NCBI GenBank assembly: GCA_016841955.1
Contig: JAENYE010000002.1
Location: 375,344 to 439,343 of the forward strand
Direction of reading: 5' to 3'
Source of the DNA: Methanobacteriota archaeon
Lineage (GTDB): Archaea > Halobacteriota > Methanomicrobia > Methanomicrobiales > Methanoculleaceae
DNA: 64,000 nucleotides
Shown: positions 1-64,000 of the stretch, piece by piece
How the letters are laid out: each line of letters starts with the position of its first letter
Position numbering within the stretch: position 1 is the stretch's first letter
The notes under the pieces: generated by a model
What the model saw: only the letters and a program-made list of their open reading frames with translations
Databases searched by the model: none
Told to the model about the DNA's origin: nothing
Made by a program: the position numbers and the translations under genes

Positions 1-126
1 GGCGTTGCGGTTGCAAACGCCCCGGCCCTGACCCGTACGGCGGCAGACTGGGTCGCCGGAGGAACCTACGGGGACGGATTTGTAGAAGCGGTAAAAAAGT
101 ATTATCCCGATCTCTTCAGCAGGTAG
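1..126 (+). CDS. Phosphoglycolate phosphatase-like HAD hydrolase, C-terminal end (partial)
   Basis: The reading frame is open from base 1 and ends with TAG at 124-126, so only the last 41 residues lie in the window. The segment GVAVANAPALTRTAADWV followed by YGDGFVEAVKKY resembles the last part of archaeal HAD/Cof-type phosphatases: a 'valid/vulnerable names' strand (VAVANA), a helix with A-D-x-V, then GxGVxEAI. In this family these enzymes dephosphorylate 2-phosphoglycolate or other sugar phosphates in the cytoplasm. The catalytic aspartates are outside the window, so substrate cannot be judged. Its last 25 bases overlap the end of the convergent PRC-barrel gene. Confidence 0.6.
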   Translation, partial: GVAVANAPALTRTAADWVAGGTYGDGFVEAVKKYYPDLFSR

Positions 127-359
127 CGATCGACCACAACATAGTCTTTTATATCCTTCACCGCCTCGAACGGCACGAGCATCTTGTCCCCATCCGTCCT
201 GTAGCCTTCGGTCCTGAACGTCTCGTCCGGTTTGACGAGCAGATCGACAACCTGCCCCGTGTTGAGGTCGACTATGATGTTCTTGATAGTCCCGATAAGC
301 ATGCCATCGTTACTCATCACTTTCTTCCTGGCAAGCGCACGGCAGAAGGTTTTGCTCAT
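102..359 (-). CDS. PRC-barrel domain protein
   Basis: An 85-residue single-domain protein. The core (VMSNDGMLIGTIKNIIVD, then VVDLLVKP, then MLVPFEAVKDIKDYVVVD) has the beta-strand pattern of the PRC-barrel fold found in photosynthetic reaction-centre H subunits and RimM; free-standing archaeal copies are common and thought to act in RNA- or division-related assemblies. The start at 359 (MSKTF) is preferred over an upstream in-frame start at 413, because a TATA-like TTTAAAT lies at 385-391, 26 bases upstream, which would give a leaderless transcript. The 3' end overlaps the phosphatase gene tail to tail. Specific partner unknown. Confidence 0.75.
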   Translation of the reverse strand: MSKTFCRALARKKVMSNDGMLIGTIKNIIVDLNTGQVVDLLVKPDETFRTEGYRTDGDKMLVPFEAVKDIKDYVVVDRYLLKRSG

Positions 360-384
360 ACAGAACCGTGGGGCGTTTGTACTA

Positions 385-391
385 TTTAAAT
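385..391 (-). promoter_or_regulatory. TATA box of the PRC-barrel gene
   Basis: TTTAAAT, 26 bases upstream of the ATG at 359 on the minus strand. This spacing is typical of archaeal TATA boxes driving leaderless messages and decides the start codon. Confidence 0.5.
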
Positions 392-605
392 CTTCTAAAG
401 TCCGTAAAATCACAGGAAAACTGTTTTATAGATTCGTTATCATGAAGGTAGATTTTTCTATCCGGAAGGATTGGCGCCGCCGCTGCCCGTGGCCGAACGG
501 TATTTCAAGAGAGCCGCATAACGGACTGCCGGCACTGAAACACTGTCCTTCCGGCCTTCCCGGAACCAGAGGTTCATGTCGGAAGAGCAGGTATCTTTGG
601 GCTGC

Positions 606-611
606 AAAAAA
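606..611 (-). terminator. T-run after the histone gene
   Basis: Six consecutive T on the minus strand, 17 bases beyond the histone stop codon. Short T-runs are sufficient for archaeal intrinsic termination. The 414-605 stretch beyond it shows no convincing gene. Confidence 0.45.
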
Positions 612-627
612 GAGAGTCTGGGTTGGT

Positions 628-837
628 CTACTTCACGGTTTCGGCCGCCATCCGGACATCGGTTGCCTTGACCGTCTTCCTGCCTGCATGACCCGCCAGT
701 TTGATCGCCTCTTTCGCGATCCGTGACGCGTACTGCTCCATCAGTTTTGCAAGTTCTTCATTGGCATCGGAACTCACTCGCTCCGCGCCGGACTTCTTTA
801 CGATTCTGCCAACAGGTGCCAAAGGTATATCAGTCAT
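628..837 (-). CDS. Archaeal histone (HMf/HMt family)
   Basis: A 69-residue histone-fold protein that packages DNA as dimers and stacked oligomers. It aligns along its whole length with HMf/HMt: N-terminal PLAPVGRIVKKSGAERVS, central alpha-2 helix ELAKLMEQYASRIAKEAIKLA, then HAGRKTVKATDV, the loop 2 region that binds DNA. There are no extensions or tails, as usual for euryarchaeal histones. It is a single-gene unit with its own TATA box (921-932), a roughly 60-base leader and a T-run terminator. No second histone gene is in the window. Confidence 0.97.
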   Translation of the reverse strand: MTDIPLAPVGRIVKKSGAERVSSDANEELAKLMEQYASRIAKEAIKLAGHAGRKTVKATDVRMAAETVK

Positions 838-920
838 GATCTCATTTCCCCCTTTTCATTGAGTTCTGTGAAATGCACTCTCACACAGAACTCGTTTTAC
901 AGAAGCACCATAGGTATTCT

Positions 921-932
921 CATATAAATACT
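921..932 (-). promoter_or_regulatory. Histone gene promoter (TATA box)
   Basis: On the minus strand this reads AGTATTTATATG, a strong TATA element preceded by a purine-rich BRE-like stretch. It sits about 85 bases before the histone ATG, giving a leadered message. Confidence 0.55.
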
Positions 933-981
933 TATCCGTCCCCAGAGGGGTTGAAGCGCGAAATTCAGAACGGGGAGGGTA

Positions 982-1863
982 TCAAAGTGAGGGAAAGACC
1001 CGAATAATATCGGTCTGGGTAACGATCCCGACGGGCCTGCCGTCCTCGACCACAATCAACCTCCCAATCGCCCGTTCCTTGAACCGCCCCACGAGTTCAT
1101 AGAGCCGGATCGACGACGGCGCCTCCACCACATCGGCGGTCATGACCATTGTGACGGGCGTATCCAGCGTCATGCCCTCGTCCAGGCCGCGGGCGACATC
1201 GCTCAACGTCACGATGCCCGCGAGGTCGCCGCCGTCCTTCAGCACCGGCGCACCGTGGATGTGATGCGTGTTGAAGAGGTGAACGGCATCCCGGAGGGTT
1301 GCCGTGAGCGGCAGGGTCAGGAGCGGGGTGCTCATATAGTGTTTGATCGACTGTTTCGGCAGGGATATCATCTCCGAGACGCTGATCAGGAGCGCCTGCA
1401 GGTTTTCGTCCATGCCGAAGATCTCTCCGCGGATGAGGAGCTTATTCACCGGCGTGGGCCCGATCGTGACCATATCCCCTACACGGAAGAGTTTCACGCT
1501 CCCGATGATCCTGACCATCGCCTGACAGAGGTCCGGGTGGCAGAGGGTGGTGAAACCGAGCTCCGCGACCCGGACGCCCTTCACCTTCTCACCGCCGCGG
1601 AGGATCGGCACCTCGGACTGGTGCTCGAGGTCCCCGAGATTCAGTTCCCTGTACGCACCTGCGGTCGGGCTATAACCCCCTTTGGGACCGGGAACGCCGT
1701 CGACAAGCCCCAGTGCTTTCAACGCCTGCATCTGGTTGCGGACAGTGCCGGGGTTGCGCTTCAGCACATCCGCGATCTCCTCACCTTTTATAGAGTGAGA
1801 AGACTGATGGTATAGGGTAATCAGAGTTATCAGGATGTCCTTCTGAATCGGAGAGAGATCCAT
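982..1863 (-). CDS. HTH plus tandem-CBS regulator
   Basis: A 293-residue predicted transcription regulator with ligand-sensing CBS domains. The N-terminal ~65 residues form a winged helix (SPIQKDILITLITLYHQ, then GEEIADVLKRNPGTVRNQMQALKALGLVDG, then GGYSPT). A middle region (about 75-160) has no obvious family. Two CBS motifs follow at the C-terminus (MSTPLLTLPLTATLRDAVHL, then GIVTLSDVARG, then IGRLIVVEDGRPVGIVTQTDII). CBS pairs usually bind adenine nucleotides, so the protein may link energy state to transcription. The ATG at 1863 is preferred over a GTG at 1872 because of the shared TATA box at 1886-1893, 23 bases away. Targets are unknown. Confidence 0.85.
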   Translation of the reverse strand: MDLSPIQKDILITLITLYHQSSHSIKGEEIADVLKRNPGTVRNQMQALKALGLVDGVPGPKGGYSPTAGAYRELNLGDLEHQSEVPILRGGEKVKGVRVAELGFTTLCHPDLCQAMVRIIGSVKLFRVGDMVTIGPTPVNKLLIRGEIFGMDENLQALLISVSEMISLPKQSIKHYMSTPLLTLPLTATLRDAVHLFNTHHIHGAPVLKDGGDLAGIVTLSDVARGLDEGMTLDTPVTMVMTADVVEAPSSIRLYELVGRFKERAIGRLIVVEDGRPVGIVTQTDIIRVFPSL

Positions 1864-1885
1864 AATTATCACTCATAATACGTTG

Positions 1886-1893
1886 TTTAAATA
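1886..1893. promoter_or_regulatory. Shared TATA element between divergent genes
   Basis: TTTAAATA lies between the HTH-CBS start (1863) and the GTPase start (1912). The core TTTAAA reads the same on both strands, and the distances (about 23 and 20-25 bases) fit leaderless transcription both ways. It supports the GTG at 1912 rather than the one at 1903 as the GTPase start. Confidence 0.5.
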
Positions 1894-1911
1894 CATTAGG
1901 TTGTGCGTACA

Positions 1912-2892
1912 GTGGAGTTCGAAACTATCCCGACCGTTCCGACGGCGGACGAGGTGCTCGACCGCAGTCTTCGCAGGGCGGCAGCCAAGAAGAAGCTGAA
2001 GACCAACGTCGACGGCGCGAACGAAGAGTTCGTGAGAGCGGTCGCAAGCGCCATCCACGACAAATTAAAAAGCGTGGTCAGCTCGTTCCCGAGCTTCGAG
2101 CGCCTCTCCCCCTTCTACCAGGAGGCGACCGACATCCTCGTCTCGCTCGACCGGATAAAAAGGTCCCTCGGCGCCGTCACCTGGGCGGCCGACCGGGTCA
2201 GGGTCATCGGCTCCGGTTACACCCGCAGCATGCGGTCTGCAGGAGAAACAGACCGGAAACGGCGGCAGGCCGTCGCCCGCATGGCCTCCGTCGTTCACCA
2301 GGTGGAAGACGACCTCTTATTCTTGAACGAGGCCAGGAACATCCTGCGAAAACTCCCGCACGTGAGCGAGGACGAGTTCACCGTAGTGGTGGCGGGATTC
2401 CCCAACGTCGGGAAATCCTCGTTTATCAGGCTCGTCTCAACGGCAGAACCCGAGATCGCCGCCTACCCGTTCACCACCAAGGGGATCATCGTCGGCCACC
2501 GCGATACCGGGAAACGCGAACGGATCCAGTTCATCGATACGCCCGGCGTCCTCGAACGCCCGGCGGATGAGAGGAACCCCATCGAGCGGCAGGCGGTAAG
2601 CGCCATCATCAACACGGCCGACGCCGTCCTCTTCATCCTGGACGCAAGCGAGCACTGCGGGTACGCGCTCGACGACCAGGTCCGGCTCCTCGATGAGATA
2701 CGCCTGCTCGTCGACGTGCCGGTGGTGACGGTCGTAAACAAGGCGGATATCCGGGGGATCGAAGGGTACCCGGCGATGTCCACGCTCACCGGCGAGGGGG
2801 TGGAGGCGATGCTCGACCTCCTGCTCACATACAGAAAGGAAGCCACGAGAACGAGCCTGCGAGAGCCGCCCCAACCAGAAAACCAACAATAG
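1912..2892 (+). CDS. NOG1-type GTPase
   Basis: A 326-residue cytoplasmic GTPase of the NOG1/OBG superfamily, linked in eukaryotes to large ribosomal subunit assembly. The N-terminal helical domain (FETIPTVPTADEVLDRSLRRA) is characteristic of archaeal NOG1. The G domain follows: G1 GFPNVGKSS (residues 162-169 region), a G2 region (YPFTTKGI), G3 DTPG (209-212) and G4 NKAD (276-279). The GTG at 1912 gives the conserved N-terminus and matches the promoter. The last 68 bases overlap the 3' end of the convergent presenilin-type gene, so the proline-rich C-terminal tail is encoded opposite that protein's last residues. Confidence 0.92.
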   Translation: MEFETIPTVPTADEVLDRSLRRAAAKKKLKTNVDGANEEFVRAVASAIHDKLKSVVSSFPSFERLSPFYQEATDILVSLDRIKRSLGAVTWAADRVRVIGSGYTRSMRSAGETDRKRRQAVARMASVVHQVEDDLLFLNEARNILRKLPHVSEDEFTVVVAGFPNVGKSSFIRLVSTAEPEIAAYPFTTKGIIVGHRDTGKRERIQFIDTPGVLERPADERNPIERQAVSAIINTADAVLFILDASEHCGYALDDQVRLLDEIRLLVDVPVVTVVNKADIRGIEGYPAMSTLTGEGVEAMLDLLLTYRKEATRTSLREPPQPENQQ

Positions 2893-3736
2893 CGCCGCCG
2901 TTTAAGGGAGGGAGGCCCGCCTGGGGCTTTCCCGTGTTGACGAAGAAGAGGAGCACGGCGAGGCCTGCAAGCGACCCGACCATCGCGCCGAGCGTCGGTG
3001 CCGAGAGGACCCAGAGGACCGCAGGCGCGTCCACAAAGACGTGCGAAGAGATCACGAGGATGGAGGGCATGATCAGGTCGCCCATACCCATGATGAACGC
3101 GCCGCGTTCCTCCCCCTCTGCGATTTTGACACCCTCCCGCCGGAACGAGTAGTCCATCCTCTTCGGAACCACGACCATGATGGGTGCTTTTGTCTCGAGG
3201 ACGCCTTCGGCGAGCGTGATCATGTGCTTTGTCCGGTAAACCGATATGGCGTCGTAAACCGCGAGCAGCACGAGCAGCACGAGCACCGGCAGGACGGCGA
3301 GTGATATCCCGAAAATGGATGCGACACCGGCGGCTATCAGCACGCCGAGAGTATCGATGACGTACCACTCCGGGTAAAGGTAGAGGAGCGCCGTCGCCGC
3401 CCCGGCACCGATGAGCGTCCCGACGGCGGCGGCCCCGGTGGTCCCGAGCGCGAGGAGGGAGAGCGCCGAGAAGATGTAGATGAACGTCAGGAATATGGAG
3501 ATGCCGATGAAGACGGAGATGAAGCGCCGCCCGCCCGCCCGGATCAGGAGGAGCAGAACCAGCGTGAAGACGAGCAGCATCCCTATGAAGATCAGAGGAT
3601 TCACCACCGATTCGGGATCCTCAAACGCCACAAGCCCCGCCGCCTGCATGGGTATGACGAGGATGATGGCAATCACCTGGACGAACAGGAGCATGAGGGG
3701 CATTCCGAGAAGTGGCAGCCAGTCGCGTATCTGCAT
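2825..3736 (-). CDS. Presenilin/signal-peptide-peptidase family intramembrane aspartyl protease (PSH)
   Basis: A 303-residue multi-pass membrane protein. It carries the presenilin signature: YD in a transmembrane helix (AVYDAISVY, Asp162) and GxGD (MGMGD, Asp220). The PAL-like motif region near the C-terminus reads GLPPLNGG. The two aspartates have the same residue numbers as in the structurally determined Methanoculleus marisnigri JR1 presenilin homologue. The family cleaves transmembrane helices within the membrane; archaeal substrates are unknown. The charged loop between the two catalytic helices (KRMDYSFRREGVKIAEGEERG) is present. The start at 3736 fits the palindromic TATA box at 3764-3771. 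The 3' end overlaps the GTPase gene by 68 bases. Confidence 0.95.
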   Translation of the reverse strand: MQIRDWLPLLGMPLMLLFVQVIAIILVIPMQAAGLVAFEDPESVVNPLIFIGMLLVFTLVLLLLIRAGGRRFISVFIGISIFLTFIYIFSALSLLALGTTGAAAVGTLIGAGAATALLYLYPEWYVIDTLGVLIAAGVASIFGISLAVLPVLVLLVLLAVYDAISVYRTKHMITLAEGVLETKAPIMVVVPKRMDYSFRREGVKIAEGEERGAFIMGMGDLIMPSILVISSHVFVDAPAVLWVLSAPTLGAMVGSLAGLAVLLFFVNTGKPQAGLPPLNGGAIVGFLVGAALAGSFSWLPFCM

Positions 3737-3763
3737 TACAAAACTCCATTCACTATAGGTAGG

Positions 3764-3771
3764 TTAATTAA
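3764..3771. promoter_or_regulatory. Palindromic bidirectional TATA element
   Basis: TTAATTAA, a perfect palindrome 28 bases from the protease ATG (3736, minus) and 23 bases from the ATG at 3794 (plus). It can serve as TATA box for both leaderless transcripts. Confidence 0.5.
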
Positions 3772-3793
3772 TGCATCCTCATCACTTTAAAAT

Positions 3794-4108
3794 ATGGAGA
3801 TTCGCGAACTCATCGGCGACATCGTTCTCACCATCGTGATGGTGGTCTCCACCGTCGTGCTGGTGATGCGATTCTGGCAGGACCTGATCATAGCGGTTGC
3901 TGCGACGTTCATGATGCTCTCCCTCGGGGGGCTGCTCATCTCTCTCGGCATGAAGATCGTGAGCCTCGAGGAGAGCGTCGCACAACGGGAGCGCACCATG
4001 CGCGTGAACATGGAAGAGATGGGAAAGATGATGAGCGCCAAATACGACAATACGGTCAGCCACATCGAGGAGATCGTCGACGGGCTCTCCCGGCGGATGT
4101 ACCGGTAA
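3794..4108 (+). CDS. Small membrane protein with C-terminal coiled coil, unknown function
   Basis: A 104-residue protein with two N-terminal transmembrane helices (about 8-28 and 30-54). A polar heptad-like segment follows (VSLEESVAQRERTMRVNMEEMGKMMSAKYDNTVSHIEEIVDGL), which probably forms a cytoplasmic coiled coil. No family recognised. It is divergent from the presenilin-type protease gene, shares its TATA element and is followed 48 bases later by flap endonuclease. A short membrane protein next to an intramembrane protease could be a substrate or partner, but only position suggests it. Confidence 0.7.
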   Translation: MEIRELIGDIVLTIVMVVSTVVLVMRFWQDLIIAVAATFMMLSLGGLLISLGMKIVSLEESVAQRERTMRVNMEEMGKMMSAKYDNTVSHIEEIVDGLSRRMYR

Positions 4109-4156
4109 ACCGGACCGTCATCTTAATGGCCTCTCCCTCTCTCATGATCAGGTAGC

Positions 4157-5158
4157 ATGGGCGTTGCTATCCGAGACATCCTGGCAGATTGTAAAGAGCC
4201 GTTAGCGTGGGACGACCTTTCCGGCATCGCCGCAGTGGACGCCCATAACGCGCTCTACCAGTTCCTCTCGATCATCCGGCAGCCGGACGGCACCCCGCTG
4301 ATGAACGGCGCAGGAAGGATCACCTCCCACCTCTCCGGCATCCTCTTCCGGACGGTCAATTTCCTGGAGAAAGGCATCAAGCCGGTCTTCGTCTTCGACG
4401 GGAAGCCGCCGGAGTTCAAGCAGGAGACGATCAACGAGCGGCGTCTCGTCCGCACCAGGGCCGACGAGGCCTGGAAGGCGGCGCTCAGGGAGGGGGATAT
4501 GGAGGAGGCGTATAAGCAGGCGAGCGCGTCCGCCCGTATCGACAGCCACACCATCGAGTCGTCCCGTGAACTCCTCGACCTGCTCGGCATTCCCTGGATA
4601 CAGGCACCGAGCGAAGGCGAAGCCCAGGCAGCCCACATGGTGCGCAGGGGAGATGTCACCTACGCGGTCTCGCAGGACTACGACTCGCTCCTCTTCGGCT
4701 CCCCGGTGCTGGTGCGGAACCTCACGGTCAGCGGCCGGCGAAAGGCCAGGGGGCGGACAATCACGGTGAACCCTGAGAGGATCGTCCTCTCCTCCCTCCT
4801 CGACTGCCTCGGCGTCACGCGGGAGCAGCTCGTCGAGATCGGCATCCTGGTGGGCACGGACTTCAACCCGGGGATCCGGGGCGTCGGCGGCAAGACGGCC
4901 CTGAAAATCGTGCGGAACGGCGAGTTCGAGTCCGTGCTCGCGGAGAAATCGCCCGAGTTCGACCCCGGACCTATCCGGGACTTCTTCCTCGACCCGCCGG
5001 TCACCGACGACTACACCCTCGAGTGGCGGGCACCGGACGTCGAAGGGGTCGCGGAGATGCTCTGCGGGCGCTACGACTTCTCCGAAGAGCGGGTCAGGAG
5101 CGCTCTCGCCAAGGTCTCGGTGAAAGCGACGCAGAAGACGCTTGACGCCTGGTTCTGA
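4157..5158 (+). CDS. fen: Flap endonuclease 1
   Basis: A 333-residue structure-specific nuclease that removes 5' flaps during Okazaki fragment maturation and base excision repair. N- and I-domains carry the metal-binding acidic residues: D28 (AVDAHN), D81 (FVFDGKPP), the EGEAQA cluster and [10 protein letters not shown]. An H3TH region reads [14 protein letters not shown]. The C-terminus QKTLDAWF (326-333) is a PCNA-interacting PIP box. Length is normal for archaeal FEN1. Confidence 0.97.
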
Positions 5159-5425
5159 TACATGAAACGATAGTCTTTCACAGGAAGGACCACGGAAAGC
5201 GTTAGACAACCCAAAAATGCCTCTTCTTTTACCCGGATCCCGGCCCCGGCGAACGACACAACTGATATATGCGATGATGACCCAGCACGACCGGTCGACG
5301 GATTTTTACCGGAGTTTCAAGGCAAGACGGAGCGTGCAGGGACCGAAAGCGAACCGGTACCCCCGTTCAAGTGCTCTTGAAGCGTTACTGCCAGTGGAAA
5401 GAGGCGATCTGAGAGGTGAGTTGCC

Positions 5426-5635
5426 ATGAGATGCTACTACTGCGCCCTTGAGGGGGGAGAGAGCGAGGCGGTGGCGGTCTGCATCGTCTGCGGGATGGGG
5501 CTCTGCATGGAGCACGCCATCCGGAAGGATGTCGATGTCTGGGAGGGGGGCTACCCGTTCCCCAGCAAACGCGTGAGGACTCCGCTGCCGAGGATCCTCT
5601 GCCACGAGTGCTATGCTGCCCTTTACGGGGATTAA
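5426..5635 (+). CDS. DUF2180 family zinc-ribbon-like protein
   Basis: A 69-residue cysteine-rich protein with CYYC, CIVCGMGLC and CHEC motifs and an H in MEHAI, spaced like a treble-clef or B-box-type zinc site. It matches the archaeal DUF2180 pattern (MRCYYCALEG at the start, RILCHECY at the end); function unknown. A strong ribosome-binding site, GAGGTGA at 5413-5419, sits six bases before the ATG. A TATA-like element at 5264-5270 suggests a leader of about 130 bases. That leader contains a 50-codon reading frame ending in an ATGA overlap with this gene, which may be coincidental. Confidence 0.8.
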   Translation: MRCYYCALEGGESEAVAVCIVCGMGLCMEHAIRKDVDVWEGGYPFPSKRVRTPLPRILCHECYAALYGD

Positions 5636-5703
5636 GGCACTCCAAACGCCCTTTTTGGGCAAATATTCATCCAAAAACAGTGTTATCCGTATCTGGTGAA
5701 ACC

Positions 5704-6052
5704 ATGACCATATCCCCTGGAAAACGATTCGTCGGCGAAGCCGTCGGCACATTCATCCTGGTCTTCTTCTGAGCCGGTGCCGCGGTCGTCACGCTGATGC
5801 TCGCCTCGGGAACCACCCCGTCGACCTCCTTCAACACGGGATCGGGGCGCTCGGGGGCCTCGGCGACTGGCTCGCCATAGGACTCGCCTTCGGCATCGCC
5901 ATCGCCGGGTCCATCTACGCCCTCGGGAGGATATCGGGGACTGGCTTCTTGGAGGGCAGAACCTCTGGGCGTTCTTCCCTATGTACATCGTCGGCCCCAT
6001 CGTCGGTGCGGTGCTCGCCGCGTTCCTCTACGACTACCTCTGCGGGGACTGA
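5704..6052 (+). pseudogene. Degraded aquaporin (AqpM/MIP family) gene
   Basis: Conceptual translation begins like archaeal AqpM (GKRFVGEAVGTFILVFF). Codon 23 is TGA (5770-5772) where the family has Gly (FFGAGAA), probably a GGA-to-TGA change. Similarity continues (AGAAVVTLMLASGTTP), then a frame change is needed to read GIGALGGLGDWLAIGLAFGIAIAGSIYALGR. The sequence then jumps to the family's C-terminus (NLWAFFPMYIVGPIVGAVLAAFLYDYL), ending at 6050-6052. Both NPA half-helices and most of the channel are missing. Jumping between the two ISG-type repeats of an aquaporin could explain the internal deletion. A functional channel is not possible from this locus. Confidence 0.9.
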
Positions 6053-6480
6053 TCCAACTCCACTCCCTTTTCGCAACGGCCCCGGCACGAGGCCGTGACC
6101 CAACTAAAAACCCCGGCGGTTCCCGGCCGGAAGAAGAGCGGTGAACCGGAGCGGATCCGGTTCGCCGCAAGTTTGCCCTGGATGCCCGTGAAGTTTCACG
6201 ACCACCAGGGGACCCTCAGCGTGGAGCAGACAACGAGATTCCGGTGCTCCCACCCGGATCGACATCCGGAGATCCGCGCGTACCCGGCACAGGCACCATC
6301 AGTTGCGTGCCCGTACCGGGATGTTCACATATACCCTCGGAACCCCATTCCCACGCTGGACACTTATAGATTTCGGGTGAGCGATGTACTGCGCCCCACC
6401 GGTGCCTGCCGGAGACCCGTCCTGCCCGGACCCCGCAGCGATCCCGGCAGGAGAGGCTCGATGCCGGAAGCCGGCGGAAC
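6053..6480. other. Convergent intergenic region, no gene seen
   Basis: This 428-base stretch separates the dead aquaporin gene from the 3' end of the TPP-enzyme gene. It contains an inverted repeat (GAACCGGA at 6143-6150 with TCCGGTTC at 6156-6163). The open frames have no recognisable product. It may be residue of a decayed locus. Confidence 0.5.
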
Positions 6481-8100
6481 TCACCCGAACCGTTTCGGAT
6501 CGGTCTCTATATCGATGACGACGGGTTTGTTCATCTGCACCGCCCGGCGAACGGCCTCCGGGAGGTCCTGCGGCCGGGTCACCCGTATCCCGGCGCCGCC
6601 GCAGGTCTCTGCATAGACGGCAAAGTCCGGATTCGTGAGTTCGGTGCCATACGGCGGATAGTCTGCTTCCCGCTGCTCTTCCCGGATCATGGCAAGTTCG
6701 TGGTTGTTTAAGACCACGACGACAATCGGGAGACCGTACTTGACCGCCGTGGCGAAGTCGGCCATGACCATGGAGAACCCGCCGTCCCCGGTGATGCAGA
6801 CGACGGTCTTCTCCGGATAGGCCAGTTTGGCCGCAATCGCTCCGGGGAGCCCGAACCCCATCGTCCCGAGGTAGCCCGACATCGCGAACCGCTGCCGCTT
6901 CATCAGGAAGTTTCTGCCGAACCACCACTGGTTCTCCCCGACGTCGAGGGAGATGAGCGCATCCTCCGGCAGGATCTCGGAGAGGACTTTCATGATGTAG
7001 GGCGGGCGGATAGGGACGATCTGTGGGTCGGCCTCCCGGTCGAGCTGGTCGAACCACTCCCGCCTCCGCTCCGCGAGCCACTGCCCGATCCCCGGGTCCT
7101 CCCGCGCCCGGACCTGCTCCCGGATCCGGGGCAGGGCGATGGCGCAGTCACCCCAGACCCCTGCCGCGAGCGGGTGTTTCCCGAGCTGGAGCGGGTCGAT
7201 GTCGATATGGACAGCCCGCTTATCCCCGGGAATGCCGGTGAGATCGGAGAAACTCGCGCCGCAGGCGATCACGAGGTCCGACTCCTCGACGAGCGCACGG
7301 GCATGCGGCGTCCCGAGCTGCCCGTGTATCCCGGCGACCCACTCGTTCTCGTCGGGGAGAATGCCCTTCGCCCGGAAGGTGGTGACGATCGGCGCCCGGA
7401 TCGTCTCTGCGAGATCGAGGACCGCTCCGGCCGCCCCCATGGCCCCGAAGCCCGCGAGGATGACCGGCCGCGCGGCGCCATCGATCGCCTCAGCCACCGC
7501 CCTGACAGCCTCGTCGGTCGGGGCTACCGCGAACGCCGGGAGACAGGTCTCCCGTTCGCAGTAGGCCGGCTCAAGCGGTTCCCTCTGGACGTCGCTCGGG
7601 AGAGAGAGCTGGGCGACACCGTGGGCCACGACGGCGTAACGCAACGCCCGGGTGAGGAGTTTGACCGCCGTCGTCGGGTCGGCGACGGTGTTGTTGAAGA
7701 CTGTGATGGGGCGGAAGAACGCGTCCTGATCGATCTCCTGGATGCCGCCGGGACCTGCATACTGCGTCTTCACCTGCCCGGAGAGCGCAAGCACGCTCGC
7801 CCGGTCCTCCTTCGCGTCGTAGAGCCCGGTGGCGAGATTCGTCGCTCCCGGCCCGGCGATGGTCAGGCAGACCGCGATCTTCCCCGTGAACTTGTTGTAG
7901 GCAGACGCCGCCATCGCCGCTGTCTGCTCGTGCCGGACGACGATATAGCGGGCGTTCGGGTTCTTCCTGACCGCGTCCACGAGCGGGAGCGCCGACGCTC
8001 CGGGGATACCGAAGTACAGGGTGATTCCCCATGCTTCCAGTTCCGAGACCAGTACGTCTGCCACGGTCGTTGCGGCCCCCTCAAAGGCAGTCTTCTTCAT
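6481..8100 (-). CDS. Thiamine-diphosphate-dependent enzyme, pyruvate oxidase/acetolactate synthase-like
   Basis: A 539-residue three-domain TPP enzyme. The N-terminal PYR domain has the catalytic glutamate (RHEQTAA, Glu58). The middle domain has a Rossmann-like nucleotide region (ARPVILAGFGAMGAAG, HIDIDP). The C-terminal PP domain has the TPP/Mg motif GDGGFSM...LNN (438-466). Members decarboxylate pyruvate or similar 2-keto acids, with hydroxyethyl-TPP passed to an acceptor. No regulatory IlvN subunit gene is adjacent, so a biosynthetic acetolactate synthase is less likely than an oxidase-like or catabolic enzyme. Its start overlaps the end of the rubredoxin gene by 20 bases, implying one transcript and perhaps an electron acceptor. 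Confidence 0.85.
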   Translation of the reverse strand: MKKTAFEGAATTVADVLVSELEAWGITLYFGIPGASALPLVDAVRKNPNARYIVVRHEQTAAMAASAYNKFTGKIAVCLTIAGPGATNLATGLYDAKEDRASVLALSGQVKTQYAGPGGIQEIDQDAFFRPITVFNNTVADPTTAVKLLTRALRYAVVAHGVAQLSLPSDVQREPLEPAYCERETCLPAFAVAPTDEAVRAVAEAIDGAARPVILAGFGAMGAAGAVLDLAETIRAPIVTTFRAKGILPDENEWVAGIHGQLGTPHARALVEESDLVIACGASFSDLTGIPGDKRAVHIDIDPLQLGKHPLAAGVWGDCAIALPRIREQVRAREDPGIGQWLAERRREWFDQLDREADPQIVPIRPPYIMKVLSEILPEDALISLDVGENQWWFGRNFLMKRQRFAMSGYLGTMGFGLPGAIAAKLAYPEKTVVCITGDGGFSMVMADFATAVKYGLPIVVVVLNNHELAMIREEQREADYPPYGTELTNPDFAVYAETCGGAGIRVTRPQDLPEAVRRAVQMNKPVVIDIETDPKRFG

Positions 8101-8284
8101 CGGTCTTCACCTCTTCCTCCTCTTCGTCAACCCGCACGAACGCTCCTTTTCCCACGCTGCAGCCGGGGCACCGCCAGTCGACGGGGAGGTCCTCGAACGG
8201 CGTGCCCGGCGGGATACCGGCGGCCGGATCTCCCGCCTCCTCGGTGTACTCATAATCACAGACGCTGCACGCCCATCGTGCCAT
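8081..8284 (-). CDS. Rubredoxin with acidic C-terminal tail
   Basis: A 67-residue one-iron electron carrier. The two CxxC knuckles are visible (WACSVCDYEY and WRCPGCSVGKGAF), with the usual GIPPGTPFEDLP between them. After the normal rubredoxin core there is an extra acidic tail (EEEEEVKTDEEDCL) containing a further cysteine. ATG 8284 gives the typical N-terminus; an upstream ATG at 8293 adds three residues. It is the first gene of a unit with the TPP enzyme. Rubredoxins reduce flavodiiron proteins such as the FprA encoded at 9244, and may couple the TPP enzyme to it. Confidence 0.93.
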   Translation of the reverse strand: MARWACSVCDYEYTEEAGDPAAGIPPGTPFEDLPVDWRCPGCSVGKGAFVRVDEEEEEVKTDEEDCL

Positions 8285-8331
8285 ACGACCCACGCTCCGA
8301 AGATGAACTGCCGGGCATACCCATTCTCAAT

Positions 8332-8341
8332 ACATATAATA
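8332..8341. promoter_or_regulatory. AT-rich promoter between rubredoxin and endonuclease V genes
   Basis: ACATATAATA is the only strong TATA-like element in the 86-base divergent gap. It is about 35 bases upstream of the endonuclease V ATG (8371) and about 50 upstream of the rubredoxin ATG, and could serve both. Confidence 0.4.
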
Positions 8342-8370
8342 GTTCTACACGGATCCAGAGTTCCGTGACC

Positions 8371-9087
8371 ATGAAGATCAGCGAGACTCACTCCTTCGAC
8401 CTGACGCCGGCCGAAGCGATCAGCCTCCAGGAGGCGCTCCGGGCCAGGGTCCGCCTCTCCGGCGATATCGGGGATGTGTCCCTTGTGGCCGGCGCCGACG
8501 CCTCCTACACGAAGGGCTCGGACGAGATCCATGCGGTCGTCGTCGCCCTCCGCTATCCCGATCTCACCGTCGTCGAGCAGGTCTCCGCCAGCGCTGAGAC
8601 GCCGTTTCCTTATATACCAGGCCTCCTGACCTTCCGGGAAGGCCCCGCCCTCATCGAGGCGTTCCGGAGACTGCGATCCGAGCCGGAGGTCGTCTTCTTC
8701 GACGGACAGGGGATCGCCCACCCCCGGGGGCTCGGCATCGCGAGCCACATGGGCATCCTGCTCGACCGGCCCGCCGTCGGGGTCGCAAAGAACCTCCTCG
8801 TGGGCACGGCGGCGGAGCCCGGGGCCGGCAGGGGTTCGACGAGCCCGGTAGTCCGCGACGGCGAGACGATCGGGATGGCGGTGCGGACGAAAGCGAAGAC
8901 CCGGCCGGTCTACGTCTCGGTGGGCCACCGGATCGCCCTTTCAGCCGCGGTCGGCCTCGTCCTCGCGACCGCCCGGGGATACCGGCTTCCGGAGCCGACC
9001 CGGCAGGCCCACCTCTTTGCGAACGCGGTTCGGCGGGAGGGGAGCGGGAAGGGGAGACAGACCACCCTCCCCTCCGGAGGAGGGTAG
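8371..9087 (+). CDS. nfi: Endonuclease V
   Basis: A 238-residue endonuclease V, which nicks DNA (or RNA) one base 3' of deaminated adenine (inosine). The family core is visible: GADASY near residue 45 with the catalytic Asp, PYIPGLLTFREGP, FFDGQGIAHPRGLGIASH with the second metal Asp, and GVAKNLL. The C-terminal region reads VSVGHRIAL and PTRQAHLFAN. The frame is open far upstream (antisense to the TPP gene), but the family N-terminus and promoter fix ATG 8371. Confidence 0.95.
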   Translation: MKISETHSFDLTPAEAISLQEALRARVRLSGDIGDVSLVAGADASYTKGSDEIHAVVVALRYPDLTVVEQVSASAETPFPYIPGLLTFREGPALIEAFRRLRSEPEVVFFDGQGIAHPRGLGIASHMGILLDRPAVGVAKNLLVGTAAEPGAGRGSTSPVVRDGETIGMAVRTKAKTRPVYVSVGHRIALSAAVGLVLATARGYRLPEPTRQAHLFANAVRREGSGKGRQTTLPSGGG

Positions 9088-9243
9088 AGCGAAACCGTTA
9101 TCAGCGTTCGGGCCGGAGAGACGGTCGCCGACCGGCGCGGCAGGGCCCGCCGGGACGGTCAAGAGTCTACGGAGCACGAAGCATGTCCGATACCAGTGGA
9201 TACCACATAACAGCCGGAGCACGACCGAAGGAGGCGGCAGGGC

Positions 9244-10434
9244 ATGGCCGCACGTGAGATTGTGCCGGGCGTCTTCGCCGTCGGCGCCATCGACTGGGAC
9301 CGCCGGCTCTTCGACGAACTGATCCCGCTCCCCGACGGCACCACCTACAACAGTTACCTGGTGCGGGGCAGCGAGAAGACGGCGCTGATCGACACCGTCG
9401 ACCCGACGAAGACCGCAGAACTCATGGGGAACCTGGACGGCCTCGGCGTTGACGCCATCGACTACATCGTCTCCAGCCACGCCGAGCAGGACCATTCGGG
9501 CTCGATACCGGCAATGCTCGGCCGATTCGGAGGGGCGAAGGTGGTGACGAACCAGAAGTGCCGCGACTTCCTGGTCGACCTCCTCCGTATCCCACAGGAC
9601 CGTTTCATCGTCATCGGCGACGGCGATACGCTCGACCTGGGTGACCGGACGCTTGAGTTCATCATCGCCCCCTGGGTCCACTGGCCGGAGACGATGCTGA
9701 CCTACCTCCGGGAAGACCGGATTCTCTTCACCTGCGACCTCTTCGGCTCGCACTACGCGACGAGTTCCCTCTACGTCCCCGACGGGGGCAGGGTCTACGA
9801 GTCCGCGAAACGCTACTACGCCGAGATCATGATGCCGTTTCGCGCCAGCATCAGGCGGCACCTGGAGAAACTCGCCTCGCGCGAGATAGACGTGATCGCC
9901 CCGAGCCACGGCCCGGTCTACGACAGGCCGGCGTTCATCACCGATGCCTACCGGGACTGGACGGGCGACGCCGTCGGGAACATGGTGGTGCTGCCCTACG
10001 TCTCCATGCACGGGAGCACGCAGGCTATGGTCGACCACTTCGTCGATGCCCTGGTCCAGCGGGGCATTGGGGTGCAGCCGTTCAACCTGACGAAGACCGA
10101 TACCGGCGACCTCGCAAAGGCCCTGGTGGATGCCGCGACGGTCGTGATCGGGTCGCCGACGGTCATCTTCGGCCCTCATCCGCAGGTGATCTACGCGGCA
10201 TACCTCGCAAACCTCCTCCGCCCGAAGACCCGGTACGCGACGGTGATCGGGTCCTACGGCTGGGGCGGGAAGACGGTCGATACCGTGAAGGATATGCTCG
10301 GCCGGCTCAAGGTCGAGTTCCTTGAGGGGGTCTACGTCAGGGGCTACCCGAAGGACGAAGATTTCGCGGCGCTGGACCGGCTCGCCGACGAGATCCGGAA
10401 GAGACACGAGGAAGCGGGGATCGTTCCGTCCTGA
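9244..10434 (+). CDS. fprA: A-type flavodiiron protein (F420H2 oxidase-type FprA)
   Basis: A 396-residue fusion of a metallo-beta-lactamase-like diiron domain and a flavodoxin domain. Iron ligands are visible: HAEQDH, the H in APWVHWP, TCDLFGSH and PSHGP. The FMN-binding loop reads MHGSTQAM, followed by GSPTVIFGPHPQ and GSYGWGG. In methanogens FprA reduces O2 to water with F420H2; in other anaerobes rubredoxin is the donor. A ribosome-binding GGAGG lies about ten bases before ATG 9244. A rubredoxin gene 1 kb upstream on the other strand fits an oxygen-defence role. A T-rich terminator follows at 10447-10455. Confidence 0.95.
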   Translation: MAAREIVPGVFAVGAIDWDRRLFDELIPLPDGTTYNSYLVRGSEKTALIDTVDPTKTAELMGNLDGLGVDAIDYIVSSHAEQDHSGSIPAMLGRFGGAKVVTNQKCRDFLVDLLRIPQDRFIVIGDGDTLDLGDRTLEFIIAPWVHWPETMLTYLREDRILFTCDLFGSHYATSSLYVPDGGRVYESAKRYYAEIMMPFRASIRRHLEKLASREIDVIAPSHGPVYDRPAFITDAYRDWTGDAVGNMVVLPYVSMHGSTQAMVDHFVDALVQRGIGVQPFNLTKTDTGDLAKALVDAATVVIGSPTVIFGPHPQVIYAAYLANLLRPKTRYATVIGSYGWGGKTVDTVKDMLGRLKVEFLEGVYVRGYPKDEDFAALDRLADEIRKRHEEAGIVPS

Positions 10435-10446
10435 TATCCCTGCCCC

Positions 10447-10455
10447 TTCCTTTTT
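10447..10455 (+). terminator. T-rich terminator after fprA
   Basis: TTCCTTTTT begins 13 bases after the fprA stop and precedes the next gene's promoter region. Confidence 0.4.
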
Positions 10456-10540
10456 CGCGTTTACCGTCCCGTTCCAGGACCGTCCGCCCGGCACCGAAAT
10501 CTTAACACGGTAGGATACCGACCAATCCTCGAGCTGACTT

Positions 10541-11620
10541 ATGCCCCCGTCCGACTTCAAGAGAGTCATTGCAGAGTCGCCATACGTCTTCATCATCGGC
10601 GTAGCGGGAGACAGCGGGACCGGAAAGACCACGTTCACCCGGGCGATCCGGGAGATCTTCGGAGAGGACCTCGTCTCCACCATCACCATCGACGACTACC
10701 ACAAATACGACCGCCGGGAGCGCAAAGAGCTCGGAATCACGCCGCTCGTCCCCGAGGCGAACCGGTTCGACCTGCTCGAAGAGCACCTGGCGGACCTCAA
10801 AGCGGGGAGGACGATCACGAAACCGGTCTACAACCATGACAACGGGATGTTCGACCCCCCGGTGCCCTTCAGCCCCACGAAGATCCTGATCCTCGAGGGG
10901 CTGCACCCGTTCATCACCCCGACGTTACGGGATCTGATCGACTTCAAGCTCTACGTGGACCCGGACCCCGACGTCAAACGTGCCTGGAAGATCAAGCGCG
11001 ACGTTGAGCGGCGGGGATACTCCCTGGACACGGTCGAGAGAGAGATGGAGGAGCGCAAGCCCGACTTCGAGCAATATGTCGCGCCGCAGTGCCTGTTTGC
11101 AGATGCGGTCATCAGGATCGCCTTCTCGAAGTACGGCCGGGAGGCAAGCGAGGAGCACAACATCTACCGCGTCATCCTCTGCCAGAGCAAGCTCGAGAGG
11201 AGCATCGGGGATGTCGACCTCTCCATCGACCTTTTCGGGCTTCTCTCCCTCTCGCAACGGAACTTCATGGTCGAGTTCACGACCGAAGACGTCGGGGGGA
11301 GGACGATGGGAGCGCTCACGTTCGACGGGGAGTTAAACGATGCCGTCGTCAGGAAACTGGAGAGGAACATCGAGATCCAGACGCAGGTGCAGCCTATCGA
11401 CCTCGTCCAGAGCGGCGCTTACCTGACGGCCGGGGATATGGCCCAGCTCATCCTTGCCTGGCGGATCATCAACCGGCGCATCTTCATCGAGAGCGCTCCG
11501 GAAGCGGCCGGCGGGGAGCAGGCGGCGGCCAAAAAAGGCGGGTTCGGATGCGGCCGCCGGCGATTCGGGGGCCTCTCGAGCCACTGGAATTCGAACGGCG
11601 ATGCAAGAGAAAGTAGATAA
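10541..11620 (+). CDS. prk: Archaeal phosphoribulokinase
   Basis: A 359-residue kinase converting ribulose 5-phosphate to ribulose 1,5-bisphosphate. Visible are the P-loop GDSGTGKTTF near residue 24, the catalytic region DDYHKYDRRERK, PVYNHDNGMF, ILEGLHPF and YVDPDPDVKRAWKIKRD. Homologues in Methanospirillum and relatives work in the reductive hexulose-phosphate pathway together with type III RuBisCO. The last ~35 residues (GGEQAAAKKGGFGCGRRRFGG...) are low-complexity and look like a non-conserved tail. It is followed 23 bases later by trkH on the same strand. Confidence 0.92.
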   Translation: MPPSDFKRVIAESPYVFIIGVAGDSGTGKTTFTRAIREIFGEDLVSTITIDDYHKYDRRERKELGITPLVPEANRFDLLEEHLADLKAGRTITKPVYNHDNGMFDPPVPFSPTKILILEGLHPFITPTLRDLIDFKLYVDPDPDVKRAWKIKRDVERRGYSLDTVEREMEERKPDFEQYVAPQCLFADAVIRIAFSKYGREASEEHNIYRVILCQSKLERSIGDVDLSIDLFGLLSLSQRNFMVEFTTEDVGGRTMGALTFDGELNDAVVRKLERNIEIQTQVQPIDLVQSGAYLTAGDMAQLILAWRIINRRIFIESAPEAAGGEQAAAKKGGFGCGRRRFGGLSSHWNSNGDARESR

Positions 11621-11643
11621 GAACGCCCGGAGAACGTGTACCG

Positions 11644-13101
11644 ATGGATAGGATCGAGCAGTTCTCGATCATCGCACCCGACATAGGCAATATCTTCAGG
11701 TACATGAGCATCGCCACGGCGGTGCCGCTCGTCGTGGCGGTGATCTATCGTGAGTGGGAGATGATCCTGCCCATGGTCTCCGTCCCCGTCGTCCTTTTTC
11801 TCCTCGGGACGCTTCTTGTCCGTGTACCCCGGCGGGAGCGTGAGGCACCCCTATCCGCCGCCCTTATGGCTGTCGCCCTGATCTGGCTGATCATCGCGCT
11901 GGTGAGCGCCCTGCCGTTCTGCCTCGGGCTCGGCGTCCCGTACCTCGATGCCGTCTTCGAGGCGATGTCGGGATGGACCGACACGGGCCTGACCATGATG
12001 CGGTCGGTCGATGATCTGCCCCGGACGCTCCTCTTCTGGCGGTCGCTGATGCAGTGGCTCGGCGGCATCGGGATCGTCGCTTTCACCGTCGCGATGGCCT
12101 CGAGAACCGGGCTGACCCAGTTCCGCCTCTACCGGTCGGAAGGACGCTCGGAGGCCCTGATGCCGAGCGTCGTCGCAACGGGTTTCGAGATGTGGAAGAT
12201 CTACCTGGTGCTGACCGCCGCCTCGATCGGGCTGGTCCTCATATCGGGGATACCCCTCTGGGACGCGGTGAATATCGCCCTTGTCGGAATCGCCACCGGG
12301 GGGTTCTCTGTCCACACGGAAGGGATTCCCTTCTACAACAACCCGCTCCTCGAGGTTCTCATCGTCCCGGTCATGATCGCCGGCGCCCTGCCGTTCAAGC
12401 TCTACTACCTCCTCTACCGCCAGAGAGGGGCACGGTTCTTCGAAGACCAGCAGGCGCGCCTCCTCTTCGTGCTTGTCGCGCTCGGGATCGTCGTGATAGC
12501 GTGGGACCTCATCACGCTCAGTGCAACCGATCTCCCCACGGCCATCCGCCAGGCGCTCTTCATGTCGGCCGCGGCGGCCACCAGCACCGGGTTCCAGGTC
12601 GCCTCCCCGAACGAGTGGGCGAGCGTGACCGTCCTCTTCCTCTCGATGCTGATGGTGATCGGCGGGTCGTCGGGGAGCACCGCTGGCGGCATCAAACTCT
12701 CCCGGGTGGTCCTCGGCTTTCGGAGTCTGATCTGGTGGTTCCGGCGGATGTTCGTCTCCGGGAAGGTGCTCATTCCCTTCAAGTACGACGGCAGGGTGAT
12801 CCCGAAGAACATCGCCGACCTCGAGGTCTCCCGGAACATGCTGGTCATCATGCTCTACTTCCTGATCATCTTCGTCGCCACGATACTGGTGATGCACCTG
12901 CAGCCGACATCCTTCGATTCGAGCAACGTGATCTTCGAGGTCGTCTCCGCGATGTGCAACAACGGTATATCCACGGGGTTCGTCTCGCCCGACATGGCCG
13001 ATCCGGCGAAGGCACTCTTCATAATGGTCATGTGGATCGGGCGTCTCGAGGTCATTCCGGTGATCATGCTCGTTATGGGTGTCCTCAAGCGGTTCGAGTG
13101 A
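11644..13101 (+). CDS. trkH: TrkH-type potassium uptake channel
   Basis: A 485-residue polytopic membrane protein of the Trk/Ktr/HKT superfamily. Four pore repeats with selectivity-filter glycines can be seen (SGWTDTGLT, ATGGFSVH, ATSTGFQVA, NNGISTGF). The TrkH hallmark GGSSGSTAGGIKLSR follows the third repeat. It conducts K+ (or Na+) inward under control of a TrkA RCK protein. No trkA gene lies next to it, so the regulator must be encoded elsewhere. A T-rich tract and small hairpin follow around 13127-13160. Confidence 0.95.
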   Translation: MDRIEQFSIIAPDIGNIFRYMSIATAVPLVVAVIYREWEMILPMVSVPVVLFLLGTLLVRVPRREREAPLSAALMAVALIWLIIALVSALPFCLGLGVPYLDAVFEAMSGWTDTGLTMMRSVDDLPRTLLFWRSLMQWLGGIGIVAFTVAMASRTGLTQFRLYRSEGRSEALMPSVVATGFEMWKIYLVLTAASIGLVLISGIPLWDAVNIALVGIATGGFSVHTEGIPFYNNPLLEVLIVPVMIAGALPFKLYYLLYRQRGARFFEDQQARLLFVLVALGIVVIAWDLITLSATDLPTAIRQALFMSAAAATSTGFQVASPNEWASVTVLFLSMLMVIGGSSGSTAGGIKLSRVVLGFRSLIWWFRRMFVSGKVLIPFKYDGRVIPKNIADLEVSRNMLVIMLYFLIIFVATILVMHLQPTSFDSSNVIFEVVSAMCNNGISTGFVSPDMADPAKALFIMVMWIGRLEVIPVIMLVMGVLKRFE

Positions 13102-13182
13102 GCGGTTCGCTCCGGAGCCTCAAGGACTATTTCGTTTTCGATCGTTATTGCTGGAACGATAGGGATGGTGGAAGCCCCGTAT

Positions 13183-13495
13183 ACTGGACCGTGGGAGTAT
13201 CGCCACGGGGGGAACGACTGCCGGAACGGCAGGAGTTCGAGAAACCCGAAGGGTTTCGCTGTGGGGACAATGGGGAGTGCGACCGAAGGGAGCATGAGAA
13301 ACTCGAAGAGTTTCGAGGCGTGAGCGCAGCGAGCATGAGCACCGATAGGTGCGAGGGGGGAGACCCCCTCCCCTGCAACCCCTCCCCAGACGCGATATCC
13401 ACAGGAAATCCGTTTATGGATTCATGATATCTCGAAGCGTAGCCGAAAGGTGCGAGGCATAACCGGAAGGTGCCGTGAGCCTCAACGGCATACTC
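13183..13495. repeat. GAA-loop hairpin array, locus A
   Basis: Noncoding region between converging genes (trkH and 13588-14208). It starts with a module shared with locus D (13183-13212). A chain of short hairpins follows with different stems but alike loops: CTGCCG-GAA-CGGCAG (13218-13232), GAAACCC-GAA-GGGTTTC (13241-13257), GAAACTC-GAA-GAGTTTC (13298-13314) and GCACC-GATA-GGTGC (13339-13352). A G/C hairpin (13353-13370) and degenerate copies (for example AACC-GGA-AGGT) run to about 13495. Spacers such as GAGCATGAG and GTGCGAG recur at the other loci. From there to 13587 nothing recognisable is seen. Confidence 0.8.
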
Positions 13496-13587
13496 TGGTC
13501 TCCCCTGCACCGGAGCCCCTCACGACCCCTCCACCACAACGTCAACCGACCCGGAACTCCCGGGCCGCAAAATAGGAGATGCGCCGG

Positions 13588-14208
13588 TTACTCCGGCGGG
13601 TAGTTCATGTACAGGTCGTCCACCGTCGCCCCGTCCCCGCCGCTTTTTGCGAGCAGGTCCATGTAGGTGTAGACCTCGGGGGCATCCTTCTTCAGGAGTG
13701 CCGGGGTGGTGTGGTAGAGCATGAAGGCATCGGCAAAGAGCGCCTTCTCCCTCTCCTCGCCGGGGGGAACGCTGATCCGGGCCAGGTAGGTTCCGGGGTT
13801 TTCAGCGAGCGTCGAAAAGACCGTGCTCTCTTCAAATCCCATGGTGTGGTAGACCCGGTACCCCACCTGCCGGGCAAAAACTTCGTCGGCCCGCGCCGGG
13901 TCCCTGTCCGACCGGATGTAGATAGCGTTCTCCTCGGGGACATAGAGGCCGCTCACGTTCCCGGACCCATCCTGCTGCCTGAACTTTTCACTCCCGCTGT
14001 CGATGTAGACAGTGAGGTTCTCCATAAACTCTTCCCTGATCTTGGTGCTCTGCTGCAGCACCAGGGCCTCCGCAAGTGCCGCTTCGGTGCCGCTCCCATC
14101 CCTGTTCTCCAGACGGAAACCGGCGACCGGGCTCACTGAGAAGGCCGAACAAACGACGACGATGAGAACAATCGCCGCAATCAACCGTGATCGGAATCGT
14201 GGGTCCAT
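13588..14208 (-). CDS. Secreted or membrane-anchored protein, unknown function
   Basis: A 206-residue protein with an N-terminal signal or anchor helix (LIAAIVLIVVVCSAFSVSPVAG, about 9-30). An exported domain follows without a family I recognise. Recurrent features are FMENLTVYIDSGSEKFRQQ, GLYVPEENAIYIRSDRDPA and YHTTPALLKKDAPEVYTYMDLL. It ends with NYPPE. A TATA element at 14246-14258 serves it. It diverges from the NifH-like gene, but no functional tie is evident. Confidence 0.7.
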   Translation of the reverse strand: MDPRFRSRLIAAIVLIVVVCSAFSVSPVAGFRLENRDGSGTEAALAEALVLQQSTKIREEFMENLTVYIDSGSEKFRQQDGSGNVSGLYVPEENAIYIRSDRDPARADEVFARQVGYRVYHTMGFEESTVFSTLAENPGTYLARISVPPGEEREKALFADAFMLYHTTPALLKKDAPEVYTYMDLLAKSGGDGATVDDLYMNYPPE

Positions 14209-14245
14209 CGTTTTCCCTCTGCAGGAAGAAGAGTTTCAAACAGTT

Positions 14246-14258
14246 TAATATATACTTT
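14246..14258 (-). promoter_or_regulatory. TATA box of the 13588-14208 gene
   Basis: On the minus strand the segment reads AAGTATATATTAA, 38-50 bases before the ATG at 14208, giving a short leader. Confidence 0.5.
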
Positions 14259-14366
14259 TCTGATTTTAAAAAACAAAATATAAACGCTTGATTATTAAAA
14301 TGCTGCAGAAGATCCCGGACTTTGGGAAAAAGGGCTTGCAAAGATACAGATCCGGTTGCAACAAAG

Positions 14367-14375
14367 CATATATAG
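14367..14375 (+). promoter_or_regulatory. TATA box of the nitrogenase-like operon
   Basis: CATATATAG, preceded by an A-rich BRE-like stretch, lies about 60-68 bases before ATG 14435. It places the transcription start downstream of the earlier in-frame ATG at 14288 and so excludes the long N-terminal extension. Confidence 0.5.
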
Positions 14376-14434
14376 TTCCAGAGCATGAACGCCATCCGAC
14401 ACCTAATTACCCATGCAAGCGCATAGTAAAAACA

Positions 14435-15253
14435 ATGAAACAGATCGCCCTCTACGGGAAGGGGGGAATCGGGAAATCCACCACTGCAGCAAACCTATCG
14501 GCAGCACTCGCAGGAGAGGGGCTCGATATCCTGCAGATCGGCTGCGATCCGAAGCACGACAGTACCCGCATGCTGATGCACGGGACCTGGATCCCGACGG
14601 TCCTCGACCTCATCCGGGAGCGGGGGGACGAGAACATCACCGCCGACGACGTGGTCTACGGGGGCTTCCGGGGTGTGCGCTGCGTGGAGGCCGGCGGCCC
14701 CGAACCGGGGATCGGGTGCGCCGGCCGGGGCATCATCGCGACGTTCCAGCTCCTCGAACGCCTGGACGCCCTCAAAGGCGACGTGATCGTCTACGACGTT
14801 CTCGGCGACGTCGTCTGCGGCGGGTTTGCGATGCCGATGCGTGAAGGATACGCGCAGGAGGTCTACCTGGTCACCTCCGGCGAGCTGATGTCCGTTTACG
14901 CGGCAAACAACATCGCAAAAGCCATCGCACGCCTCTCGCGTCGGGTGCGGAGCAGGTGCACGCTCGGCGGCGTGATCTGCAACGCAAAGAACATCGAGGG
15001 GGAGCGGGAACTGGTGGAGGAGTTCGCCCGCCGGATCAACTCCCGGCTCATCGCCTACATCCCCCGGTCCCGGGTCGTGCAGGTTGCGGAGCTGCAGAAG
15101 CAGACGGTCGTCGAGTACGCCCCCGAATCGGACCAGGCGGCGGTCTACCAGGAACTTGCACGCACGATTCACCGGAACGAAACGACGAGTATCCCCACAC
15201 CCCTCGAGATGGATGAGCTCGAATCCTTCGCCCTCGAATTCGTCCAGGTTTGA
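14435..15253 (+). CDS. NifH-like ATP-dependent reductase (nitrogenase-like, not a classical NifH)
   Basis: A 272-residue homodimeric-type Fe protein. The P-loop GKGGIGKST is at 8-16. The two [4Fe-4S] ligands are Cys95 (GIGCAGRG) and Cys128 ([10 protein letters not shown]), and switch II is [11 protein letters not shown]. Such proteins deliver electrons with ATP hydrolysis to a NifD/K-like partner. The overlapping downstream gene encodes such a partner. In methanogens a family member (CfbC) serves coenzyme F430 synthesis. This protein has the NifH-like ending [16 protein letters not shown] and [17 protein letters not shown], so I regard a distinct nitrogenase-like enzyme as at least as likely. 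Start 14435 matches the family N-terminus [11 protein letters not shown]. Confidence 0.85.
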
Positions 15254-16286
15254 GGGGTGCACCCTGACCGGGGCGCTCTCGGTGCTCACGGAGGTACGGG
15301 ACGCCGTCTGCATCATCCACGGTCCGGCGGGATGCACGCACCATAACTTCTCCCTCCTTCACGCCACCCTGCTCTCGAACGACCGGCTCGAAGTCCCCCG
15401 CCTCCTCTCCACCCGCCTTACGGAGAACGGCATCATCTTCGGGGGCGAAGAGGCGCTGGAGAAGACCCTGGCGCGGGCGCTCTCGCTCTCACCCGCCCCC
15501 GCCTCCGTCTTTGTCCTCTCGACCTGCATCGTCGAGACGATAGGGGACGACACCGAGGCCGTCTGTGCGAAAGACCGGGGCATCCCGGTGATCGCCGTGC
15601 CCACCGCAGGGTTTCTCGGCGGGGTCTTTGAGACCGGCATCAGAAACGCCCTCTCCACCGTCGCCTCGCTCGCCCGGCCGGTGACTGAGACGACCCTCTC
15701 GGCAAACCTGGTCGGCGAGAAGAACCTGGAGTACGGCGTCGACGAGAACGCAGCCGAGATCGCACGCCTCCTCGGCCTGCTCGGCATCGGGGTCAACCTC
15801 CGGTTCGTGCGGGGGATCGAGACCCGGGATATCGAACGCCTCGGCTCTGCTGCCGTAAACATCCTCCGGGAACCGGCGCTCCGGCCGGTCGGCGAAGGCC
15901 TCGAGCGGAGGCTCGGCACGCCCTACGTGGACTCGTTCCCGGCCGGCCTTGCCGGGACGTGCCGGTTCCTCGAAGAGGTCGGCCGGATCTGCGGCATCGA
16001 CGCCTCGGCCGCCGTCGAGGAGGAGCGCGCCTGCCAGGCCGCGATGCTCGCGGGGTTCGCCGACATCGCCGGCAGCAGGGTGCGCTTCCAGTCCGCCCAC
16101 CCCATGCTCAGGACCGATCCGGGTGCGGTGGCCATCTGCACCGAGTGCGCCGAAGCCCTCGACCTCGCTGTCGTCCCGGATGGGGCGGCCATCCCCCTCC
16201 CGTACCCAGCGCCCGTGGGGACCGCCGGGCTCCGGCGGATGCTGCACCGGTGGAGGGTTCTTATCCGGGAGAAGAAGCGGGGGTGA
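15213..16286 (+). CDS. NifD-like catalytic subunit (nitrogenase component 1 family), role unknown
   Basis: A 357-residue nitrogenase component 1-type protein, shorter than true NifD (about 480). It has the P-cluster-type cysteine triad Cys16 (EGCTLTGA), Cys41 (IHGPAGC) and Cys105 ([13 protein letters not shown]). It also has the fold marker [18 protein letters not shown] and a later [23 protein letters not shown] segment. The FeMo-co cysteine (NifD Cys275) has no counterpart where the alignment by eye places it. The region carrying His442 is not recognisable. The start ATG 15213 overlaps the NifH-like gene by 41 bases, showing tight coupling. Substrate unknown; F430 ring cyclisation (CfbD-type) is the main alternative. 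Confidence 0.8.
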
Positions 16287-16362
16287 GGGGGTGTGCCCGC
16301 CGGCGACCGTACACTTAAATATCCGACGCGCGGAGAGAGAATACAGGAGTGAGTGCCAGAGT

Positions 16363-16836
16363 ATGTTCGAACGCATCTTGTTTCCAACGGACTTTTCAGA
16401 ACCCTCCATGAAAGTGCTGGACTACATCCCCGCACTGCAGGAGGCAGGAACCGGGGAAGTGGTCCTCGTCCACGTCATCGACTCAAAGGACGTCACGCTG
16501 ATCGCCTCGGGAGGACAGGGGTTCCTCGGGACCGTACCCGACCAGGAGACCGAGGCCCAGCGACAGTTGCGAGGGGAGATCCAGCACAGGATCATCGATA
16601 CCCGCCGGGCTCTCGAGAAGCGGGGCGTGAAGGTGACCGTCCGGACGCCCGTCGGGAGCCCGGGAAAGGAGATCGTGGCCGCAGCTGATACGGAAGGGAC
16701 CTCGCTCATCGTCATCGGTTCCCACGGCCGGTCGAACATCCGCGACCGCCTGCTCGGGACGGTATCGGAGTACGTGATCAAGAACGCCCGTCAGCCGGTC
16801 CTGGTCATCAAACGGGACATGGTCGCCGGGAGATAA
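16363..16836 (+). CDS. Universal stress protein, UspA family
   Basis: A 157-residue single Usp domain (MFERILFPTDFSEPSMKVLD at the start). The ATP-binding signature near the C-terminus is GSHGRSNIRDRLLGTVSEYVIKNARQPVLVIK. An insertion around 45-65 (ASGGQGFLGTVPDQETE) is common in archaeal Usps. It follows the NifD-like gene by 76 bases and has its own AT-rich stretch, so it may be transcribed separately. T-rich tracts follow at 16850-16860. Confidence 0.93.
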   Translation: MFERILFPTDFSEPSMKVLDYIPALQEAGTGEVVLVHVIDSKDVTLIASGGQGFLGTVPDQETEAQRQLRGEIQHRIIDTRRALEKRGVKVTVRTPVGSPGKEIVAAADTEGTSLIVIGSHGRSNIRDRLLGTVSEYVIKNARQPVLVIKRDMVAGR

Positions 16837-16872
16837 CCCTCTCCCTTCTTTTCCGGGTCAGAAAAAGGTATC

Positions 16873-17457
16873 TTATTTCTCCCGCCGGCTCTCCAGCAAC
16901 ATCCGGATCGCCCGCAGTTCCTCCACCACCGCATCGGCAGCCGGCAGCTGCTCCGGCTCGCCCTCGGTCGCGACCGGACCGGTCCTCCGCACGAAGTTCA
17001 TGATCTTCTCCTGGAGATCCTTTGGGTCCGCTATCCCGTTGAGGACGATCTCCGCCCGGGCCTGTGTCGAGAACCCGGCGGTCTGCACCCGGACCGCCGA
17101 GAAGGAGTAGAACCGCATCAGGGGGCCCTGGACGATATCGACGTTCGTGATCCGGTTGTAAGGGACGATCCCCGTCTGCCGGAACCAGACTCCACGCTGC
17201 CAGGTGATCTCGGTGACGGTGAGCCGGTAGGTGACGCTCTCGTAGTAGAGGGGTATCCAGTAGACGACGAAGACGATGACGGCGAGCACCGGTACGGCGA
17301 TGGCTGCAGCAATGAGCGGCGGGCTGAAGATGACGACGGGAACAAGCCAGGGCAGGATGGAGATGACGACGGCCAGAACCAGGGATGCATAGAGGTACGA
17401 CCGGAACCGTGGCACCGGTCCGAACGCCTCTCCGATACGCAATGGGGTGAGGGACAT
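16873..17457 (-). CDS. Bacterial-PH-domain (bPH2/YdbS-like) membrane protein
   Basis: A 194-residue protein with two transmembrane helices (about 24-44 and 45-68), followed by a bPH2/DUF304 domain. The domain carries the signature YRLTVTEITWQRGVWFRQTGIVPYNRITNVDIVQGPLMRFYSFSAVRVQTAG. A C-terminal acidic tail is probably helical (VVEELRAIRMLLESRREK). YdbS-type proteins are membrane-associated with no agreed function. It is separated from the upstream GNAT gene by only 15 bases and is probably co-transcribed with it. Confidence 0.85.
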   Translation of the reverse strand: MSLTPLRIGEAFGPVPRFRSYLYASLVLAVVISILPWLVPVVIFSPPLIAAAIAVPVLAVIVFVVYWIPLYYESVTYRLTVTEITWQRGVWFRQTGIVPYNRITNVDIVQGPLMRFYSFSAVRVQTAGFSTQARAEIVLNGIADPKDLQEKIMNFVRRTGPVATEGEPEQLPAADAVVEELRAIRMLLESRREK

Positions 17458-17472
17458 GTTATCACACTGATC

Positions 17473-17952
17473 TCAATCCCGACAGATTAAGTCTTCCCAG
17501 CCAGAGAGGTCCCTCTTGAGGATGTGGCGATCGCCCCCCTCGCCGAAGTAGGCCGGGCAGAAGTCCGTCTCCCGAAAGCCGTGCCTCTCGTAGAGTGCCC
17601 GGGCGACGCGGTTTCCTGGCGCGACCGAGAGGTAGACCTCCCCCGCCCCCCGCTCCCGGAGGCTGCCGGTGACGGCGGCAACAAGGTCTCCCCCGAGCCC
17701 GCGGCGCCGGTACCGCTCCGCCACCACCAGCCGGACGATCCATCCCGTGGCCGGTTGGTGCTGCACGAGAGCCCCGATGGTATAACCGACGATCCTCCCG
17801 TCGCATTCCGCGACGAGGAAGGTATCGGTGAAGAGGACGCCGGCCTGCCTGATGAAGACCTCGGGTTTGCAGTCTCCCGCGCTGTTCTCCCGCTCAAGGG
17901 CACAGACCGAACGAAAATCCGATTCATGGTATCCCCTGATCATCAGGTCCAT
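17473..17952 (-). CDS. GNAT-family N-acetyltransferase
   Basis: A 159-residue single-domain acetyltransferase. Visible are the N-terminal IRGYHESDFRSVCALE, the central beta-4 (FLVAECDGRIVGYTIGAL), motif A with the acetyl-CoA pyrophosphate loop (VRLVVAERYRRRGLGGDL) and motif B (NRVARALYERHGFRETD). RimI-type enzymes acetylate protein N-termini, but the substrate cannot be told. The ATG at 17952 gives a conserved GNAT start; the frame is open to 18039 without similarity. Confidence 0.88.
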   Translation of the reverse strand: MDLMIRGYHESDFRSVCALERENSAGDCKPEVFIRQAGVLFTDTFLVAECDGRIVGYTIGALVQHQPATGWIVRLVVAERYRRRGLGGDLVAAVTGSLRERGAGEVYLSVAPGNRVARALYERHGFRETDFCPAYFGEGGDRHILKRDLSGWEDLICRD

Positions 17953-18035
17953 GCCGGTATATTCGTCGTGAGGGGTAAAAAAAGAGGCCACAGCCCCGGG
18001 CCGCCCGGACACCGGAGCGCTCCTGAGCCTGCGGC

Positions 18036-18245
18036 TCACTTCTGCTTCATGCCCGCCTTGAGCATGTCGCGCGCCATCTCATACGTCTCGATCTTGTACT
18101 GCATCGCCTCGATCCGGTGCTGTTTCATCCTGATGCGGGACTCGATCATCCGGATCATCAGCTGCCGCATCTGGTCCTCGTCGAGGAGATCGTACATCTT
18201 CGCAATGAGCATACCGTGGGCGGCGGGTCCGCCGTAATGTGTCAT
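18036..18245 (-). CDS. Small helical protein, unknown function
   Basis: A 69-residue protein, methionine- and charge-rich, predicted almost wholly helical (KMYDLLDEDQMRQLMIRMIESRIRMKQHRIEAMQYKIETYEMARDML with heptad-like spacing). No family recognised. It ends next to the open region upstream of the acetyltransferase and may be co-transcribed with it and the PH-domain gene. Composition suggests a coiled-coil adaptor. Confidence 0.6.
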   Translation of the reverse strand: MTHYGGPAAHGMLIAKMYDLLDEDQMRQLMIRMIESRIRMKQHRIEAMQYKIETYEMARDMLKAGMKQK

Positions 18246-18339
18246 GCCATAACCCCCTTATACCGGCCGGTCTCCCTATGGACAGGCCGGCATCCCGGTG
18301 TCTGCCGGGTCATAAATACCTTATGGCGCGTACGGCTGC

Positions 18340-18708
18340 TTATCGGGAGGGCGCAAACATCTCGCCGTGCTCGGCCCAGTTCTCGACGGGCGGTTCGTAG
18401 AGGACGATGCAGACGTCTTCGGGACGGACACCCGCATCACGGGCGAGGTGCCCCACGATCGCCCGGTAGAGCGCCTCCTTCTTCTCGGCGCTGCGCCCCG
18501 GCATGAGGGATACCTCGATCAGGACCGCGTCGTCGGATCGGCCGGGAGGCACCGGAAAGTTCTCCTCTTTTCGTTCGCAGAGCCGGATCCAGAGAGCGGC
18601 ATCCGGGGTCTGCAGTGCGTCTGCAAAAGCCTCGCGGAGGCTTTCGATAAGCGATTGCCGGTACGAGACGGGCTTCCCGGTACGGATCTCGATTTTAGCA
18701 AGCGGCAT
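18340..18708 (-). CDS. Tautomerase-superfamily protein
   Basis: A 122-residue protein beginning Met-Pro (MPLAKIEIRTGK). The proline becomes N-terminal after methionine removal and is the catalytic base of 4-oxalocrotonate tautomerase-like enzymes. Two beta-alpha-beta units are seen: residues 1-60 and about 61-122 (DAVLIEVSLMPGRSAEKKEALYRAIVGHLARDAGVRPEDVCIVLYEPPVENWAEHGE). This makes it a fused double-length tautomerase, like cis-CaaD/MIF-type members. The second unit has the ENW motif typical of this group. Substrate unknown. It lies 90 bases downstream of the NifD/K-like gene on the same strand. Confidence 0.85.
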   Translation of the reverse strand: MPLAKIEIRTGKPVSYRQSLIESLREAFADALQTPDAALWIRLCERKEENFPVPPGRSDDAVLIEVSLMPGRSAEKKEALYRAIVGHLARDAGVRPEDVCIVLYEPPVENWAEHGEMFAPSR

Positions 18709-18798
18709 GCGGACAGTTCTCCAGCGGCAGCCGGGGATCCGGGCGAATCCCCGTTCTCCTGCATGAGTGTTCCGGCACCGTGAGTATTAACGATTTGC

Positions 18799-19965
18799 CT
18801 AGAATTGGTCCATGCTTTCGCTCCCCGGGCACCGGTTCCGGTTGATGCAGGCGTTGAGCACCTCGTCCATCAGCCAGAGCGCCCCTTCGATCCCGATCAG
18901 CGCATGGGAGTGCAGGATGACCCTTCCCCGGAGCGGCGGCGTCAGCCCGACGAATGCGGCGCCCGGAGCGATCGCCTGCTCGTAGGAGGAGCCGAGGACC
19001 AGGTCCGGCTCGGCGTCCCGGATCATCTCCCGGATGACCGAGAAGTCGGTCGTGTGGGTGACGGCATCGTTCCCTGCACCGGGATCGCTCCGGACGGCGA
19101 CGCAGGCGATATCGGCACCGAGATACCGGTCGAGGAGCCCGGCGGCAAACGCGGCGTAGGCGTTCCCGGCAGAGATCGCCACCCGGGGAGGGTCGAACCT
19201 CTTGAGGTACTTCTCGCAGGCCTTCCGGATCCGGGCATCGGCCCACGCGATCTCGTCCGTGACCGGGCGGGAATCGACGCCGTCGACCGAGGCTGCAAGT
19301 CGCTCGAAGGCTTCGCCGACGGCGTCGAGGCCTAAGAGCGAGCCGCACCAGGTCCCGACGCCGCTCGCGAGGTCCGGGTTCGTGCCGACGGTGAAGGGCG
19401 CCGCCCGGCGGGTCGCGGCGTAACGGTCGAGGCAGAAGGTGGTGGCGACTGCGGCGCCGGCGAGGTTGAGCAGGCGCCGCGCCTCGATGGCGTTCCCCCG
19501 GCAGAAGGGGTCGGCGCGGCAGATGCCGTCGATGTTGACGCCGGAGTTATCCGGGTCCACCTCCGGCGCGACCTTGCCGAGCGCCCGGCGGTATCCGGCC
19601 TCGAGGTCCCCGAGGAACCCGGGGCTGTCGACGACGAGAACCTGCCCGTCACGGGCGAGATCGCCGATATCCTCGCCCATGATGGCGGGCACGCAGGTGT
19701 TGACCACGGCTATCCGGGCGTATCGGCCGTCGAGTTCCCGGATCACCTCCTGCAGGCGGGATTCCGTGCCGAAGATGATCTCGTTCTCGACGAGAAAAGT
19801 CCCGTGGATGGGAACCCCGACGAGCGATGCGGGGTAGAAGTAGCACCCGCTCGAACCGTGGACGATGACGGCGACGTCCTCGAACCCCGCGAGGCATGCG
19901 ACCGCCCCGGTCATCGCACAGGGCCAGAGCGGGTTTTCACACGGCGTATGCTGGTCTTTTTGCAT
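18799..19965 (-). CDS. Second nitrogenase component 1-like protein (NifD/K-like)
   Basis: A 388-residue member of the oxidoreductase/nitrogenase component 1 fold. The P-cluster-type triad is Cys16 (LWPCAMTGA), Cys41 (VHGSSGC) and Cys91 (VVNTCVPAIMGEDI), with additional Cys9 and Cys24. LVVDSPGFLGDLEAGYRRAL matches the strand-loop after the cluster region, and TVGTNPDLASGVGTWC and AISAGNAYAAFAAGLL follow. It differs strongly from the NifD-like protein at 15213, and both lie within 5 kb of the same reductase gene. A heteromeric D/K-like pair served by one NifH-like protein is plausible. Transcribed toward the tautomerase gene. Confidence 0.8.
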   Translation of the reverse strand: MQKDQHTPCENPLWPCAMTGAVACLAGFEDVAVIVHGSSGCYFYPASLVGVPIHGTFLVENEIIFGTESRLQEVIRELDGRYARIAVVNTCVPAIMGEDIGDLARDGQVLVVDSPGFLGDLEAGYRRALGKVAPEVDPDNSGVNIDGICRADPFCRGNAIEARRLLNLAGAAVATTFCLDRYAATRRAAPFTVGTNPDLASGVGTWCGSLLGLDAVGEAFERLAASVDGVDSRPVTDEIAWADARIRKACEKYLKRFDPPRVAISAGNAYAAFAAGLLDRYLGADIACVAVRSDPGAGNDAVTHTTDFSVIREMIRDAEPDLVLGSSYEQAIAPGAAFVGLTPPLRGRVILHSHALIGIEGALWLMDEVLNACINRNRCPGSESMDQF

Positions 19966-20025
19966 CGGTCTACAAGATCATGGCGGTGCGGGGATATAAA
20001 AGGCCGGGAAGAGGGGGCGGCAGCC

Positions 20026-21147
20026 CTATACCGTCCCGACAAGCGACGCGAGGTAGCGCCCGACCTCGCTCGTCTTCTTCGCGCCGCCCATATCGCGTGT
20101 GACGAACCCGTCGAGGATGCTCCTCTCGATCGCCGCGAGGACCGCCGCCGCAGCCTCGTGCTCGCCGATGTGGTCGAGGAGCATCGAACCCGCCCAGACG
20201 GTGGCGAGCGGGTTTGCAACGTCCTGGCCGCGGTACTTCGGCGCGGAGCCGTGGATTGGCTCGAACATGGAGGTGCCTGCCGGGTTGATGTTCCCGCCGG
20301 GGGCGAGCCCGAGCCCGCCCTGGATCATGGCGCCGAGGTCGGTGATGATGTCGCCGAACATGTTCGGGGTGACGACGACGTCGAACCACTCGGGGTTCTT
20401 GACGAACCACATCGTGACTGCGTCGACAAAGTTGAACTCCGTCGCGACGTCCGGGTACCCGGCGGCGACCCCGGAAAAGACGTCCCGCCAGAGGCCGTAG
20501 ACGTCGGAGAGAACGTTTGCCTTGTCGACCGACGTGACCTTCTTCTTCCTCGTTACGGCAAGGTCGAAGGCGTAGCGGATCGCCCGCTCCGAACCCTGCC
20601 GGGTGACGACGCCGATCTGGTAGGCGAGCTCGTCGGCGTCGGTCTCGACGTCCAGCCCGAATTTGACGTTGTAGAGGTCGCGGACGACCTCGAGGGTCTT
20701 TTGCTCGCGCGCACCCGCAAAGCGCGAGCCGATACCGACGTAGAAGTCCTCGGTGTTCTCCCGGACCACCACGAAGTCGATGTCCTCCGGCCTCTTGTTC
20801 GCGAGCGGTGTTGTGACGCCGTCGAGGAGCTTGATCGGCCGGAGGTTGATGAACTGGTCGAAGTGGAACCGGATCGCGAGCAGGATGCCCTTCTCGAGGA
20901 TCCCCGGCTTCACCCGGTCGTCGCCGATTGCCCCGAAGTAGAGCGCCGGAAACTTCGAGAGTTCCCGGATGTCCTCCTCGGTGAGGAGCTCCCCGGTCGC
21001 CAGATAACGGTCGGCCCCGATATCGAAGTCGGTCCACGCGATATCGAACCCAAAGCGCTCTCCTGCGGCGTCGAGGACCTCTCTCCCGGCCGCGACGATC
21101 TCGGGGCCGATACCGTCGCCGCCGATGGCGGCTACTCGGTGCTGCAT
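20026..21147 (-). CDS. 3-isopropylmalate/homoisocitrate dehydrogenase family (LeuB/AksF)
   Basis: A 373-residue NAD-dependent beta-hydroxyacid oxidative decarboxylase. The N-terminus AAIGGDGIGPEIVAAG is typical. Substrate and metal sites are VVVRENTEDFYVG, KANVLSDVYGLW and PNMFGDIITDLGA; the cofactor region is EPIHGSAPKYRGQDVANPLA. In methanogens paralogues act either in leucine synthesis or in 2-oxosuberate synthesis for coenzyme B; the sequence alone does not separate them. Its start overlaps the leuD-like gene by 16 bases, so it is the third gene of a leuC-leuD-leuB-type operon. Confidence 0.9.
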   Translation of the reverse strand: MQHRVAAIGGDGIGPEIVAAGREVLDAAGERFGFDIAWTDFDIGADRYLATGELLTEEDIRELSKFPALYFGAIGDDRVKPGILEKGILLAIRFHFDQFINLRPIKLLDGVTTPLANKRPEDIDFVVVRENTEDFYVGIGSRFAGAREQKTLEVVRDLYNVKFGLDVETDADELAYQIGVVTRQGSERAIRYAFDLAVTRKKKVTSVDKANVLSDVYGLWRDVFSGVAAGYPDVATEFNFVDAVTMWFVKNPEWFDVVVTPNMFGDIITDLGAMIQGGLGLAPGGNINPAGTSMFEPIHGSAPKYRGQDVANPLATVWAGSMLLDHIGEHEAAAAVLAAIERSILDGFVTRDMGGAKKTSEVGRYLASLVGTV

Positions 21148-21623
21148 GTCTCCACCTCATCAAGGTTCTTCGCGTAGGCCACGAGGCCACCGGTATCGAC
21201 GATTCTCTTCAGGAACCCGGGCACCGGCTCGACGGCGAGCCGCTTCCCGTTCGCCTCGATGCAGCCCCCGGCGATGTCCACCGATACGGCGTCGCCGTCC
21301 CGGATCTCGTCGATCCGGGGGCAGACCAGGGGCAGGAGCCCGGTATTGACGGCGTTCCGGTAGAAGATCCGGGCAAAGGACTTCGCGACCACGATCCTTA
21401 CCCCGGCCCCGAGCAGCGCGAGCGGCGCGTGCTCGCGGGAGGAGCCGCACCCGAAGTTGCTGCCTCCCACCACGACGTCGCCTTCCCGTGCTTCCTTTGC
21501 AAACTCATCCCTCGTTCCCTCGAACGCGTGTTTCGCAAGTTCCGCCGGATCGTAGATCGTCAGGAACCTGCCCGGGATGATCGCATCCGTATCGATATCG
21601 TCGCCGAATTTCCATACCCGCAT
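21132..21623 (-). CDS. 3-isopropylmalate dehydratase / homoaconitase small subunit
   Basis: A 163-residue LeuD-type swivelling subunit. The N-terminus RVWKFGDDIDTDAIIPGRFL and the substrate-recognition loop GGSNFGCGSSREHAPLAL are diagnostic. SFARIFYRNAVNTGLLPLVC follows. The recognition loop contains the residues that distinguish isopropylmalate from homoaconitate, but assigning one from sequence alone is uncertain. It partners the large subunit encoded three bases upstream. Confidence 0.95.
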   Translation of the reverse strand: MRVWKFGDDIDTDAIIPGRFLTIYDPAELAKHAFEGTRDEFAKEAREGDVVVGGSNFGCGSSREHAPLALLGAGVRIVVAKSFARIFYRNAVNTGLLPLVCPRIDEIRDGDAVSVDIAGGCIEANGKRLAVEPVPGFLKRIVDTGGLVAYAKNLDEVETCSTE

Positions 21624-21626
21624 AAT

Positions 21627-22889
21627 TCACACCTCCCTCGGGTCGGTGATCTCGCCGTAGAGGGCGCTTGCCGCCGCCGTCGCCGGCGAGGCGAGGTAGA
21701 CCGACGCCTGCGTGCTCCCCTGCCTGCCCCGGAAGTTCCGGTTCGACGTGGAGAGCGAGACTTCGCCGGGGGCGAGGAGGCCGAACGCCCCGCCCATGCA
21801 GGGGCCGCAGCAGGGCGCTTCCACAAGGGCTCCCGCCTCGACGAACCGCTCGATGATCCCGGCCCGGAGGGCCTTGAGGTACTCGGTGCGCGAGGCCGGG
21901 ATGACGATCACCCGGACGCCGGTGGCGAACGCATCAGCGGTCCCGAGCACCTCGGCCGCCTCGGCGAGGTCCTCGTAGCGCCCGTTGGTGCAGGAGCCGA
22001 TGAAGACCTGGTCGACCTTCGTCCCCGCCACTTCGCCGACGTCCACGACGTTGTCGACGTTGTGGGGGACGGCGACCTGCGGGGCGAGATCGGTGACGTC
22101 GTAGTGCCGGCGCTCTCTGTATGCTGCGTCCGGATCGCCGGCAAGGTCGAACGGTTCGATCTCGCGGCGGGCGGTTACGTAGTCCCAGGTGGCCGCGTCG
22201 GGCCGGACGATCCCCGCCTTCGCCCCCATCTCGATCGCCATGTTGGCGCAGGTCATCCGGCCCGCCATGTTCATCTCGCGCATGGCCCCGCCGGTGAACT
22301 CGAGTGCCATGTAGGTCGCGCCGTCGGCGCCGATATCGCCGGCGAGGGAGAGGATCAGGTCTTTTGCCCCCACCCTCCGGCCGAACGTCCCGTTCACCTC
22401 AACGAGGATGCTCTCGGGCACCCGGAAGTAGAGCGCCCCGAACTTCAGCACGAACCCCATATCGGTCGAGCCGATGCCGGTCGCAAACGCGCCCGCGGCA
22501 CCGTAGGTGCAGGTGTGGGAGTCGGTGCCGACGATGATCTCGCCGGGCGCCGCCCGCCCCTTCTCCATCACGACCTGGTGGCAGACACCCTCGAGAAGGT
22601 CGTAGTTGTGGATCCCCTGCTCCTCTGCAAACCGCCGCATGAAGACGTGGTTTTCGGCAGCCGGTATCGAGTCGGCGGGTACCTGGTGGTCGAAGAGCAT
22701 CACGATCCGCTCCGGATCATAGACGCGTTCTCCGCCCATCTCGCCAAAGACCCGGACCGCGAGCGGGCCGGTGATGTCGTGGATCATCGCCGCATCCACC
22801 GGTGCCATCACTACGTCTCCCGCGCGGACAGTCCTGCCGCACCGTTGCGAAAATATCTTTTCTGCGATCGTCGCCGCCATATATACCAC
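21627..22889 (-). CDS. 3-isopropylmalate dehydratase / homoaconitase large subunit
   Basis: A 420-residue aconitase-superfamily catalytic subunit. The [4Fe-4S] ligands lie in [11 protein letters not shown] and [10 protein letters not shown]. Other family segments are [38 protein letters not shown] and [10 protein letters not shown]. It dehydrates and rehydrates 2-isopropylmalate or chain-elongated homocitrates. It heads the leuC-leuD-leuB-type operon. No isopropylmalate or homocitrate synthase gene is in the window. It diverges from mutS. Confidence 0.94.
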
Positions 22890-23025
22890 GTTCCAGGTAC
22901 GCGCTCAGGGCGTATGTAGTTTGGCAGGACCTGCCCGGGCGGTGCAGGGAATCGGAGTCCTTTCCGGCCGTTTTCCCGGGACATTACCCTTATGTGACTC
23001 CGTGCGGATTCTATAAGGAGAAGCG

Positions 23026-25647
23026 ATGACCGACGGACCGACCCCGGCAATGCGGCAGTACTATGCAGCGAAGGCCCGGTACCCCGATGCAGTCCTCTTC
23101 TTCAGGATGGGGGACTTCTACGAGACCTTCGGCGAGGACGCCGGCGTGGTGGCCAGGGAACTCGACATCACCCTGACGGCCCGGGGCAGGGACAAGAACG
23201 GAGACCGGATGCCGCTTGCGGGCGTCCCCCATCACGCCGCCGACGGCTACATCGCCCGCCTGGTGAACAAGGGCTACAAGGTGGTGATCTGCGATCAAAT
23301 TGAGGACCCCAGGACCGCCAAGGGCGTGGTGAAGCGGGACGTCACGAGGGTGATCACCCCGGGAACGCTGATCGACTCGTCGATGCTCGGCTCGGCCGGG
23401 GCCCAGTACCTGATGGCAGTCGCCCCCGACCGGAAGGAGACCTTCGGCCTCGCGTTCCTGGACGTCTCCACCGGTGAGTTTTTCGTATCCTCCGGCAGCG
23501 GCGGGCGCGACTACGCCGAGATCGTCTCGGAGGTCGTCAGGTACCGCCCGACGGAGGCGATCGTCCCGGAGAGCCTCGCGGACGCGCTCCCCGGCAGGCT
23601 CGAGACCCTCGGGGTGACGGTGAGCCGCTACCGCGACGACGCCTTCGACCCCGACGCGGCGTATGAGCGTCTCTGCGAGCAGTTCGGTACGGCGACGCTC
23701 GACGGCTACGGGTGCGCCGGAATGGCGGGGGCGGTCGCCGCGGCCGGGGCGGCGCTCCGCTACGCCCAGGAGACCCAGCAATCATCCCTCTCCCACATCT
23801 CGGGGCTCGCGACGAAGGTTCCGTCGGGGAACATGGTGCTCGACGCGATCACCCTCCGGAACCTGGAGATCACGACGGGTATCCACGGCGTTGGCGACGG
23901 GAACACCCTCCTCTCCGCGCTCGACGTCACGGAGACATCGATGGGGAGCCGGACGATGCGGTCGTTCCTGATCGGCCCCCTGCTCGGGAACGAGGCCATC
24001 GAGGAGCGGCTCGACGCGGTGGAGTGGTTCCTCGACCACGCCCTCGACCGGCAGGAACTCCGCGCAACCCTCGGCGACTTCGCCGACATCGAGCGGATCG
24101 CGGGAAGGATCGCCTACGGGAACGCCGGACCCCGGGACCTTGCGACGCTCAAGGAGTCGCTCGAAGCGATCCCGGACGTAAAGGCGCTTTTCTCCGCCGA
24201 AGCCCCGGCCCTGGTCCGCGAGGCCCTCGATGCGATGAGCGACCACGCCCACGTCACGGATCTCGTCGGGCGGGCGATCGTGGACGAACCCCCGGCACTC
24301 GCGAAGGCGGGCGGGATGATCCGCGAGGGCTTCAACGCCAAACTCGACGAATTCCGGCACCTCGCGACGTCAGGGAAGGACTGGATCGCGGAGTTCCAGC
24401 AGCAGGAGCGGGAGAGGACCGGGATAAAGTCCCTCAAGGTCGGCTACAACCGGGTCTTCGGCTACTACATCGAGGTGACCAGACCGAACCTGCACCTGGT
24501 GCCGCCGGAGTACGAGCGCCGGCAGACGACCGCGAACGGCGAGCGCTACACGATCCCCGACCTCCGGGAAAAGGAGGCGATGATCGCGACCGCAGAGGAG
24601 CGCCTCTCGGCGCTCGAGGCGGAGATCTACACCGAACTCATCCGGACGCTCTCGGCGGACGTCACCGGCCTGCAGGCGACCGCCCGGGCGGTGGGGCTGC
24701 TCGACGTCTACGCGGCCCTCGCCGAGGTCGCCGCCCGCTACGGCTACTCCCGCCCGGCGATCGAGGAGAGCGGGAGGATCGTCATCAGGGACGGGCGCCA
24801 CCCGGTGGTGGAGCGGCACCTCCCGGTGCCGTTCGTCCCGAACGACACGGACCTTGATGGCACCGGCGACCAGATCATGATCATCACCGGGGCGAACATG
24901 GCGGGGAAGTCCACCTACATGCGTGCGGTGGCGCTCTGCTGCATCATGGCCCAGATGGGGAGTTTCGTCCCGGCCCGCCACGCCACCGTCGGGATAGTGG
25001 ACCGGGTCTTCACCCGGGTGGGAGCGTTCGACGACCTTGCCTCCGGGCAGTCCACGTTCATGGTGGAGATGCTGGAACTCGCCAACATCTTAAACAACGC
25101 GACGCCGCAGAGCCTCGTGATCCTCGACGAGATCGGGCGGGGGACGAGCACGCTCGACGGGTGCTCGATCGCCCGGGCGGTGGTGGAGTTCCTGCACGGG
25201 AAGGCGGTCGCGGGGCCCCGGACCCTCTTTGCGACCCACTTCCACGACCTGATCGACCTCGAGGGGTCGCTCAAGCGGGTGAAGAACTTCCATTTCGCCG
25301 TGAAGGATACAGGGAGCGACGTCGTCTTCCTCCGAAAGATCATCCCCGGTGCGACCGACAGGAGTTACGGCGTCCACGTGGCGCACCTTGCCGGCATCCC
25401 GAAGAAGGTGACCGACCGGGCGATGGTGCTCTTAAAGGAGGCGTCGATGCGGGAGTTCTCCGGGGGTCCGCGTGCTCCCCGCTACACCCAGATGCTCCTC
25501 GTCGACCCCGGCGAGGGGGTCGTGGAAGAGAACCCGGCAATCGAGGAACTCAAGGCTCTGAACCCGAACGAGATGACGCCGATCGACGCCTTGAACACCC
25601 TCTGCCGCCTCCGGCGGATAGCAAACGGGGAGGAGGACGAACAATGA
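23026..25647 (+). CDS. mutS: DNA mismatch repair protein MutS (bacterial MutS1 type)
   Basis: An 873-residue full-length MutS. The mismatch-reading motif FYE lies in RMGDFYETF (about residue 28). The connector, lever and clamp regions follow. The ATPase has Walker A GANMAGKSTYMR, Walker B LVILDEIGRGTSTLDG and the signature FDDLASGQSTFMVEM. A C-terminal helix-turn-helix and short tail complete it. The ribosome-binding site AAGGAGAAG sits just before ATG 23026. Canonical MutS1 is sporadic in archaea and is thought to have come from bacteria. The stop overlaps the mutL start in ATGA. Confidence 0.98.
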   Translation: MTDGPTPAMRQYYAAKARYPDAVLFFRMGDFYETFGEDAGVVARELDITLTARGRDKNGDRMPLAGVPHHAADGYIARLVNKGYKVVICDQIEDPRTAKGVVKRDVTRVITPGTLIDSSMLGSAGAQYLMAVAPDRKETFGLAFLDVSTGEFFVSSGSGGRDYAEIVSEVVRYRPTEAIVPESLADALPGRLETLGVTVSRYRDDAFDPDAAYERLCEQFGTATLDGYGCAGMAGAVAAAGAALRYAQETQQSSLSHISGLATKVPSGNMVLDAITLRNLEITTGIHGVGDGNTLLSALDVTETSMGSRTMRSFLIGPLLGNEAIEERLDAVEWFLDHALDRQELRATLGDFADIERIAGRIAYGNAGPRDLATLKESLEAIPDVKALFSAEAPALVREALDAMSDHAHVTDLVGRAIVDEPPALAKAGGMIREGFNAKLDEFRHLATSGKDWIAEFQQQERERTGIKSLKVGYNRVFGYYIEVTRPNLHLVPPEYERRQTTANGERYTIPDLREKEAMIATAEERLSALEAEIYTELIRTLSADVTGLQATARAVGLLDVYAALAEVAARYGYSRPAIEESGRIVIRDGRHPVVERHLPVPFVPNDTDLDGTGDQIMIITGANMAGKSTYMRAVALCCIMAQMGSFVPARHATVGIVDRVFTRVGAFDDLASGQSTFMVEMLELANILNNATPQSLVILDEIGRGTSTLDGCSIARAVVEFLHGKAVAGPRTLFATHFHDLIDLEGSLKRVKNFHFAVKDTGSDVVFLRKIIPGATDRSYGVHVAHLAGIPKKVTDRAMVLLKEASMREFSGGPRAPRYTQMLLVDPGEGVVEENPAIEELKALNPNEMTPIDALNTLCRLRRIANGEEDEQ

Positions 25648-27398
25648 CGAAGATACGGGTCCTCGACCCCGACACGGTGAACCAGATCGCCGCCGGCGAG
25701 GTCGTGGAGCGGCCCGCATCGGTGGTGAAGGAGCTCCTCGAGAACGCGATCGACGCGGGTTCGACGAGCATCCTCATCGACGTCTCCTCGGACATGGCCG
25801 GGATCACCAGGATCCGGGTGACCGACAACGGCGAGGGCATGACGCCGGAGGAGGCTGCCCTCGCGTTCCATCCCCACGCGACGAGCAAGATCCGGGATAT
25901 CGCCGACCTCTCCGCCATCCGCACCCTGGGGTTCCGGGGCGAGGCGCTCGCAAGCATCGCCGCCGTCGCGGAGGTGACCCTGATCACCCGGCCCCGGGAA
26001 GCCGGGGCGCTCGCCGGCACCCGGGTGGTCGTCAGGGGCGGCGAGGTCGTGGAGAAGAGCGAGGTCGGGGCGCCGGAGGGGACGACGGTCGTCGTGGAGC
26101 GCCTCTTCTACAACACCCCCGCCCGCCGCAAGTTCCTCAAAAGCAGGAACACCGAGCTCGCCCACCTCTACGGGGTCGTGGAGAACCTGGCCCTCGCACA
26201 CGGCGAGGTTGCCTTCCGGGTGGTGCACAACGGGAAGGAGCGGATGGCGACCCAGCGGTCGGGAGGACTCCTGAACACCATCGCGGGGCTCCACGGCGCG
26301 GACCTTGCACGGGCACTCGTCCCTGTCGAAGGAAGGCTTCCCTTCCTCCGCATCGGCGGTTACGTCTCCCGGCCGTCGGAGAGCAGGGGGAACCCCTCGC
26401 AGGTGGTCGTCACCATCAACGGCAGAAGCATCTCCTCCCGGCAGATCGCCGCCGCCGTTCGGGAGGGCTACGGCACCCTCCTCCCGAAGGACCGTTACCC
26501 GGTGGCGTTCCTCGACCTCTCGATCGACACAGGTCTCGTGGACGTCAACGTCCACCCGACGAAAAGGGAGGTCCGCCTCTCCCGGGAGCGGGAGATCCTC
26601 CCGGCGGTTGCGGCCGCCGTGGAGGAGGCGCTCGCCGGGCACGACCTCACCCGCGACGTGCCGGCCGAACCGGTGCAGCAGCAGATTGTCCCGCAAGGGC
26701 CCCAACCGGCGCCGGCCCCGCCGGTCGGCGAGCCCGAGGCGTCCTACACTGCGGGGCACCGGGAACTCACCCTCTCTGATAAGCAGCTCCGCCGGACGGA
26801 GACGGAGGGAGGAGAGAACCTCCTTCCGGCCATGGAACCGGTCGGGCAGGTGGCGGCGACCTACATCGTGGCGGAGGGGACCGACGGCACCCTCTACCTC
26901 GTCGACCAGCACGCGGCCCACGAGCGCGTCCTCTACGACCAGGTCGTGGAACAGCGCGATGCCGGGGCCGGGTCGCAGGAGCTGATCATGCCCGTCGTCC
27001 TCTCGCTCCCCCCGAAGGAGTCCGCCGCGCTCCGGGACGCGATCCCCCTCCTCGCAGACGGGGGGTTCGTAGTGGAGGAGTTCGGCCGGGACACGTTCGC
27101 CGTCCGGGCGGTGCCTGCCGCCCTCGGCGCGGTCGAAGACCCCGGGGCCGTCAGGGAGACGATCGCCGACTTTCTCGGCGACGAGTCCCGCACCGTCCCC
27201 GACCGGCGGGAGGCGGTCACCTGCATCGTCGCCTGCAGGGGCGCGGTCAAGGCCGGCGCCCTCCTCACGCACGACCAGCAGAAGCGCCTCCTCGCCCAGC
27301 TCGCCCGGACGAAGACCCCCTGGACATGCCCGCACGGGAGGCCGACGGTGGTGGCGTTCGACAAGAGGAAACTCGACGGGATCTTCCGGCGGGGGTGA
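25644..27398 (+). CDS. mutL: DNA mismatch repair protein MutL, endonuclease-type variant
   Basis: A 584-residue MutL with GHKL ATPase motifs (ELLENAIDAGS near 30-40, DNGEGM, GFRGEALASI). A proline-rich linker runs from about 335 to 370, followed by the C-terminal dimerisation domain. That domain carries the nuclease signature DQHAAHERVLYD (421-432), with Asp432 where DQHA(x)2E(x)4E has Glu. The other zinc/nuclease motifs are ACRG (Cys531) and CPHGRP (Cys562/His564). It is translationally coupled to mutS (ATGA overlap). Nicking activity is predicted but depends on tolerance of Asp432. Confidence 0.97.
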   Translation: MTKIRVLDPDTVNQIAAGEVVERPASVVKELLENAIDAGSTSILIDVSSDMAGITRIRVTDNGEGMTPEEAALAFHPHATSKIRDIADLSAIRTLGFRGEALASIAAVAEVTLITRPREAGALAGTRVVVRGGEVVEKSEVGAPEGTTVVVERLFYNTPARRKFLKSRNTELAHLYGVVENLALAHGEVAFRVVHNGKERMATQRSGGLLNTIAGLHGADLARALVPVEGRLPFLRIGGYVSRPSESRGNPSQVVVTINGRSISSRQIAAAVREGYGTLLPKDRYPVAFLDLSIDTGLVDVNVHPTKREVRLSREREILPAVAAAVEEALAGHDLTRDVPAEPVQQQIVPQGPQPAPAPPVGEPEASYTAGHRELTLSDKQLRRTETEGGENLLPAMEPVGQVAATYIVAEGTDGTLYLVDQHAAHERVLYDQVVEQRDAGAGSQELIMPVVLSLPPKESAALRDAIPLLADGGFVVEEFGRDTFAVRAVPAALGAVEDPGAVRETIADFLGDESRTVPDRREAVTCIVACRGAVKAGALLTHDQQKRLLAQLARTKTPWTCPHGRPTVVAFDKRKLDGIFRRG

Positions 27399-27509
27399 AG
27401 GGGGCCGGCCGTCCCGGGCAGACCCCAGCCATGAAATGCCCCAGTATAATCGGGTCTTTTTTGTATTAACCCCAAATAATCGACGTAAAGGCCAAAATCC
27501 CGTATCACA

Positions 27510-27754
27510 ATGGATTTATTCTCGGGAGATCAGAACGGCTATATGTCACAGCGGGTGAGTCCCGCTGCGGACGAAAGGATTGAACCACGTTGACATTACT
27601 CCAGCAGATTCGCCTCTGGATGAAGACCAGGAGCAGAGGGGAGCAGTATCACGATTGTGAGAACGACTTGATTCTCGAACCCTACTTCGATGTCTCCCCC
27701 GAAGCGACCCTCTCTCCGGATATCCCCGATATTCCGCTGGAAGAGATCAGGTGA
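27510..27754 (+). CDS. Possible small gene with -1 frame change or two coupled short ORFs
   Basis: ATG 27510 opens a 27-codon frame (MDLFSGDQNGYMSQRVSPAA...) ending in TGA at 27591-27593. Exactly there, TTG 27590 opens a second frame that runs 54 codons (LTLLQQIRLWMKTRSRGEQ... to ...PDIPDIPLEEIR) to TGA at 27752-27754. The second frame has the GC-rich third positions of genes here, and a T7 run follows at 27826-27832. A hairpin AGCGGG/CCCGCT (27551-27567) lies within. It could be one gene with a frameshift, a coupled pair or chance. No family recognised. Confidence 0.35.
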
Positions 27755-27825
27755 CGGGGAACCTCCCCCCAAACGTCCTGCCGAACGAATCACCTCTAAC
27801 TCCGAATCTCTTACTACCCGCCACC

Positions 27826-27832
27826 TTTTTTT
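27826..27832 (+). terminator. T7 run
   Basis: Seven T on the plus strand, 72 bases beyond the small ORF at 27590-27754. It supports a short transcript from this intergenic region. From here to 28044 nothing recognisable is seen. Confidence 0.4.
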
Positions 27833-28044
27833 GAGAACGCTCCCTCCGCCGGGTGTTGTCCTCACGTCCCCGGCGCATATCCCCGATGCTTCCCGAAGTA
27901 TCGCCGGGAGCTCAGGGCAGGGGCACCGCACGGCCGCGATAGGCACGAGCCCGGGGATGGGGGCTACGGTGTGTGGCCCTACCGGCAGGCAGCCGGACGG
28001 AAGCACTGCGGGGCAGAAGCAGCGCGACCGGAAAAAAGCGGGGG

Positions 28045-28650
28045 TCAGAGGAACCGGAACGACTCTGCCACAGGAGCCGCGTCAAGGGTGTGAACATCGT
28101 ACTCTACGGGGAATTCCGTGTGCATGACCGAGTAGGCGACGTTGTCCCTGACGGCGTAACGGATGACAAAGGTGTAGCGGTCCTCCTCGACGATGGGGAC
28201 GGAGAAGACCGACTCGTACGCCGGAACCCCGTCGAGAGAGGAATTCTCTGTGGACACCCATTCGGCATCGATCCCGGCGCGAAGATCCTCCACATAGGTC
28301 GCGTTCAGGGCTTCAAGAACGTTCTGTGCATCGGCGGCCCCCTGGCCCGAGAGCGGGTTCGTGTTCACGCGGACCTCCTCGTGCTTTGCCGGCGAGGAGA
28401 ACCATACGCTCTCGCCGGACTCGGTGTAGAACCACCCCTCCGGGCAGGTGACGGCATAGCCGTAGGTGGCGTTGACATAGGTGCCGTTCCCGGGAACAGG
28501 CACCAGGGCCGGGGTCGGCACCGGAGCCGGGGTTTGGGTCGGGCCGGGGTCGGGCGACTGTGGCGATGAGAGTCCCGGCAGCAGAACCGCCAGGACAACG
28601 ACCAGAGCAACCACAAGAACCCCGACGATCAGCAGTCTCTGTGATCTCAT
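28045..28650 (-). CDS. Membrane-anchored extracellular protein, unknown function
   Basis: A 201-residue protein. A single N-terminal transmembrane anchor (LLIVGVLVVALVVVLAVLLPGL) is followed by a Pro/Thr-rich linker (PGPTQTPAPVPTPALVPVPG). A globular domain follows (YVNATYGYAVTCPEGWFYTESGESVWFSSP through to the C-terminus) and resembles the PsbP/DUF1795 pattern of small exported domains. N-glycosylation sequons (NGT, NAT, NSS) are present. No lipobox cysteine is seen. Its neighbour is another exported protein, the Lon-like protease, transcribed on the same strand. Confidence 0.7.
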   Translation of the reverse strand: MRSQRLLIVGVLVVALVVVLAVLLPGLSSPQSPDPGPTQTPAPVPTPALVPVPGNGTYVNATYGYAVTCPEGWFYTESGESVWFSSPAKHEEVRVNTNPLSGQGAADAQNVLEALNATYVEDLRAGIDAEWVSTENSSLDGVPAYESVFSVPIVEEDRYTFVIRYAVRDNVAYSVMHTEFPVEYDVHTLDAAPVAESFRFL

Positions 28651-28772
28651 GCTATCCGGGTACGTGGCCCCGGGGAGAATAAATACCTTCAGTCACGTTA
28701 CGTCGACGACCACGATCCGCTCCTCGACCGCCGGGGTTATCGGGGCAACGTTCTCCGGGAAGACCCATTCAT

Positions 28773-29642
28773 TCAGGACACCCCGGTGACAGGAGCCGCC
28801 GCGGGAGCACGGACATCGGCGAGCAGGTCGTCGAGATCATCCACGTATTTCACCCGGATGCCAAGGTTCTCTTCGATGTACTCTTTCATGTCCATGACGA
28901 CCGGCCGTTGCATCGCTATCTTCAGTCCGCCGAACGACCGGGCTTCCTCCTCATGATCGATCACCCGGTTGTTCTCGTCCGAGAGGAGCAGGAGCGTCTT
29001 CCCGCTGCGGTGAGCGGCCTCGGCTTTCTCGATGATTCCGCCTACCGGGCCGATACTCCCGTTCTCATCGATGGTTCCCGTCACGGTCACGCTCTCGTTG
29101 AGCGGAAAGTCTTCCAGCACCGAGAGGAGCAGCGCGGCCATCAGCGCCCCCGCACTGGGGCCGTCGATCTCGGAGATGTCCTCCGGGCCCTGGATGCTGA
29201 AGATGATGTCGCTCCCCGCAAGGTCCACGCGGGAGTGGTTGGCGGCGACAACGACCGCAAGGTTCGCAGCATCCTGGAAGACTATCCCCATCAGGGGTGT
29301 CGTCTGGACAAGCACCCTTCCTTTCCCGGGCACGACCTCGACCGAGACGTTCACCATCGCCCCTTCTTCGATCACCTCCTCGTAGAGGAACGGGCCGCCC
29401 CGATCGACCTCGACCTTCTGGATGATGACCGGCACCTGCATCGAGGCCGCACTCCCGTTCCCCGTCCCCCTCGCCGGGGAGAGAGGGGTCATGGTCGCGG
29501 CCGGGAGGGGATCGACCTCCTCCGGTTTGGAGAGAGCCGGGGAAAGGTCGTCTTCCGGCATGAGGGCGACTGCCAGGAGAAAGAGATTCGCAACAAGCGA
29601 TAGAACGAGCAGAATCGCCAGGGTCTTCTCCCGTATGCGCAT
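28773..29642 (-). CDS. Membrane-anchored Lon-type (S16) serine protease domain protein
   Basis: A 289-residue protein with an N-terminal membrane anchor (TLAILLVLSLVANLFLLAVAL) and a proline-rich linker. A stand-alone S16 proteolytic domain follows: the Ser in EIDGPSAGAL (Ser163 from this start) and the Lys in GPVGGIIEKAEAA (Lys206) form the Ser-Lys dyad. There is no AAA+ ATPase, so unlike LonA/LonB it cannot unfold substrates itself. The topology puts the protease outside the cell. A TATA box at 29669-29678 supports ATG 29642 over the GTG at 29660. Archaeal homologues of this kind are known but uncharacterised. Confidence 0.85.
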   Translation of the reverse strand: MRIREKTLAILLVLSLVANLFLLAVALMPEDDLSPALSKPEEVDPLPAATMTPLSPARGTGNGSAASMQVPVIIQKVEVDRGGPFLYEEVIEEGAMVNVSVEVVPGKGRVLVQTTPLMGIVFQDAANLAVVVAANHSRVDLAGSDIIFSIQGPEDISEIDGPSAGALMAALLLSVLEDFPLNESVTVTGTIDENGSIGPVGGIIEKAEAAHRSGKTLLLLSDENNRVIDHEEEARSFGGLKIAMQRPVVMDMKEYIEENLGIRVKYVDDLDDLLADVRAPAAAPVTGVS

Positions 29643-29668
29643 ACGCTGCCCGAATATCACTCATCCGG

Positions 29669-29678
29669 ATATATACCT
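29669..29678 (-). promoter_or_regulatory. TATA box of the Lon-like protease gene
   Basis: GGTATATATC on the minus strand, centred about 30 bases before ATG 29642; points to a leaderless or nearly leaderless message. Confidence 0.5.
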
Positions 29679-29690
29679 TTCCGCTGAGCG

Positions 29691-29945
29691 ACGTTCCGAA
29701 GGAACGGAGCTCGAGAAGACCGAAGGTCTTCGAGTTGCGACGGGCCGAAGGGTGCGACGGACGTTTCATCCGGAACTTAAGAAGCCGTCAGGTTTCGAGC
29801 AGGAGCGGGAGCACCGCCAGGTGCGACTGGCGACTGGCGCGAGCATCGCGAGCGGCAGGAGCGGGAGCACCGCCAGGTGCGACTGGCGACTGGCGCGAGC
29901 ATCGCGAGCGGCAGGAGCTCGAGAAGCCGTCAGGCTTCGAAGTGC
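29691..29945. repeat. GAA-loop hairpin array, locus B
   Basis: Noncoding block in the divergent gap between the Lon-like protease and the lipoprotein gene. Hairpins: GTTCC-GAA-GGAAC (29693-29705), GAAGACC-GAA-GGTCTTC (29715-29731), GAAGCC-GTCA-GGTTTC (near 29781) and GAAGCC-GTCA-GGCTTC (29923-29938). Spacer words GTGCGAC and GGGCCGAAGGGTGCG recur at locus D. It contains the exact tandem duplication at 29801-29912. From 29946 to 30220 nothing recognisable is seen. Confidence 0.8.
29801..29912. repeat. Exact 56-base tandem duplication
   Basis: Two identical 56-base units (29801-29856 and 29857-29912), each beginning AGGAGCGGGAGCACC and ending CGCGAGCGGC. A third partial start follows at 29913 (AGGAGC). 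Each unit has the hairpin GCACC-GCCA-GGTGC and internal GACTGGC repeats. Complete identity implies recent duplication or gene conversion within the hairpin array. Confidence 0.9.
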
Positions 29946-30220
29946 ACCGGAGCAGATACCGCTCCCCGGCAGGGCCGGGGCAGCGTTCCGGGTCCTCATC
30001 GTTACCCCTCCGGATAGCGTCCTTCAACGCGCAGATCCGGGTCCGGGCTTCGATAGGGAGCCGAACCCGCCATCATTCCGGCTTCTTGACCTCCCGGCAG
30101 GTTCTGCAGGTCTTCACGCTTCACTCCCGCACTATTTTAGACCGGAGACGCTGCATAACGGCAAATTTCAGCCGGATTTCCACTTTCCGGCTCGCATCAT
30201 GCACGAGAACGCTTCAATAC

Positions 30221-30229
30221 GATTATATC
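30221..30229 (+). promoter_or_regulatory. TATA box of the lipoprotein gene
   Basis: GATTATATC, centred 27 bases before ATG 30253; supports this start over the much longer open frame running back to 29422. Confidence 0.55.
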
Positions 30230-30252
30230 CTCCCCTGCCGCATGCACAGGTA

Positions 30253-32067
30253 ATGAACCGGGTACCAGAGCGCCTCCTGCGCGTTTGCCTGCCCGCGTGC
30301 GTCCTCGGCGTGACGATCCTCGTTATCTTCACCGCAGGCTGTATGAATACCGCCGCGACCGGTGGAGATTCCATCTCCGGGAGCGTCGAGGGCGATTACG
30401 CGGGAGGAACAATCTACGTTGCGGCGATCGACGCTGCGGCGTATACGGCATCGGATATCAGGGTTATGGAGACCAGGGAGCATCCCGAACGCTCGCAGTA
30501 CGTCAGCGGCTTTGCTGCGCTCGATACGCCGGGCGAGTACGTCATCCCCGGGCTCGCCCCCGGGAACTACACCGTCTACGCATGGGCGGATACGGACGAT
30601 GACGGCCGGATCGACCACCTCGACTACCGTGACCCGACCGGGTGGTACTGCACGCCGTCTCACCTCACCCCCGTCCGCGTCGCCGTTGCGCCGGGGAACG
30701 CCGCGACCGGGATTGATGTAACCCTCGCCGCCCCGACGCCCTACCCGGACGGCGATACGAACGTTTCCGTCGGCAGTGGCGGCGGAAGACTCACGGTCCG
30801 GAAAGGCTGCCACGTTCTCCAGGTATGGGGAGCGCCGGAAGAGCGGGCATACGCCTACGGCTACCTCTGCGGCCCGCAGATCCGGGACTGGATCGACTAC
30901 GTCCTGATCGAGTCGTTCATGCAGTCGCCCGCCGATTACGAAGACCTCTTCATCCCCTACATCCGGGAGCACATGGCACCGGCAAACCCGGCATACATGG
31001 CCGAGCTCGACGCCATGCTCGCCGGGATGACCGCAGGCGGCACGGACCTGCGCCTCTCGTCGCTCTCGCGGAACCTCACCCGCTACGACCTCCTGGCCGA
31101 GAACGCCTATGATTTCATGCTCTACTACAAACTCTACGGCCTCATGATGGGCGACCTCGGCATCAACCGCACCGCAACGGGCGACGCCGGCGTGTCGCCG
31201 CACCTCTGCACGAGCGCGATCGCCTGGGGCAACCTGACGCAGAACGACGAACTTGCCGGCGGGGTGATCCACGGCAAGAACATGGACGGCGAGAACGACC
31301 TGCGGAAGGTCACGGTGAACAGCCTGCTCGTCATCGCCGTCGACCCGGGTCCGGGCGCGAAACGCACAGTCGGGATAGACTGGCCCGGGTTTATCGGCAC
31401 GTTCAACGGCATGAACGAGGACGGCCTGGTGCTCGTGCCCCACTCGTCGCCGTCGATCCCGGACTGGAACGCAACCGATCTGATGCCTTGCACCTTCCTC
31501 TACATGGACACCCTCAGGAGCGAGAGCGAAGTTGCCGGGGCGTGGGCGTACTGGGAGAGGGCGAACGGGACCAGGACCGGCGGGAACAACGCGGGGGTCT
31601 CGGCCCCCTACAGGAACGGGACGGGAAGCGTTCCGGCGGCGTTCGAGACGGACTCGTACGGCGGCGCGGTGCGCGGGCCGGGTGTCGTCGAACCGGACGA
31701 CCCCTGCTGCCTCTTTATCGCGAACAACTTCTACCTCTACGAGGGCGTCTATCCCCCCGCCGTCGAGCGGGTGGACGGCTACCATGCTGAGGTCAGGCCC
31801 ACCGACTACCGCTACCGGAACCTGCTCGCCGTCCTCGACGGCTACCGGGAGGAGGAAAAGACCATCGGCACGCCCGAGATGATCGCGCTCATGCAGTCGG
31901 CGTCCGTCTCGGAGGAGTACCGGGGCACCACCGAGTACACCTTCATCGCGTACCCGGACGTGGGCGCGTTCGCCGTAGCAAAGGAGGATCTTGCGAAGGG
32001 GATCCTGGATGCACCGTTCGCGGAGTTCGCGCACTTCGACTTCGATGAGGTCTTCGAGCGGGCGTAG
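30253..32067 (+). CDS. Lipoprotein with C45-type (acyltransferase/amidase-like) domain
   Basis: A 604-residue exported lipoprotein. A signal peptide ends in the lipobox FTAGC (Cys30). A beta-sandwich resembling carboxypeptidase-regulatory or Cna-B folds spans about 40-160 (GEYVIPGLAPGNYTVYAWADTDDDG). The large C-terminal domain resembles peptidase family C45 and phospholipase B-like Ntn hydrolases. Its candidate nucleophile is Cys319 (HLCTSAIAWG), followed by GGVIHGKNMDGEND and GFIGTFNGMNEDGL. True C45 enzymes self-cleave before the cysteine; whether that happens here is unknown. Numerous sequons suggest glycosylation. The stop is followed by a T6 terminator. Confidence 0.8.
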   Translation: MNRVPERLLRVCLPACVLGVTILVIFTAGCMNTAATGGDSISGSVEGDYAGGTIYVAAIDAAAYTASDIRVMETREHPERSQYVSGFAALDTPGEYVIPGLAPGNYTVYAWADTDDDGRIDHLDYRDPTGWYCTPSHLTPVRVAVAPGNAATGIDVTLAAPTPYPDGDTNVSVGSGGGRLTVRKGCHVLQVWGAPEERAYAYGYLCGPQIRDWIDYVLIESFMQSPADYEDLFIPYIREHMAPANPAYMAELDAMLAGMTAGGTDLRLSSLSRNLTRYDLLAENAYDFMLYYKLYGLMMGDLGINRTATGDAGVSPHLCTSAIAWGNLTQNDELAGGVIHGKNMDGENDLRKVTVNSLLVIAVDPGPGAKRTVGIDWPGFIGTFNGMNEDGLVLVPHSSPSIPDWNATDLMPCTFLYMDTLRSESEVAGAWAYWERANGTRTGGNNAGVSAPYRNGTGSVPAAFETDSYGGAVRGPGVVEPDDPCCLFIANNFYLYEGVYPPAVERVDGYHAEVRPTDYRYRNLLAVLDGYREEEKTIGTPEMIALMQSASVSEEYRGTTEYTFIAYPDVGAFAVAKEDLAKGILDAPFAEFAHFDFDEVFERA

Positions 32068-32090
32068 CGGGGTGAGGGGGGGAGTCGCTC

Positions 32091-32096
32091 TTTTTT
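32091..32096 (+). terminator. T6 terminator of the lipoprotein gene
   Basis: Six T, 24 bases after the stop codon, just before hairpin locus C. Confidence 0.5.
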
Positions 32097-32130
32097 ACCA
32101 AAAGCGCAAGAACAACTAAAGACCCCCACC

Positions 32131-32230
32131 GCCCGGCGCTTCGCGCCTCCTCTCGCACCTCGCACCTCCGGTGCTCGAACTCCGTTCCGAGTGGGACGTC
32201 GTTCCCGCCCCCTCAGGGGGCGGGCAGTGC
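32131..32230. repeat. Hairpin array, locus C (loops read TTC/TCC on plus, GAA/GGA on minus)
   Basis: Between converging genes. Hairpins: GGCGC-TTC-GCGCC (32135-32147), GCACC-TCC-GGTGC (32162-32174), an imperfect CTCGAAC/GTTCCGAG pair (about 32174-32191) and CCCGCCCCC-TCA-GGGGGCGGG (32204-32224). Read on the minus strand these match the GAA-loop arrays at the other loci. The remaining 32231-32448 has no gene; TGGCGATA near 32231 echoes the module shared by loci A and D. Confidence 0.75.
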
Positions 32231-32448
32231 GTGGCGATAGGTCGTGGATGGGGGGCACAACTGACTGCACCGGACATCATGTTTCTACCCCCGCGTCGAA
32301 CACACCGGGGTCAGCGGTTCGGTCTGCTCCTGAGACCGTTCCGTGTTCTCCGGAACAACAGCCACTCGCCCGCCTGAGAGCCCGAGACCCTCACCACCGC
32401 CTCTTCTCCCGGACCAGAATTCTCTACCGGGCCTTCACCCCAGGGGAA

Positions 32449-33027
32449 CTACAACCCCATCCGGCAGAGATCCCGCATCGCCCGGAGCACGTAGAGATTC
32501 TCCCCTTCGAGCGCCTCCTCGTCGACGACGAACGAGACGAAGCCATGACGGGCGAAGAGTTCCCGGACCGCGTCCGGACCGGTCAGGGACGAGACGAGCA
32601 GCAGGATCCGCCCGAAGGGTGCCAGCACCCGGCCGGCGTCGGCGACGAACCGCTCGATCGCCGCCCTCCCCGTCGGGCCGCCGTCGAGGGCGTACTCCAG
32701 CCAGTCGTCGAGCCTCTCTTCGGGAAGCGTCGGGAGGTAGGGGGGGTTGAAGAGGACGAGGTCGAAGGGGCCGGAGAGCCCCGCGAAGAGGTCCGTCCTG
32801 ACCGCCTCGACGCCGCGGGCGCGGGCGCACTCCACAGCGTGGGGGTTGATATCGGTCGCGACCACCTCCGCCGCCCGGCGCAGAAGTCCGGCCGCGACGT
32901 AGCCGCTCCCGGTCCCGACCTCCAGCACCCGGTCGGTCGGGCGGACCTCCCGGAGCGCCGCCCGGAGGAGGAGGTACGAGTCCTCGGCCGGAGGGTAAAC
33001 CTGATCGGGGACCTCCCGGCCGCTCAT
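32449..33027 (-). CDS. HemK2/PrmC-type protein glutamine methyltransferase
   Basis: A 192-residue class I SAM methyltransferase. SAM motif I is VLEVGTGSGYVAAGL, an acidic loop reads ATDINPHAVECARARG, and the substrate motif NPPYLPT recognises a glutamine amide. It is the short archaeal/eukaryotic Mtq2-like form, without the N-terminal helical domain of bacterial PrmC. It probably methylates the GGQ glutamine of aRF1. ATG 33027 follows the KsgA stop by two bases. Confidence 0.88.
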   Translation of the reverse strand: MSGREVPDQVYPPAEDSYLLLRAALREVRPTDRVLEVGTGSGYVAAGLLRRAAEVVATDINPHAVECARARGVEAVRTDLFAGLSGPFDLVLFNPPYLPTLPEERLDDWLEYALDGGPTGRAAIERFVADAGRVLAPFGRILLLVSSLTGPDAVRELFARHGFVSFVVDEEALEGENLYVLRAMRDLCRMGL

Positions 33028-33029
33028 CG

Positions 33030-33803
33030 TCAGCACCCGCTCATTTTGTTCGCGATCAGTGCAAACTCTTCGAGCGTCAGGTCTTCGGGCCGGCGCTGCA
33101 GGAGGTCGTCGGGCAGGTCCGCGATCGTCCGCTCGATCGCTTCGGGCGCAAAGGTACCCTTGCCGCTCCGGAGACCCTTCCGGACGGTCTTCCTCCGGTG
33201 GGAGAAGAGCACCCGGACGACGTCGGCGTAGACCTCCCGGTCCGCGATCGGGTACGGCGGCTCGTGCGGCGTGATCCGGACCACCCAGGAGCGGACCTGG
33301 GGTCTCGGGCGGAAGGAAGAGGGCGAGAGATCGAGCAGCGGTTTTACGGAGGCGTAGGTCTGCACCATCACCGAGAGCCGCCCGACGTTCGGCGTCCCCG
33401 GCGGCGCGATCATCCGCTGGGCAAACTCCTTCTGGTACATCAGGACCGCGACCTCAAAGCCGATCGCGAGCAGCCGGAACGTGATCTTCGAAGAAACAGA
33501 GTAGGGGAGGTTCGCGACGACGAGATCGAACGGCGGGATGTCAACCTTCTTCGCGTCGCCCGGGACTATCCGGAGACGGCCCTCCTCGATCTCGTCGGCA
33601 AAGACAATCTCGAGCTCTTCCACGAGAGCCGGATCGATCTCTACCGCAATTACGTTCGCACCCCTATCAAGGAGAGCGCGGGTGAGAATCCCTTCGCCGG
33701 GCCCGATCTCGAGCACTCTCCGACCGGCAACGTCGACAAAACCGGCAATCTTCTCGACGGCCCTTCGGTCGACGAGGAAGTGCTGATCCCTCGGAGCACT
33801 CAT
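33030..33803 (-). CDS. ksgA: 16S rRNA dimethyladenosine transferase KsgA/RsmA
   Basis: A 257-residue enzyme that dimethylates two adjacent adenines in the 3' end hairpin of 16S rRNA. It starts QHFLVDRRAVEKIAGF. SAM motif I is VLEIGPGEGILTRAL, and the adenine-binding motif is NLPYSVSS (motif IV). The C-terminal helical region contains FSHRRKTVRKGL. The start MSAPRDQ (33803) overlaps the DUF655 stop by four bases; the frame extends upstream to 33962 without family similarity. Confidence 0.95.
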   Translation of the reverse strand: MSAPRDQHFLVDRRAVEKIAGFVDVAGRRVLEIGPGEGILTRALLDRGANVIAVEIDPALVEELEIVFADEIEEGRLRIVPGDAKKVDIPPFDLVVANLPYSVSSKITFRLLAIGFEVAVLMYQKEFAQRMIAPPGTPNVGRLSVMVQTYASVKPLLDLSPSSFRPRPQVRSWVVRITPHEPPYPIADREVYADVVRVLFSHRRKTVRKGLRSGKGTFAPEAIERTIADLPDDLLQRRPEDLTLEEFALIANKMSGC

Positions 33804-34363
33804 CTCGACGTGAAGATATGATACTTCTCTTCCGGGCCCTCGATCTCGTGCAGGATCCGGCTGACGATCATCCGATCCGGGTGCGGGAGCGACTTGATCC
33901 GCCCGGAGATATCGGCGAAACTCTCGAACGGCTTCTTCCCCCGCTGCTCGATGATCTCCCACATCAGTTTCTTCCCGATGCCGGGGAGCAGGTGCAGCAT
34001 GTGGAACTTCGGCGTGATGGGCACGGACTTGTTGAAGAAGTCGACGAACCGCGGTTCGTTCTCGCGGACGATCTGCTCGACCACGAACGGCAGTTCCAGT
34101 TTTGCCGTCGCCGTCAGGTCGTCGTAGCTGATCCGCCGCTTGACACGCTCGATCTTCTCCCGCTCGGCATCGCCGATATAGACGCGGTCGTATATCTGGA
34201 TATCCGCACCCGCCTTCGGAACGAGCTCGAGCAGTTTGAACTGGTCCACCCCGACTGCCTGGACGACCGGTTCGCGCTTGTAGGCCGGACGCTGGTCGCT
34301 CATGTATCCCATAGGGAGGATATCGATAACTACCGCGTTCTCCTCTTTCCTTTCGGTCTTCAT
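33800..34363 (-). CDS. DUF655 family protein (OB-fold plus HhH)
   Basis: A 187-residue archaeal protein. The N-terminal half (VVIDILPMGYMSD, then VVQAVGVDQFKLLELVP) is probably an OB-like domain. The C-terminal half has helix-hairpin-helix character (HMLHLLPGIGKKLMWEIIEQRGKKPFESFADISGRIKSLPHPDRMIVSRILHEI). The family lies next to rpl21e, rpoF and ksgA in many archaea and presumably binds RNA; no experimental function is known to me. ATG 34363 is preceded by a GGTGGTG ribosome-binding site. Confidence 0.9.
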   Translation of the reverse strand: MKTERKEENAVVIDILPMGYMSDQRPAYKREPVVQAVGVDQFKLLELVPKAGADIQIYDRVYIGDAEREKIERVKRRISYDDLTATAKLELPFVVEQIVRENEPRFVDFFNKSVPITPKFHMLHLLPGIGKKLMWEIIEQRGKKPFESFADISGRIKSLPHPDRMIVSRILHEIEGPEEKYHIFTSR

Positions 34364-34380
34364 TGGCACCACCCCTTCGG

Positions 34381-34731
34381 TCAGAAGTGGGTCACTACCA
34401 GGTCAAGTATCTCGTCCAGCTCTTCCGGTGTAAGATTGAACCGTTCTTTGGCGTAGATGGCCCGCAGTTCGTCCCGGGTCCGCGGCATCAGGTTCGCGAT
34501 GCGGTAAGCGATCTCCTCTTTCATCTTCTCGAGTTTCAAGAGCTCGTCGACGAGGTCGCGAGCCTTCTCGGAAGATGTCTTTGAGAGATGATTGGCATGC
34601 TCAATACTCTTACGAAGCTCATAGGACATCTCCTCTCCGGACTCGAGCCGGGTTGCCTCCACGGAAAGGAGGGTATCACGCAGCTCGGGAAGCAGCATCC
34701 GCTCTTCGCTAACGATTCGTTTTACCTTCAT
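34381..34731 (-). CDS. rpoF: RNA polymerase subunit Rpo4 (RpoF, Rpb4 homologue)
   Basis: A 116-residue subunit forming the stalk of archaeal RNA polymerase with Rpo7. It begins MKVKRIVSEERMLLPELRDTL. A helical HRDC-like region follows (LLKLEKMKEEIAYRIANLMPRTRDELRAIYAKERFNLTPEELDEILDLV). It lies between rpl21e and the DUF655 gene, the usual archaeal order. Confidence 0.93.
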   Translation of the reverse strand: MKVKRIVSEERMLLPELRDTLLSVEATRLESGEEMSYELRKSIEHANHLSKTSSEKARDLVDELLKLEKMKEEIAYRIANLMPRTRDELRAIYAKERFNLTPEELDEILDLVVTHF

Positions 34732-34752
34732 GCCAATCACTACTGTTGAGGA

Positions 34753-35046
34753 TTACACTTTCTGCGCTTTTAGATGTTGCGGTCTCGCAATCACCTGTTT
34801 TATCGTCTCTCCATCCCTGACTTCGAGCACCCATGCGCGTCCGCGCTGTCCGATGACCGTGCCGGTCTTCCCGTGGAATCTCCGGTGGGGCATGCCCTTC
34901 TGGACGCTCGGCTCGACCACGACGTGCACCCTCTGCCCGATCTCGAAGTTCTGAATCACCGAGGTTACCGGGGGGATACCGCGTTTTCTGAGGTCCTTCT
35001 TGAACTTATACCGCGTCTTCTTGCGTGGTCCATTGTGATGTGCCAT
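34753..35046 (-). CDS. rpl21e: Ribosomal protein eL21
   Basis: A 97-residue SH3-like large-subunit protein (MAHHNGPRKKTRYKFKKDLR at the N-terminus; HRRFHGKTGTVIGQRGRAWVLEV in the core). Basic and normal length. Two bases separate its ATG from the stop of pus10. Confidence 0.97.
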   Translation of the reverse strand: MAHHNGPRKKTRYKFKKDLRKRGIPPVTSVIQNFEIGQRVHVVVEPSVQKGMPHRRFHGKTGTVIGQRGRAWVLEVRDGETIKQVIARPQHLKAQKV

Positions 35047-35048
35047 GA

Positions 35049-36287
35049 TTACTCACCATACTCGTTTGCTGTTTTGACCAGCACCACATCGAGGCTGACA
35101 ACACTTGCGGTGCGCCCCAGGATCTGGGCAAGGCTGGGCTGGGTTCTGCCGCTGTCACCCGATACCAGTTCTTTGATGTAGAGGCCCGCTTCGCCGACGA
35201 CTTCGACCCAGTATCTGTCGTCAACTCTACCCGTACATTCGATATCGAGGACCTGCCGTTCCCGAACTTTATCTGCCCGTCGGTGTGACACCCTTGTCGG
35301 GGTGCGCTGTCGTATCGTTACACCTTTTAACTGATCGAGGGCCGCCCCGAACTCATCTGGCGTTACAGAACCGTCGATCTCGACCAGGATCCTGTATTTT
35401 TTATGCGCTTTGTCGGATTTAAGGCTTTGCACCATCTTCCGATCCGCCCATCCGGCGAGGTGGACCGCCACCCTGCCATCGGCGCTCCGGTTGATCTCCT
35501 CCTCAAGCGCCGAGAGGTCCACCGACCGCTTCCGCGGCGCCTCGACCTCCATCACGAAGGGGCGGCCCGACCCGAGCATCCGGGCGTCGATATCCTCCCG
35601 CCCGGCCCCGTGCAGGACGGCGTTCTCCGCGTCGAAGGCTTCGATCGTCGGCCGGCCTACCAGCTCCTCGACGGAATCGGCATACTGCTTGCCGGTAAAG
35701 TTGCACCGCTCGCATCCCGCCCCCCGGCACGCCCGGCAGTCCCAGTGGGTCTGGGGGATGCCCCGCTCGTACTTCAGGTACCGGCCGAAAAAGAAGACGG
35801 GGTTGACCTGCACCTCGACGGTGCCTTCCGCAAGGTCGAGGATCGCCACGACGTCGGGCCGTTTGAGGTCGGCCGTCTTCCCGGAGAGGGCCGAGACGGC
35901 CTTCCCTACTTCCCGGTTCATCTCCGCCTTCAGCGGTTCCGGGTCGCGGAGGGAGAGGTCGCTCCAGACCGTCTCCTCGCTCTCCGTGACAAGCGGCGGC
36001 ACTTTCGTCCCGATAAGAAACGTATCGAACTCGATATCGCGGAACGCCTCGACGACCTTCGCGGCCCAGGCATCGGTATGGGAGAGCTCGCCGCCGCAGA
36101 TCCAGCAGGATTCCGGATCCGGTTCGTGATGCGGCTCGTTTGCCGCGATCTCCCGCGTTATCCGGAGTGAGCGGCCACGCTCCTCGTTCGTCAGCCCAAA
36201 CGACCGCTTGCCGAAGAAACGCCCGAGGCAGTGGTTGCAGGTATCGCCGTATTCAAGAATTGCTTCTACCTCTTTTATGATATCCAT
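35049..36287 (-). CDS. pus10: tRNA pseudouridine synthase Pus10
   Basis: A 412-residue enzyme making pseudouridine at tRNA positions 54 and 55. The N-terminal zinc-binding motif is YGDTCNHCLGRFFG with ESCWICGG, followed by a THUMP-containing region. A second CRACRGAGCERC cluster follows. The catalytic domain begins GAGREDIDARMLGSGRPFVMEV, with the catalytic Asp in REDIDAR. The C-terminus reads VEVVGEAGLYIKELVSGDSGRTQPSLAQIL. It abuts trmY; the two act in sequence on position 54. Confidence 0.96.
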   Translation of the reverse strand: MDIIKEVEAILEYGDTCNHCLGRFFGKRSFGLTNEERGRSLRITREIAANEPHHEPDPESCWICGGELSHTDAWAAKVVEAFRDIEFDTFLIGTKVPPLVTESEETVWSDLSLRDPEPLKAEMNREVGKAVSALSGKTADLKRPDVVAILDLAEGTVEVQVNPVFFFGRYLKYERGIPQTHWDCRACRGAGCERCNFTGKQYADSVEELVGRPTIEAFDAENAVLHGAGREDIDARMLGSGRPFVMEVEAPRKRSVDLSALEEEINRSADGRVAVHLAGWADRKMVQSLKSDKAHKKYRILVEIDGSVTPDEFGAALDQLKGVTIRQRTPTRVSHRRADKVRERQVLDIECTGRVDDRYWVEVVGEAGLYIKELVSGDSGRTQPSLAQILGRTASVVSLDVVLVKTANEYGE

Positions 36288-36856
36288 CAGGATTCCCTCC
36301 GGTCCATCTCGTTTAAGAGGACGGTGATAGTGTGATCGGCATGCAGCGACCGCGGCCCCACCGAGTAGCGGGGGTAGCCCGCGATCAGGTCCTGCTCCTC
36401 TGCAGTGAAGTTGTGGTGGTCGGAGAGGAGGCAGGCTTCCGGGAGCGCCTGAACGGTCCTGATATCCTCTCCCGCCTCGTCGAGAACCGCAAACGGGATC
36501 TCCGCAAGCAGCCTTGCGAGCCCGCCGCGGCGTACGTAGACGCCCGGGGTCGACTCCCTGAACTCGTCCCCGCAGGGGATCGAGAGCGCCTTCTTGATCA
36601 GGGCGGCGCTGCTCCGCTCGTCCGGCGAGAGGTAGCGGACCTCGCTACCCCGGAAGAGGACGGTCTTCTCCGGACCGGGCTCCCCGCAGAGGATAAGGTA
36701 ACACTCGACGTCGCGCCGGAGGTCGTGGGAGAGGAAGAACGAGGAATTGATGCAGCGGCAGAGGACGTCCATCCTCCCCGCGCTGCCCGGAAGATCGTTG
36801 AGGCTGAAGGTGCCGCTCGTTGCGGCAAGGTGGCCCACGACGGCAAACCGCTTCAT
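36287..36856 (-). CDS. trmY: tRNA (pseudouridine54-N1)-methyltransferase TrmY
   Basis: A 189-residue SPOUT (trefoil-knot) methyltransferase, forming N1-methylpseudouridine at position 54 from the product of Pus10. Visible are the N-terminal [32 protein letters not shown], a central [18 protein letters not shown] and the knot region [14 protein letters not shown] and [12 protein letters not shown]. It overlaps pus10 by one base and srp54 by four. Confidence 0.95.
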
Positions 36857-38184
36857 CTACTGGGTCCGCCGAACTTCTTCATCATGCGCTGCATGTTGAA
36901 CTTGCCGCCGCCCATGCCCCGCATGCCCTTCAAGGCACGCTGCATGATCTTGTAGTACTTGATGAGGTCCCGGACGTCGTCGGGCGTCACCCCGGCACCC
37001 CGGGCGATGCGCTGGATCCGCGAGCTCCCGATCATCGACGGGTCGTCGAGCTCCGGGGGCGTCATCGAGTCCATGATCACCTTATAGCGCTGCATCTTGG
37101 TGCTGGTGATGTCGTAGGCGTCGTCCGGGATCTGCATCCCGCCGAGGGGGAGCATGCTCATGATCTGCTTCAAGGGCCCCATCTTGTTCAACGCCTCGAG
37201 CTGCTTGTACATGTCCCGGAGCGTGAACCTGCCCTTGAGCATGGCGTTGACGTCGATATCCTCGGCCGAGACCGCCTCTTCCGCCCGCTCGACGAGCGCT
37301 TTCAAGTCGCCCATCCCGAGCAGCCGGGAGATGAACCCGTCCGGGTCGAACCTCTCAAGGTCCTCGATCGTCTCGCCGCTCCCGATGAAGACGATGCCGC
37401 TCTGCGTCTCCGAGACTGCCGAAAGCGCGCCGCCGCCCCGTGCGGTGCCGTCCATCTTCGTGACGAGGACGCCGTCGATCCCGATCGCCTCGTGGAACCG
37501 GCGGGCCTGCTCGCTCGCCTGCTGGCCGAGCGCCGCGTCGATCACCAGCCAGCGGTGTTCGGCGTGCGAGATCTCGTTGATGTTGACGATCTCCTCGATC
37601 AGGTTCTCCTCGAGGGCGTGCCGCCCCTGAGTGTCGATGATGATCACTTCATACAACTTGCGGAACTTAGGCAGGCCTTCCCGGACGATCCGGAGCGCGT
37701 CGGGCTCGTTCGGGTCGCCGAAGCAGGGGACGCTGATCCGGTCGCAGAGTGTCTTGAGCTGGTCGTACGCACCCGGCCGGAAGGTATCGGCACAGATCAC
37801 CCCGACCCGCAGCCCTTTGCGCTGGAAGTAGCGGGCAAGCTTCGCGGTCGTCGTGGTCTTCCCGCTCCCCTGCAACCCTGCCATCAGGATCGTCTGGGGC
37901 CCGAGCGTCACCTCGCCCGGCGTTCCCATCAGCCGGACGAGTTCCTGGTAGACGATCCGCAGGACGTGCTCCCGGACACCCATCCCCTTCGGGGGTTCCT
38001 CCTCGAGGGCACGCTGCTTGATCGCCTGGGAGAGCTGCATCACGAGTTTGACGTTGACGTCGGCGGAGAGGAGCGCCCGCTGCAGGTCACGCACCAGTTC
38101 ATCGACCGCCGCCCGGTCGATCACCGTCTTGCCGGCGAGTTTCTTGACGGCGTCCTTTAAGGACGTACCGAGGTTATCGAGCAT
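36853..38184 (-). CDS. srp54: Signal recognition particle protein SRP54
   Basis: A 443-residue NG plus M-domain GTPase that binds signal sequences and 7S RNA. G1 is [16 protein letters not shown] is G3, TKMDG is G4, with RGGGALS nearby. The M-domain is methionine-rich ([28 protein letters not shown] and [27 protein letters not shown]). It lies next to ftsY with a one-base overlap, so receptor and particle are co-expressed. Confidence 0.98.
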
Positions 38185-39254
38185 CAGGCCTCATCTCCCA
38201 GAAGTTCGTTCACCACGACCCGGGGCTCAAACGGTATGATATCGTCGTAGCCCTGGCCGGTCCCGAGGAAAAGGATCGGTTTTCCGACGGTATGCGCAAC
38301 CGATATGGCCGCACCCCCCTTCGGGTCCATATCCGCCTTCGTCAGGACGACCGCGTCGGTGCCGACGGCCTTGTTGAACTCATCGGCCCGGATGACCGCA
38401 TCGTTCCCCGCCACCGCCTCGTCGACGTAGACGACGAGGTCGGGCTTCATGACCCGCCGGATCTTCTCGAGCTGGTTCATGAGGTTCGCCCGGTTGTGGA
38501 ACCGGCCGGCCGTATCAGCGAGGACGACGTCGATATCGTGCGCTTTCGCGTACTGGACCGCGTCGAAGAGGACCGCGGAGGGGTCGGCACCCGCCTGGTG
38601 CTGGATCACCTTGATCCCGAGACGGTCGGCGTGGGTCCGGATCTGCTCGATCGCCCCGGCGCGGTAGGTATCGCCGGCGCCGATCACGACCGAGAACCCG
38701 TTCTTCTGGAGGTAGTTGCCGACCTTTGCGACAGTCGTCGTCTTGCCTGTCCCGTTCACGCCGGTGAAGAGGACCTTCACCGGGCGTTCGCGCCCCTCAA
38801 TGAAGTCACGCAGATCGAGACCGTCACCCAGCACGCCGCAGAGCGCGGACCGCAGGGTCGACGCGACCAGGTCGTCGACCGAGGAGCCGATCTTCTTGTG
38901 CTGGCCCACGAGGTCTCTTCGCATCCGGCCGATGATCTCGTCCGTGACCGGGAGTGCGACATCGTTTTCCAGGAGAACCATCTCGAGTTCGAACAGCGGC
39001 TCCTCGACATCCTTCTCCCGGAGGAGGATCTCCCGCTCCCGGACAAGAACCTTCACCTTTTTAAAAAGCGTGGGTTTCTCCCGCTCTTTCTCCGGAGCCT
39101 CCTCCTCAAAGACCGGGGGTTCGGGCTCCGCAGCCTGCGCTTCCTCAAATCCCTCGGTAACCGGGGGTGCCGGTTCGGCCCCGGCAGCTTCCTCGATATT
39201 CGAGGCGAATTGGGTCCTGATATTCTGAAGTTTTTTCTTTAAGGAATCAAACAT
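38184..39254 (-). CDS. ftsY: Signal recognition particle receptor FtsY
   Basis: A 356-residue SRP GTPase receptor. An acidic, Pro/Glu-rich A domain spans about 20-75. The NG domain carries [16 protein letters not shown] (G1), [13 protein letters not shown] (G3) and [15 protein letters not shown] (G4). No transmembrane helix; it docks to the membrane peripherally. The amphipathic N-terminus ([12 protein letters not shown]) fits membrane binding. Confidence 0.97.
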
Positions 39255-39256
39255 TA

Positions 39257-39712
39257 TCAGCTTCCGCCCTGGCCTGCCTGGGCCTGCCGGGCCCCCCGGT
39301 AAGCCGCCTCGAGGCGGCGGGAGATCTCCGTTGCCTGCCCCTGCAACTGCTCGACCGAACCTGCGACTTTCTTCTCCACCGCCTCAAGTTCGGTTATCCG
39401 ATCCTGGAGATACTCCATTGCATCAGCGCTGGCTCGTTCGACCGAGACGTCGGCCCCGATGTTCACCAGAACATGACCGGCATCGAGCACCTTCACCCGA
39501 AGAAAAGCGCCGCCCCCGATGGGGAGAAGAACGGCACCGTCCTTGTTCTCCTCGATGGCCCGGAGGGTCTCGATGGCGGCGGCGGATTCAAGGCGCTGCT
39601 GCTCGATCATCGAAAGCTGCTGCGTCAGGAGTTCTATCTGCTGCCCGTACTCGTTCAAGTACATCTGGAGAGTCTGTATCTCGCGAGGATCTGCCCGGTC
39701 CACATCATTCAC
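39257..39712 (-). CDS. pfdA: Prefoldin alpha subunit
   Basis: A 151-residue co-chaperone with two long coiled-coil helices (PREIQTLQMYLNEYGQQIELLTQQLSMIEQQRLESAAAIETL and the C-terminal DRITELEAVEKKVAGSVEQLQGQATEISRRLEAAY). They flank a beta hairpin (GAVLLPIGGGAFLRVKV and GHVLVNIGADVSVERA). The start is GTG 39712, overlapping the end of rpl18a. The beta subunit is not encoded here. Confidence 0.95.
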   Translation of the reverse strand: MNDVDRADPREIQTLQMYLNEYGQQIELLTQQLSMIEQQRLESAAAIETLRAIEENKDGAVLLPIGGGAFLRVKVLDAGHVLVNIGADVSVERASADAMEYLQDRITELEAVEKKVAGSVEQLQGQATEISRRLEAAYRGARQAQAGQGGS

Positions 39713-39896
39713 CAGCTACTACGTTAACCGACTCGATGGTGATATAACTTCTCTTCAGGCGGTGTTTGCTCCCGATATCCGCGAAAGTTCTCTCTTTTGC
39801 CTGGTTCTCGTTCGGGGCGCAGATTACCTTGCGGTACGGTTTCCACTCGTTGTTGATCTTACACGCGCCTACAATTTCAAACGTCTGGTTCTCCAT
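39705..39896 (-). CDS. rpl18a: Ribosomal protein eL20 (L18Ae/LX)
   Basis: A 63-residue basic ribosomal protein (MENQTFEIVGACKINNEWKPYRKVI, then NQAKERTFADIGSKHRLKRSYITIESV). ATG 39896 gives the conserved N-terminus; an upstream in-frame start at 39920 adds eight unlike residues. It sits between aIF6 and prefoldin alpha, the standard archaeal order. Confidence 0.95.
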   Translation of the reverse strand: MENQTFEIVGACKINNEWKPYRKVICAPNENQAKERTFADIGSKHRLKRSYITIESVNVVAGE

Positions 39897-39903
39897 GACT
39901 GTA

Positions 39904-40566
39904 TCACTCCAAAAACCCAAAGACTTCCTCTATTCGTCCCAGCTCAAACCCTGTCGTAACGGATCCTGCGATGTACCCCTTGCTGTTTGCAAGGAGCCCG
40001 GAGCCCACGAGACCGCTTCCCATGTTAATCGAACCGAGGCCGATCGGAAGGTCGACGACCCGCTCGAGGTTGGCAATCTCCGTATCGTTGGCCCTCGGGT
40101 GGACGAGAATACCCTTGTTCGTCGCGGACCCGGCCATGCCGACGGTCTTGATACCGCCTAGCGTTAGCCGGATCACCGGCACAGAGAGGAACGACCCGAT
40201 CTCCTCGGCTACATCGATCTCCATCTCGGGATGGACGGCGGCAACATAGTCGTTTGCGAGAATCACGTTGCCCGCCGCGTTCATGGTGCCCTCGAGCAGG
40301 AGGACCTCCCGGTACTCCTTAAGGACCGCCAGTTCCTCGTCGGTAACGAGGCCGCTGACGACCAGGCCCTGGCTGTTTCCCGCAACAAGCGAGCCGATGA
40401 TGCTGCTGCCCTGAATATAGGTGTTCACGATCTCGACATCGAGTTCGCGTGCAAGAGCCCCGGTGAACTCCCCGGGCGCCCCGGGATACACGATCGCTAT
40501 ATCCTCAAAGACGCGGGCGTAAACGCCGATGTTCGGATCGCCGGACAGATCGATCGTCCCTGTCAT
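39904..40566 (-). CDS. eif6: Translation initiation factor aIF6
   Basis: A 220-residue anti-association factor that binds the large ribosomal subunit. It shows the five-fold alpha-beta repeats of the pentein fold. Examples are [56 protein letters not shown] and [23 protein letters not shown]. Normal length. One base separates it from rpl31e. Confidence 0.96.
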
Positions 40567-40567
40567 C

Positions 40568-40831
40568 TCACTCCTCGGCGAGCTCGGCCTGGACCTGCCC
40601 GTCCTCGAACTTCATCGCGCGGACGCGAATCTTTCGCGGGGGCTTTGAACTGCCGTTCTCCCAGACCTTCTCGTTGATACTCTTATCCAGTTTGACGTCC
40701 TCGCTCTTCATGTGCCGTACAAGAAACGCCCTGATGTCCTTGATGGCGGTGTTGCCCCGTTTCCACCGGGGTGCACGCTTCACCTCGCGGAGAGGGATGA
40801 TATAGATATGTTCCTTCAATGCCTCTGCCAT
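40568..40831 (-). CDS. rpl31e: Ribosomal protein eL31
   Basis: An 87-residue large-subunit protein ([53 protein letters not shown], then [15 protein letters not shown]). It follows rpl39e by four bases. Confidence 0.96.
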
Positions 40832-40835
40832 AGTC

Positions 40836-40988
40836 TTACACCTTCAGGGAGCTCCGCCTCCAGTTGCGCCGCTTCGGATGCGACGCAACCGCACGGTTGG
40901 TCCTGATCATCACCCATGCCGGCACGCGGCGGTTCTGCTCGCATGCCTTTGCCAGCCGGATCTTCCGGCCCTTCATTAACTTGCTCAT
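40836..40988 (-). CDS. rpl39e: Ribosomal protein eL39
   Basis: A 50-residue highly basic protein ([21 protein letters not shown], then [22 protein letters not shown]), a standard length for eL39. The larger open frame back to 41159 is antisense noise inside the PP-loop gene; ATG 40988 begins the family sequence. Confidence 0.95.
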
Positions 40989-41007
40989 AACTCTCACTCT
41001 CGTATTC

Positions 41008-41598
41008 TCAGGTATCCTTCCTGCCGACCACCAGCGACTGCAGGTGATGGGAAGGAAAGAACGACGCAGGATCGATACCGCGAGCACGGATCGCGCTGCG
41101 GATCTCCCCTTCGTAGTCGCCGTTCCCGATGACGCCCGTCTCCCCGTACCGCACCACAAGCAGCCGTCCGGCGAGGCGTTCGACCTCCTGTTTCCCGTAG
41201 CCGAGGAGCGGCCGGACGTAGGAGCAGCCTGTGGTCATCTCCAGGTGCTGCACCTCGGATCGTTCGATCCGGGGAACCCTGTCTTCCCGGCGGGTGCCGT
41301 CGCCGACCACCGCATACTCGCGGGAGAGGGTCTCGATCGCCGTCCGGTGGACCATGTCGATCGCGTCGTTGGGGTAACCACACGTTAGAAGCAGGTCGAC
41401 AGCCTCATCGAGCAGGTCTCTCCCGAGCACCCTTTTCTTGAAGGGAAGGTTCAGGGCGGCTGCCGCAGCCCGCACCCCCGGAACCTCACGGTCGGGATCG
41501 AATACACAGGTATTCAGTTCCACGCCGTAGTCGCGCGCGAGCATGATTGCCGCCAGCGCGCTGTCTTTCCCTCCCGAGAAGAGCACACCTGCTTCCAT
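41008..41598 (-). CDS. PP-loop ATP pyrophosphatase (predicted tRNA-modification enzyme)
   Basis: A 196-residue adenine-nucleotide alpha-hydrolase with an N-terminal PP-loop ([10 protein letters not shown], residues 7-16). Further family segments are [45 protein letters not shown]. This archaeal group (COG2117-like) is predicted to thiolate or amidate a substrate by adenylation. Its place between ribosomal genes suggests an RNA or translation substrate. Its start overlaps the PDCD5-like gene's stop by one base. Confidence 0.85.
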
Positions 41599-41936
41599 TA
41601 CTTCCGCGTAATCCTGAACTCTTTCTTCGACGGTGTCAACTGGGCAAGCAGGCTTTTCAACTGCTCGTCGGTGATCCGCTGCCGGACCCTGCCGCTCTGC
41701 GCCAGCATCACCAGTTGCTGCTCGACCGCTTTCGCAAACTCCGGCCGGGTCAACTTGATGGTATTGAGCCTCTCCCTCGCTTCAGGTTCGAGGATCTCCA
41801 TGAGTGCGGCGCGGATCTGTGAGTCGATCTGCTGCTGGCGTGCTGCCTCTTCCTCCATAGAATGCTGATCCATCGCCTGCCGTTGCATCTGTTCCATCTT
41901 CCGGCGGCGGAGTTCCGCGAGTTCGTCGTCTACCAT
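41598..41936 (-). CDS. PDCD5-family DNA-binding protein
   Basis: A 112-residue helical protein of the archaeal/eukaryotic PDCD5 (TFAR19) family. The N-terminal helix is LAELRRRKMEQMQRQA, then a three-helix bundle ALMEILEPEARERLNTIKLTRPEFAKAVEQQLVMLAQSGRVRQRITDEQLKSLLAQL. Eukaryotic PDCD5 interacts with the chaperonin CCT; archaeal function is unclear. It is the usual neighbour of rps19e. Confidence 0.93.
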   Translation of the reverse strand: MVDDELAELRRRKMEQMQRQAMDQHSMEEEAARQQQIDSQIRAALMEILEPEARERLNTIKLTRPEFAKAVEQQLVMLAQSGRVRQRITDEQLKSLLAQLTPSKKEFRITRK

Positions 41937-41955
41937 CAGTCATACCTCCTTTCAA

Positions 41956-42405
41956 TCAGTATTTCGCAAGACCCGGCGCAATCGTGGTGACCTGGTCCTT
42001 CAGGCCGTTTGCGACGTTGTCGAGGAAAGACCTGCCGGCCGCAGTGACCGTGCGCCCTCCGCTCGAATGGGAGACGTACCCCGCCGCTTCGAGCTGCTGG
42101 AAGAGTTTCCGGACGATGGATCCGCTTCCCCGCCTGAACTGGGAGGGCGCCGAACCCCGGTTACGCTTGCCGCCGTAGACGGAGCGCATTCTCTGGATAC
42201 CGATCGGACCGTCGGTGTAGATACGCCGGAGAACCGACGCCGCACGCACATACCACCAGTCATCATTCTCGGGAGGCATCTCTTTATGTACCCCCGTCTT
42301 TGCAAAAGCGGCCCAGTCAGGGGGCTGAATCTGCGGGTTTTTCTTGAGTTCTTCTGCCACCTGCCGGATGAACATATCGGCAGGGATGTCATATACAGTC
42401 GTCAT
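41956..42405 (-). CDS. rps19e: Ribosomal protein eS19
   Basis: A 149-residue small-subunit protein (TVYDIPADMFIRQVAEELKKNPQIQPPDWAAFAKTGVHKEMPP, then WWYVRAASVLRRIYTDGPIGIQRMRSVYGGKRNRG). Normal length. A TATA-like element at 42458-42466 offers an internal promoter. Confidence 0.97.
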   Translation of the reverse strand: MTTVYDIPADMFIRQVAEELKKNPQIQPPDWAAFAKTGVHKEMPPENDDWWYVRAASVLRRIYTDGPIGIQRMRSVYGGKRNRGSAPSQFRRGSGSIVRKLFQQLEAAGYVSHSSGGRTVTAAGRSFLDNVANGLKDQVTTIAPGLAKY

Positions 42406-42456
42406 AGATGAACCTCACTCTCGCTAACAGTCTTTACATATTCGTCCAGTGATGTT

Positions 42457-42717
42457 TTATATATTTCGAGGATTGTGCCCGGACGATCGGCTCCGCCGCT
42501 CCGTGAGGACAAGCGTCCGCCCCCGGACCTCAACGAGAACCGCACCGGCCGACGCCGCCACCTCCTCGGGATCGACCTCGGTGTTCCGGAGCCATCTCAC
42601 CTTGACGACCTTCCGGTCTTTGAGCTGGCGCCGGATCTCGTCGATCATGACGCTTGTGATGCCCCGTTTTCCCACCCAGATGGTGGGCTTGAGATCCTGA
42701 AACGATTCTTTCCTCAT
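42457..42717 (-). CDS. YhbY/CRM-domain RNA-binding protein
   Basis: An 86-residue CRS1/YhbY (CRM) domain protein. The motif is DLKPTIWVGKRGITSVMIDEIRRQLKDRKVVKVRWLRNTE; the typical GxxG loop appears as GKRG. CRM proteins bind rRNA or pre-50S particles. ATG 42717 overlaps the stop of the RNase P subunit gene by four bases. Confidence 0.92.
   Translation of the reverse strand: MRKESFQDLKPTIWVGKRGITSVMIDEIRRQLKDRKVVKVRWLRNTEVDPEEVAASAGAVLVEVRGRTLVLTERRSRSSGHNPRNI
42458..42466 (-). promoter_or_regulatory. Internal promoter ahead of rps19e
   Basis: On the minus strand AAATATATAAAA-like, overlapping the last codons of the YhbY gene and about 55 bases before the rps19e ATG. It may allow the downstream ribosomal genes to be transcribed apart from the RNase P gene. 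Confidence 0.45.
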
Positions 42718-43031
42718 GGTTGAGGCCTCCCGACCGGATACCGTGACCGGTGCCCGCAGGCAAGACAGGTGACGACCACACGGCCCCGGTGGATCCTGAC
42801 CCGGGCGTTCGATCCCGGGACCAGGTAGGTATTGCACCGGCGGCAGAAGCGGCGTTTCAACGGCCGTTCAATCCGTATCCGGTGGCGCATGCCGATCTTC
42901 CGGGCCAGTTCCACACAGCGGTTGCTCCAGGTGGGGTTTTCCGGGTAGAACTCCGCAGCACGCGCAAAGAGGATGGCGATCCTCTCGCGGGCGAGTCTCC
43001 GGGAGCCTGATTTTCGTGTAGTATCTGCCAT
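42714..43031 (-). CDS. rnp4: Ribonuclease P protein component 4 (Rpp21 homologue)
   Basis: A 105-residue zinc-ribbon protein of archaeal RNase P, which trims tRNA 5' leaders. N-terminal helices (RLARERIAILFARAAEFYPENPTWSNRCVELARKIGMRHRIRIERPLKRRFCRRC) lead into a ribbon with CRRC and CLACGH zinc ligands. ATG 43031 matches the family. A TATA box at 43077-43088 makes this the first gene of the 19-gene translation run. Confidence 0.93.
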   Translation of the reverse strand: MADTTRKSGSRRLARERIAILFARAAEFYPENPTWSNRCVELARKIGMRHRIRIERPLKRRFCRRCNTYLVPGSNARVRIHRGRVVVTCLACGHRSRYPVGRPQP

Positions 43032-43076
43032 GGTACGATCCGTTCCAATGGTGGGTCTTGAGATTGGAGGCGGGAG

Positions 43077-43088
43077 GATATATAAGAG
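43077..43088 (-). promoter_or_regulatory. Promoter of the translation/targeting gene run
   Basis: CTCTTATATATC on the minus strand, about 50 bases before the RNP4 ATG. It is the only strong TATA element at the head of the run extending to 32449. Confidence 0.5.
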
Positions 43089-43102
43089 TTTGATGCACGG
43101 GG

Positions 43103-43729
43103 TCAGCGGACCCATACCCGCCTGCCGGTGACCTCCAGGCGGTCTTCGCAGAAGAGTTTCACGGCGAGCGGGAGGGCCTCGTGCTCTTCCGCGAGGATCC
43201 GGTCGGCGAGCGCCGATTCGTCGTCGTCCGGGAGGACCGGCACGCACCGCTGGACGACGATGGGGCCGGTATCCATCCCCTCGTCCACCAGGTGGACGGT
43301 GCAGCCCGCAACCTTCACCCCGTACTCGATCGCCTGCCTTTGCGCGTGCAGGCCGGAGAACGCCGGGAGCAGGGCGGGATGGATGTTCATCATCCGGCCC
43401 GAGAACTCGCGGACGATCCCGGCCCCGAGGATCCGCATGTAGCCGGCGAGGACGAAGAGATCGGCCCGGCAGCCCTGCATCGCAGCGAGGAGCGCCTCCT
43501 CGTACGCGGCCTTCGAGGGGAACCGTGCATAGTCGACGATCGTCACCGGGATACCTGCACTTCTCGCCCGCTCTATCGCGTATGCCCCGGGGTTGTCGGT
43601 GACGAGACCGACACAGACCGCCGGGACATCCCCGGCCGCGACGGCGTCGATCACCGCCTGAAAGTTCGATCCCCTCCCTGAGGCGAGCACTGCAATCCGT
43701 TTCTTATGAACAGGTGTCTCTGGCTTCAT
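43103..43729 (-). CDS. purN: Phosphoribosylglycinamide formyltransferase 1
   Basis: A 208-residue PurN using 10-formyl-tetrahydrofolate in purine synthesis. Visible are the N-terminal IAVLASGRGSNFQAVIDAV, the catalytic region with Asn/His/Asp (MNIHPALLPAFSGLHAQRQAIEYGVKVAGCTVHLVDEGMDTGPIV) and GYMRILG. Methanogens generally use folate analogues and often the formate-dependent PurT/PurP. A folate-type PurN here is notable but known in Methanomicrobia. Confidence 0.94.
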   Translation of the reverse strand: MKPETPVHKKRIAVLASGRGSNFQAVIDAVAAGDVPAVCVGLVTDNPGAYAIERARSAGIPVTIVDYARFPSKAAYEEALLAAMQGCRADLFVLAGYMRILGAGIVREFSGRMMNIHPALLPAFSGLHAQRQAIEYGVKVAGCTVHLVDEGMDTGPIVVQRCVPVLPDDDESALADRILAEEHEALPLAVKLFCEDRLEVTGRRVWVR

Positions 43730-43750
43730 ACTATCGCTTTCCCTGATTCC

Positions 43751-45031
43751 TTACCAGGAACCCTCCGGCACGACCGGGGGTGCGGTGATCAGCTTCACCT
43801 TGACGATCCGCCGGCCCCGCATCTGCATCACCACCAGCGTGATGTTGCTCTCCTCGACCTTGACCACCTCGCCGCGGCGGGGAATGTGCCCCAGCCGGTC
43901 GATGACCAGACCGCCGATGCTCTCGTAAGTATCCGTCAGCGGGAGGGCCAGGTCCAGGTCCTCGTTGAGGTGCTCCACCCATGCCCGCGCGTCGACCAGG
44001 TAAACGCCCTCCTCGATCTCCTGCACCTCGGGCTCCTCCTCGTCGAACTCGTCCATGATCTCGCCGACCAGTTCCTCGAGCATGTCTTCGACCGTCACGA
44101 TCCCGGCAAACGACCCGTACTCGTCGAGGACGACCGCCATGTGCTGCTTCTTCACCTGGAGCACCTTTAAGAGCTCGTCGATCTTCTTGCTCTCGGGGAC
44201 GAAGTAGGGCTCGTACATCAGGTTCCTGATCGTCGCGCTCGTCTGCTGGCGAAAGACTGCCGAAAAGACATCCTTGACGTTCAAGAGCCCGACAACGTTG
44301 TCGATATGCTCGTGGTAAACCGGGATCCGGGAGAAACCCGTCTCGTTGAATGTGGAGAGGGCGTTCTCGAGCGTGGCTACGTCCTCGATCATAACGACGT
44401 CCACCCTGGACGTCATCACCTCGCGAACCGTCGTATCTCCAAAGCGCAGCACGGAGTAGAGCATGTCTCGCTCCTCCTCTTCGATGGTGCCCTCCTCCTC
44501 GCCGACGTCGATCCACTCCTTGATCTCTTCCTCGGTGACGACCGGCTCGGTCACGCCGGGCCTGAAGGCGAACTGCCGTTTGATGCGGTCAGATACCCAG
44601 AGCACCGGGTGAAGCACCCTTGAGAGGTAGAGGATGGGCCGGGCGACACGGAGCGCGAGTGTCTCGATGTGCCGGGAGGCGTACATCTTCGGCCCGATCT
44701 CGCCGAAGACCAGCATCAGGATGACCGTGACGCCGGTCGCTATCCCGATACCGACGTCGCCGTAGATGGCGATGGCGATCGCGGTCGCGAGCGATGCTGC
44801 GGCCACGTTGACGATATTGTTCCCGATCAGGATGGTGATCAGGAGGGCATCGGTCGACCGTTTCAGCGTATCGAGTGCTTTCGCTCCCTTTCGACCCTGG
44901 TTCAAGAGTGCGCGGACTTTCGCCCGGGTTATCGAAATGAGGGCAACTTCGGAACTCGAGAAAAAGCCCGAAAGGAGCAAACAGACAATAAATAAAATGA
45001 TCTCTATGGTCAGAAGGTCTACGACTACCAT
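43751..45031 (-). CDS. CNNM/CorC-family membrane protein (DUF21, CBS pair, CorC-HlyC)
   Basis: A 426-residue protein. A DUF21 transmembrane domain spans about 1-180 (LTIEIILFIVCLLLSGFFSSSEVALIS and later helices). A CBS pair follows (VMTSRVDVVMIEDVATLENALSTF and the second repeat to about 330), then a C-terminal CorC/HlyC FAD-like fold (DARAWVEHLNEDLDLALPLTDTYESIGGLVIDRLGHIPRRGEVV). Homologues transport or regulate Mg2+. The CBS pair could sense Mg-ATP. A single gene with its own promoter. Confidence 0.94.
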   Translation of the reverse strand: MVVVDLLTIEIILFIVCLLLSGFFSSSEVALISITRAKVRALLNQGRKGAKALDTLKRSTDALLITILIGNNIVNVAAASLATAIAIAIYGDVGIGIATGVTVILMLVFGEIGPKMYASRHIETLALRVARPILYLSRVLHPVLWVSDRIKRQFAFRPGVTEPVVTEEEIKEWIDVGEEEGTIEEEERDMLYSVLRFGDTTVREVMTSRVDVVMIEDVATLENALSTFNETGFSRIPVYHEHIDNVVGLLNVKDVFSAVFRQQTSATIRNLMYEPYFVPESKKIDELLKVLQVKKQHMAVVLDEYGSFAGIVTVEDMLEELVGEIMDEFDEEEPEVQEIEEGVYLVDARAWVEHLNEDLDLALPLTDTYESIGGLVIDRLGHIPRRGEVVKVEESNITLVVMQMRGRRIVKVKLITAPPVVPEGSW

Positions 45032-45126
45032 TTACTCCACGCCGCATCAAGCGGCAGCATCCAGTATTGATTAATTGCGGGGATTATATGAATTATGTTG
45101 TAGGCAGAGGATATAAAACCAACGCT

Positions 45127-45951
45127 TCAGGAGAATACCCCTTGTAGTGCCTCCAATTCGCGCGAGAGAAGCACAACCTTCTCTTCGGATGAGAGGGTCC
45201 CGGGAAAGACCATGTCCTCGAGTTCCAGGGTGAGGTATCCGCCGTAGCCCCGGTCGGCGAGTTCCGCAAGCACCCGGGTCGCGGACGGGTCGCTATGAAT
45301 GGGGTGGTGGGGCCGCCCGTTCCCGCCGAGTGCACTGACGTGGATGTTCACCATCCGCTCGATGCAGAGGTCGATGAACCGGATCACCTCATCACAGGAC
45401 GTCATCATGGCGTGCCCCATATCCAGCGTGAACCAGAGCCAGGGTTCCCGCTCGAGCACCTCGGCCGCATCCTCCGCCGTGGAGAGCAGGGCGTTGACCC
45501 GGGGCTCCAGGTTCTCGATCGCCACCTTCACCTGCGTCTCCTCCGCCGCCTCCCGGAGCCGGGCAATATAATCCTCGAACCGCCGGTAGTCGTAGGCGCT
45601 CGGGTGCCGTTTGGCCGTCCGCCTGCCGGGATGGACGGTGACCACGCCGGCGCCCATCCGGTCGGCCATCCGGACCGCTTCGACGGTGTACTCGACCGAT
45701 ATCTCGGCAACCCGCGGGTTGATGGAGCAGGGGTTCAGGTCCAGCGACGGGGCGTGAACGGTGATCGGCGAGAGTTCCGGGTGGCCGGCGATACACCCGG
45801 CGAGTTCGTCCTCCGGGCGGTCGCGAAGCCAGAAGTGCGGCGTCTCTACCCAGAACTCAAGGCTGTCGAGGCCGGACTCGGCAACGTAGTCGAAGATGTA
45901 GTCGCAAGGGTACTCGTGGAAGAACATGGTCGAGACGGCGAAACGACCCAT
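45127..45951 (-). CDS. Sugar phosphate isomerase/epimerase-like TIM barrel
   Basis: A 274-residue AP-endonuclease-2/xylose-isomerase-like TIM barrel. Metal-binding candidates are the E in VAIENLEPR, the D and H in TLDMGHAMM, the H in VNIHVSALGG and the E in YLTLELEDM. VTVHPGRRTAKR is typical of the group. The substrate is unknown; archaeal members are often annotated as endonuclease IV-like or sugar epimerases. ATG 45951 is the family start. It diverges from xseA, with AT-rich DNA between. Confidence 0.85.
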   Translation of the reverse strand: MGRFAVSTMFFHEYPCDYIFDYVAESGLDSLEFWVETPHFWLRDRPEDELAGCIAGHPELSPITVHAPSLDLNPCSINPRVAEISVEYTVEAVRMADRMGAGVVTVHPGRRTAKRHPSAYDYRRFEDYIARLREAAEETQVKVAIENLEPRVNALLSTAEDAAEVLEREPWLWFTLDMGHAMMTSCDEVIRFIDLCIERMVNIHVSALGGNGRPHHPIHSDPSATRVLAELADRGYGGYLTLELEDMVFPGTLSSEEKVVLLSRELEALQGVFS

Positions 45952-45990
45952 AACACTACTTGATATAAACCATCGGTCTAATAGATTGTG

Positions 45991-47238
45991 ATGATGTTGA
46001 GCGGTCCTTCCGCCGGTCCGGAGCGGTTCGGCACCCCGATTCTCGCGGTCTCGGAGGTCTCGGGACTCATCTGCGACCTCCTCGACGATGCCCGCCTGCA
46101 CCAGGTCTGGGTGCGGGGGGAGGTGACCAACTACAGGGACCACGCCTCCGGCCACCGCTACTTCTCGCTTTCGGAGAGAAACGGGAGGAGGTCCGCGCTG
46201 ATCAACTGCGTCATGTGGCGCACCTCCGCGTCGGCGCTCGCGTTCGAGCCGAAAGACGGCATGGACGTCCTCGCCTGGGGGTCCGTGGAGGTCTACGAGC
46301 CTCACGGCAGGTACCAGCTGATCGTCCGGGAGATGCTCCCGGCGGGCCTCGGCGAGCGCCATCTCATGGTCGAGCGCTGGAAACAGGAACTCGACGCCGA
46401 GGGGCTCTTTGCCCCCGAGCGGAAGCGGGCCCTGCCCCTCTTCCCGCACCGGATCGGCGTGGTCACCTCCCAGACAGGTGCGGCCGTGAAGGATATCCTC
46501 TCGGTCATCTCCCGGCGGTATCCGGCCGAGGTGGTCCTCTCCCCGACGGCCGTCCAGGGCGATGGGGCGCACATCGAGATCGCGGAAGCGATCCGGCGGA
46601 TCGACGGGCTCGTTGACGTGATCATCGTCGGGCGCGGGGGAGGAAGTTTCGAGGACCTTTTCCCCTTCAACCACCCGGACGTCGTGCGGGCCGTCGCCGC
46701 GTGCGGAACGCCGGTGATCAGCGCCGTCGGGCACGAGGTGGACACCGCTCTCTGCGACTTCGCCGCGGACCTCCGGGCGCCGACCCCGTCGGCAGCGGCG
46801 GAACGGGCCGTGCCCGAGCGCCGGGAGGTGCTCCGGGAGGTGCGGGGCTACGAGGAGAGGATGAGAACGCTCCTCCTCCACCGGCTCAGCGCCTCGCAGA
46901 GCGAGGTCGAGGACCTGCGGGGACGCATGCATCCCCGGCGGCTCGCACGCAGGGTTCACGAGCGGATGCAGCGCCTCGCCGAGCACGAGGAACTGCTCCG
47001 CCGGGCGGCGCTCGCCCGGGTGCAGCGGGAGCGGTCCGCCCTCGCGGAAGTCCGCGCGAACCTCGCGGGGCAAAACCCGCTTGCCATCCTGGACCGGGGC
47101 TACTGCATCGTCGAGTCGGGCGGGAAGGTCGCGAGAAGCGCTCGCGACCTCCGGCCGGAAGACCGCGTGGTGCTGCGGATGAAGGACGGCCGGTGCAGGG
47201 CCGTCGTGGAGGAGACAACGTATGACAGAGACCTTTGA
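45991..47238 (+). CDS. xseA: Exodeoxyribonuclease VII large subunit
   Basis: A 415-residue XseA. An N-terminal OB domain (ILAVSEVSGLICDLLDDARLHQVWVRGEVTNYRDHASGHRYFSLSE) is followed by the catalytic region (RIGVVTSQTGAAVKDILSVISRRYP and VDVIIVGRGGGSFEDLFPFNHPDVVRAVAACGTPVISAVGHEVDT). The C-terminal coiled-coil arm is shorter than in E. coli. The enzyme degrades single-stranded DNA. GTG 45988 and ATG 45991/45994 are all possible; a TATA element at 45961-45969 suggests a leaderless start near 45991. Mainly bacterial family, occurring in some methanogens. Confidence 0.95.
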   Translation: MMLSGPSAGPERFGTPILAVSEVSGLICDLLDDARLHQVWVRGEVTNYRDHASGHRYFSLSERNGRRSALINCVMWRTSASALAFEPKDGMDVLAWGSVEVYEPHGRYQLIVREMLPAGLGERHLMVERWKQELDAEGLFAPERKRALPLFPHRIGVVTSQTGAAVKDILSVISRRYPAEVVLSPTAVQGDGAHIEIAEAIRRIDGLVDVIIVGRGGGSFEDLFPFNHPDVVRAVAACGTPVISAVGHEVDTALCDFAADLRAPTPSAAAERAVPERREVLREVRGYEERMRTLLLHRLSASQSEVEDLRGRMHPRRLARRVHERMQRLAEHEELLRRAALARVQRERSALAEVRANLAGQNPLAILDRGYCIVESGGKVARSARDLRPEDRVVLRMKDGRCRAVVEETTYDRDL

Positions 47239-47407
47239 AGAGATGCTGGAAGAACTGCGGGGGATTGTCCGGAGGCTGGAAGATGGAGATACGAGCCTTG
47301 AGGAGAGCATCGCCATCTACGAACGCGGTGCGCTCCTCGTGAAGCAGTGCGAAGACCTCCTCGGCACGGCCGAGATGAAGCTCACGGAACTCGGCCGCGA
47401 CCGCTAA
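47222..47407 (+). CDS. xseB: Exodeoxyribonuclease VII small subunit
   Basis: A 61-residue helical hairpin protein (TFEEMLEELRGIVRRLEDGDTSLEESIAIYERGALLVKQCEDLLGTAEMKLTEL), normal for XseB, which coats the coiled-coil arm of XseA. It overlaps xseA by 17 bases. Its last 26 bases overlap the convergent histidine-kinase gene. Confidence 0.95.
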   Translation: MTETFEEMLEELRGIVRRLEDGDTSLEESIAIYERGALLVKQCEDLLGTAEMKLTELGRDR

Positions 47408-49337
47408 CCCGGTAGAATCCCGGCAGGACGTCGATCTCGAACCGCGCACCCTCCCCGGGCTCGCCGGTCTCCCGTACGGAGAGGTCGGTTATCGCGAGGA
47501 TCTCCCGGGCGAGGAAGAGCCCGAATCCGGTCTGCCGCCCGAACCCCCGCTCGAATATCTGCTCTTTTTCGGCATGGGGGATGCCGATGCCGTCGTCCTC
47601 GTAGATCAGGCTGACCCCCCGGTCCGACTCTTCGGGATAGATGCGTATCCGGGTAACGCCCCCCCCATGCCGGAGCGAGTTGTCGATGAGGTTTGCAAAG
47701 ACCCGGGAGATGAGGGGGTCGGCATACACCTCGAGATCGCCTGCCCGCACCTCGACGACGACCTCTCCCAGGTCAAGCCCCGCCATCGCCTCCCGGACGA
47801 TCCCCGAGGTCCTCTGCCAGACGGGAGAGGACATGCCGACATCCCGGTACTCCGCGGTGAAGGCCATGTAGCGCCGGACATCCAGGATGGCTTCTTCCTC
47901 CTTCAGGCAGTACTGCAGCAGTTCCGGGTCGTCCGCCCGCTCTCTGAAGAGATCGAGATACCCCGAGAGCACGTTGAGCCGGTTCAAGATGTCGTGCCGG
48001 GTCACGTCGGAGAGCAGGTTGAGTTTCCGGTTCGCGAGGAGGAGCGCCTCTCCGGCCATCCGCGCATCGGTGATGTCCCGGCCCACCGATTGGTACTCGA
48101 CGACGAAGCCCTCTTCGTCGAAGAACGCCGTATCGGTCCACTGCTGCCACCGGACCCTGCCGTCCGGCATGACCACCCGGTGCTCGACCGTCGATACCGG
48201 GTGATCGGGGGTGAGGGAGGCGAGGATCTGCCGGACCCGGGCCTGGTCGTCGGCCGGGACCATGGGTGCGTACCGCCGCCCGACGAGGTCCCTGCACGGG
48301 ATGCCGGCGTAGCGGCAGTAGGCGTCGTTCGCGAAGGTGATGGTGCCGTCGGGAAGCCGGCGGCAGATCATCTCGGTCTGACTCTCCACGACCATCCGGC
48401 ACTGCTCCTCGCTCCGCCGGAGGGCCTCTTCGGCTTCGCGACGGGCCGAGATGTCCAGGAGGTAGACGGAGATACCCGCACGGGTGGGGACGGCACGCAC
48501 CTCAAAGATATGCTCTCGCCCATGGAGGGAGAACCTGCATTCGCTCACGCCGGGCCGGCCGGTCTCCGTGATCTCCCGGAAGAACACGGTAACCTCCTCG
48601 TTGTAGAGCTCCGGGAACAGGTCGTAGATGCTCTTCCCGACGGCCTCCTCCTCCGGGCGGCCCGAGAGGCGGGCGGCCGCCCGGTTCCAGGAGACGATAC
48701 GGCCGTCCCGGTCCAGGGCGAGGAAGGCGTCGCTGACGTTCTCGGTCAGGTCCCGGTAGCGCTCTTCGCTCTCCCGGAGGGCTTCCTCAACCCTCTTCTG
48801 CCCTGATATGTCGCGGAACACCCAGAGGAACTCGGCCGCACCGCCGCCGGGGTCGCGCGAGGCCGAGACCGCCACGGCAACCGGAGTGACGGTACCGTCG
48901 GCCCGGGCGAGCGAGAACTCCTGCACCGGGACCTCTTCGCCCCGGCCGAGCGCTGCAACCGCCGACCGGAAAGCCGGGACGCACCCCGGGTGTATGTACG
49001 CGTCGAGAGGGACGCCCTGCATGAGGCCGGGAGCGAGGCCGAGCAGGGTACCCGCCGCCCGGTTCGCCTCCCGGATGACACCGTCCGTCCCGGTACAGAG
49101 GCACACCGCCGGGACGAGGGCAAACAGGCCCCGGTACCGCCGGTATGCGGCGTCAACGCTCCGGATGCCGGCGATCAGCGCGTCTACGAGGCCGTAGATC
49201 TCGGCAAGGTGCGATTTCTGCAGGAGCAGGTCTCCCGCGGGAACAGCGCCTTCGCCGGTCCCGGGCGGACGGAGGCGGCGGTCGAGCGCCTCCAGGTGTT
49301 CGAGGAGGTCTTCGAGCGCCGGTGTGAACGGCTGCAT
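47382..49337 (-). CDS. PAS-domain sensor histidine kinase
   Basis: A 651-residue soluble kinase without transmembrane helices. It has three PAS domains (about 70-190, 195-305 and 315-430, the last followed by a PAC motif VRWQQWTDTAFFDEEG). The phosphoacceptor helix with the H-box is VTRHDILNRLNVLSGYLDLF. The HATPase domain has the N-box VFANLIDNSLRHGG and G boxes (DDGIGIP, GFGLFLARE). This architecture is common in Methanomicrobia. No response regulator gene is adjacent. PAS ligands unknown; a soluble sensor points to redox or small-molecule cues. Confidence 0.93.
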   Translation of the reverse strand: MQPFTPALEDLLEHLEALDRRLRPPGTGEGAVPAGDLLLQKSHLAEIYGLVDALIAGIRSVDAAYRRYRGLFALVPAVCLCTGTDGVIREANRAAGTLLGLAPGLMQGVPLDAYIHPGCVPAFRSAVAALGRGEEVPVQEFSLARADGTVTPVAVAVSASRDPGGGAAEFLWVFRDISGQKRVEEALRESEERYRDLTENVSDAFLALDRDGRIVSWNRAAARLSGRPEEEAVGKSIYDLFPELYNEEVTVFFREITETGRPGVSECRFSLHGREHIFEVRAVPTRAGISVYLLDISARREAEEALRRSEEQCRMVVESQTEMICRRLPDGTITFANDAYCRYAGIPCRDLVGRRYAPMVPADDQARVRQILASLTPDHPVSTVEHRVVMPDGRVRWQQWTDTAFFDEEGFVVEYQSVGRDITDARMAGEALLLANRKLNLLSDVTRHDILNRLNVLSGYLDLFRERADDPELLQYCLKEEEAILDVRRYMAFTAEYRDVGMSSPVWQRTSGIVREAMAGLDLGEVVVEVRAGDLEVYADPLISRVFANLIDNSLRHGGGVTRIRIYPEESDRGVSLIYEDDGIGIPHAEKEQIFERGFGRQTGFGLFLAREILAITDLSVRETGEPGEGARFEIDVLPGFYRVSGRGRVP

Positions 49338-49481
49338 ACCTCACCTGTTCCCCGCATCTTGAATGCATAAACCTATCCCCGGCGGCATCCCGGGTGCGCA
49401 CGCGGGTTCCCGGGGCCGGAGAGGGCCGCGCCTGTGAAACCGGTCGTCAACAACGCATACAGGGGCGAAAACCGACCCCGC

Positions 49482-49916
49482 TCAGGAACCCTCCGGGACC
49501 TCCGCTTCGAGCTCGACGACCAGTTCCTCCCCCCGCCGGAGCGCCTCGACGAACTCCCGGGGGAGGGCGGCCGCGACCCGGTCGGATCGGATGCCCACGG
49601 TTCGGTCCGAGACGAAGTTGCTCCGCCGCCAGACGAGGTCGGCGGGGTGGTCCAGGGTGAACGCTGCGCTGCCCCGCGATCGGACCTCGACGGTCTCGCC
49701 GCCCGCAACGAGACGGGTCGTGAGCACCGCCCGGTCGTCGCGGAGCACCGCCTTGAGATCGGGGTCGAGATCGGCGGCGCCCTTGTCGGCAGCGACGCCG
49801 ATGATGCAGTCGCCCGACAGCGTCAGCGTCTCGTCTTTTGTCACCTCAAACGTCGTCGGGTGGGTTCCCCGGACCAGGGGGTGCCCCCGTGCCCGCACGA
49901 TATCCCTCGCCTTCAT
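49482..49916 (-). CDS. DUF371 family protein
   Basis: A 144-residue archaeal protein with the DUF371 pattern: GHPLVRGTHPTTFEVTKDETLTLSGDCIIGVAADKGAADL, a middle GGETVEVRSRGSAAFTLDHPADLVWRRSNFVSDRTVGIRSDRVAAALPREFVEALR and an acidic end. Function unknown. It diverges from the zinc-ribbon gene at 49949 with a 32-base gap, so their promoters must overlap. Confidence 0.9.
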   Translation of the reverse strand: MKARDIVRARGHPLVRGTHPTTFEVTKDETLTLSGDCIIGVAADKGAADLDPDLKAVLRDDRAVLTTRLVAGGETVEVRSRGSAAFTLDHPADLVWRRSNFVSDRTVGIRSDRVAAALPREFVEALRRGEELVVELEAEVPEGS

Positions 49917-49948
49917 GCTTATTAGGAGAGGGATTCTATTGCTAATGA

Positions 49949-50539
49949 ATGATTAGCATTGTTTGCCCCGTCTGTAAAGAGGAGTGCGAACACCAGGTTC
50001 TCCGGGAAGCCGCCGAACTGGTGGTTCAGTGCAGTGAGTGCGGCCAGATCCACCGGATACCAAAGCCCCCCGAACCCGAGATTCTCACCATCAAGGCCAT
50101 CGTGAGCCTTGAAACCGAGTCGCAGGTCTGCAACGTGGAGATGCTCGCCGACGAGGTCGTGACCCTCGGGGACCAGATCGCCGCGGAGTGCGGAGACGAA
50201 GTCTTCGGGGTCGAGGTCACCGGCATCGAGGCCGGAGCAAAGCGGGTCCGCCGGGCGAAGGCCGGGGAGGTGACGACCCTCTGGACCCGCGGGATCGAGC
50301 AGGTCGTGGTGAAGGCGTCGATCCACACCGGGCGCACGACCCTCCCGCTCTATCAGACCGCCGACGGCGAGGACGAGTTCGTCGTCGGGGAGACCTATAC
50401 CTTCGGCGGGCGGCGGATCCGGATATCGCACATCAAACTCCGCGACGGCCCGGTCATGCGCAAAGAAGGCTGGAAGACGGTGGCCCGCAGGGTAAAGCGG
50501 ATCTACGGGTATCTCGAGGGACGCTACCAGAGGCGGTGA
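49949..50539 (+). CDS. HVO_0476-type zinc-ribbon protein
   Basis: A 196-residue archaeal protein. An N-terminal zinc ribbon (CPVCKEECEH and CSECGQIHRIP) precedes a beta-rich region (VTGIEAGAKRVRRAKAGEVTTLWTRGIEQVVVKASIHTG) and a basic end (RRVKRIYGYLEGRYQRR). It resembles the conserved haloarchaeal/methanogen zinc-finger family typified by HVO_0476; role unknown, perhaps RNA binding. Start ATG 49949. Confidence 0.85.
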   Translation: MISIVCPVCKEECEHQVLREAAELVVQCSECGQIHRIPKPPEPEILTIKAIVSLETESQVCNVEMLADEVVTLGDQIAAECGDEVFGVEVTGIEAGAKRVRRAKAGEVTTLWTRGIEQVVVKASIHTGRTTLPLYQTADGEDEFVVGETYTFGGRRIRISHIKLRDGPVMRKEGWKTVARRVKRIYGYLEGRYQRR

Positions 50540-50543
50540 TCCC

Positions 50544-50822
50544 TCACCGGGGCAGGGGCTCTGGCAGGTGGCGCCGGATCGCAGCCTCGAGGTCTTCACG
50601 GTGGACGAGCCCCTCCATCCGTTCCCTGACCTCGTCGCCCTCGACGACGAGGGTTGTCGGCGTCACCCGGAGGTTATACGTTTTGATGTGCTGCGGGTTC
50701 TTCACGGCATCGATCCTTTCGATCTCGATCCCGAGATCCTTCTCCACCTCGCGAAGGATCGGGGTCTGCTCCTCGCACCCCATGCACCCTTCCTGGTAGA
50801 AACTTATCACTTTTATCGCCAT
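50544..50822 (-). CDS. Thioredoxin-fold protein with CMGC active site
   Basis: A 92-residue thioredoxin/glutaredoxin-like protein. The motif FYQEGCMGCEEQTPIL carries the CxxC pair, with the cis-proline at VTPTTLVVEG. The order of a short beta-alpha-beta N-terminus fits small archaeal thioredoxins. The CMGC redox pair is unusual against the common CGPC or CPYC. It ends four bases from the zinc-ribbon gene's stop, tail to tail. Confidence 0.88.
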   Translation of the reverse strand: MAIKVISFYQEGCMGCEEQTPILREVEKDLGIEIERIDAVKNPQHIKTYNLRVTPTTLVVEGDEVRERMEGLVHREDLEAAIRRHLPEPLPR

Positions 50823-50867
50823 ATATGGCAGGAAGCAGGAAGACTATAAAAAACTGTGGGGGTTTCG

Positions 50868-51569
50868 TCACCCCGTTATGCCGTTGAGCGTGACACGGGC
50901 GCTGCCGTAGCGGTGCATGATGGCCAGCGAGTCATCGGTCTTGTCGACGACCTCCCCGAAGCGCAGTGCCGGGGCCTCGTTGGTCTCATTCCCGAGAGGG
51001 ATATCCGGCGACGCCGTCAACCCGAGCGGGACCAGATCGCCCACCGCCGCCTCCGTGAAGTTGAGGCCGATGCCGTTTGCGTCCTCTTCGCTCAGGTTCA
51101 TCTCGAGGTCGTTTGCCCCGTAGGAGAAACTGATGGTCTTCGTCTCGCCGGTCTGCATCCCGACGAGCCCCACCGAGATGGCGTTGGTCTCAAACCCCAG
51201 CAGACCGAAGCCCGAGAAGCCGGTGATCTCGGGATATACGACCGGTATGACAGCAATGTTCTCGCCCGAGACCTGTCCGCCGACGGGCATCTCCAGGCCG
51301 TGGGTCAGGAGGACGACGTTCCCCTTCTCGTACTCGCTTGCAAGGAGGTTCTGGTCGGTCGTGATGAGGGGGCGCCCGTCCTCGCCGAGAATGGTGTAGC
51401 CGATCACTGCCGTATTTCCTATCTGGGCAGTCTGCTTCTTCTCAAACATCGGGGCCAGATAGGTCCCCACCATGGCCACCGCAAACAACAGGGCGATTCC
51501 CACATAGGCCCATTTCATCCAGGCCTTATTGTCGTTCTTCGAGTTTTTCTGCTGTGTCTGTTTCATCAC
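50868..51569 (-). CDS. Membrane-anchored FKBP-like protein
   Basis: A 233-residue protein with a polar N-terminus, one transmembrane helix (WAYVGIALLFAVAMVGTYLAPMF) and an extracytoplasmic domain. The pattern NTAVIGYTILGEDGRPLITT and later GLVGMQTGETKTISFSYG parallels the FKBP/SlyD core (YTGRLEDG..., LLGMKVGEKKT). It may assist folding of exported proteins. Conserved FKBP active-site aromatics are not clear, so catalysis is doubtful. Confidence 0.6.
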   Translation of the reverse strand: MMKQTQQKNSKNDNKAWMKWAYVGIALLFAVAMVGTYLAPMFEKKQTAQIGNTAVIGYTILGEDGRPLITTDQNLLASEYEKGNVVLLTHGLEMPVGGQVSGENIAVIPVVYPEITGFSGFGLLGFETNAISVGLVGMQTGETKTISFSYGANDLEMNLSEEDANGIGLNFTEAAVGDLVPLGLTASPDIPLGNETNEAPALRFGEVVDKTDDSLAIMHRYGSARVTLNGITG

Positions 51570-51639
51570 GGGTACAATCGCCTTTTGGTAAAATAAAATG
51601 GTATTGTTCTGGAGAGGAGAAGGGGCCTCGAAGAATACA

Positions 51640-51647
51640 TTTATATC
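51640..51647 (+). promoter_or_regulatory. TATA box of the Hsp20 gene
   Basis: TTTATATC after AAGAATACA, 78-85 bases before ATG 51725, implying a leader of about 50 bases. It could be a target of heat-shock regulators. Confidence 0.5.
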
Positions 51648-51724
51648 AAGGAAACACTACCTTAAGGTTAGCCCGGAGCGACCTGCTCGCCTCGGGGCAA
51701 TTCCAGTAGATAGGAGCGATTACG

Positions 51725-52195
51725 ATGGCAAGAATTGAACGAGGGCCGTATCGCACGATATGGCAGGACTTTGACGACCTTATGGCCGAGATGGAGAGCA
51801 GGTTCCAGTCCATGCTCGGAGGAATCGGCGCACGGGGAGAAGAGGTCAGGGGCCGGGTCGTTCCGGCAGTCCGTGACTTCCGCGTGGATGTCCGGGACCA
51901 CGAGGACGAGGTGATCGTCGTTGCCGACCTCCCCGGCGTCGGGAAAGAGAACGTCGCCATCCGGCTCATCGATCCCCAGCACCTGGAGATCGCAAGCAGG
52001 CGGACGGGCGAGACCGAGGAGGAGACCAGGGATTTCTTCATGCGGGAGCGCATCTACGGCCAGATGAGCCGCACAGTGCTGCTCCCTGCCGAGGTGACCG
52101 AGGAGAACTCCGCTGCAACGTTTAAGAACGGAGTTCTCGAGGTCCGGCTGAAGAAAGCGCCGACCGAGACCGGGACTACGATCCCCATCGAATAA
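51725..52195 (+). CDS. Small heat-shock protein Hsp20 (alpha-crystallin family)
   Basis: A 156-residue ATP-independent holdase. A variable N-terminus (WQDFDDLMAEMESRFQSMLGG) precedes the alpha-crystallin domain (VRDFRVDVRDHEDEVIVVADLPGVGKENVAIRL and FFMRERIYGQMSRTVLLPAEVTEENSAATFKNGVLEVRLKK). The C-terminal anchor is TTIPIE (I-x-I-like). Length is typical. A T-rich terminator at 52199-52205 follows. Confidence 0.96.
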   Translation: MARIERGPYRTIWQDFDDLMAEMESRFQSMLGGIGARGEEVRGRVVPAVRDFRVDVRDHEDEVIVVADLPGVGKENVAIRLIDPQHLEIASRRTGETEEETRDFFMRERIYGQMSRTVLLPAEVTEENSAATFKNGVLEVRLKKAPTETGTTIPIE

Positions 52196-52198
52196 CCC

Positions 52199-52205
52199 TA
52201 TTTTT
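52199..52205 (+). terminator. T-rich terminator after hsp20
   Basis: TATTTTT directly after the stop codon separates hsp20 from the CBS-ParB gene. Confidence 0.4.
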
Positions 52206-52263
52206 CATGCCGTTATCTATTTCAACCGAATACTTCATGACGAGCCAGCGTGACACTATCATG

Positions 52264-53052
52264 ATGGATAAAAAGAAGGTCAAGGATTACATGACCTACG
52301 ACGTCGTCACCGTCGACGCAAACGGAACGGTCCGGGACGTCATCGAAGCCATAAAAAATACGCATCACGACGGCTTCCCGGTCGTGGAGAACTCAAAAGA
52401 GGTGGTGGGCTACATCTCGGCGCGGGACCTTCTCTTTGCCCATCCGTCAACACCGATAGAGCAGGTGATGTCCCGCCACCTCATCGTCGCCGACCCCGAC
52501 ATGAGCGTGAACGATGCAGCCCGCGTCATCTTCCGTTCCGGCATCCAGAAACTCCCGGTCGTCAACGAAAAAAACGAACTCATCGGGATCATGTCGAACT
52601 CCGACGTCATCAGGTCCCAGATCGAGCACGTCTCGCCGGAGAAGGTCTTCAAGTTCATCGAGACCCTGAAAAAACTCTACGGGGTCGAACCGACCCTGAA
52701 ACGGGGTTCGGTCCCGATCGACGACCTCCTGCCCACCCAGTCGAAGATCTACGAGGACGAACTCGAAGGAAGGATGTACGAGATCAAGAAGGGGCTCGCC
52801 GAACCCCTGATCGTGGTCCGGCGGCCGGGCCGCTGGATCCTGGTCGACGGGCACCACCGGGCGATCGCGGCGAAAAGGCTCGGGATCACGAACCTCGACG
52901 CCTACATCATCGAGGTCAGGGAGAACATCGAGCTCGGGATGGAGCGGACGGCCCGGACGCTCAACCTCAGCACGCTCGACGACATCAAGGTGCTCGATTA
53001 CGCCCGCCATCCCCTCGTCGCGCTGACGCACCGGCTTGTGCGGCACGGCTAG
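52264..53052 (+). CDS. CBS pair plus ParB/Srx-like domain protein (possible free-serine kinase relative)
   Basis: A 262-residue protein. An N-terminal CBS pair (VKDYMTYDVVTVDANGTVRDVIEAIK and VMSRHLIVADPDMSVNDAARVIFRSGIQKLPVV) precedes a ParB/sulfiredoxin-like fold. That fold has VPIDDLLPTQSKIYEDELEGRMYEIKKGLAEPLIVV and the nucleotide-binding signature DGHHRAIAAKRLG. Archaeal SerK-type ADP-dependent serine kinases share this ParB-like fold, so kinase activity is possible; DNA partitioning is unlikely. ATGs at 52207, 52237 and 52261 are alternatives; the conserved domain starts at 52264. The stop overlaps the next convergent gene by four bases. Confidence 0.85.
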   Translation: MDKKKVKDYMTYDVVTVDANGTVRDVIEAIKNTHHDGFPVVENSKEVVGYISARDLLFAHPSTPIEQVMSRHLIVADPDMSVNDAARVIFRSGIQKLPVVNEKNELIGIMSNSDVIRSQIEHVSPEKVFKFIETLKKLYGVEPTLKRGSVPIDDLLPTQSKIYEDELEGRMYEIKKGLAEPLIVVRRPGRWILVDGHHRAIAAKRLGITNLDAYIIEVRENIELGMERTARTLNLSTLDDIKVLDYARHPLVALTHRLVRHG

Positions 53053-54227
53053 GACCCTTCGATCCGGGTGTCGTAGTCCTCGTTTAGGACGTGCTCTTTC
53101 ACCACCGTCCCCTCCGGGATGATGACCTCCGGCCAGAGCCGGGTCCCGGAATGGACGACCACGCCGTTTTTCAGCACCACGTGCGGCCCGATGACCGTAT
53201 CGTGCTCGATGTTGCACCCGCTGCCGATGAGCGTGTCGTTGTCGATGATGCTCCCGCTGATGGTGGTGTCTCTCCCGATCACCACCCGGTTGTAGATGGA
53301 CGAAGAGAAGATCTTCGCGCTGTTCTTGATGATGCACCCCTCCCCGATGCTCGTGTACGGCCCGATGACGACGTTCTCCTCGATGATCGTCCCGGCCCCG
53401 ATCGAAACCGGCCCGATCACCCGGGAATTGGCGGCAACCGAGACGCAGCTCCCTATCTGCGCCGGGCCCATGATGCGGGCGCCCTTGATGTAGAGGTCGC
53501 CGGAGATGTTGGTGAACCCGATGTCCTGCAGTTTCCACCGCTCAGCTTCCCGGAGCGACCGGGGGCTCCCCACATCGGACCAGTTGCCGCGGGCAAGCCA
53601 GGCCTTCAGGGGGTAGCCCTCCTCCATCAGTTCGGGGAAGAGGTTCCGGGCGAAGTCGAACTTCTCGCCGGCCGGGATATGGTCGAATATATCGGGGTCG
53701 CAGACGTACATCCCGGTGCTCGCGAGGTTCGAGAAGATCTCCCCGGGGCTCGGCTTCTCCTTGAACCGCTTGATCTGGTAGTTCGCATCGATCTCGGCGA
53801 TGCCGTACTCGGTGGGGTCGTCGATGCTGATCAGCCCGATGGTGGTGATCGAGTCGTTGGCGAGGTGTTCGCGGTAGAACTCGAGCAGGTTCAGGCTCAC
53901 CACGTGGTCGCCGCCGACGACGAGGAACGGTTGTTCTTCAAGGTATCTCTGGGCGTTCTTGACGCTCCCCGCCGTCCCGAGTTTCGTCTTTTCGTGGACA
54001 TAGGTGACTTCGACCCCAAAGAGCGACCCGTCCCCGAGGGCCTCTTCGATGGCTTCGCTCATGTAGCCGAGCGTGATGACCACGTCGTTGAACCCGAGGT
54101 TGGAGAGGTGTGAGACCAGGTGCTGGATCGAGGGTTTGTTGACGATCGGAATACAGGGTTTAGGACGCCCGAATGTGAGGGGGCGGAGCCGTGTGCCCTC
54201 CCCTCCGCACATTATGCACACCTTCAT
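53049..54227 (-). CDS. Nucleotide-sugar pyrophosphorylase with left-handed beta-helix
   Basis: A 392-residue bifunctional-type NDP-sugar enzyme. The nucleotidyltransferase domain starts VCIMCGGEGTRLRPLTFGRPKPCIPI, with VVGGDHVVSLNL and GNWSDVGSPRSL. The C-terminal left-handed beta-helix has hexapeptide repeats (IGPVSIGAGTIIEENVVIGPYTSIGEGC and beyond). Members make UDP-, dTDP- or GDP-sugars for surface glycans or protein glycosylation; the base is not evident. ATG 54227 gives the canonical start. Confidence 0.9.
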   Translation of the reverse strand: MKVCIMCGGEGTRLRPLTFGRPKPCIPIVNKPSIQHLVSHLSNLGFNDVVITLGYMSEAIEEALGDGSLFGVEVTYVHEKTKLGTAGSVKNAQRYLEEQPFLVVGGDHVVSLNLLEFYREHLANDSITTIGLISIDDPTEYGIAEIDANYQIKRFKEKPSPGEIFSNLASTGMYVCDPDIFDHIPAGEKFDFARNLFPELMEEGYPLKAWLARGNWSDVGSPRSLREAERWKLQDIGFTNISGDLYIKGARIMGPAQIGSCVSVAANSRVIGPVSIGAGTIIEENVVIGPYTSIGEGCIIKNSAKIFSSSIYNRVVIGRDTTISGSIIDNDTLIGSGCNIEHDTVIGPHVVLKNGVVVHSGTRLWPEVIIPEGTVVKEHVLNEDYDTRIEGS

Positions 54228-54327
54228 GCCACTCCATTGTATGCGTATCGATTTAACCCTATTGGGGTGGCGCAACGCCTCATTCCCGAACCTTTATTCA
54301 TCGTTGCGCAAAGAGTCTACAGAGACG

Positions 54328-54825
54328 ATGACGGCGTTTGAATGCACGCTCTGCGGGAAGTGCTGCATGCACGCAGGCAGCGAGTTGATCGAGATCGAGA
54401 AGAGGCTCACCAGCCGGGACTTCCTTTGTCGGCAGAAGATCGTCGGCGGCACGTTTCGCGCCCGGGTCGAGGAGCGGTTCCTCGATGCCTTCAGGGACAC
54501 CTCCGAAAACGTTGAGCACCCGTCCTGGTGCCCGTTCCTGCGGGGTCTCCCGGGAGAGGAGGGGAAATATGTCTGCACCATCCACGACAGCCGCCCGCTG
54601 ATCTGCCGGTCCTACATCTGCTGTGCCATACGGATCTTTGCCGGCGACGGCCGGGAGGTCGGGAAGGTGAAGGGGAGGAGGAGTCTCGTCACCGAAGATG
54701 ACGCCCTCGCCCGGTGCTGGGAGGAGTCGGTCGTACCGCTCGGGACCGACGACGATATCGCCTGGCGAACCGAGGTCGCCGAGGTTCTCGGCCGTGCGGG
54801 CTACCGGGTCGAGGCTTATGAGTGA
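54328..54825 (+). CDS. YkgJ-family zinc/iron-chelating cysteine-cluster protein
   Basis: A 165-residue protein with the CxxCGKCC signature (CTLCGKCC, residues 6-13), a second group WCPFL and YVCTIHDSRPLICRSYICC. These make a UPF0153/YkgJ cysteine cluster, proposed to bind zinc or an iron-sulfur cluster. Role unknown. The last bases overlap the start of the next cysteine-rich gene by eight bases, so the two are coupled. Confidence 0.88.
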   Translation: MTAFECTLCGKCCMHAGSELIEIEKRLTSRDFLCRQKIVGGTFRARVEERFLDAFRDTSENVEHPSWCPFLRGLPGEEGKYVCTIHDSRPLICRSYICCAIRIFAGDGREVGKVKGRRSLVTEDDALARCWEESVVPLGTDDDIAWRTEVAEVLGRAGYRVEAYE

Positions 54826-55084
54826 TCGCGGCTCCCGGCGCCTCCCGGTCGTCCGGGGCCGGGTGCAATGCACAGTAAAAGAGACCATTCCCGTCGACCG
54901 GTGCAGGCTCTGCGTCCACTCCGCCAGCGTCGTGGTAAAAGGAAGAGAACTCCCGTCACCGGCACGGGCCTACTGCAGCCGGTGCCGCGATGCGCCCGAC
55001 GTCGATATGGCGAAGGTCGAGGCGGTCATCTGCGACGACATGCAGGGAGAAGGGTTCCGGAGCATCACCAGTATCATCAGTTAG
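54818..55084 (+). CDS. Small cysteine-rich protein, unknown function
   Basis: An 88-residue protein with two pairs, CRLCVHSASV and YCSRCRDA, spaced as a zinc ribbon. The basic N-terminus (MSDRGSRRLPVVRGRVQC) and the acidic C-terminus are unremarkable. No family recognised. Translationally coupled to the YkgJ-like gene, which suggests a shared metal-related task. Confidence 0.65.
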   Translation: MSDRGSRRLPVVRGRVQCTVKETIPVDRCRLCVHSASVVVKGRELPSPARAYCSRCRDAPDVDMAKVEAVICDDMQGEGFRSITSIIS

Positions 55085-55101
55085 CAAGGGTCTCCAGGAA
55101 G

Positions 55102-55187
55102 CCTCTTCGCGTTCTTCGCGGCTTCGCGTGAGACACTGAGCTTAGACAATGAAACGGCCTCACGCGAAGAGCGCGAAGCCGCGAAGG
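55102..55187. repeat. TTCGCG-rich inverted repeat
   Basis: Between converging genes. CTTCGCGTGAG (55122-55132) pairs perfectly with CTCACGCGAAG (55159-55169) across a 26-base loop. Both arms continue as runs of TTCGCG or CGCGAA words. This is a different sequence class from the GAA-loop arrays. The rest to 55338 shows nothing recognisable. Confidence 0.75.
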
Positions 55188-55338
55188 GACTGCCAACAAC
55201 GATCCGGACTTCATCCCATTTACGTGACGCACCGCGGTAAGGTTGGCCTAAGAACACTGCTTCGCTCCCATCCAGGATGGTGATTTCGCGAGAGGTCAGA
55301 CCACTGATAGACGGTCTTTTCCAAAACAGGTTAGGGGT

Positions 55339-55674
55339 TCACTTTCGCCAGAACTCCCAGGGGTGTTTCGTCTGGAACGGGACGCCTTTCGCCTCTTTGT
55401 TCCAGTCGGTCTCGATCGTGTGGTGGACCAGCCGGACCTCATTCCGGAGCTCGGTAAGGACTTCTTTGACATCCTCAAGTTCTTGCTGGAGCCGGTTCAA
55501 CTCTTCAAACGAACGCTGCTGCCGTACCGTCACCGTCCCCCCGTCCTTGCAGGCAAGACCGGCCTCGATCAGCTCGAGAATAGCCTCGTTCCGGTCAAAC
55601 GCATGCTCCCTGGCAAACTGATCGATCTGCTCCATCAGGTCGGGATCGAGCGCAAACGAACATCTCATTACCAT
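55339..55674 (-). CDS. Ribbon-helix-helix regulator with coiled coil
   Basis: A 111-residue protein. The N-terminal RHH motif (MRCSFALDPDLMEQIDQFAREHAFDRNEAILELIEAGLA) is followed by a coiled coil (RSFEELNRLQQELEDVKEVLTELRNEVRLVHHTIETDW). RHH dimers bind DNA with the N-terminal strand; the coiled coil probably makes higher oligomers. No toxin gene is adjacent, so a toxin-antitoxin pair is not supported. ATG at 55674 or 55668. Confidence 0.8.
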   Translation of the reverse strand: MVMRCSFALDPDLMEQIDQFAREHAFDRNEAILELIEAGLACKDGGTVTVRQQRSFEELNRLQQELEDVKEVLTELRNEVRLVHHTIETDWNKEAKGVPFQTKHPWEFWRK

Positions 55675-55824
55675 AGGTCGTCCACTCCCAATATTGTACC
55701 TGTCTGCTGATTATTGTGTCTGCCGTTCCGGTATGGTGCAACCCTTCCGGGAGAGAGCATCCGCTCCCGGTGCAACCGTCTTCGCAAAAAAAGATGTCCG
55801 GATCCTCTATAGAGGACAACCCGG

Positions 55825-56130
55825 TCAACTGATATTTTCCATGTTGTATCCTTTCTGGGCGAGCAGGTCCTTCACCCGCTCGCGATGGTTGCCCTGGAGC
55901 TCGATCGAGGAGTCCTTGACCGTGCCCCCACAGGCCAGTTTCCCTTTCAGGAACTTCGAGAGGTCTTCGAGGTCGATGTCGTAGGGGTCGAGGCCCTCAA
56001 TGACCGTGACTTCCTTTCCGTACCGGCGTCTGTTTATTTTTACGCTGATTCTCTGCTGTTCTTTGGCGACTTCTTCACAGATACACAGTTCCTTTGGCAG
56101 TCCGCAAGTCGGACATATCCCACCGTTCAT
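55825..56130 (-). CDS. Translation initiation factor aIF1 (SUI1)
   Basis: A 101-residue SUI1 protein that aids start-codon selection. The N-terminal zinc-like [15 protein letters not shown] is followed by [66 protein letters not shown]. The CGGTVKDS region is the family signature. Normal length. Confidence 0.96.
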
Positions 56131-56171
56131 TGCATGTACCTTTCAGCTCTCGTTATATATTATTTGGTATG

Positions 56172-57818
56172 TCAACCGTCAATACGGCAGACGTCGCACC
56201 CTAGGGAGAGTATCTGGTCCGGTCGGCTCCGGTAACGGTAGACGGTGGTGCCCTTGCACCCGAGGGCATGGGCGAGGGAGAAGACGCGGGCGATCTCATC
56301 GACGGTTGCACTCTCCGGAAGGTTTACGGTCTTCGAAACGGCGTTATCCACGTGCTTCTGGAACGCGGCCTGCATCCGCACGTGGTGCTCCGGTGCGATC
56401 TCGATAGCCGTCTTAAAAAGGTCCCGGGCATGAGTGTCCAGGGGGAGGCCTTCGGCCGTCCCGTAGCGCCGCATGTGCTCAGCTACGTCCCTTCCGCCGG
56501 CGGTCTTGGGCAGGAACTCACTGATGAGGTCGCTCACGATGCTGACCGGCTGCCCGTCGATCGTCCGGTTGTAGGCAAACGAGAAGACCGGCTCGATGCC
56601 GCTCGTGGTTCCGGCGATGAGGTGGAGCGAGCCCGTGGGGGCGATGGTGGTGACTGTGGCGTTGCGCATATCCCCGGTGTAGACGGATCCCTGGATTGCC
56701 GGGAACGATCCCTTCTGTGCCCCTATCTCCTCCGACCGCTCCCGGGCCGCCGCCTGAACCCCCTCCATCAGGCTCCCGGCGAACCGGAGCGCTTCCCCTG
56801 ATTCGTAGGGTATGTGGAGGCGTATGAGCGCCTCCGCAAACCCCATCACCCCGAGGCCGATCTTGCGGGTAGCAAGGGTTTTCTCGCAGATCTCCGGGAG
56901 AGGGAACCGGTTGACGTCGATGACCGCATCGAGGAAGTCGACGCCGGACCGAACTGTAGTGGCAAGCAGGTCTTCATCGAGGTCGTGCTTCCGGATACAC
57001 CGGGCGAGGTTGACGCTCCCGAGGTTGCAGCTCTCGTAGGGGTAGAGCGGCTGCTCGCCGCAGGGGTTGGTCGCCTCGATGGACCCGAGGTGCGGGGTGG
57101 GGTTCCGCCGGTTGATCTCGTCGAGGAAGAGCAAACCCGGCTCGCCGGACGCCCGGGCGGATGCGGCGATCAGCCGCCAGAGCGACCCCGGATCGATGCT
57201 CTTCCAGACGCTGCCGTCGCGGGGGTTGATGAGGTCGTACTCACCGCCCGTCTCCAGGCACCGGAGGAACCTCTCGTCGATGCCGACCGAGATGTTGAAG
57301 TTCGGAAAACCTCCCGCCTGCTTGCAGGTGACGAACTCCTCAATGTCGGGGTGGGAGGCCGCGAGCACCCCCATGTTCGCCCCCCTCCGCCGGCCGCCCT
57401 GCCTGACCGCCCCGGTCGCCGCATCGAAGACCCGCATGAACGAGACCGGTCCGCTTGCGGCGCCCACGGCCCCGTTGACGACGTCGCCGCGTGGCCGGAG
57501 GCGGGAAAACGAGAACCCGGTCCCTCCCCCTGACTGGTGGATGAGCGCCATGTGGGCGAGGCTTGTAAAGATCCCTTCGAGGGTATCCTCCACCGGGAGG
57601 ACGAAGCAGGCCGAGAGCTGCCCGGAGGGGGTTCCTGCGTTCATCAGGGTCGGGGAATTCGGGAGGAAGAGGAGGTTTGAGACGAGCGAGAAGAACTCGC
57701 GGGACTTTGCCGGGCCGCCCACGGCGCTGGCGACCCGGGAGAAGAGGTCGTGCGGCGTCTCGCCCGGGAGGAGGTACCGGCGTTCCAGGAGGAGGCGGGC
57801 TGCAGGGGAGAACTCCAT
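56172..57818 (-). CDS. nrdJ: Adenosylcobalamin-dependent ribonucleotide reductase (class II)
   Basis: A 548-residue single-chain reductase. It has the N-terminal NSPTLMNAG and QLSACFVLPV, the loop GGGTGFSFSRLRPRGD, the radical-site motif NPCGEQPLYPYESCNLGSVNLARC and the PTGSLHLIAGTTSGIEP signature. The C-terminal redox pair is CDVC (LGCDVCRIDG). It converts ribonucleotides to deoxyribonucleotides using a B12-generated thiyl radical and works without oxygen. ATG 57818; a longer frame upstream is antisense to cobQ. Cobyric acid synthase is encoded divergently, linking cofactor and enzyme. Shorter than many NrdJ because it lacks N-terminal ATP cones. Confidence 0.94.
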   Translation of the reverse strand: MEFSPAARLLLERRYLLPGETPHDLFSRVASAVGGPAKSREFFSLVSNLLFLPNSPTLMNAGTPSGQLSACFVLPVEDTLEGIFTSLAHMALIHQSGGGTGFSFSRLRPRGDVVNGAVGAASGPVSFMRVFDAATGAVRQGGRRRGANMGVLAASHPDIEEFVTCKQAGGFPNFNISVGIDERFLRCLETGGEYDLINPRDGSVWKSIDPGSLWRLIAASARASGEPGLLFLDEINRRNPTPHLGSIEATNPCGEQPLYPYESCNLGSVNLARCIRKHDLDEDLLATTVRSGVDFLDAVIDVNRFPLPEICEKTLATRKIGLGVMGFAEALIRLHIPYESGEALRFAGSLMEGVQAAARERSEEIGAQKGSFPAIQGSVYTGDMRNATVTTIAPTGSLHLIAGTTSGIEPVFSFAYNRTIDGQPVSIVSDLISEFLPKTAGGRDVAEHMRRYGTAEGLPLDTHARDLFKTAIEIAPEHHVRMQAAFQKHVDNAVSKTVNLPESATVDEIARVFSLAHALGCKGTTVYRYRSRPDQILSLGCDVCRIDG

Positions 57819-57875
57819 ACAACACCATGAAACCCCGCCCTTAATAATCCGTCGTGCCCAACTCTCCTGCCAGCA

Positions 57876-59360
57876 ATGTCTCTCATCGTGCTCGGAACTG
57901 CATCCCACGTGGGCAAGAGCGTGACCGTGGCGGCGCTCTGCCGTGCGCTCTACCGGCGGGGAATCCCGGTTGCGCCGTTCAAATCCCAGAACATGAGCCT
58001 CAACTCCTACGTTACGGGCGACGGGAGCGAGATCGGGATCGCCCAGGCCGTCCAGGCCTTCGCGGCCGGCGTCGAGCCGGAGGCCGACATGAACCCTGTT
58101 CTCCTCAAACCAAAGGGGGAGGCGATCTCGCAGGTGGTGCTGCTGGGGCGGCCGTATAAGGATGTGCAGATCCGGGACTACTACGCCGAGACAGATGTGC
58201 TTCTTGCGGAGGCCGTTTCTGCGTTCGAGCGGCTGCGGAGACGCTTTGGGCACGTGGTGGTGGAAGGGGCCGGGGGAGCGGCGGAGGTGAACCTCTACGA
58301 CCGCGATATCGCAAACATCAGGCTGGCCCGGTGCCTCGCACTCCCCATCGTCCTGGTCGCCGATATCGAGCGGGGCGGGGTCTTCGCCCAGGTCTACGGG
58401 ACGCTCGCCCTCCTCCCGGAGGATATCCGGCCTCTCGTCGTCGGGATCATCGTCAACAAGTTCCGGGGCGATGCCGGGCTCTTCGCATCGGGCGCTGCAA
58501 AACTCGAGGAACTCACGGGTGTCCGGGTGCTCGGCGTGGTGCCGTATGCGGATATCCCCCTCCCGAGCGAGGACTCGCTCTCGATCGCCGACAAAGGGCA
58601 CCGGAAGACCGGGAGCCCGGTCAGGATCGCCGTCGTCCGCCTCCCCAGGATCTCGAACTTCACCGACTTCGAACTCCTTGAGCAGCACGCCTCGGTGGAC
58701 TATGTCCCTCCGGGAAGACCGCTTGCGGGCTACGACTGCATCATCCTCCCGGGGACGAAGAACACCGTGGAAGACCTCGCCGTGCTCAACCGTGCCGGGA
58801 CGGGAGAGGAACTCCGGCTCGCCCGGGAGCGGGGGGTCCCGATCATCGGAATCTGCGGCGGCTACCAGATGCTCGGGAACCGGATCTATGACGCCGGCAT
58901 CGAGTCGGAAACCCCCGCCGAGTACCGGGGGTTCGGGCTCCTCGACGTCGTCACGGCTTTTTCCGGCTACCGCAAGACGACGGTGCAGGTCCGGCGCCGG
59001 GCATCCGGGCCCGGCCCCATCCTCTCGGGGATGGGGGAGGTGGACGGCTACGAGATCCACATGGGCGAGACGGAGCGGGGAGCGCTGCCCGAGGCGTTCG
59101 CCGGGGAGGGCGCCGCGACCCCCGACGGCCTGGTCTTCGGGACCTACATGCACGGCCTCTTCCAGAACCCCGGCGCCGCAAACGCCCTCCTCGCCTACCT
59201 CTCGGAGCGGCGGGGCGTGCCGTTCGAGCCGGTGACGAACCCTGGCGGCGGCGCCCTCGGGGCCACGGCATCCTACGACGACCTGGCCCGGCACTTCGAG
59301 GAGCACGTGGATATGGATGCGATTCTAGCGTATTTCACGGACGGAACGTCCGGAGCATGA
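57876..59360 (+). CDS. cbiP: Cobyric acid synthase
   Basis: A 494-residue CobQ/CbiP amidotransferase that amidates four carboxylates of the corrin ring. The N-terminal P-loop-like domain ([20 protein letters not shown]) is followed by [20 protein letters not shown]. The glutaminase domain has Cys in [10 protein letters not shown] and His in YMHGLFQN. It diverges from nrdJ with a 57-base shared promoter region. The last codons lie inside a GAA-loop hairpin (59338-59352), so the protein's final residues (TDGTSGA) are encoded by the repeat. Confidence 0.95.
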
Positions 59361-59550
59361 GAAAACGCGAAGCGTTTTCGAGCGGCGAGTGGGCCGAAGG
59401 GTGCGACGGACAACGTCCGGAACTTGAGAAGACCAGAGATCTTCGGGTGGGGGTTACGAGGAGGAGTTTACGGGAATCTCCCTGCAGGGGAGGGGGGGGA
59501 CCCCTCCCCCATGGCGATACCACCACGGTCCAGTGTACCAGGATATGCTA
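59338..59550. repeat. GAA-loop hairpin array, locus D
   Basis: Begins inside the cbiP 3' end: CGGACG-GAA-CGTCCG (59338-59352), then GAAAACGC-GAA-GCGTTTTC (59361-59379), CGGAC-AAC-GTCCG (59407-59419) and GAAGACC-AGA-GATCTTC with one mismatch (59428-59444). G-rich and C-rich tracts follow. At 59506-59534 on the minus strand is the same module as at 13183-13212: ACTGGACCGTGG, GTATCGCCA and GGGGG are identical with the same spacing, about 26 of 29 bases matching. Nothing is recognised in 59551-59603. Confidence 0.8.
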
Positions 59551-59603
59551 AAAAACATGTCAGGCATCATTTTTCGTAAAAAAGGAAATTCCGCCCCAGT
59601 CCC

Positions 59604-60659
59604 TCAGATAAAGAACCGGAACGCCATCCAGGCGATCAGCACCATGATGGCGGAATACTTCAGCCCCGCGAGTGCCCGGCCTTCGCCCATGACGCCTGCC
59701 GCAAGCCCCGAGAAGAATCCCTGGATCAGTGCGGCGTGGCAGAAGAGCCGGTTGTAGAGGAAGAGGTCCACGGTGCCGATGAACGCCTGGCTCGAACCCG
59801 ACGCCGCGACCGCCTCGCCGGCCTCCGCCATGGTGGTGAGGAAGGTGCTCGAGAGCACCCCGATGACGAAGAGGAAGACGAAGAACGACATAACAACGAT
59901 GATCATGTAGATCATCATCCCGTTCTTCCGCTCCGACTTCAGGTTAAAGAACTCGTAGGCATCATGCGCCGCCGCCCGCAGCACCTCGCTCACGTCGCCG
60001 CCGGCGGAACTCGCGTGGGCGATCAGGTCGACACTCCGCTCGGCGAGCGGGGTGTTCACGGCCTTCCCGAACCGGCGGATGGCCTCCACGAACGGTACGC
60101 CCCAGGACATCTCGGTATCGAGTTTGCGGATATGCGGCGTGAGTGCCCCGTACTCGCCCTCCGAGACTATGTGGATTGCGTGCGGGAGCGTCATGCCCGA
60201 ATCGTTCATCCCGGCCACGTCCCGGAAGAAGTTCGGGAGGGATGCCTCGATGCTCGATACACGCAGCGATTCCTTGAGGTCGAGGGCTGCGAGCGGCACG
60301 ATGGCGATGAGGAGCGAGAAGACAAAAATATCGTCGATCATCGTCGTCGTGAGGAGGATACCGATGCCGTAGGACAGCACCATGCTCACGAGCCCGCCGA
60401 TGAAGAGGAGGAGCGCCGCCGGGACGGAGATGAAGAGGACGGTGGCGGGCTCCGCCATCATCACCTGGAGCGGATGTTTGAGGAACCGGTAAAACCCTTC
60501 CTGATACTTCCGCCAATTCTCAATCCTGCCGAAGATATCCCGCTCCTGCTCCTCGAACGGGTCGGGCGCCGGAGCGCTCTCCCCCGCGCCACCGTCGGGA
60601 GACCGGTTCCGGCCTGAAGACCGGTTCAAAAAGTCGTCGAAGATTTCTTTGAATCCCAT
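59604..60659 (-). CDS. Type II secretion/pilus F-type membrane protein (GspF/TadC/FlaJ)
   Basis: A 351-residue membrane platform protein. Transmembrane segments lie near 65-105, 230-265 and at the C-terminus. A cytoplasmic GspF domain reads LRVSSIEASLPNFFRDVAGMNDSGMTLPHAIHIVSEGEYGALTPHIRKLDTEMSWGVPFVEAIRRFGKAVNTP. It occurs as the second of two GspF paralogues after a GspE-like ATPase, which is the arrangement of archaeal pilus/secretion systems. One base separates it from the upstream paralogue. Cargo genes (pilins) are not within the window. Confidence 0.9.
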   Translation of the reverse strand: MGFKEIFDDFLNRSSGRNRSPDGGAGESAPAPDPFEEQERDIFGRIENWRKYQEGFYRFLKHPLQVMMAEPATVLFISVPAALLLFIGGLVSMVLSYGIGILLTTTMIDDIFVFSLLIAIVPLAALDLKESLRVSSIEASLPNFFRDVAGMNDSGMTLPHAIHIVSEGEYGALTPHIRKLDTEMSWGVPFVEAIRRFGKAVNTPLAERSVDLIAHASSAGGDVSEVLRAAAHDAYEFFNLKSERKNGMMIYMIIVVMSFFVFLFVIGVLSSTFLTTMAEAGEAVAASGSSQAFIGTVDLFLYNRLFCHAALIQGFFSGLAAGVMGEGRALAGLKYSAIMVLIAWMAFRFFI

Positions 60660-60660
60660 A

Positions 60661-61584
60661 TCACACCTCCGGGGTCATGGAACTGATCAGGATGATGAAC
60701 ATCGTGCTCCCGAACGGCACGAGCAGGTAGATGATGATGTAGAGGAAGAACGGGTTCGAGTCACCGGAGATGAGCGTCATGATCGACTGCAGGATGATCA
60801 AAAAGAGCATCCCGGCGACCATCGCGGTAACGTAGGACTCCGCGATCAGCCCGAGCGTCTCCAGGAACGACTTCTGCTGCTGGTTGTTCTCGAGCGTATA
60901 CTGGTGAGCCTTGGTGCGGAAATACTCCGTAAGGTTGCTCCCGCTGGAGATGCTTGCAACGGCCCCCTGCAGGAACTCCCGCATCCGTTCGCTCGGCGTC
61001 GCCTGCGAGACCGTCCGCAGGGCTTCAAGAAGATCCTTCCCGAAGAAGTCGGTCTCCCGGGCGACGTAGCGTGCTTCGACGGCGCTCTCGCCGTAGATTT
61101 TGCTCTGGCCGAGCAGCCGGAAGACTTCGTCGGGGGTGATCCCCGCCGAGGACATGGCGGTGACGTAGTTGATGGCGTACGGGAGGGTGGCGTCGATGTT
61201 CCTGCGGCGCTCCCCGGCCTGTATGCCGGGATAGAGGAGGAAGATCAGGTACGATACCCCCCCGAATACCAGCAGAGAGAAGACCGTGATGGCGACGGTG
61301 CCGAGCAGGAGTTTGTAGTCGTTTAACGCGTAGAAGACCTCCGGGACGGCTCCACGGTAGGTGATCATATCGGGGATCCGCAGGAGGTAGGTCAAGAGCC
61401 CGATAAGCCCGGCGGCGATCAGCCCCACGGCGACCGAGGATACGTAAGCGGTCGCAAGGTAGGCCTCAAACGGCGTATTCATCCGGGCTCCCATCAGGTC
61501 GTTCCTGAGGCTGATATAGTCCCCCCGCTTCTTCTTCAAGCCGTGACCGATCAGGTTGAAGCAGAACCGCTCATAGCTATTCAT
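60661..61584 (-). CDS. Type II secretion/pilus F-type membrane protein, first paralogue
   Basis: A 307-residue membrane protein with five or more transmembrane segments and the GspF domain (RRRNIDATLPYAINYVTAMSSAGITPDEVFRLLGQSKIYGESAVEARYVARETDFFGKDLLEALRTVSQATPSERMREFLQGAVASI). ATG 61584 (MNSYERFC) overlaps the ATPase stop in a 4-base ATGA. Two different GspF subunits probably form a heteromeric platform, as in Tad systems. Confidence 0.9.
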   Translation of the reverse strand: MNSYERFCFNLIGHGLKKKRGDYISLRNDLMGARMNTPFEAYLATAYVSSVAVGLIAAGLIGLLTYLLRIPDMITYRGAVPEVFYALNDYKLLLGTVAITVFSLLVFGGVSYLIFLLYPGIQAGERRRNIDATLPYAINYVTAMSSAGITPDEVFRLLGQSKIYGESAVEARYVARETDFFGKDLLEALRTVSQATPSERMREFLQGAVASISSGSNLTEYFRTKAHQYTLENNQQQKSFLETLGLIAESYVTAMVAGMLFLIILQSIMTLISGDSNPFFLYIIIYLLVPFGSTMFIILISSMTPEV

Positions 61585-63992
61585 ACGGAACCACCCTCCC
61601 CGTAGAGGTCGGCCCGCACCCGCTGGATGACCGTCTCCGGATCCCGGAAGTAGGAGACCAGGATCTTGCTCACGTCCTTGAAGTAGCGGATCTTCTTGAT
61701 GCGCATCCACTCGAGCACTTCCTGCCGCCGCTTCAGCTCTTCACGCATCCGCTCCTCGCTCCAGCCCCGGTCTTCCATGATCTGTTCGAGGATGTAGGAT
61801 TTGCCCGAATACCGGATCTCGTCGGTCGCCGGGTGCCACCGGAAGACCTCGTTCGTGATCAACTCGTTCGTCCGGGGGTCGATGTCCAGGATCTCGATGA
61901 GCTGCTTGTTCCGCCGGATCCGCTGGCCGCCTACCCGGGCCTGCACCTGGATGGACATCAGGGAGAGCGCAGAGAGCATGTTCCTCGGCACGTCGATCGG
62001 CGGGTTCTCCAGACGGTGAACGGCGCTCGCCACCGAGTCGGCGTGCATCGTCGCGTAGGTGACGTGGCCGGTGCTCATCGCCTGGAAGAGCGTCAGGGCC
62101 TCCTTGCCACGGACCTCGCCGACAAGGATGTACTCCGGGCGCTGCCGGAGGGCGGCACGCAGGAGTTCATACATATCGATCTCGCCACGCCCGTCCTGCG
62201 AGAACGAGTCGCGGGTGATGCTCGGGATCCAGTTCGGGTGGGGGAGTTTCAGCTCCCGGGTGTCCTCGAGGGTGACGATCTTGGCAAGCGGCGGGATAAA
62301 CAGCGACAAGGCGTTCAACGTCGTGGTCTTCCCGGACGCCGTCCCTCCGGCAAATATGCAGGACTTGGCATTCTCGACCGCGAGCCAGATGAAGGCGATC
62401 CCGAGCGGCGAGAAGGTGTGCCACTCGATGAGGTCCGTCGGCGTGATCGGCTCCTCCCGGAACTTCCGGATGGTGAACGTCGAGCCGTGAGCGGTCACTT
62501 CCGCCCCGAGCGTCATCTGGATACGCGACCCGTCGCTCATCGTGGCGTCCAGCATCGGTTCGGCGATAGAGATGTACTTCCCGGCCCGCTGCGCAAGTTT
62601 CGTGACGAACGAGTCCAGCCCGACAGCATCATGGTAGACAAGGCTCGTCTTCATCGACTCGTACGTCGTGTGATAGACGAATATGGGACTGTCCACGCCG
62701 TCACAGGAGATATCCTCGATGTACTTATCGTGCATCACCGGGTCGATCAGTCCGTCGCCGAGGAACTCCTTCTCCACGTGGTAAAGAATCTTCTCCCGCC
62801 CGAGAGGCGGGAGGTGGATCCCGTAATCGGCGATGACGGTGTTCGCCGAATCACGAAGCGCCTTCCGTGCTTCGTCACGGGTGAGTTCACGGGTGGTGAT
62901 GTCGAGCGTCTCAAAGAGGCGCTCCTTGATCTCCCCGAAGAGCTCCTGCTCCGCGGGCGTGAGTCCGGGCTCGAGGACGTTGTAGGTATACTCGTGCGTC
63001 GTGCTGTCATAGGTCACCCGGACATAGGCATACGGCTCGTTCACCGGGTAGAGCTCGATCTCCTCCAGCCCCGGCGACGGCCGCATCGTGAGATCGACGA
63101 GCGATCCGTGAATCGTGGGATTGTACTCCTCGACCACCGTCCCGACCTTCGGGAGCTGGAACTTTTTGAGGAACCCGAACCGGGGCTGTGGAACCTCTTC
63201 GGCAGGAACCGCCACCTGTGCAGCAGCTGCGGCAAATGAGGTGGAGGAGAAGGCCTGGGAGAAGAGGTCGTCGAACTCCGATACGACCCGGGCATTATCG
63301 ACGAAATTAAAACGGTGCTCGCTACGGTTGATGCTCAGTTCATCGACCGTGAACGTCGCACTCTTCGGGAGGATCAGGTCCGCCAGGTTCCCGAGCTCCT
63401 CGACGGTCACCACGCCGTCGTCGACATCTCCATCAGGCCCGGGCTCATCGACCTCCTTCGCCCCGGAGCCCTTTGGGCCGGAGGTTCCGGGTGCGTCGGT
63501 CTCCCGCCACCCCCTCATCCGGTCGAAGATACCGGCAGGAGCATTGCCCCCGGAGGGAGGGGGCGGCATCTGTGGCCCCGCTTCGATATCCTCCGCCGCA
63601 GGCAGGGGGGGAACGGCCTCTCCATTGGACTTCGCCTCGTGCTGCCCGATCCGGTTGAGGAGTGCCCTGACCGGATTCTCGCTGCCTGCTGCGCGCGGAT
63701 CGGCGGTGTTTCCCGGTCCCTGCATCGCGTCGATGAGCGAACTGACTTCCTTGCTCTCTTGCGTCTGCACGGGAGATTGCTCCGGTTGCTCGTCCATTCC
63801 ATCGGAAACGGCCCCGGCGGCATCCGGGACCGCTTCTTCCCGCACCTCCACGCTATCCTGCGTCTCCACGGGAGATTGCTCCGGTTGCTCGTCCATTCCA
63901 TCGGAAACGGCCTCGGCGGCATCCGGAACCGCCTCTTCCTGCACCCCCCCTTCAATGGATTGGAACGGCGAAACGGGTTCATCACTCTCCAT
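61581..63992 (-). CDS. Secretion/pilus assembly ATPase (GspE/FlaI/VirB11 family) with long acidic N-terminus
   Basis: An 803-residue ATPase, if the ATG at 63992 is the start; the window edge is eight bases away, so an extension cannot be excluded. The first ~270 residues are Pro/Glu-rich and disordered, with two copies of a 33-residue repeat (EEAVPDAA, VSDGMDEQPEQSPV). The N2 domain follows (NPTIHGSLVDLTMRPSPGLEEIELYPVNEPYAYV). The ATPase has Walker A GGTASGKTTT (near 548-557), Walker B ILVGEVRG (621-629) and the His-box MHADS. It powers pilus extension or secretion together with the two GspF proteins downstream. Confidence 0.92.
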   Translation of the reverse strand: MESDEPVSPFQSIEGGVQEEAVPDAAEAVSDGMDEQPEQSPVETQDSVEVREEAVPDAAGAVSDGMDEQPEQSPVQTQESKEVSSLIDAMQGPGNTADPRAAGSENPVRALLNRIGQHEAKSNGEAVPPLPAAEDIEAGPQMPPPPSGGNAPAGIFDRMRGWRETDAPGTSGPKGSGAKEVDEPGPDGDVDDGVVTVEELGNLADLILPKSATFTVDELSINRSEHRFNFVDNARVVSEFDDLFSQAFSSTSFAAAAAQVAVPAEEVPQPRFGFLKKFQLPKVGTVVEEYNPTIHGSLVDLTMRPSPGLEEIELYPVNEPYAYVRVTYDSTTHEYTYNVLEPGLTPAEQELFGEIKERLFETLDITTRELTRDEARKALRDSANTVIADYGIHLPPLGREKILYHVEKEFLGDGLIDPVMHDKYIEDISCDGVDSPIFVYHTTYESMKTSLVYHDAVGLDSFVTKLAQRAGKYISIAEPMLDATMSDGSRIQMTLGAEVTAHGSTFTIRKFREEPITPTDLIEWHTFSPLGIAFIWLAVENAKSCIFAGGTASGKTTTLNALSLFIPPLAKIVTLEDTRELKLPHPNWIPSITRDSFSQDGRGEIDMYELLRAALRQRPEYILVGEVRGKEALTLFQAMSTGHVTYATMHADSVASAVHRLENPPIDVPRNMLSALSLMSIQVQARVGGQRIRRNKQLIEILDIDPRTNELITNEVFRWHPATDEIRYSGKSYILEQIMEDRGWSEERMREELKRRQEVLEWMRIKKIRYFKDVSKILVSYFRDPETVIQRVRADLYGEGGSV
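63761..63939. repeat. 99-base direct repeat within the ATPase gene
   Basis: Two copies with period 99 bases, one starting GCGTCTGCACGGGAGATTGC (63761) and one starting GCGTCTCCACGGGAGATTGC (63860), differing at only a few of the first 80 bases. They encode the 33-residue acidic repeat. High DNA identity suggests recent duplication. Confidence 0.85.
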
Positions 63993-64000
63993 CGTGGTTT

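Follow-up and report, generated by a model that had tools for sequence, protein, structure and literature searches.

A modular repeat family with hairpin-rich interiors in Methanoculleaceae that resembles the mosaic repeats of bacteria

Introduction

Mosaic mobile repeats are well studied in bacteria. A stretch of 64,000 nucleotides from an archaeon of the family Methanoculleaceae (contig JAENYE010000002.1; the whole stretch is called the window here) raises the question of whether archaea have something of the kind. Two sites in the window share a 29-base module, ACTGGACCGTGG-NN-GTATCGCCA-N-GGGGG, at 13183-13211 on the plus strand and at 59506-59534 on the minus strand; 26 of the 29 bases are equal and three differ. 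What is this module, and how does it relate to the hairpins that lie beside it? An initial annotation suggested that a conserved end next to variable hairpins is what the boundary of a mobile or spreading element would look like.

Here we follow the module through the window, its source genome and related genomes. We find it probable that the 29-mer forms the core of one end module, the 5' one, in a family of modular, non-coding repeats that lie between genes in the Methanoculleaceae.

Results

The module and its surroundings in the window

The pattern ACTGGACCGTGGNNGTATCGCCANGGGGG matches exactly at both 13183-13211 (plus) and 59506-59534 (minus), with a chance expectation of 0.00 even at three mismatches (100 shuffles of the window). 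This confirms the identical spacing and the agreement at about 26 of 29 bases that had been noted for the two sites. The first had been placed at 13183-13212; the start is correct, but the module is 29 bases long and ends at 13211, one base earlier. Hairpin arrays do adjoin the module on both occasions: folded as RNA, the whole of copy A (the plus-strand site) reaches -115 kcal/mol (z -4.5 versus shuffles) and copy D (the minus-strand site) -83 kcal/mol (z -3.9). The features of the window are as follows.

11644-13101, plus strand: TrkH gene upstream of copy A (PF02386, E 4.7e-59), convergent with the next gene
13173-13211, plus strand: 5' module of copy A, conserved core 13183-13211; exact pattern match
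13212-13390, plus strand: hairpin-rich interior of copy A, from the sequence and the RNA fold of the whole copy
13391-13422, plus strand: 3' module of copy A, GCGATATCCACAGGAAATCCGTTTATGGATT; score 41.7 in the 3'-module scan
13588-14208, minus strand: gene downstream of copy A, on the opposite strand; no match in Pfam
32224-32242, plus strand: inner part of a degenerate 3' end, a two-mismatch match to GCAGTGNGTGGCGATANCC (locus L368)
57876-59360, plus strand: CobB/CobQ-like gene ending at copy D (PF07685, E 3e-47; PF01656), convergent with 59604-60659
59361-59505, minus strand: hairpin interior of copy D, from the sequence and the RNA fold
59506-59544, minus strand: 5' module of copy D, conserved core 59506-59534; exact pattern match, profile score 46.8
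59604-60659, minus strand: type II secretion F-like gene ending at copy D (PF00482, E 7.2e-19)

Copy A is complete, with both ends present. Against a profile built from 186 copies over 33 positions its 5' module scores 51, where the null reaches at most -3.2, and the outer 25 bases of its 3' module score 28.7. This second and different end module, at 13391-13422 in copy A, was not visible to the initial annotation, and conservation at the 5' end extends about 10 to 24 bases farther out than the 29-mer. Copy D has the 5' end only; a scan for the 3' module gave no match there. The neighbouring genes are convergent at site A, at site D and at a partial site near 32230.

This partial site had been described as a weaker echo of the module near 32231. 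It does belong to the family, though not as a fainter version of the 29-mer. The echo, TGGCGATA, lies at 32232-32239 and as a bare 8-mer is near chance, with 4 occurrences in the window against 1.23 expected. We assign it to the family because its context, GCAGTGCGTGGCGATAGGT (32224-32242), has two mismatches to the inner part of the 3' end. Hairpins at about 32120-32223 precede this degenerate 3' end; the 5' module is missing. Elsewhere in the window, 5289-5313 on the minus strand resembles a 3' module with a score of 14.9, above the 99% null (11.0) and below the null maximum (17.8), and may be a remnant.

Copies in the genome

The module is not confined to these two sites, an outcome that had been named as evidence against an element. 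Its core, TGGACCGTGGNNNTATCGCC, occurs in the source genome in 24 exact, 7 one-mismatch and 2 two-mismatch copies, 33 in all across 2.43 Mb, scattered over tens of unrelated sites; 30 of the 33 were inspected with their flanks. Up to one mismatch there are 31 copies and none in a reversed-pattern control; at three mismatches the counts are 47 and 5. A pattern for the inner 3' end reveals extra sites that have no 5' match, 32224-32242 of the window among them. We did not trust its weak matches because at three mismatches it gives 41 against 11 in the control.

Of the 18 contig ends, seven have a copy no more than about 130 bases away, judged by reading coordinates, where about 0.1 would be expected. 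They are both ends of C1, the starts of C2 and C3, and the ends of C4, C8 and C9. The elements break assemblies and account for contig breaks in these genomes.

Distribution among genomes

The search of other Methanoculleus genomes that had been proposed found the module dispersed there as well. Within the genus 31 of 35 genomes match the pattern, with 0 to 49 copies each and none in the controls. Profile R1, with at most about 27 candidates scored per genome, matches 46 of 232 genomes of the order: 33 of the 35 in the genus, two others in the family (27 and 11 matches) and 11 outside it, ten of which have a single match at E 0.001 to 0.01. Among the genus genomes, the profile detects no copy in G030 and G021 and only a few in G002 and G011. 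Two matches fall in G098, from a different family of the order; the better one, at G098:C59:1480-1523, has E 1.7e-13. Contamination or horizontal transfer may account for them. In the named collection, the matches listed were to Methanoculleus, to Methanomicrobiales/Euryarchaeota bins and, as single low-scoring hits, to bacteria. The element is hardly found outside the Methanoculleaceae.

The pattern has no match in the phage and plasmid collections, and on this ground we reject carriage by phages or plasmids. Six viral-contig and 13 bacterial matches were taken as chance: their scores are 1.5 to 28, most are coding-like, and none has a convincing 3' module (best 3' score 12.3, L377).

Two end modules and a variable interior

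The canonical order is 5' module, GC-rich hairpin interior, 3' module, with module boundaries drawn from gap-free profiles. In the 5' module, conservation around TGGACC starts weakly at about -24, becomes strong at -12 and runs to +20. The 3' module is GGCGATATCCACTGGAAATCCGTGCATGGG, and its conservation is lost at about +32. A 3' module lies 31 to 587 bases downstream in 102 of 190 distinct 5' copies; the 96 copies with a 3' score of at least 18 were used in later counts.

Could the module serve instead as a protein-binding site (nucleoid, partition or regulatory) that is conserved in its own right, with hairpins inserting there by accident? The 5' core is very conserved, in some copies the core and the bases after it make a 20-base dyad, CCGTGGGGATATCGCCACGG, and the copy at L066 has almost no interior. 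But the invariance of the core is partly ascertainment, because the search pattern selected the copies, and CCACGG, the second arm of the dyad, is seen in no more than 27 of 186 copies, or 55 with CCATGG counted as well. A copy number of 0 to 49 across species of one genus and the many empty orthologous sites also count against such a site, which we consider improbable.

The inner edges of the two modules, TATCGCCA and TGGCGATA, are inverted repeats, and the outer parts are so more loosely. The family-consensus ends are imperfect inverted repeats; the whole is therefore a foldback element. Such ends might instead be the closing helix of a structured RNA family, with copies transcribed as small RNAs or as 3' UTR structures. 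The fold of copy A pairs its two modules, copies A and D both fold far better than shuffles, and copies sit downstream of genes. Against this, the two arms within a copy show no pairing advantage over arms drawn from different copies (permutation test with 5000 rounds on 88 distinct copies; outer helix z 0.6 and 1.4, inner helix z 1.0, each of them in the wrong direction). This result argues against an RNA family: complementary consensus ends that do not covary within copies fit sites maintained through a protein or gene conversion rather than through base pairing. Moreover, the interiors get inverted and replaced, some complete genomes have no or almost no copies, and Rfam yields no family match in the window and, in 8 loci, a neighbouring tRNA only. 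We reject the RNA reading on the arm-pairing result and judge it unlikely.

Two blocks mark the direction of the interior, X (GGGGCTGACGGGGAG..CTCCCCTGTC) and Y (TGTAACCCCCACCC..GGGGCAGTGCGTGGCGA). They are co-oriented in all 42 of the clearly called copies (33 forward, 9 reverse) among the 96; none of the 96 is clearly discordant, L188 being discordant on a weak X call, and the remaining copies have one block, neither block or a weak call. The interior therefore flips as a whole against the modules. Its make-up is a mosaic of different hairpins, X and Y blocks included, rather than a row of tandem copies of one unit, and at shared sites its length and hairpin content vary between species. The interior at L066, from a small-genome relative, is just 11 bases long. 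By eye, L121 appears to be a copy with no interior at all.

Smaller hairpin units seem to nest as separate palindromes within one or the other arm of a larger stem, each flanked on its two sides by GAG/CTC. The units so bounded, in the interiors of L041 and L022 and at 13270-13350 of the window, seem as if they insert at GAG.

Whole elements also occur in tandem arrays, at L199 (Methanoculleus sp. EBM-46), in a region of G005 and at L171. The tandem units measure about 200 to 400 bases, with a common spacer between each 3' module and the 5' module that follows.

Presence, absence and inversion at orthologous sites

For site A, 30 orthologous loci were compared, out of 32 matched genomes. Eight have the module, five in the direction of the source genome (itself included) and three opposite, with weak matches at L110 and L114; 12 have at most 100 intergenic bases, and 10 otherwise lack the module. 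At site D the module is present in 7 of 30 orthologs (three in the direction of the source genome, four opposite, some weak) and absent from 23. As anatomy, the conserved end beside variable hairpins stands: the module is the repeated end of a dispersed element whose hairpin interior varies. Species differ at sites A and D in whether the element is there and in which direction it lies, but active mobility is not borne out. The loci compared yielded none of the target-site duplications or precise empty sites that had been proposed as checks, and none of the indels listed between the window region and four close relatives contains the module.

Over all loci compared there are 52 orthologous-site pairs, 32 in the same orientation and 20 inverted; the pairs share sites and so are non-independent, and in some one flank alone matched. 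The near flank has turned along with the element in 10 of the 20 inverted pairs, at one end and never clearly at both. At L007 and L246 the flipped part is bracketed by inverted extra 3' modules, an arrangement that is not general. Flanking inverted 3' modules were considered as the general cause of outer inversions and rejected, occurring at L246, L020, L004, L012 and L007 only. They cover some cases only, because of 186 upstream regions just 7 contain an inverted 3' module that scores above the 99% null. The direct orientation, which is that of the tandem arrays, is more frequent and is found in 34.

Where both interiors could be classified, the interior is flipped relative to the modules in 10 of 14 inverted pairs versus 9 of 30 same-orientation pairs (Fisher p 0.02, for pairs that are non-independent, a few of the same-orientation ones lying within one tandem locus). 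The modules could be the two recombination ends of a dedicated cassette-switching system, in which a recombinase flips and exchanges hairpin cassettes between constant TATCGCCA/TGGCGATA ends in the 3' flanks of genes. We hold this to be a doubtful proposal; if true, archaea would possess, across the genome, invertible 3'-UTR structures comparable to a shufflon.

Many species have several sites in common, and most copies are therefore not recent. Some sites are old and species-shared, with interior and orientation alone changing. About 3 kb around the element is 95 to 97% identical at L056 (G001), L062 (G007) and L166 (MH98A); TrkH of G001 and G007 matches that of the source genome at 88 to 90%, below the level of this region. 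The high identity is perhaps due to recent transfer or to strong conservation.

Another explanation is that old quasi-palindromic DNA is being reshuffled by ordinary replication slippage, template switching and gene conversion, with no dedicated enzyme and no real transposition. DNA rich in hairpins readily undergoes such changes, several species often have a site in common, and the 7 of 18 contig ends at copies are as expected of hard, repeated sequence. Yet two fixed end modules and the concerted flip of the interior point to defined boundaries, and tens of unrelated sites are occupied. We consider such reshuffling improbable.

Gene context

Both neighbours could be called for 24 copies. Thirteen of these stand between convergent genes, 11 between codirectional genes (the calls at L028 and L046 depend on short, low-scoring neighbours inside hairpins) and none between divergent genes. 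Background gaps of more than 150 bases in seven regions number 33 convergent, 64 codirectional and 33 divergent (Fisher p 0.002 for the avoidance of divergent gaps, 0.007 for the excess of convergent ones). The copies avoid divergent promoters and are biased to the 3' sides of genes.

Discussion

We think it likely that the module belongs to a BOX/BIME-like mosaic repeat family that behaves as DNA and may have moved by transposition. Copies are dispersed and spread through the genus in varying number, and their interiors are inverted and replaced in concert. Elements are inverted or absent at orthologous sites, stand in tandem arrays and favour the 3' sides of genes. We infer that the element spreads and gets rearranged as DNA. 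Its ends would be recognition and recombination sites for a putative transposase or recombinase supplied in trans, and interiors may be flipped or exchanged through recombination at short inner inverted repeats. Copies would survive where they do least harm, in the 3' flanks of genes, where the hairpins, once transcribed, may serve as 3' structures.

Several findings stand against this mechanism: the loci compared yielded neither a precise empty site nor a target duplication, nor an element with a gene inside it, and sites common to many species make most copies old. The flips that take in the near flank at one end only, in 10 of 20 inverted pairs, are unexplained by simple transposition or by a single inversion at the modules. 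Short conserved ends, for their part, can equally arise via gene conversion without transposition.

Which protein might act on the ends? Among the loci compared there is no element with a gene between its ends: 3' ends lie within 600 bases, and the sole one more than 900 bases away belongs to the tandem locus L199. Just 19 of the 94 5' copies that lack a close 3' end had 3500 bases downstream to inspect. The RAYT-type Y1 transposase (PF01797) has 0 matches in the source genome and none in 28 of the 35 genomes of the genus; seven have any match, six above the cut-off. Mobilisation of the RAYT/IS200 type was rejected, the gene being absent from the source genome and most copy-rich genomes; G018 has both.

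The literature searched describes no mosaic mobile repeat for Methanoculleus, and the passages of PMC12306157 and PMC3035220 consulted contain nothing on these repeats. Gene or RNA calls in these element regions should be treated with caution.

How does the family compare with known systems? For a structured RNA, neither covarying pairs nor a match to a curated family in Rfam was found. Like MITEs, as defined in the part of PMC3049150 consulted, the elements are short, non-coding and multicopy, with strong secondary structure. MITEs have terminal inverted repeats; here the consensus ends are imperfect inverted repeats whose arms do not covary within copies. Unlike MITEs, the elements have a heterogeneous GC-rich interior. 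Neither a target-site duplication nor a parent transposon was found among the loci compared. With REP/BIME, as presented in the passages of PMC2817692 consulted, they share palindromic units in alternating orientation, a mosaic build and an extragenic position; they differ from REP/BIME with RAYT in their long constant end modules and in the lack of Y1 from the source genome and from 28 of 35 genomes of the genus.

The passages of PMC3049150 on BOX of Streptococcus pneumoniae describe a plan of boxA-(boxB)n-boxC, with constant ends and a variable, hairpin-forming middle. BOX is intergenic and enriched between convergent genes, its middle differs in length among strains, and mobilisation in trans has been proposed; its flanks gave no clear evidence of a target duplication (PMC3049150). 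The archaeal family likewise has two constant end modules around a variable hairpin middle (102 of 190 copies), an intergenic position and a convergent bias. Unlike BOX, it is archaeal and GC-rich, its interior is a hairpin mosaic flipped as a block rather than a tandem array of one boxB-like unit, and the whole element is inverted at orthologous sites; the likeness is one of plan. The repeats offer many orthologous sites within one archaeal family at which hairpin cassettes have apparently been inverted, exchanged, gained and lost. Comparing strains could thus reveal the mechanism. The repeats resemble the mosaic repeats of bacteria and seem to be their archaeal counterpart, one not described before.
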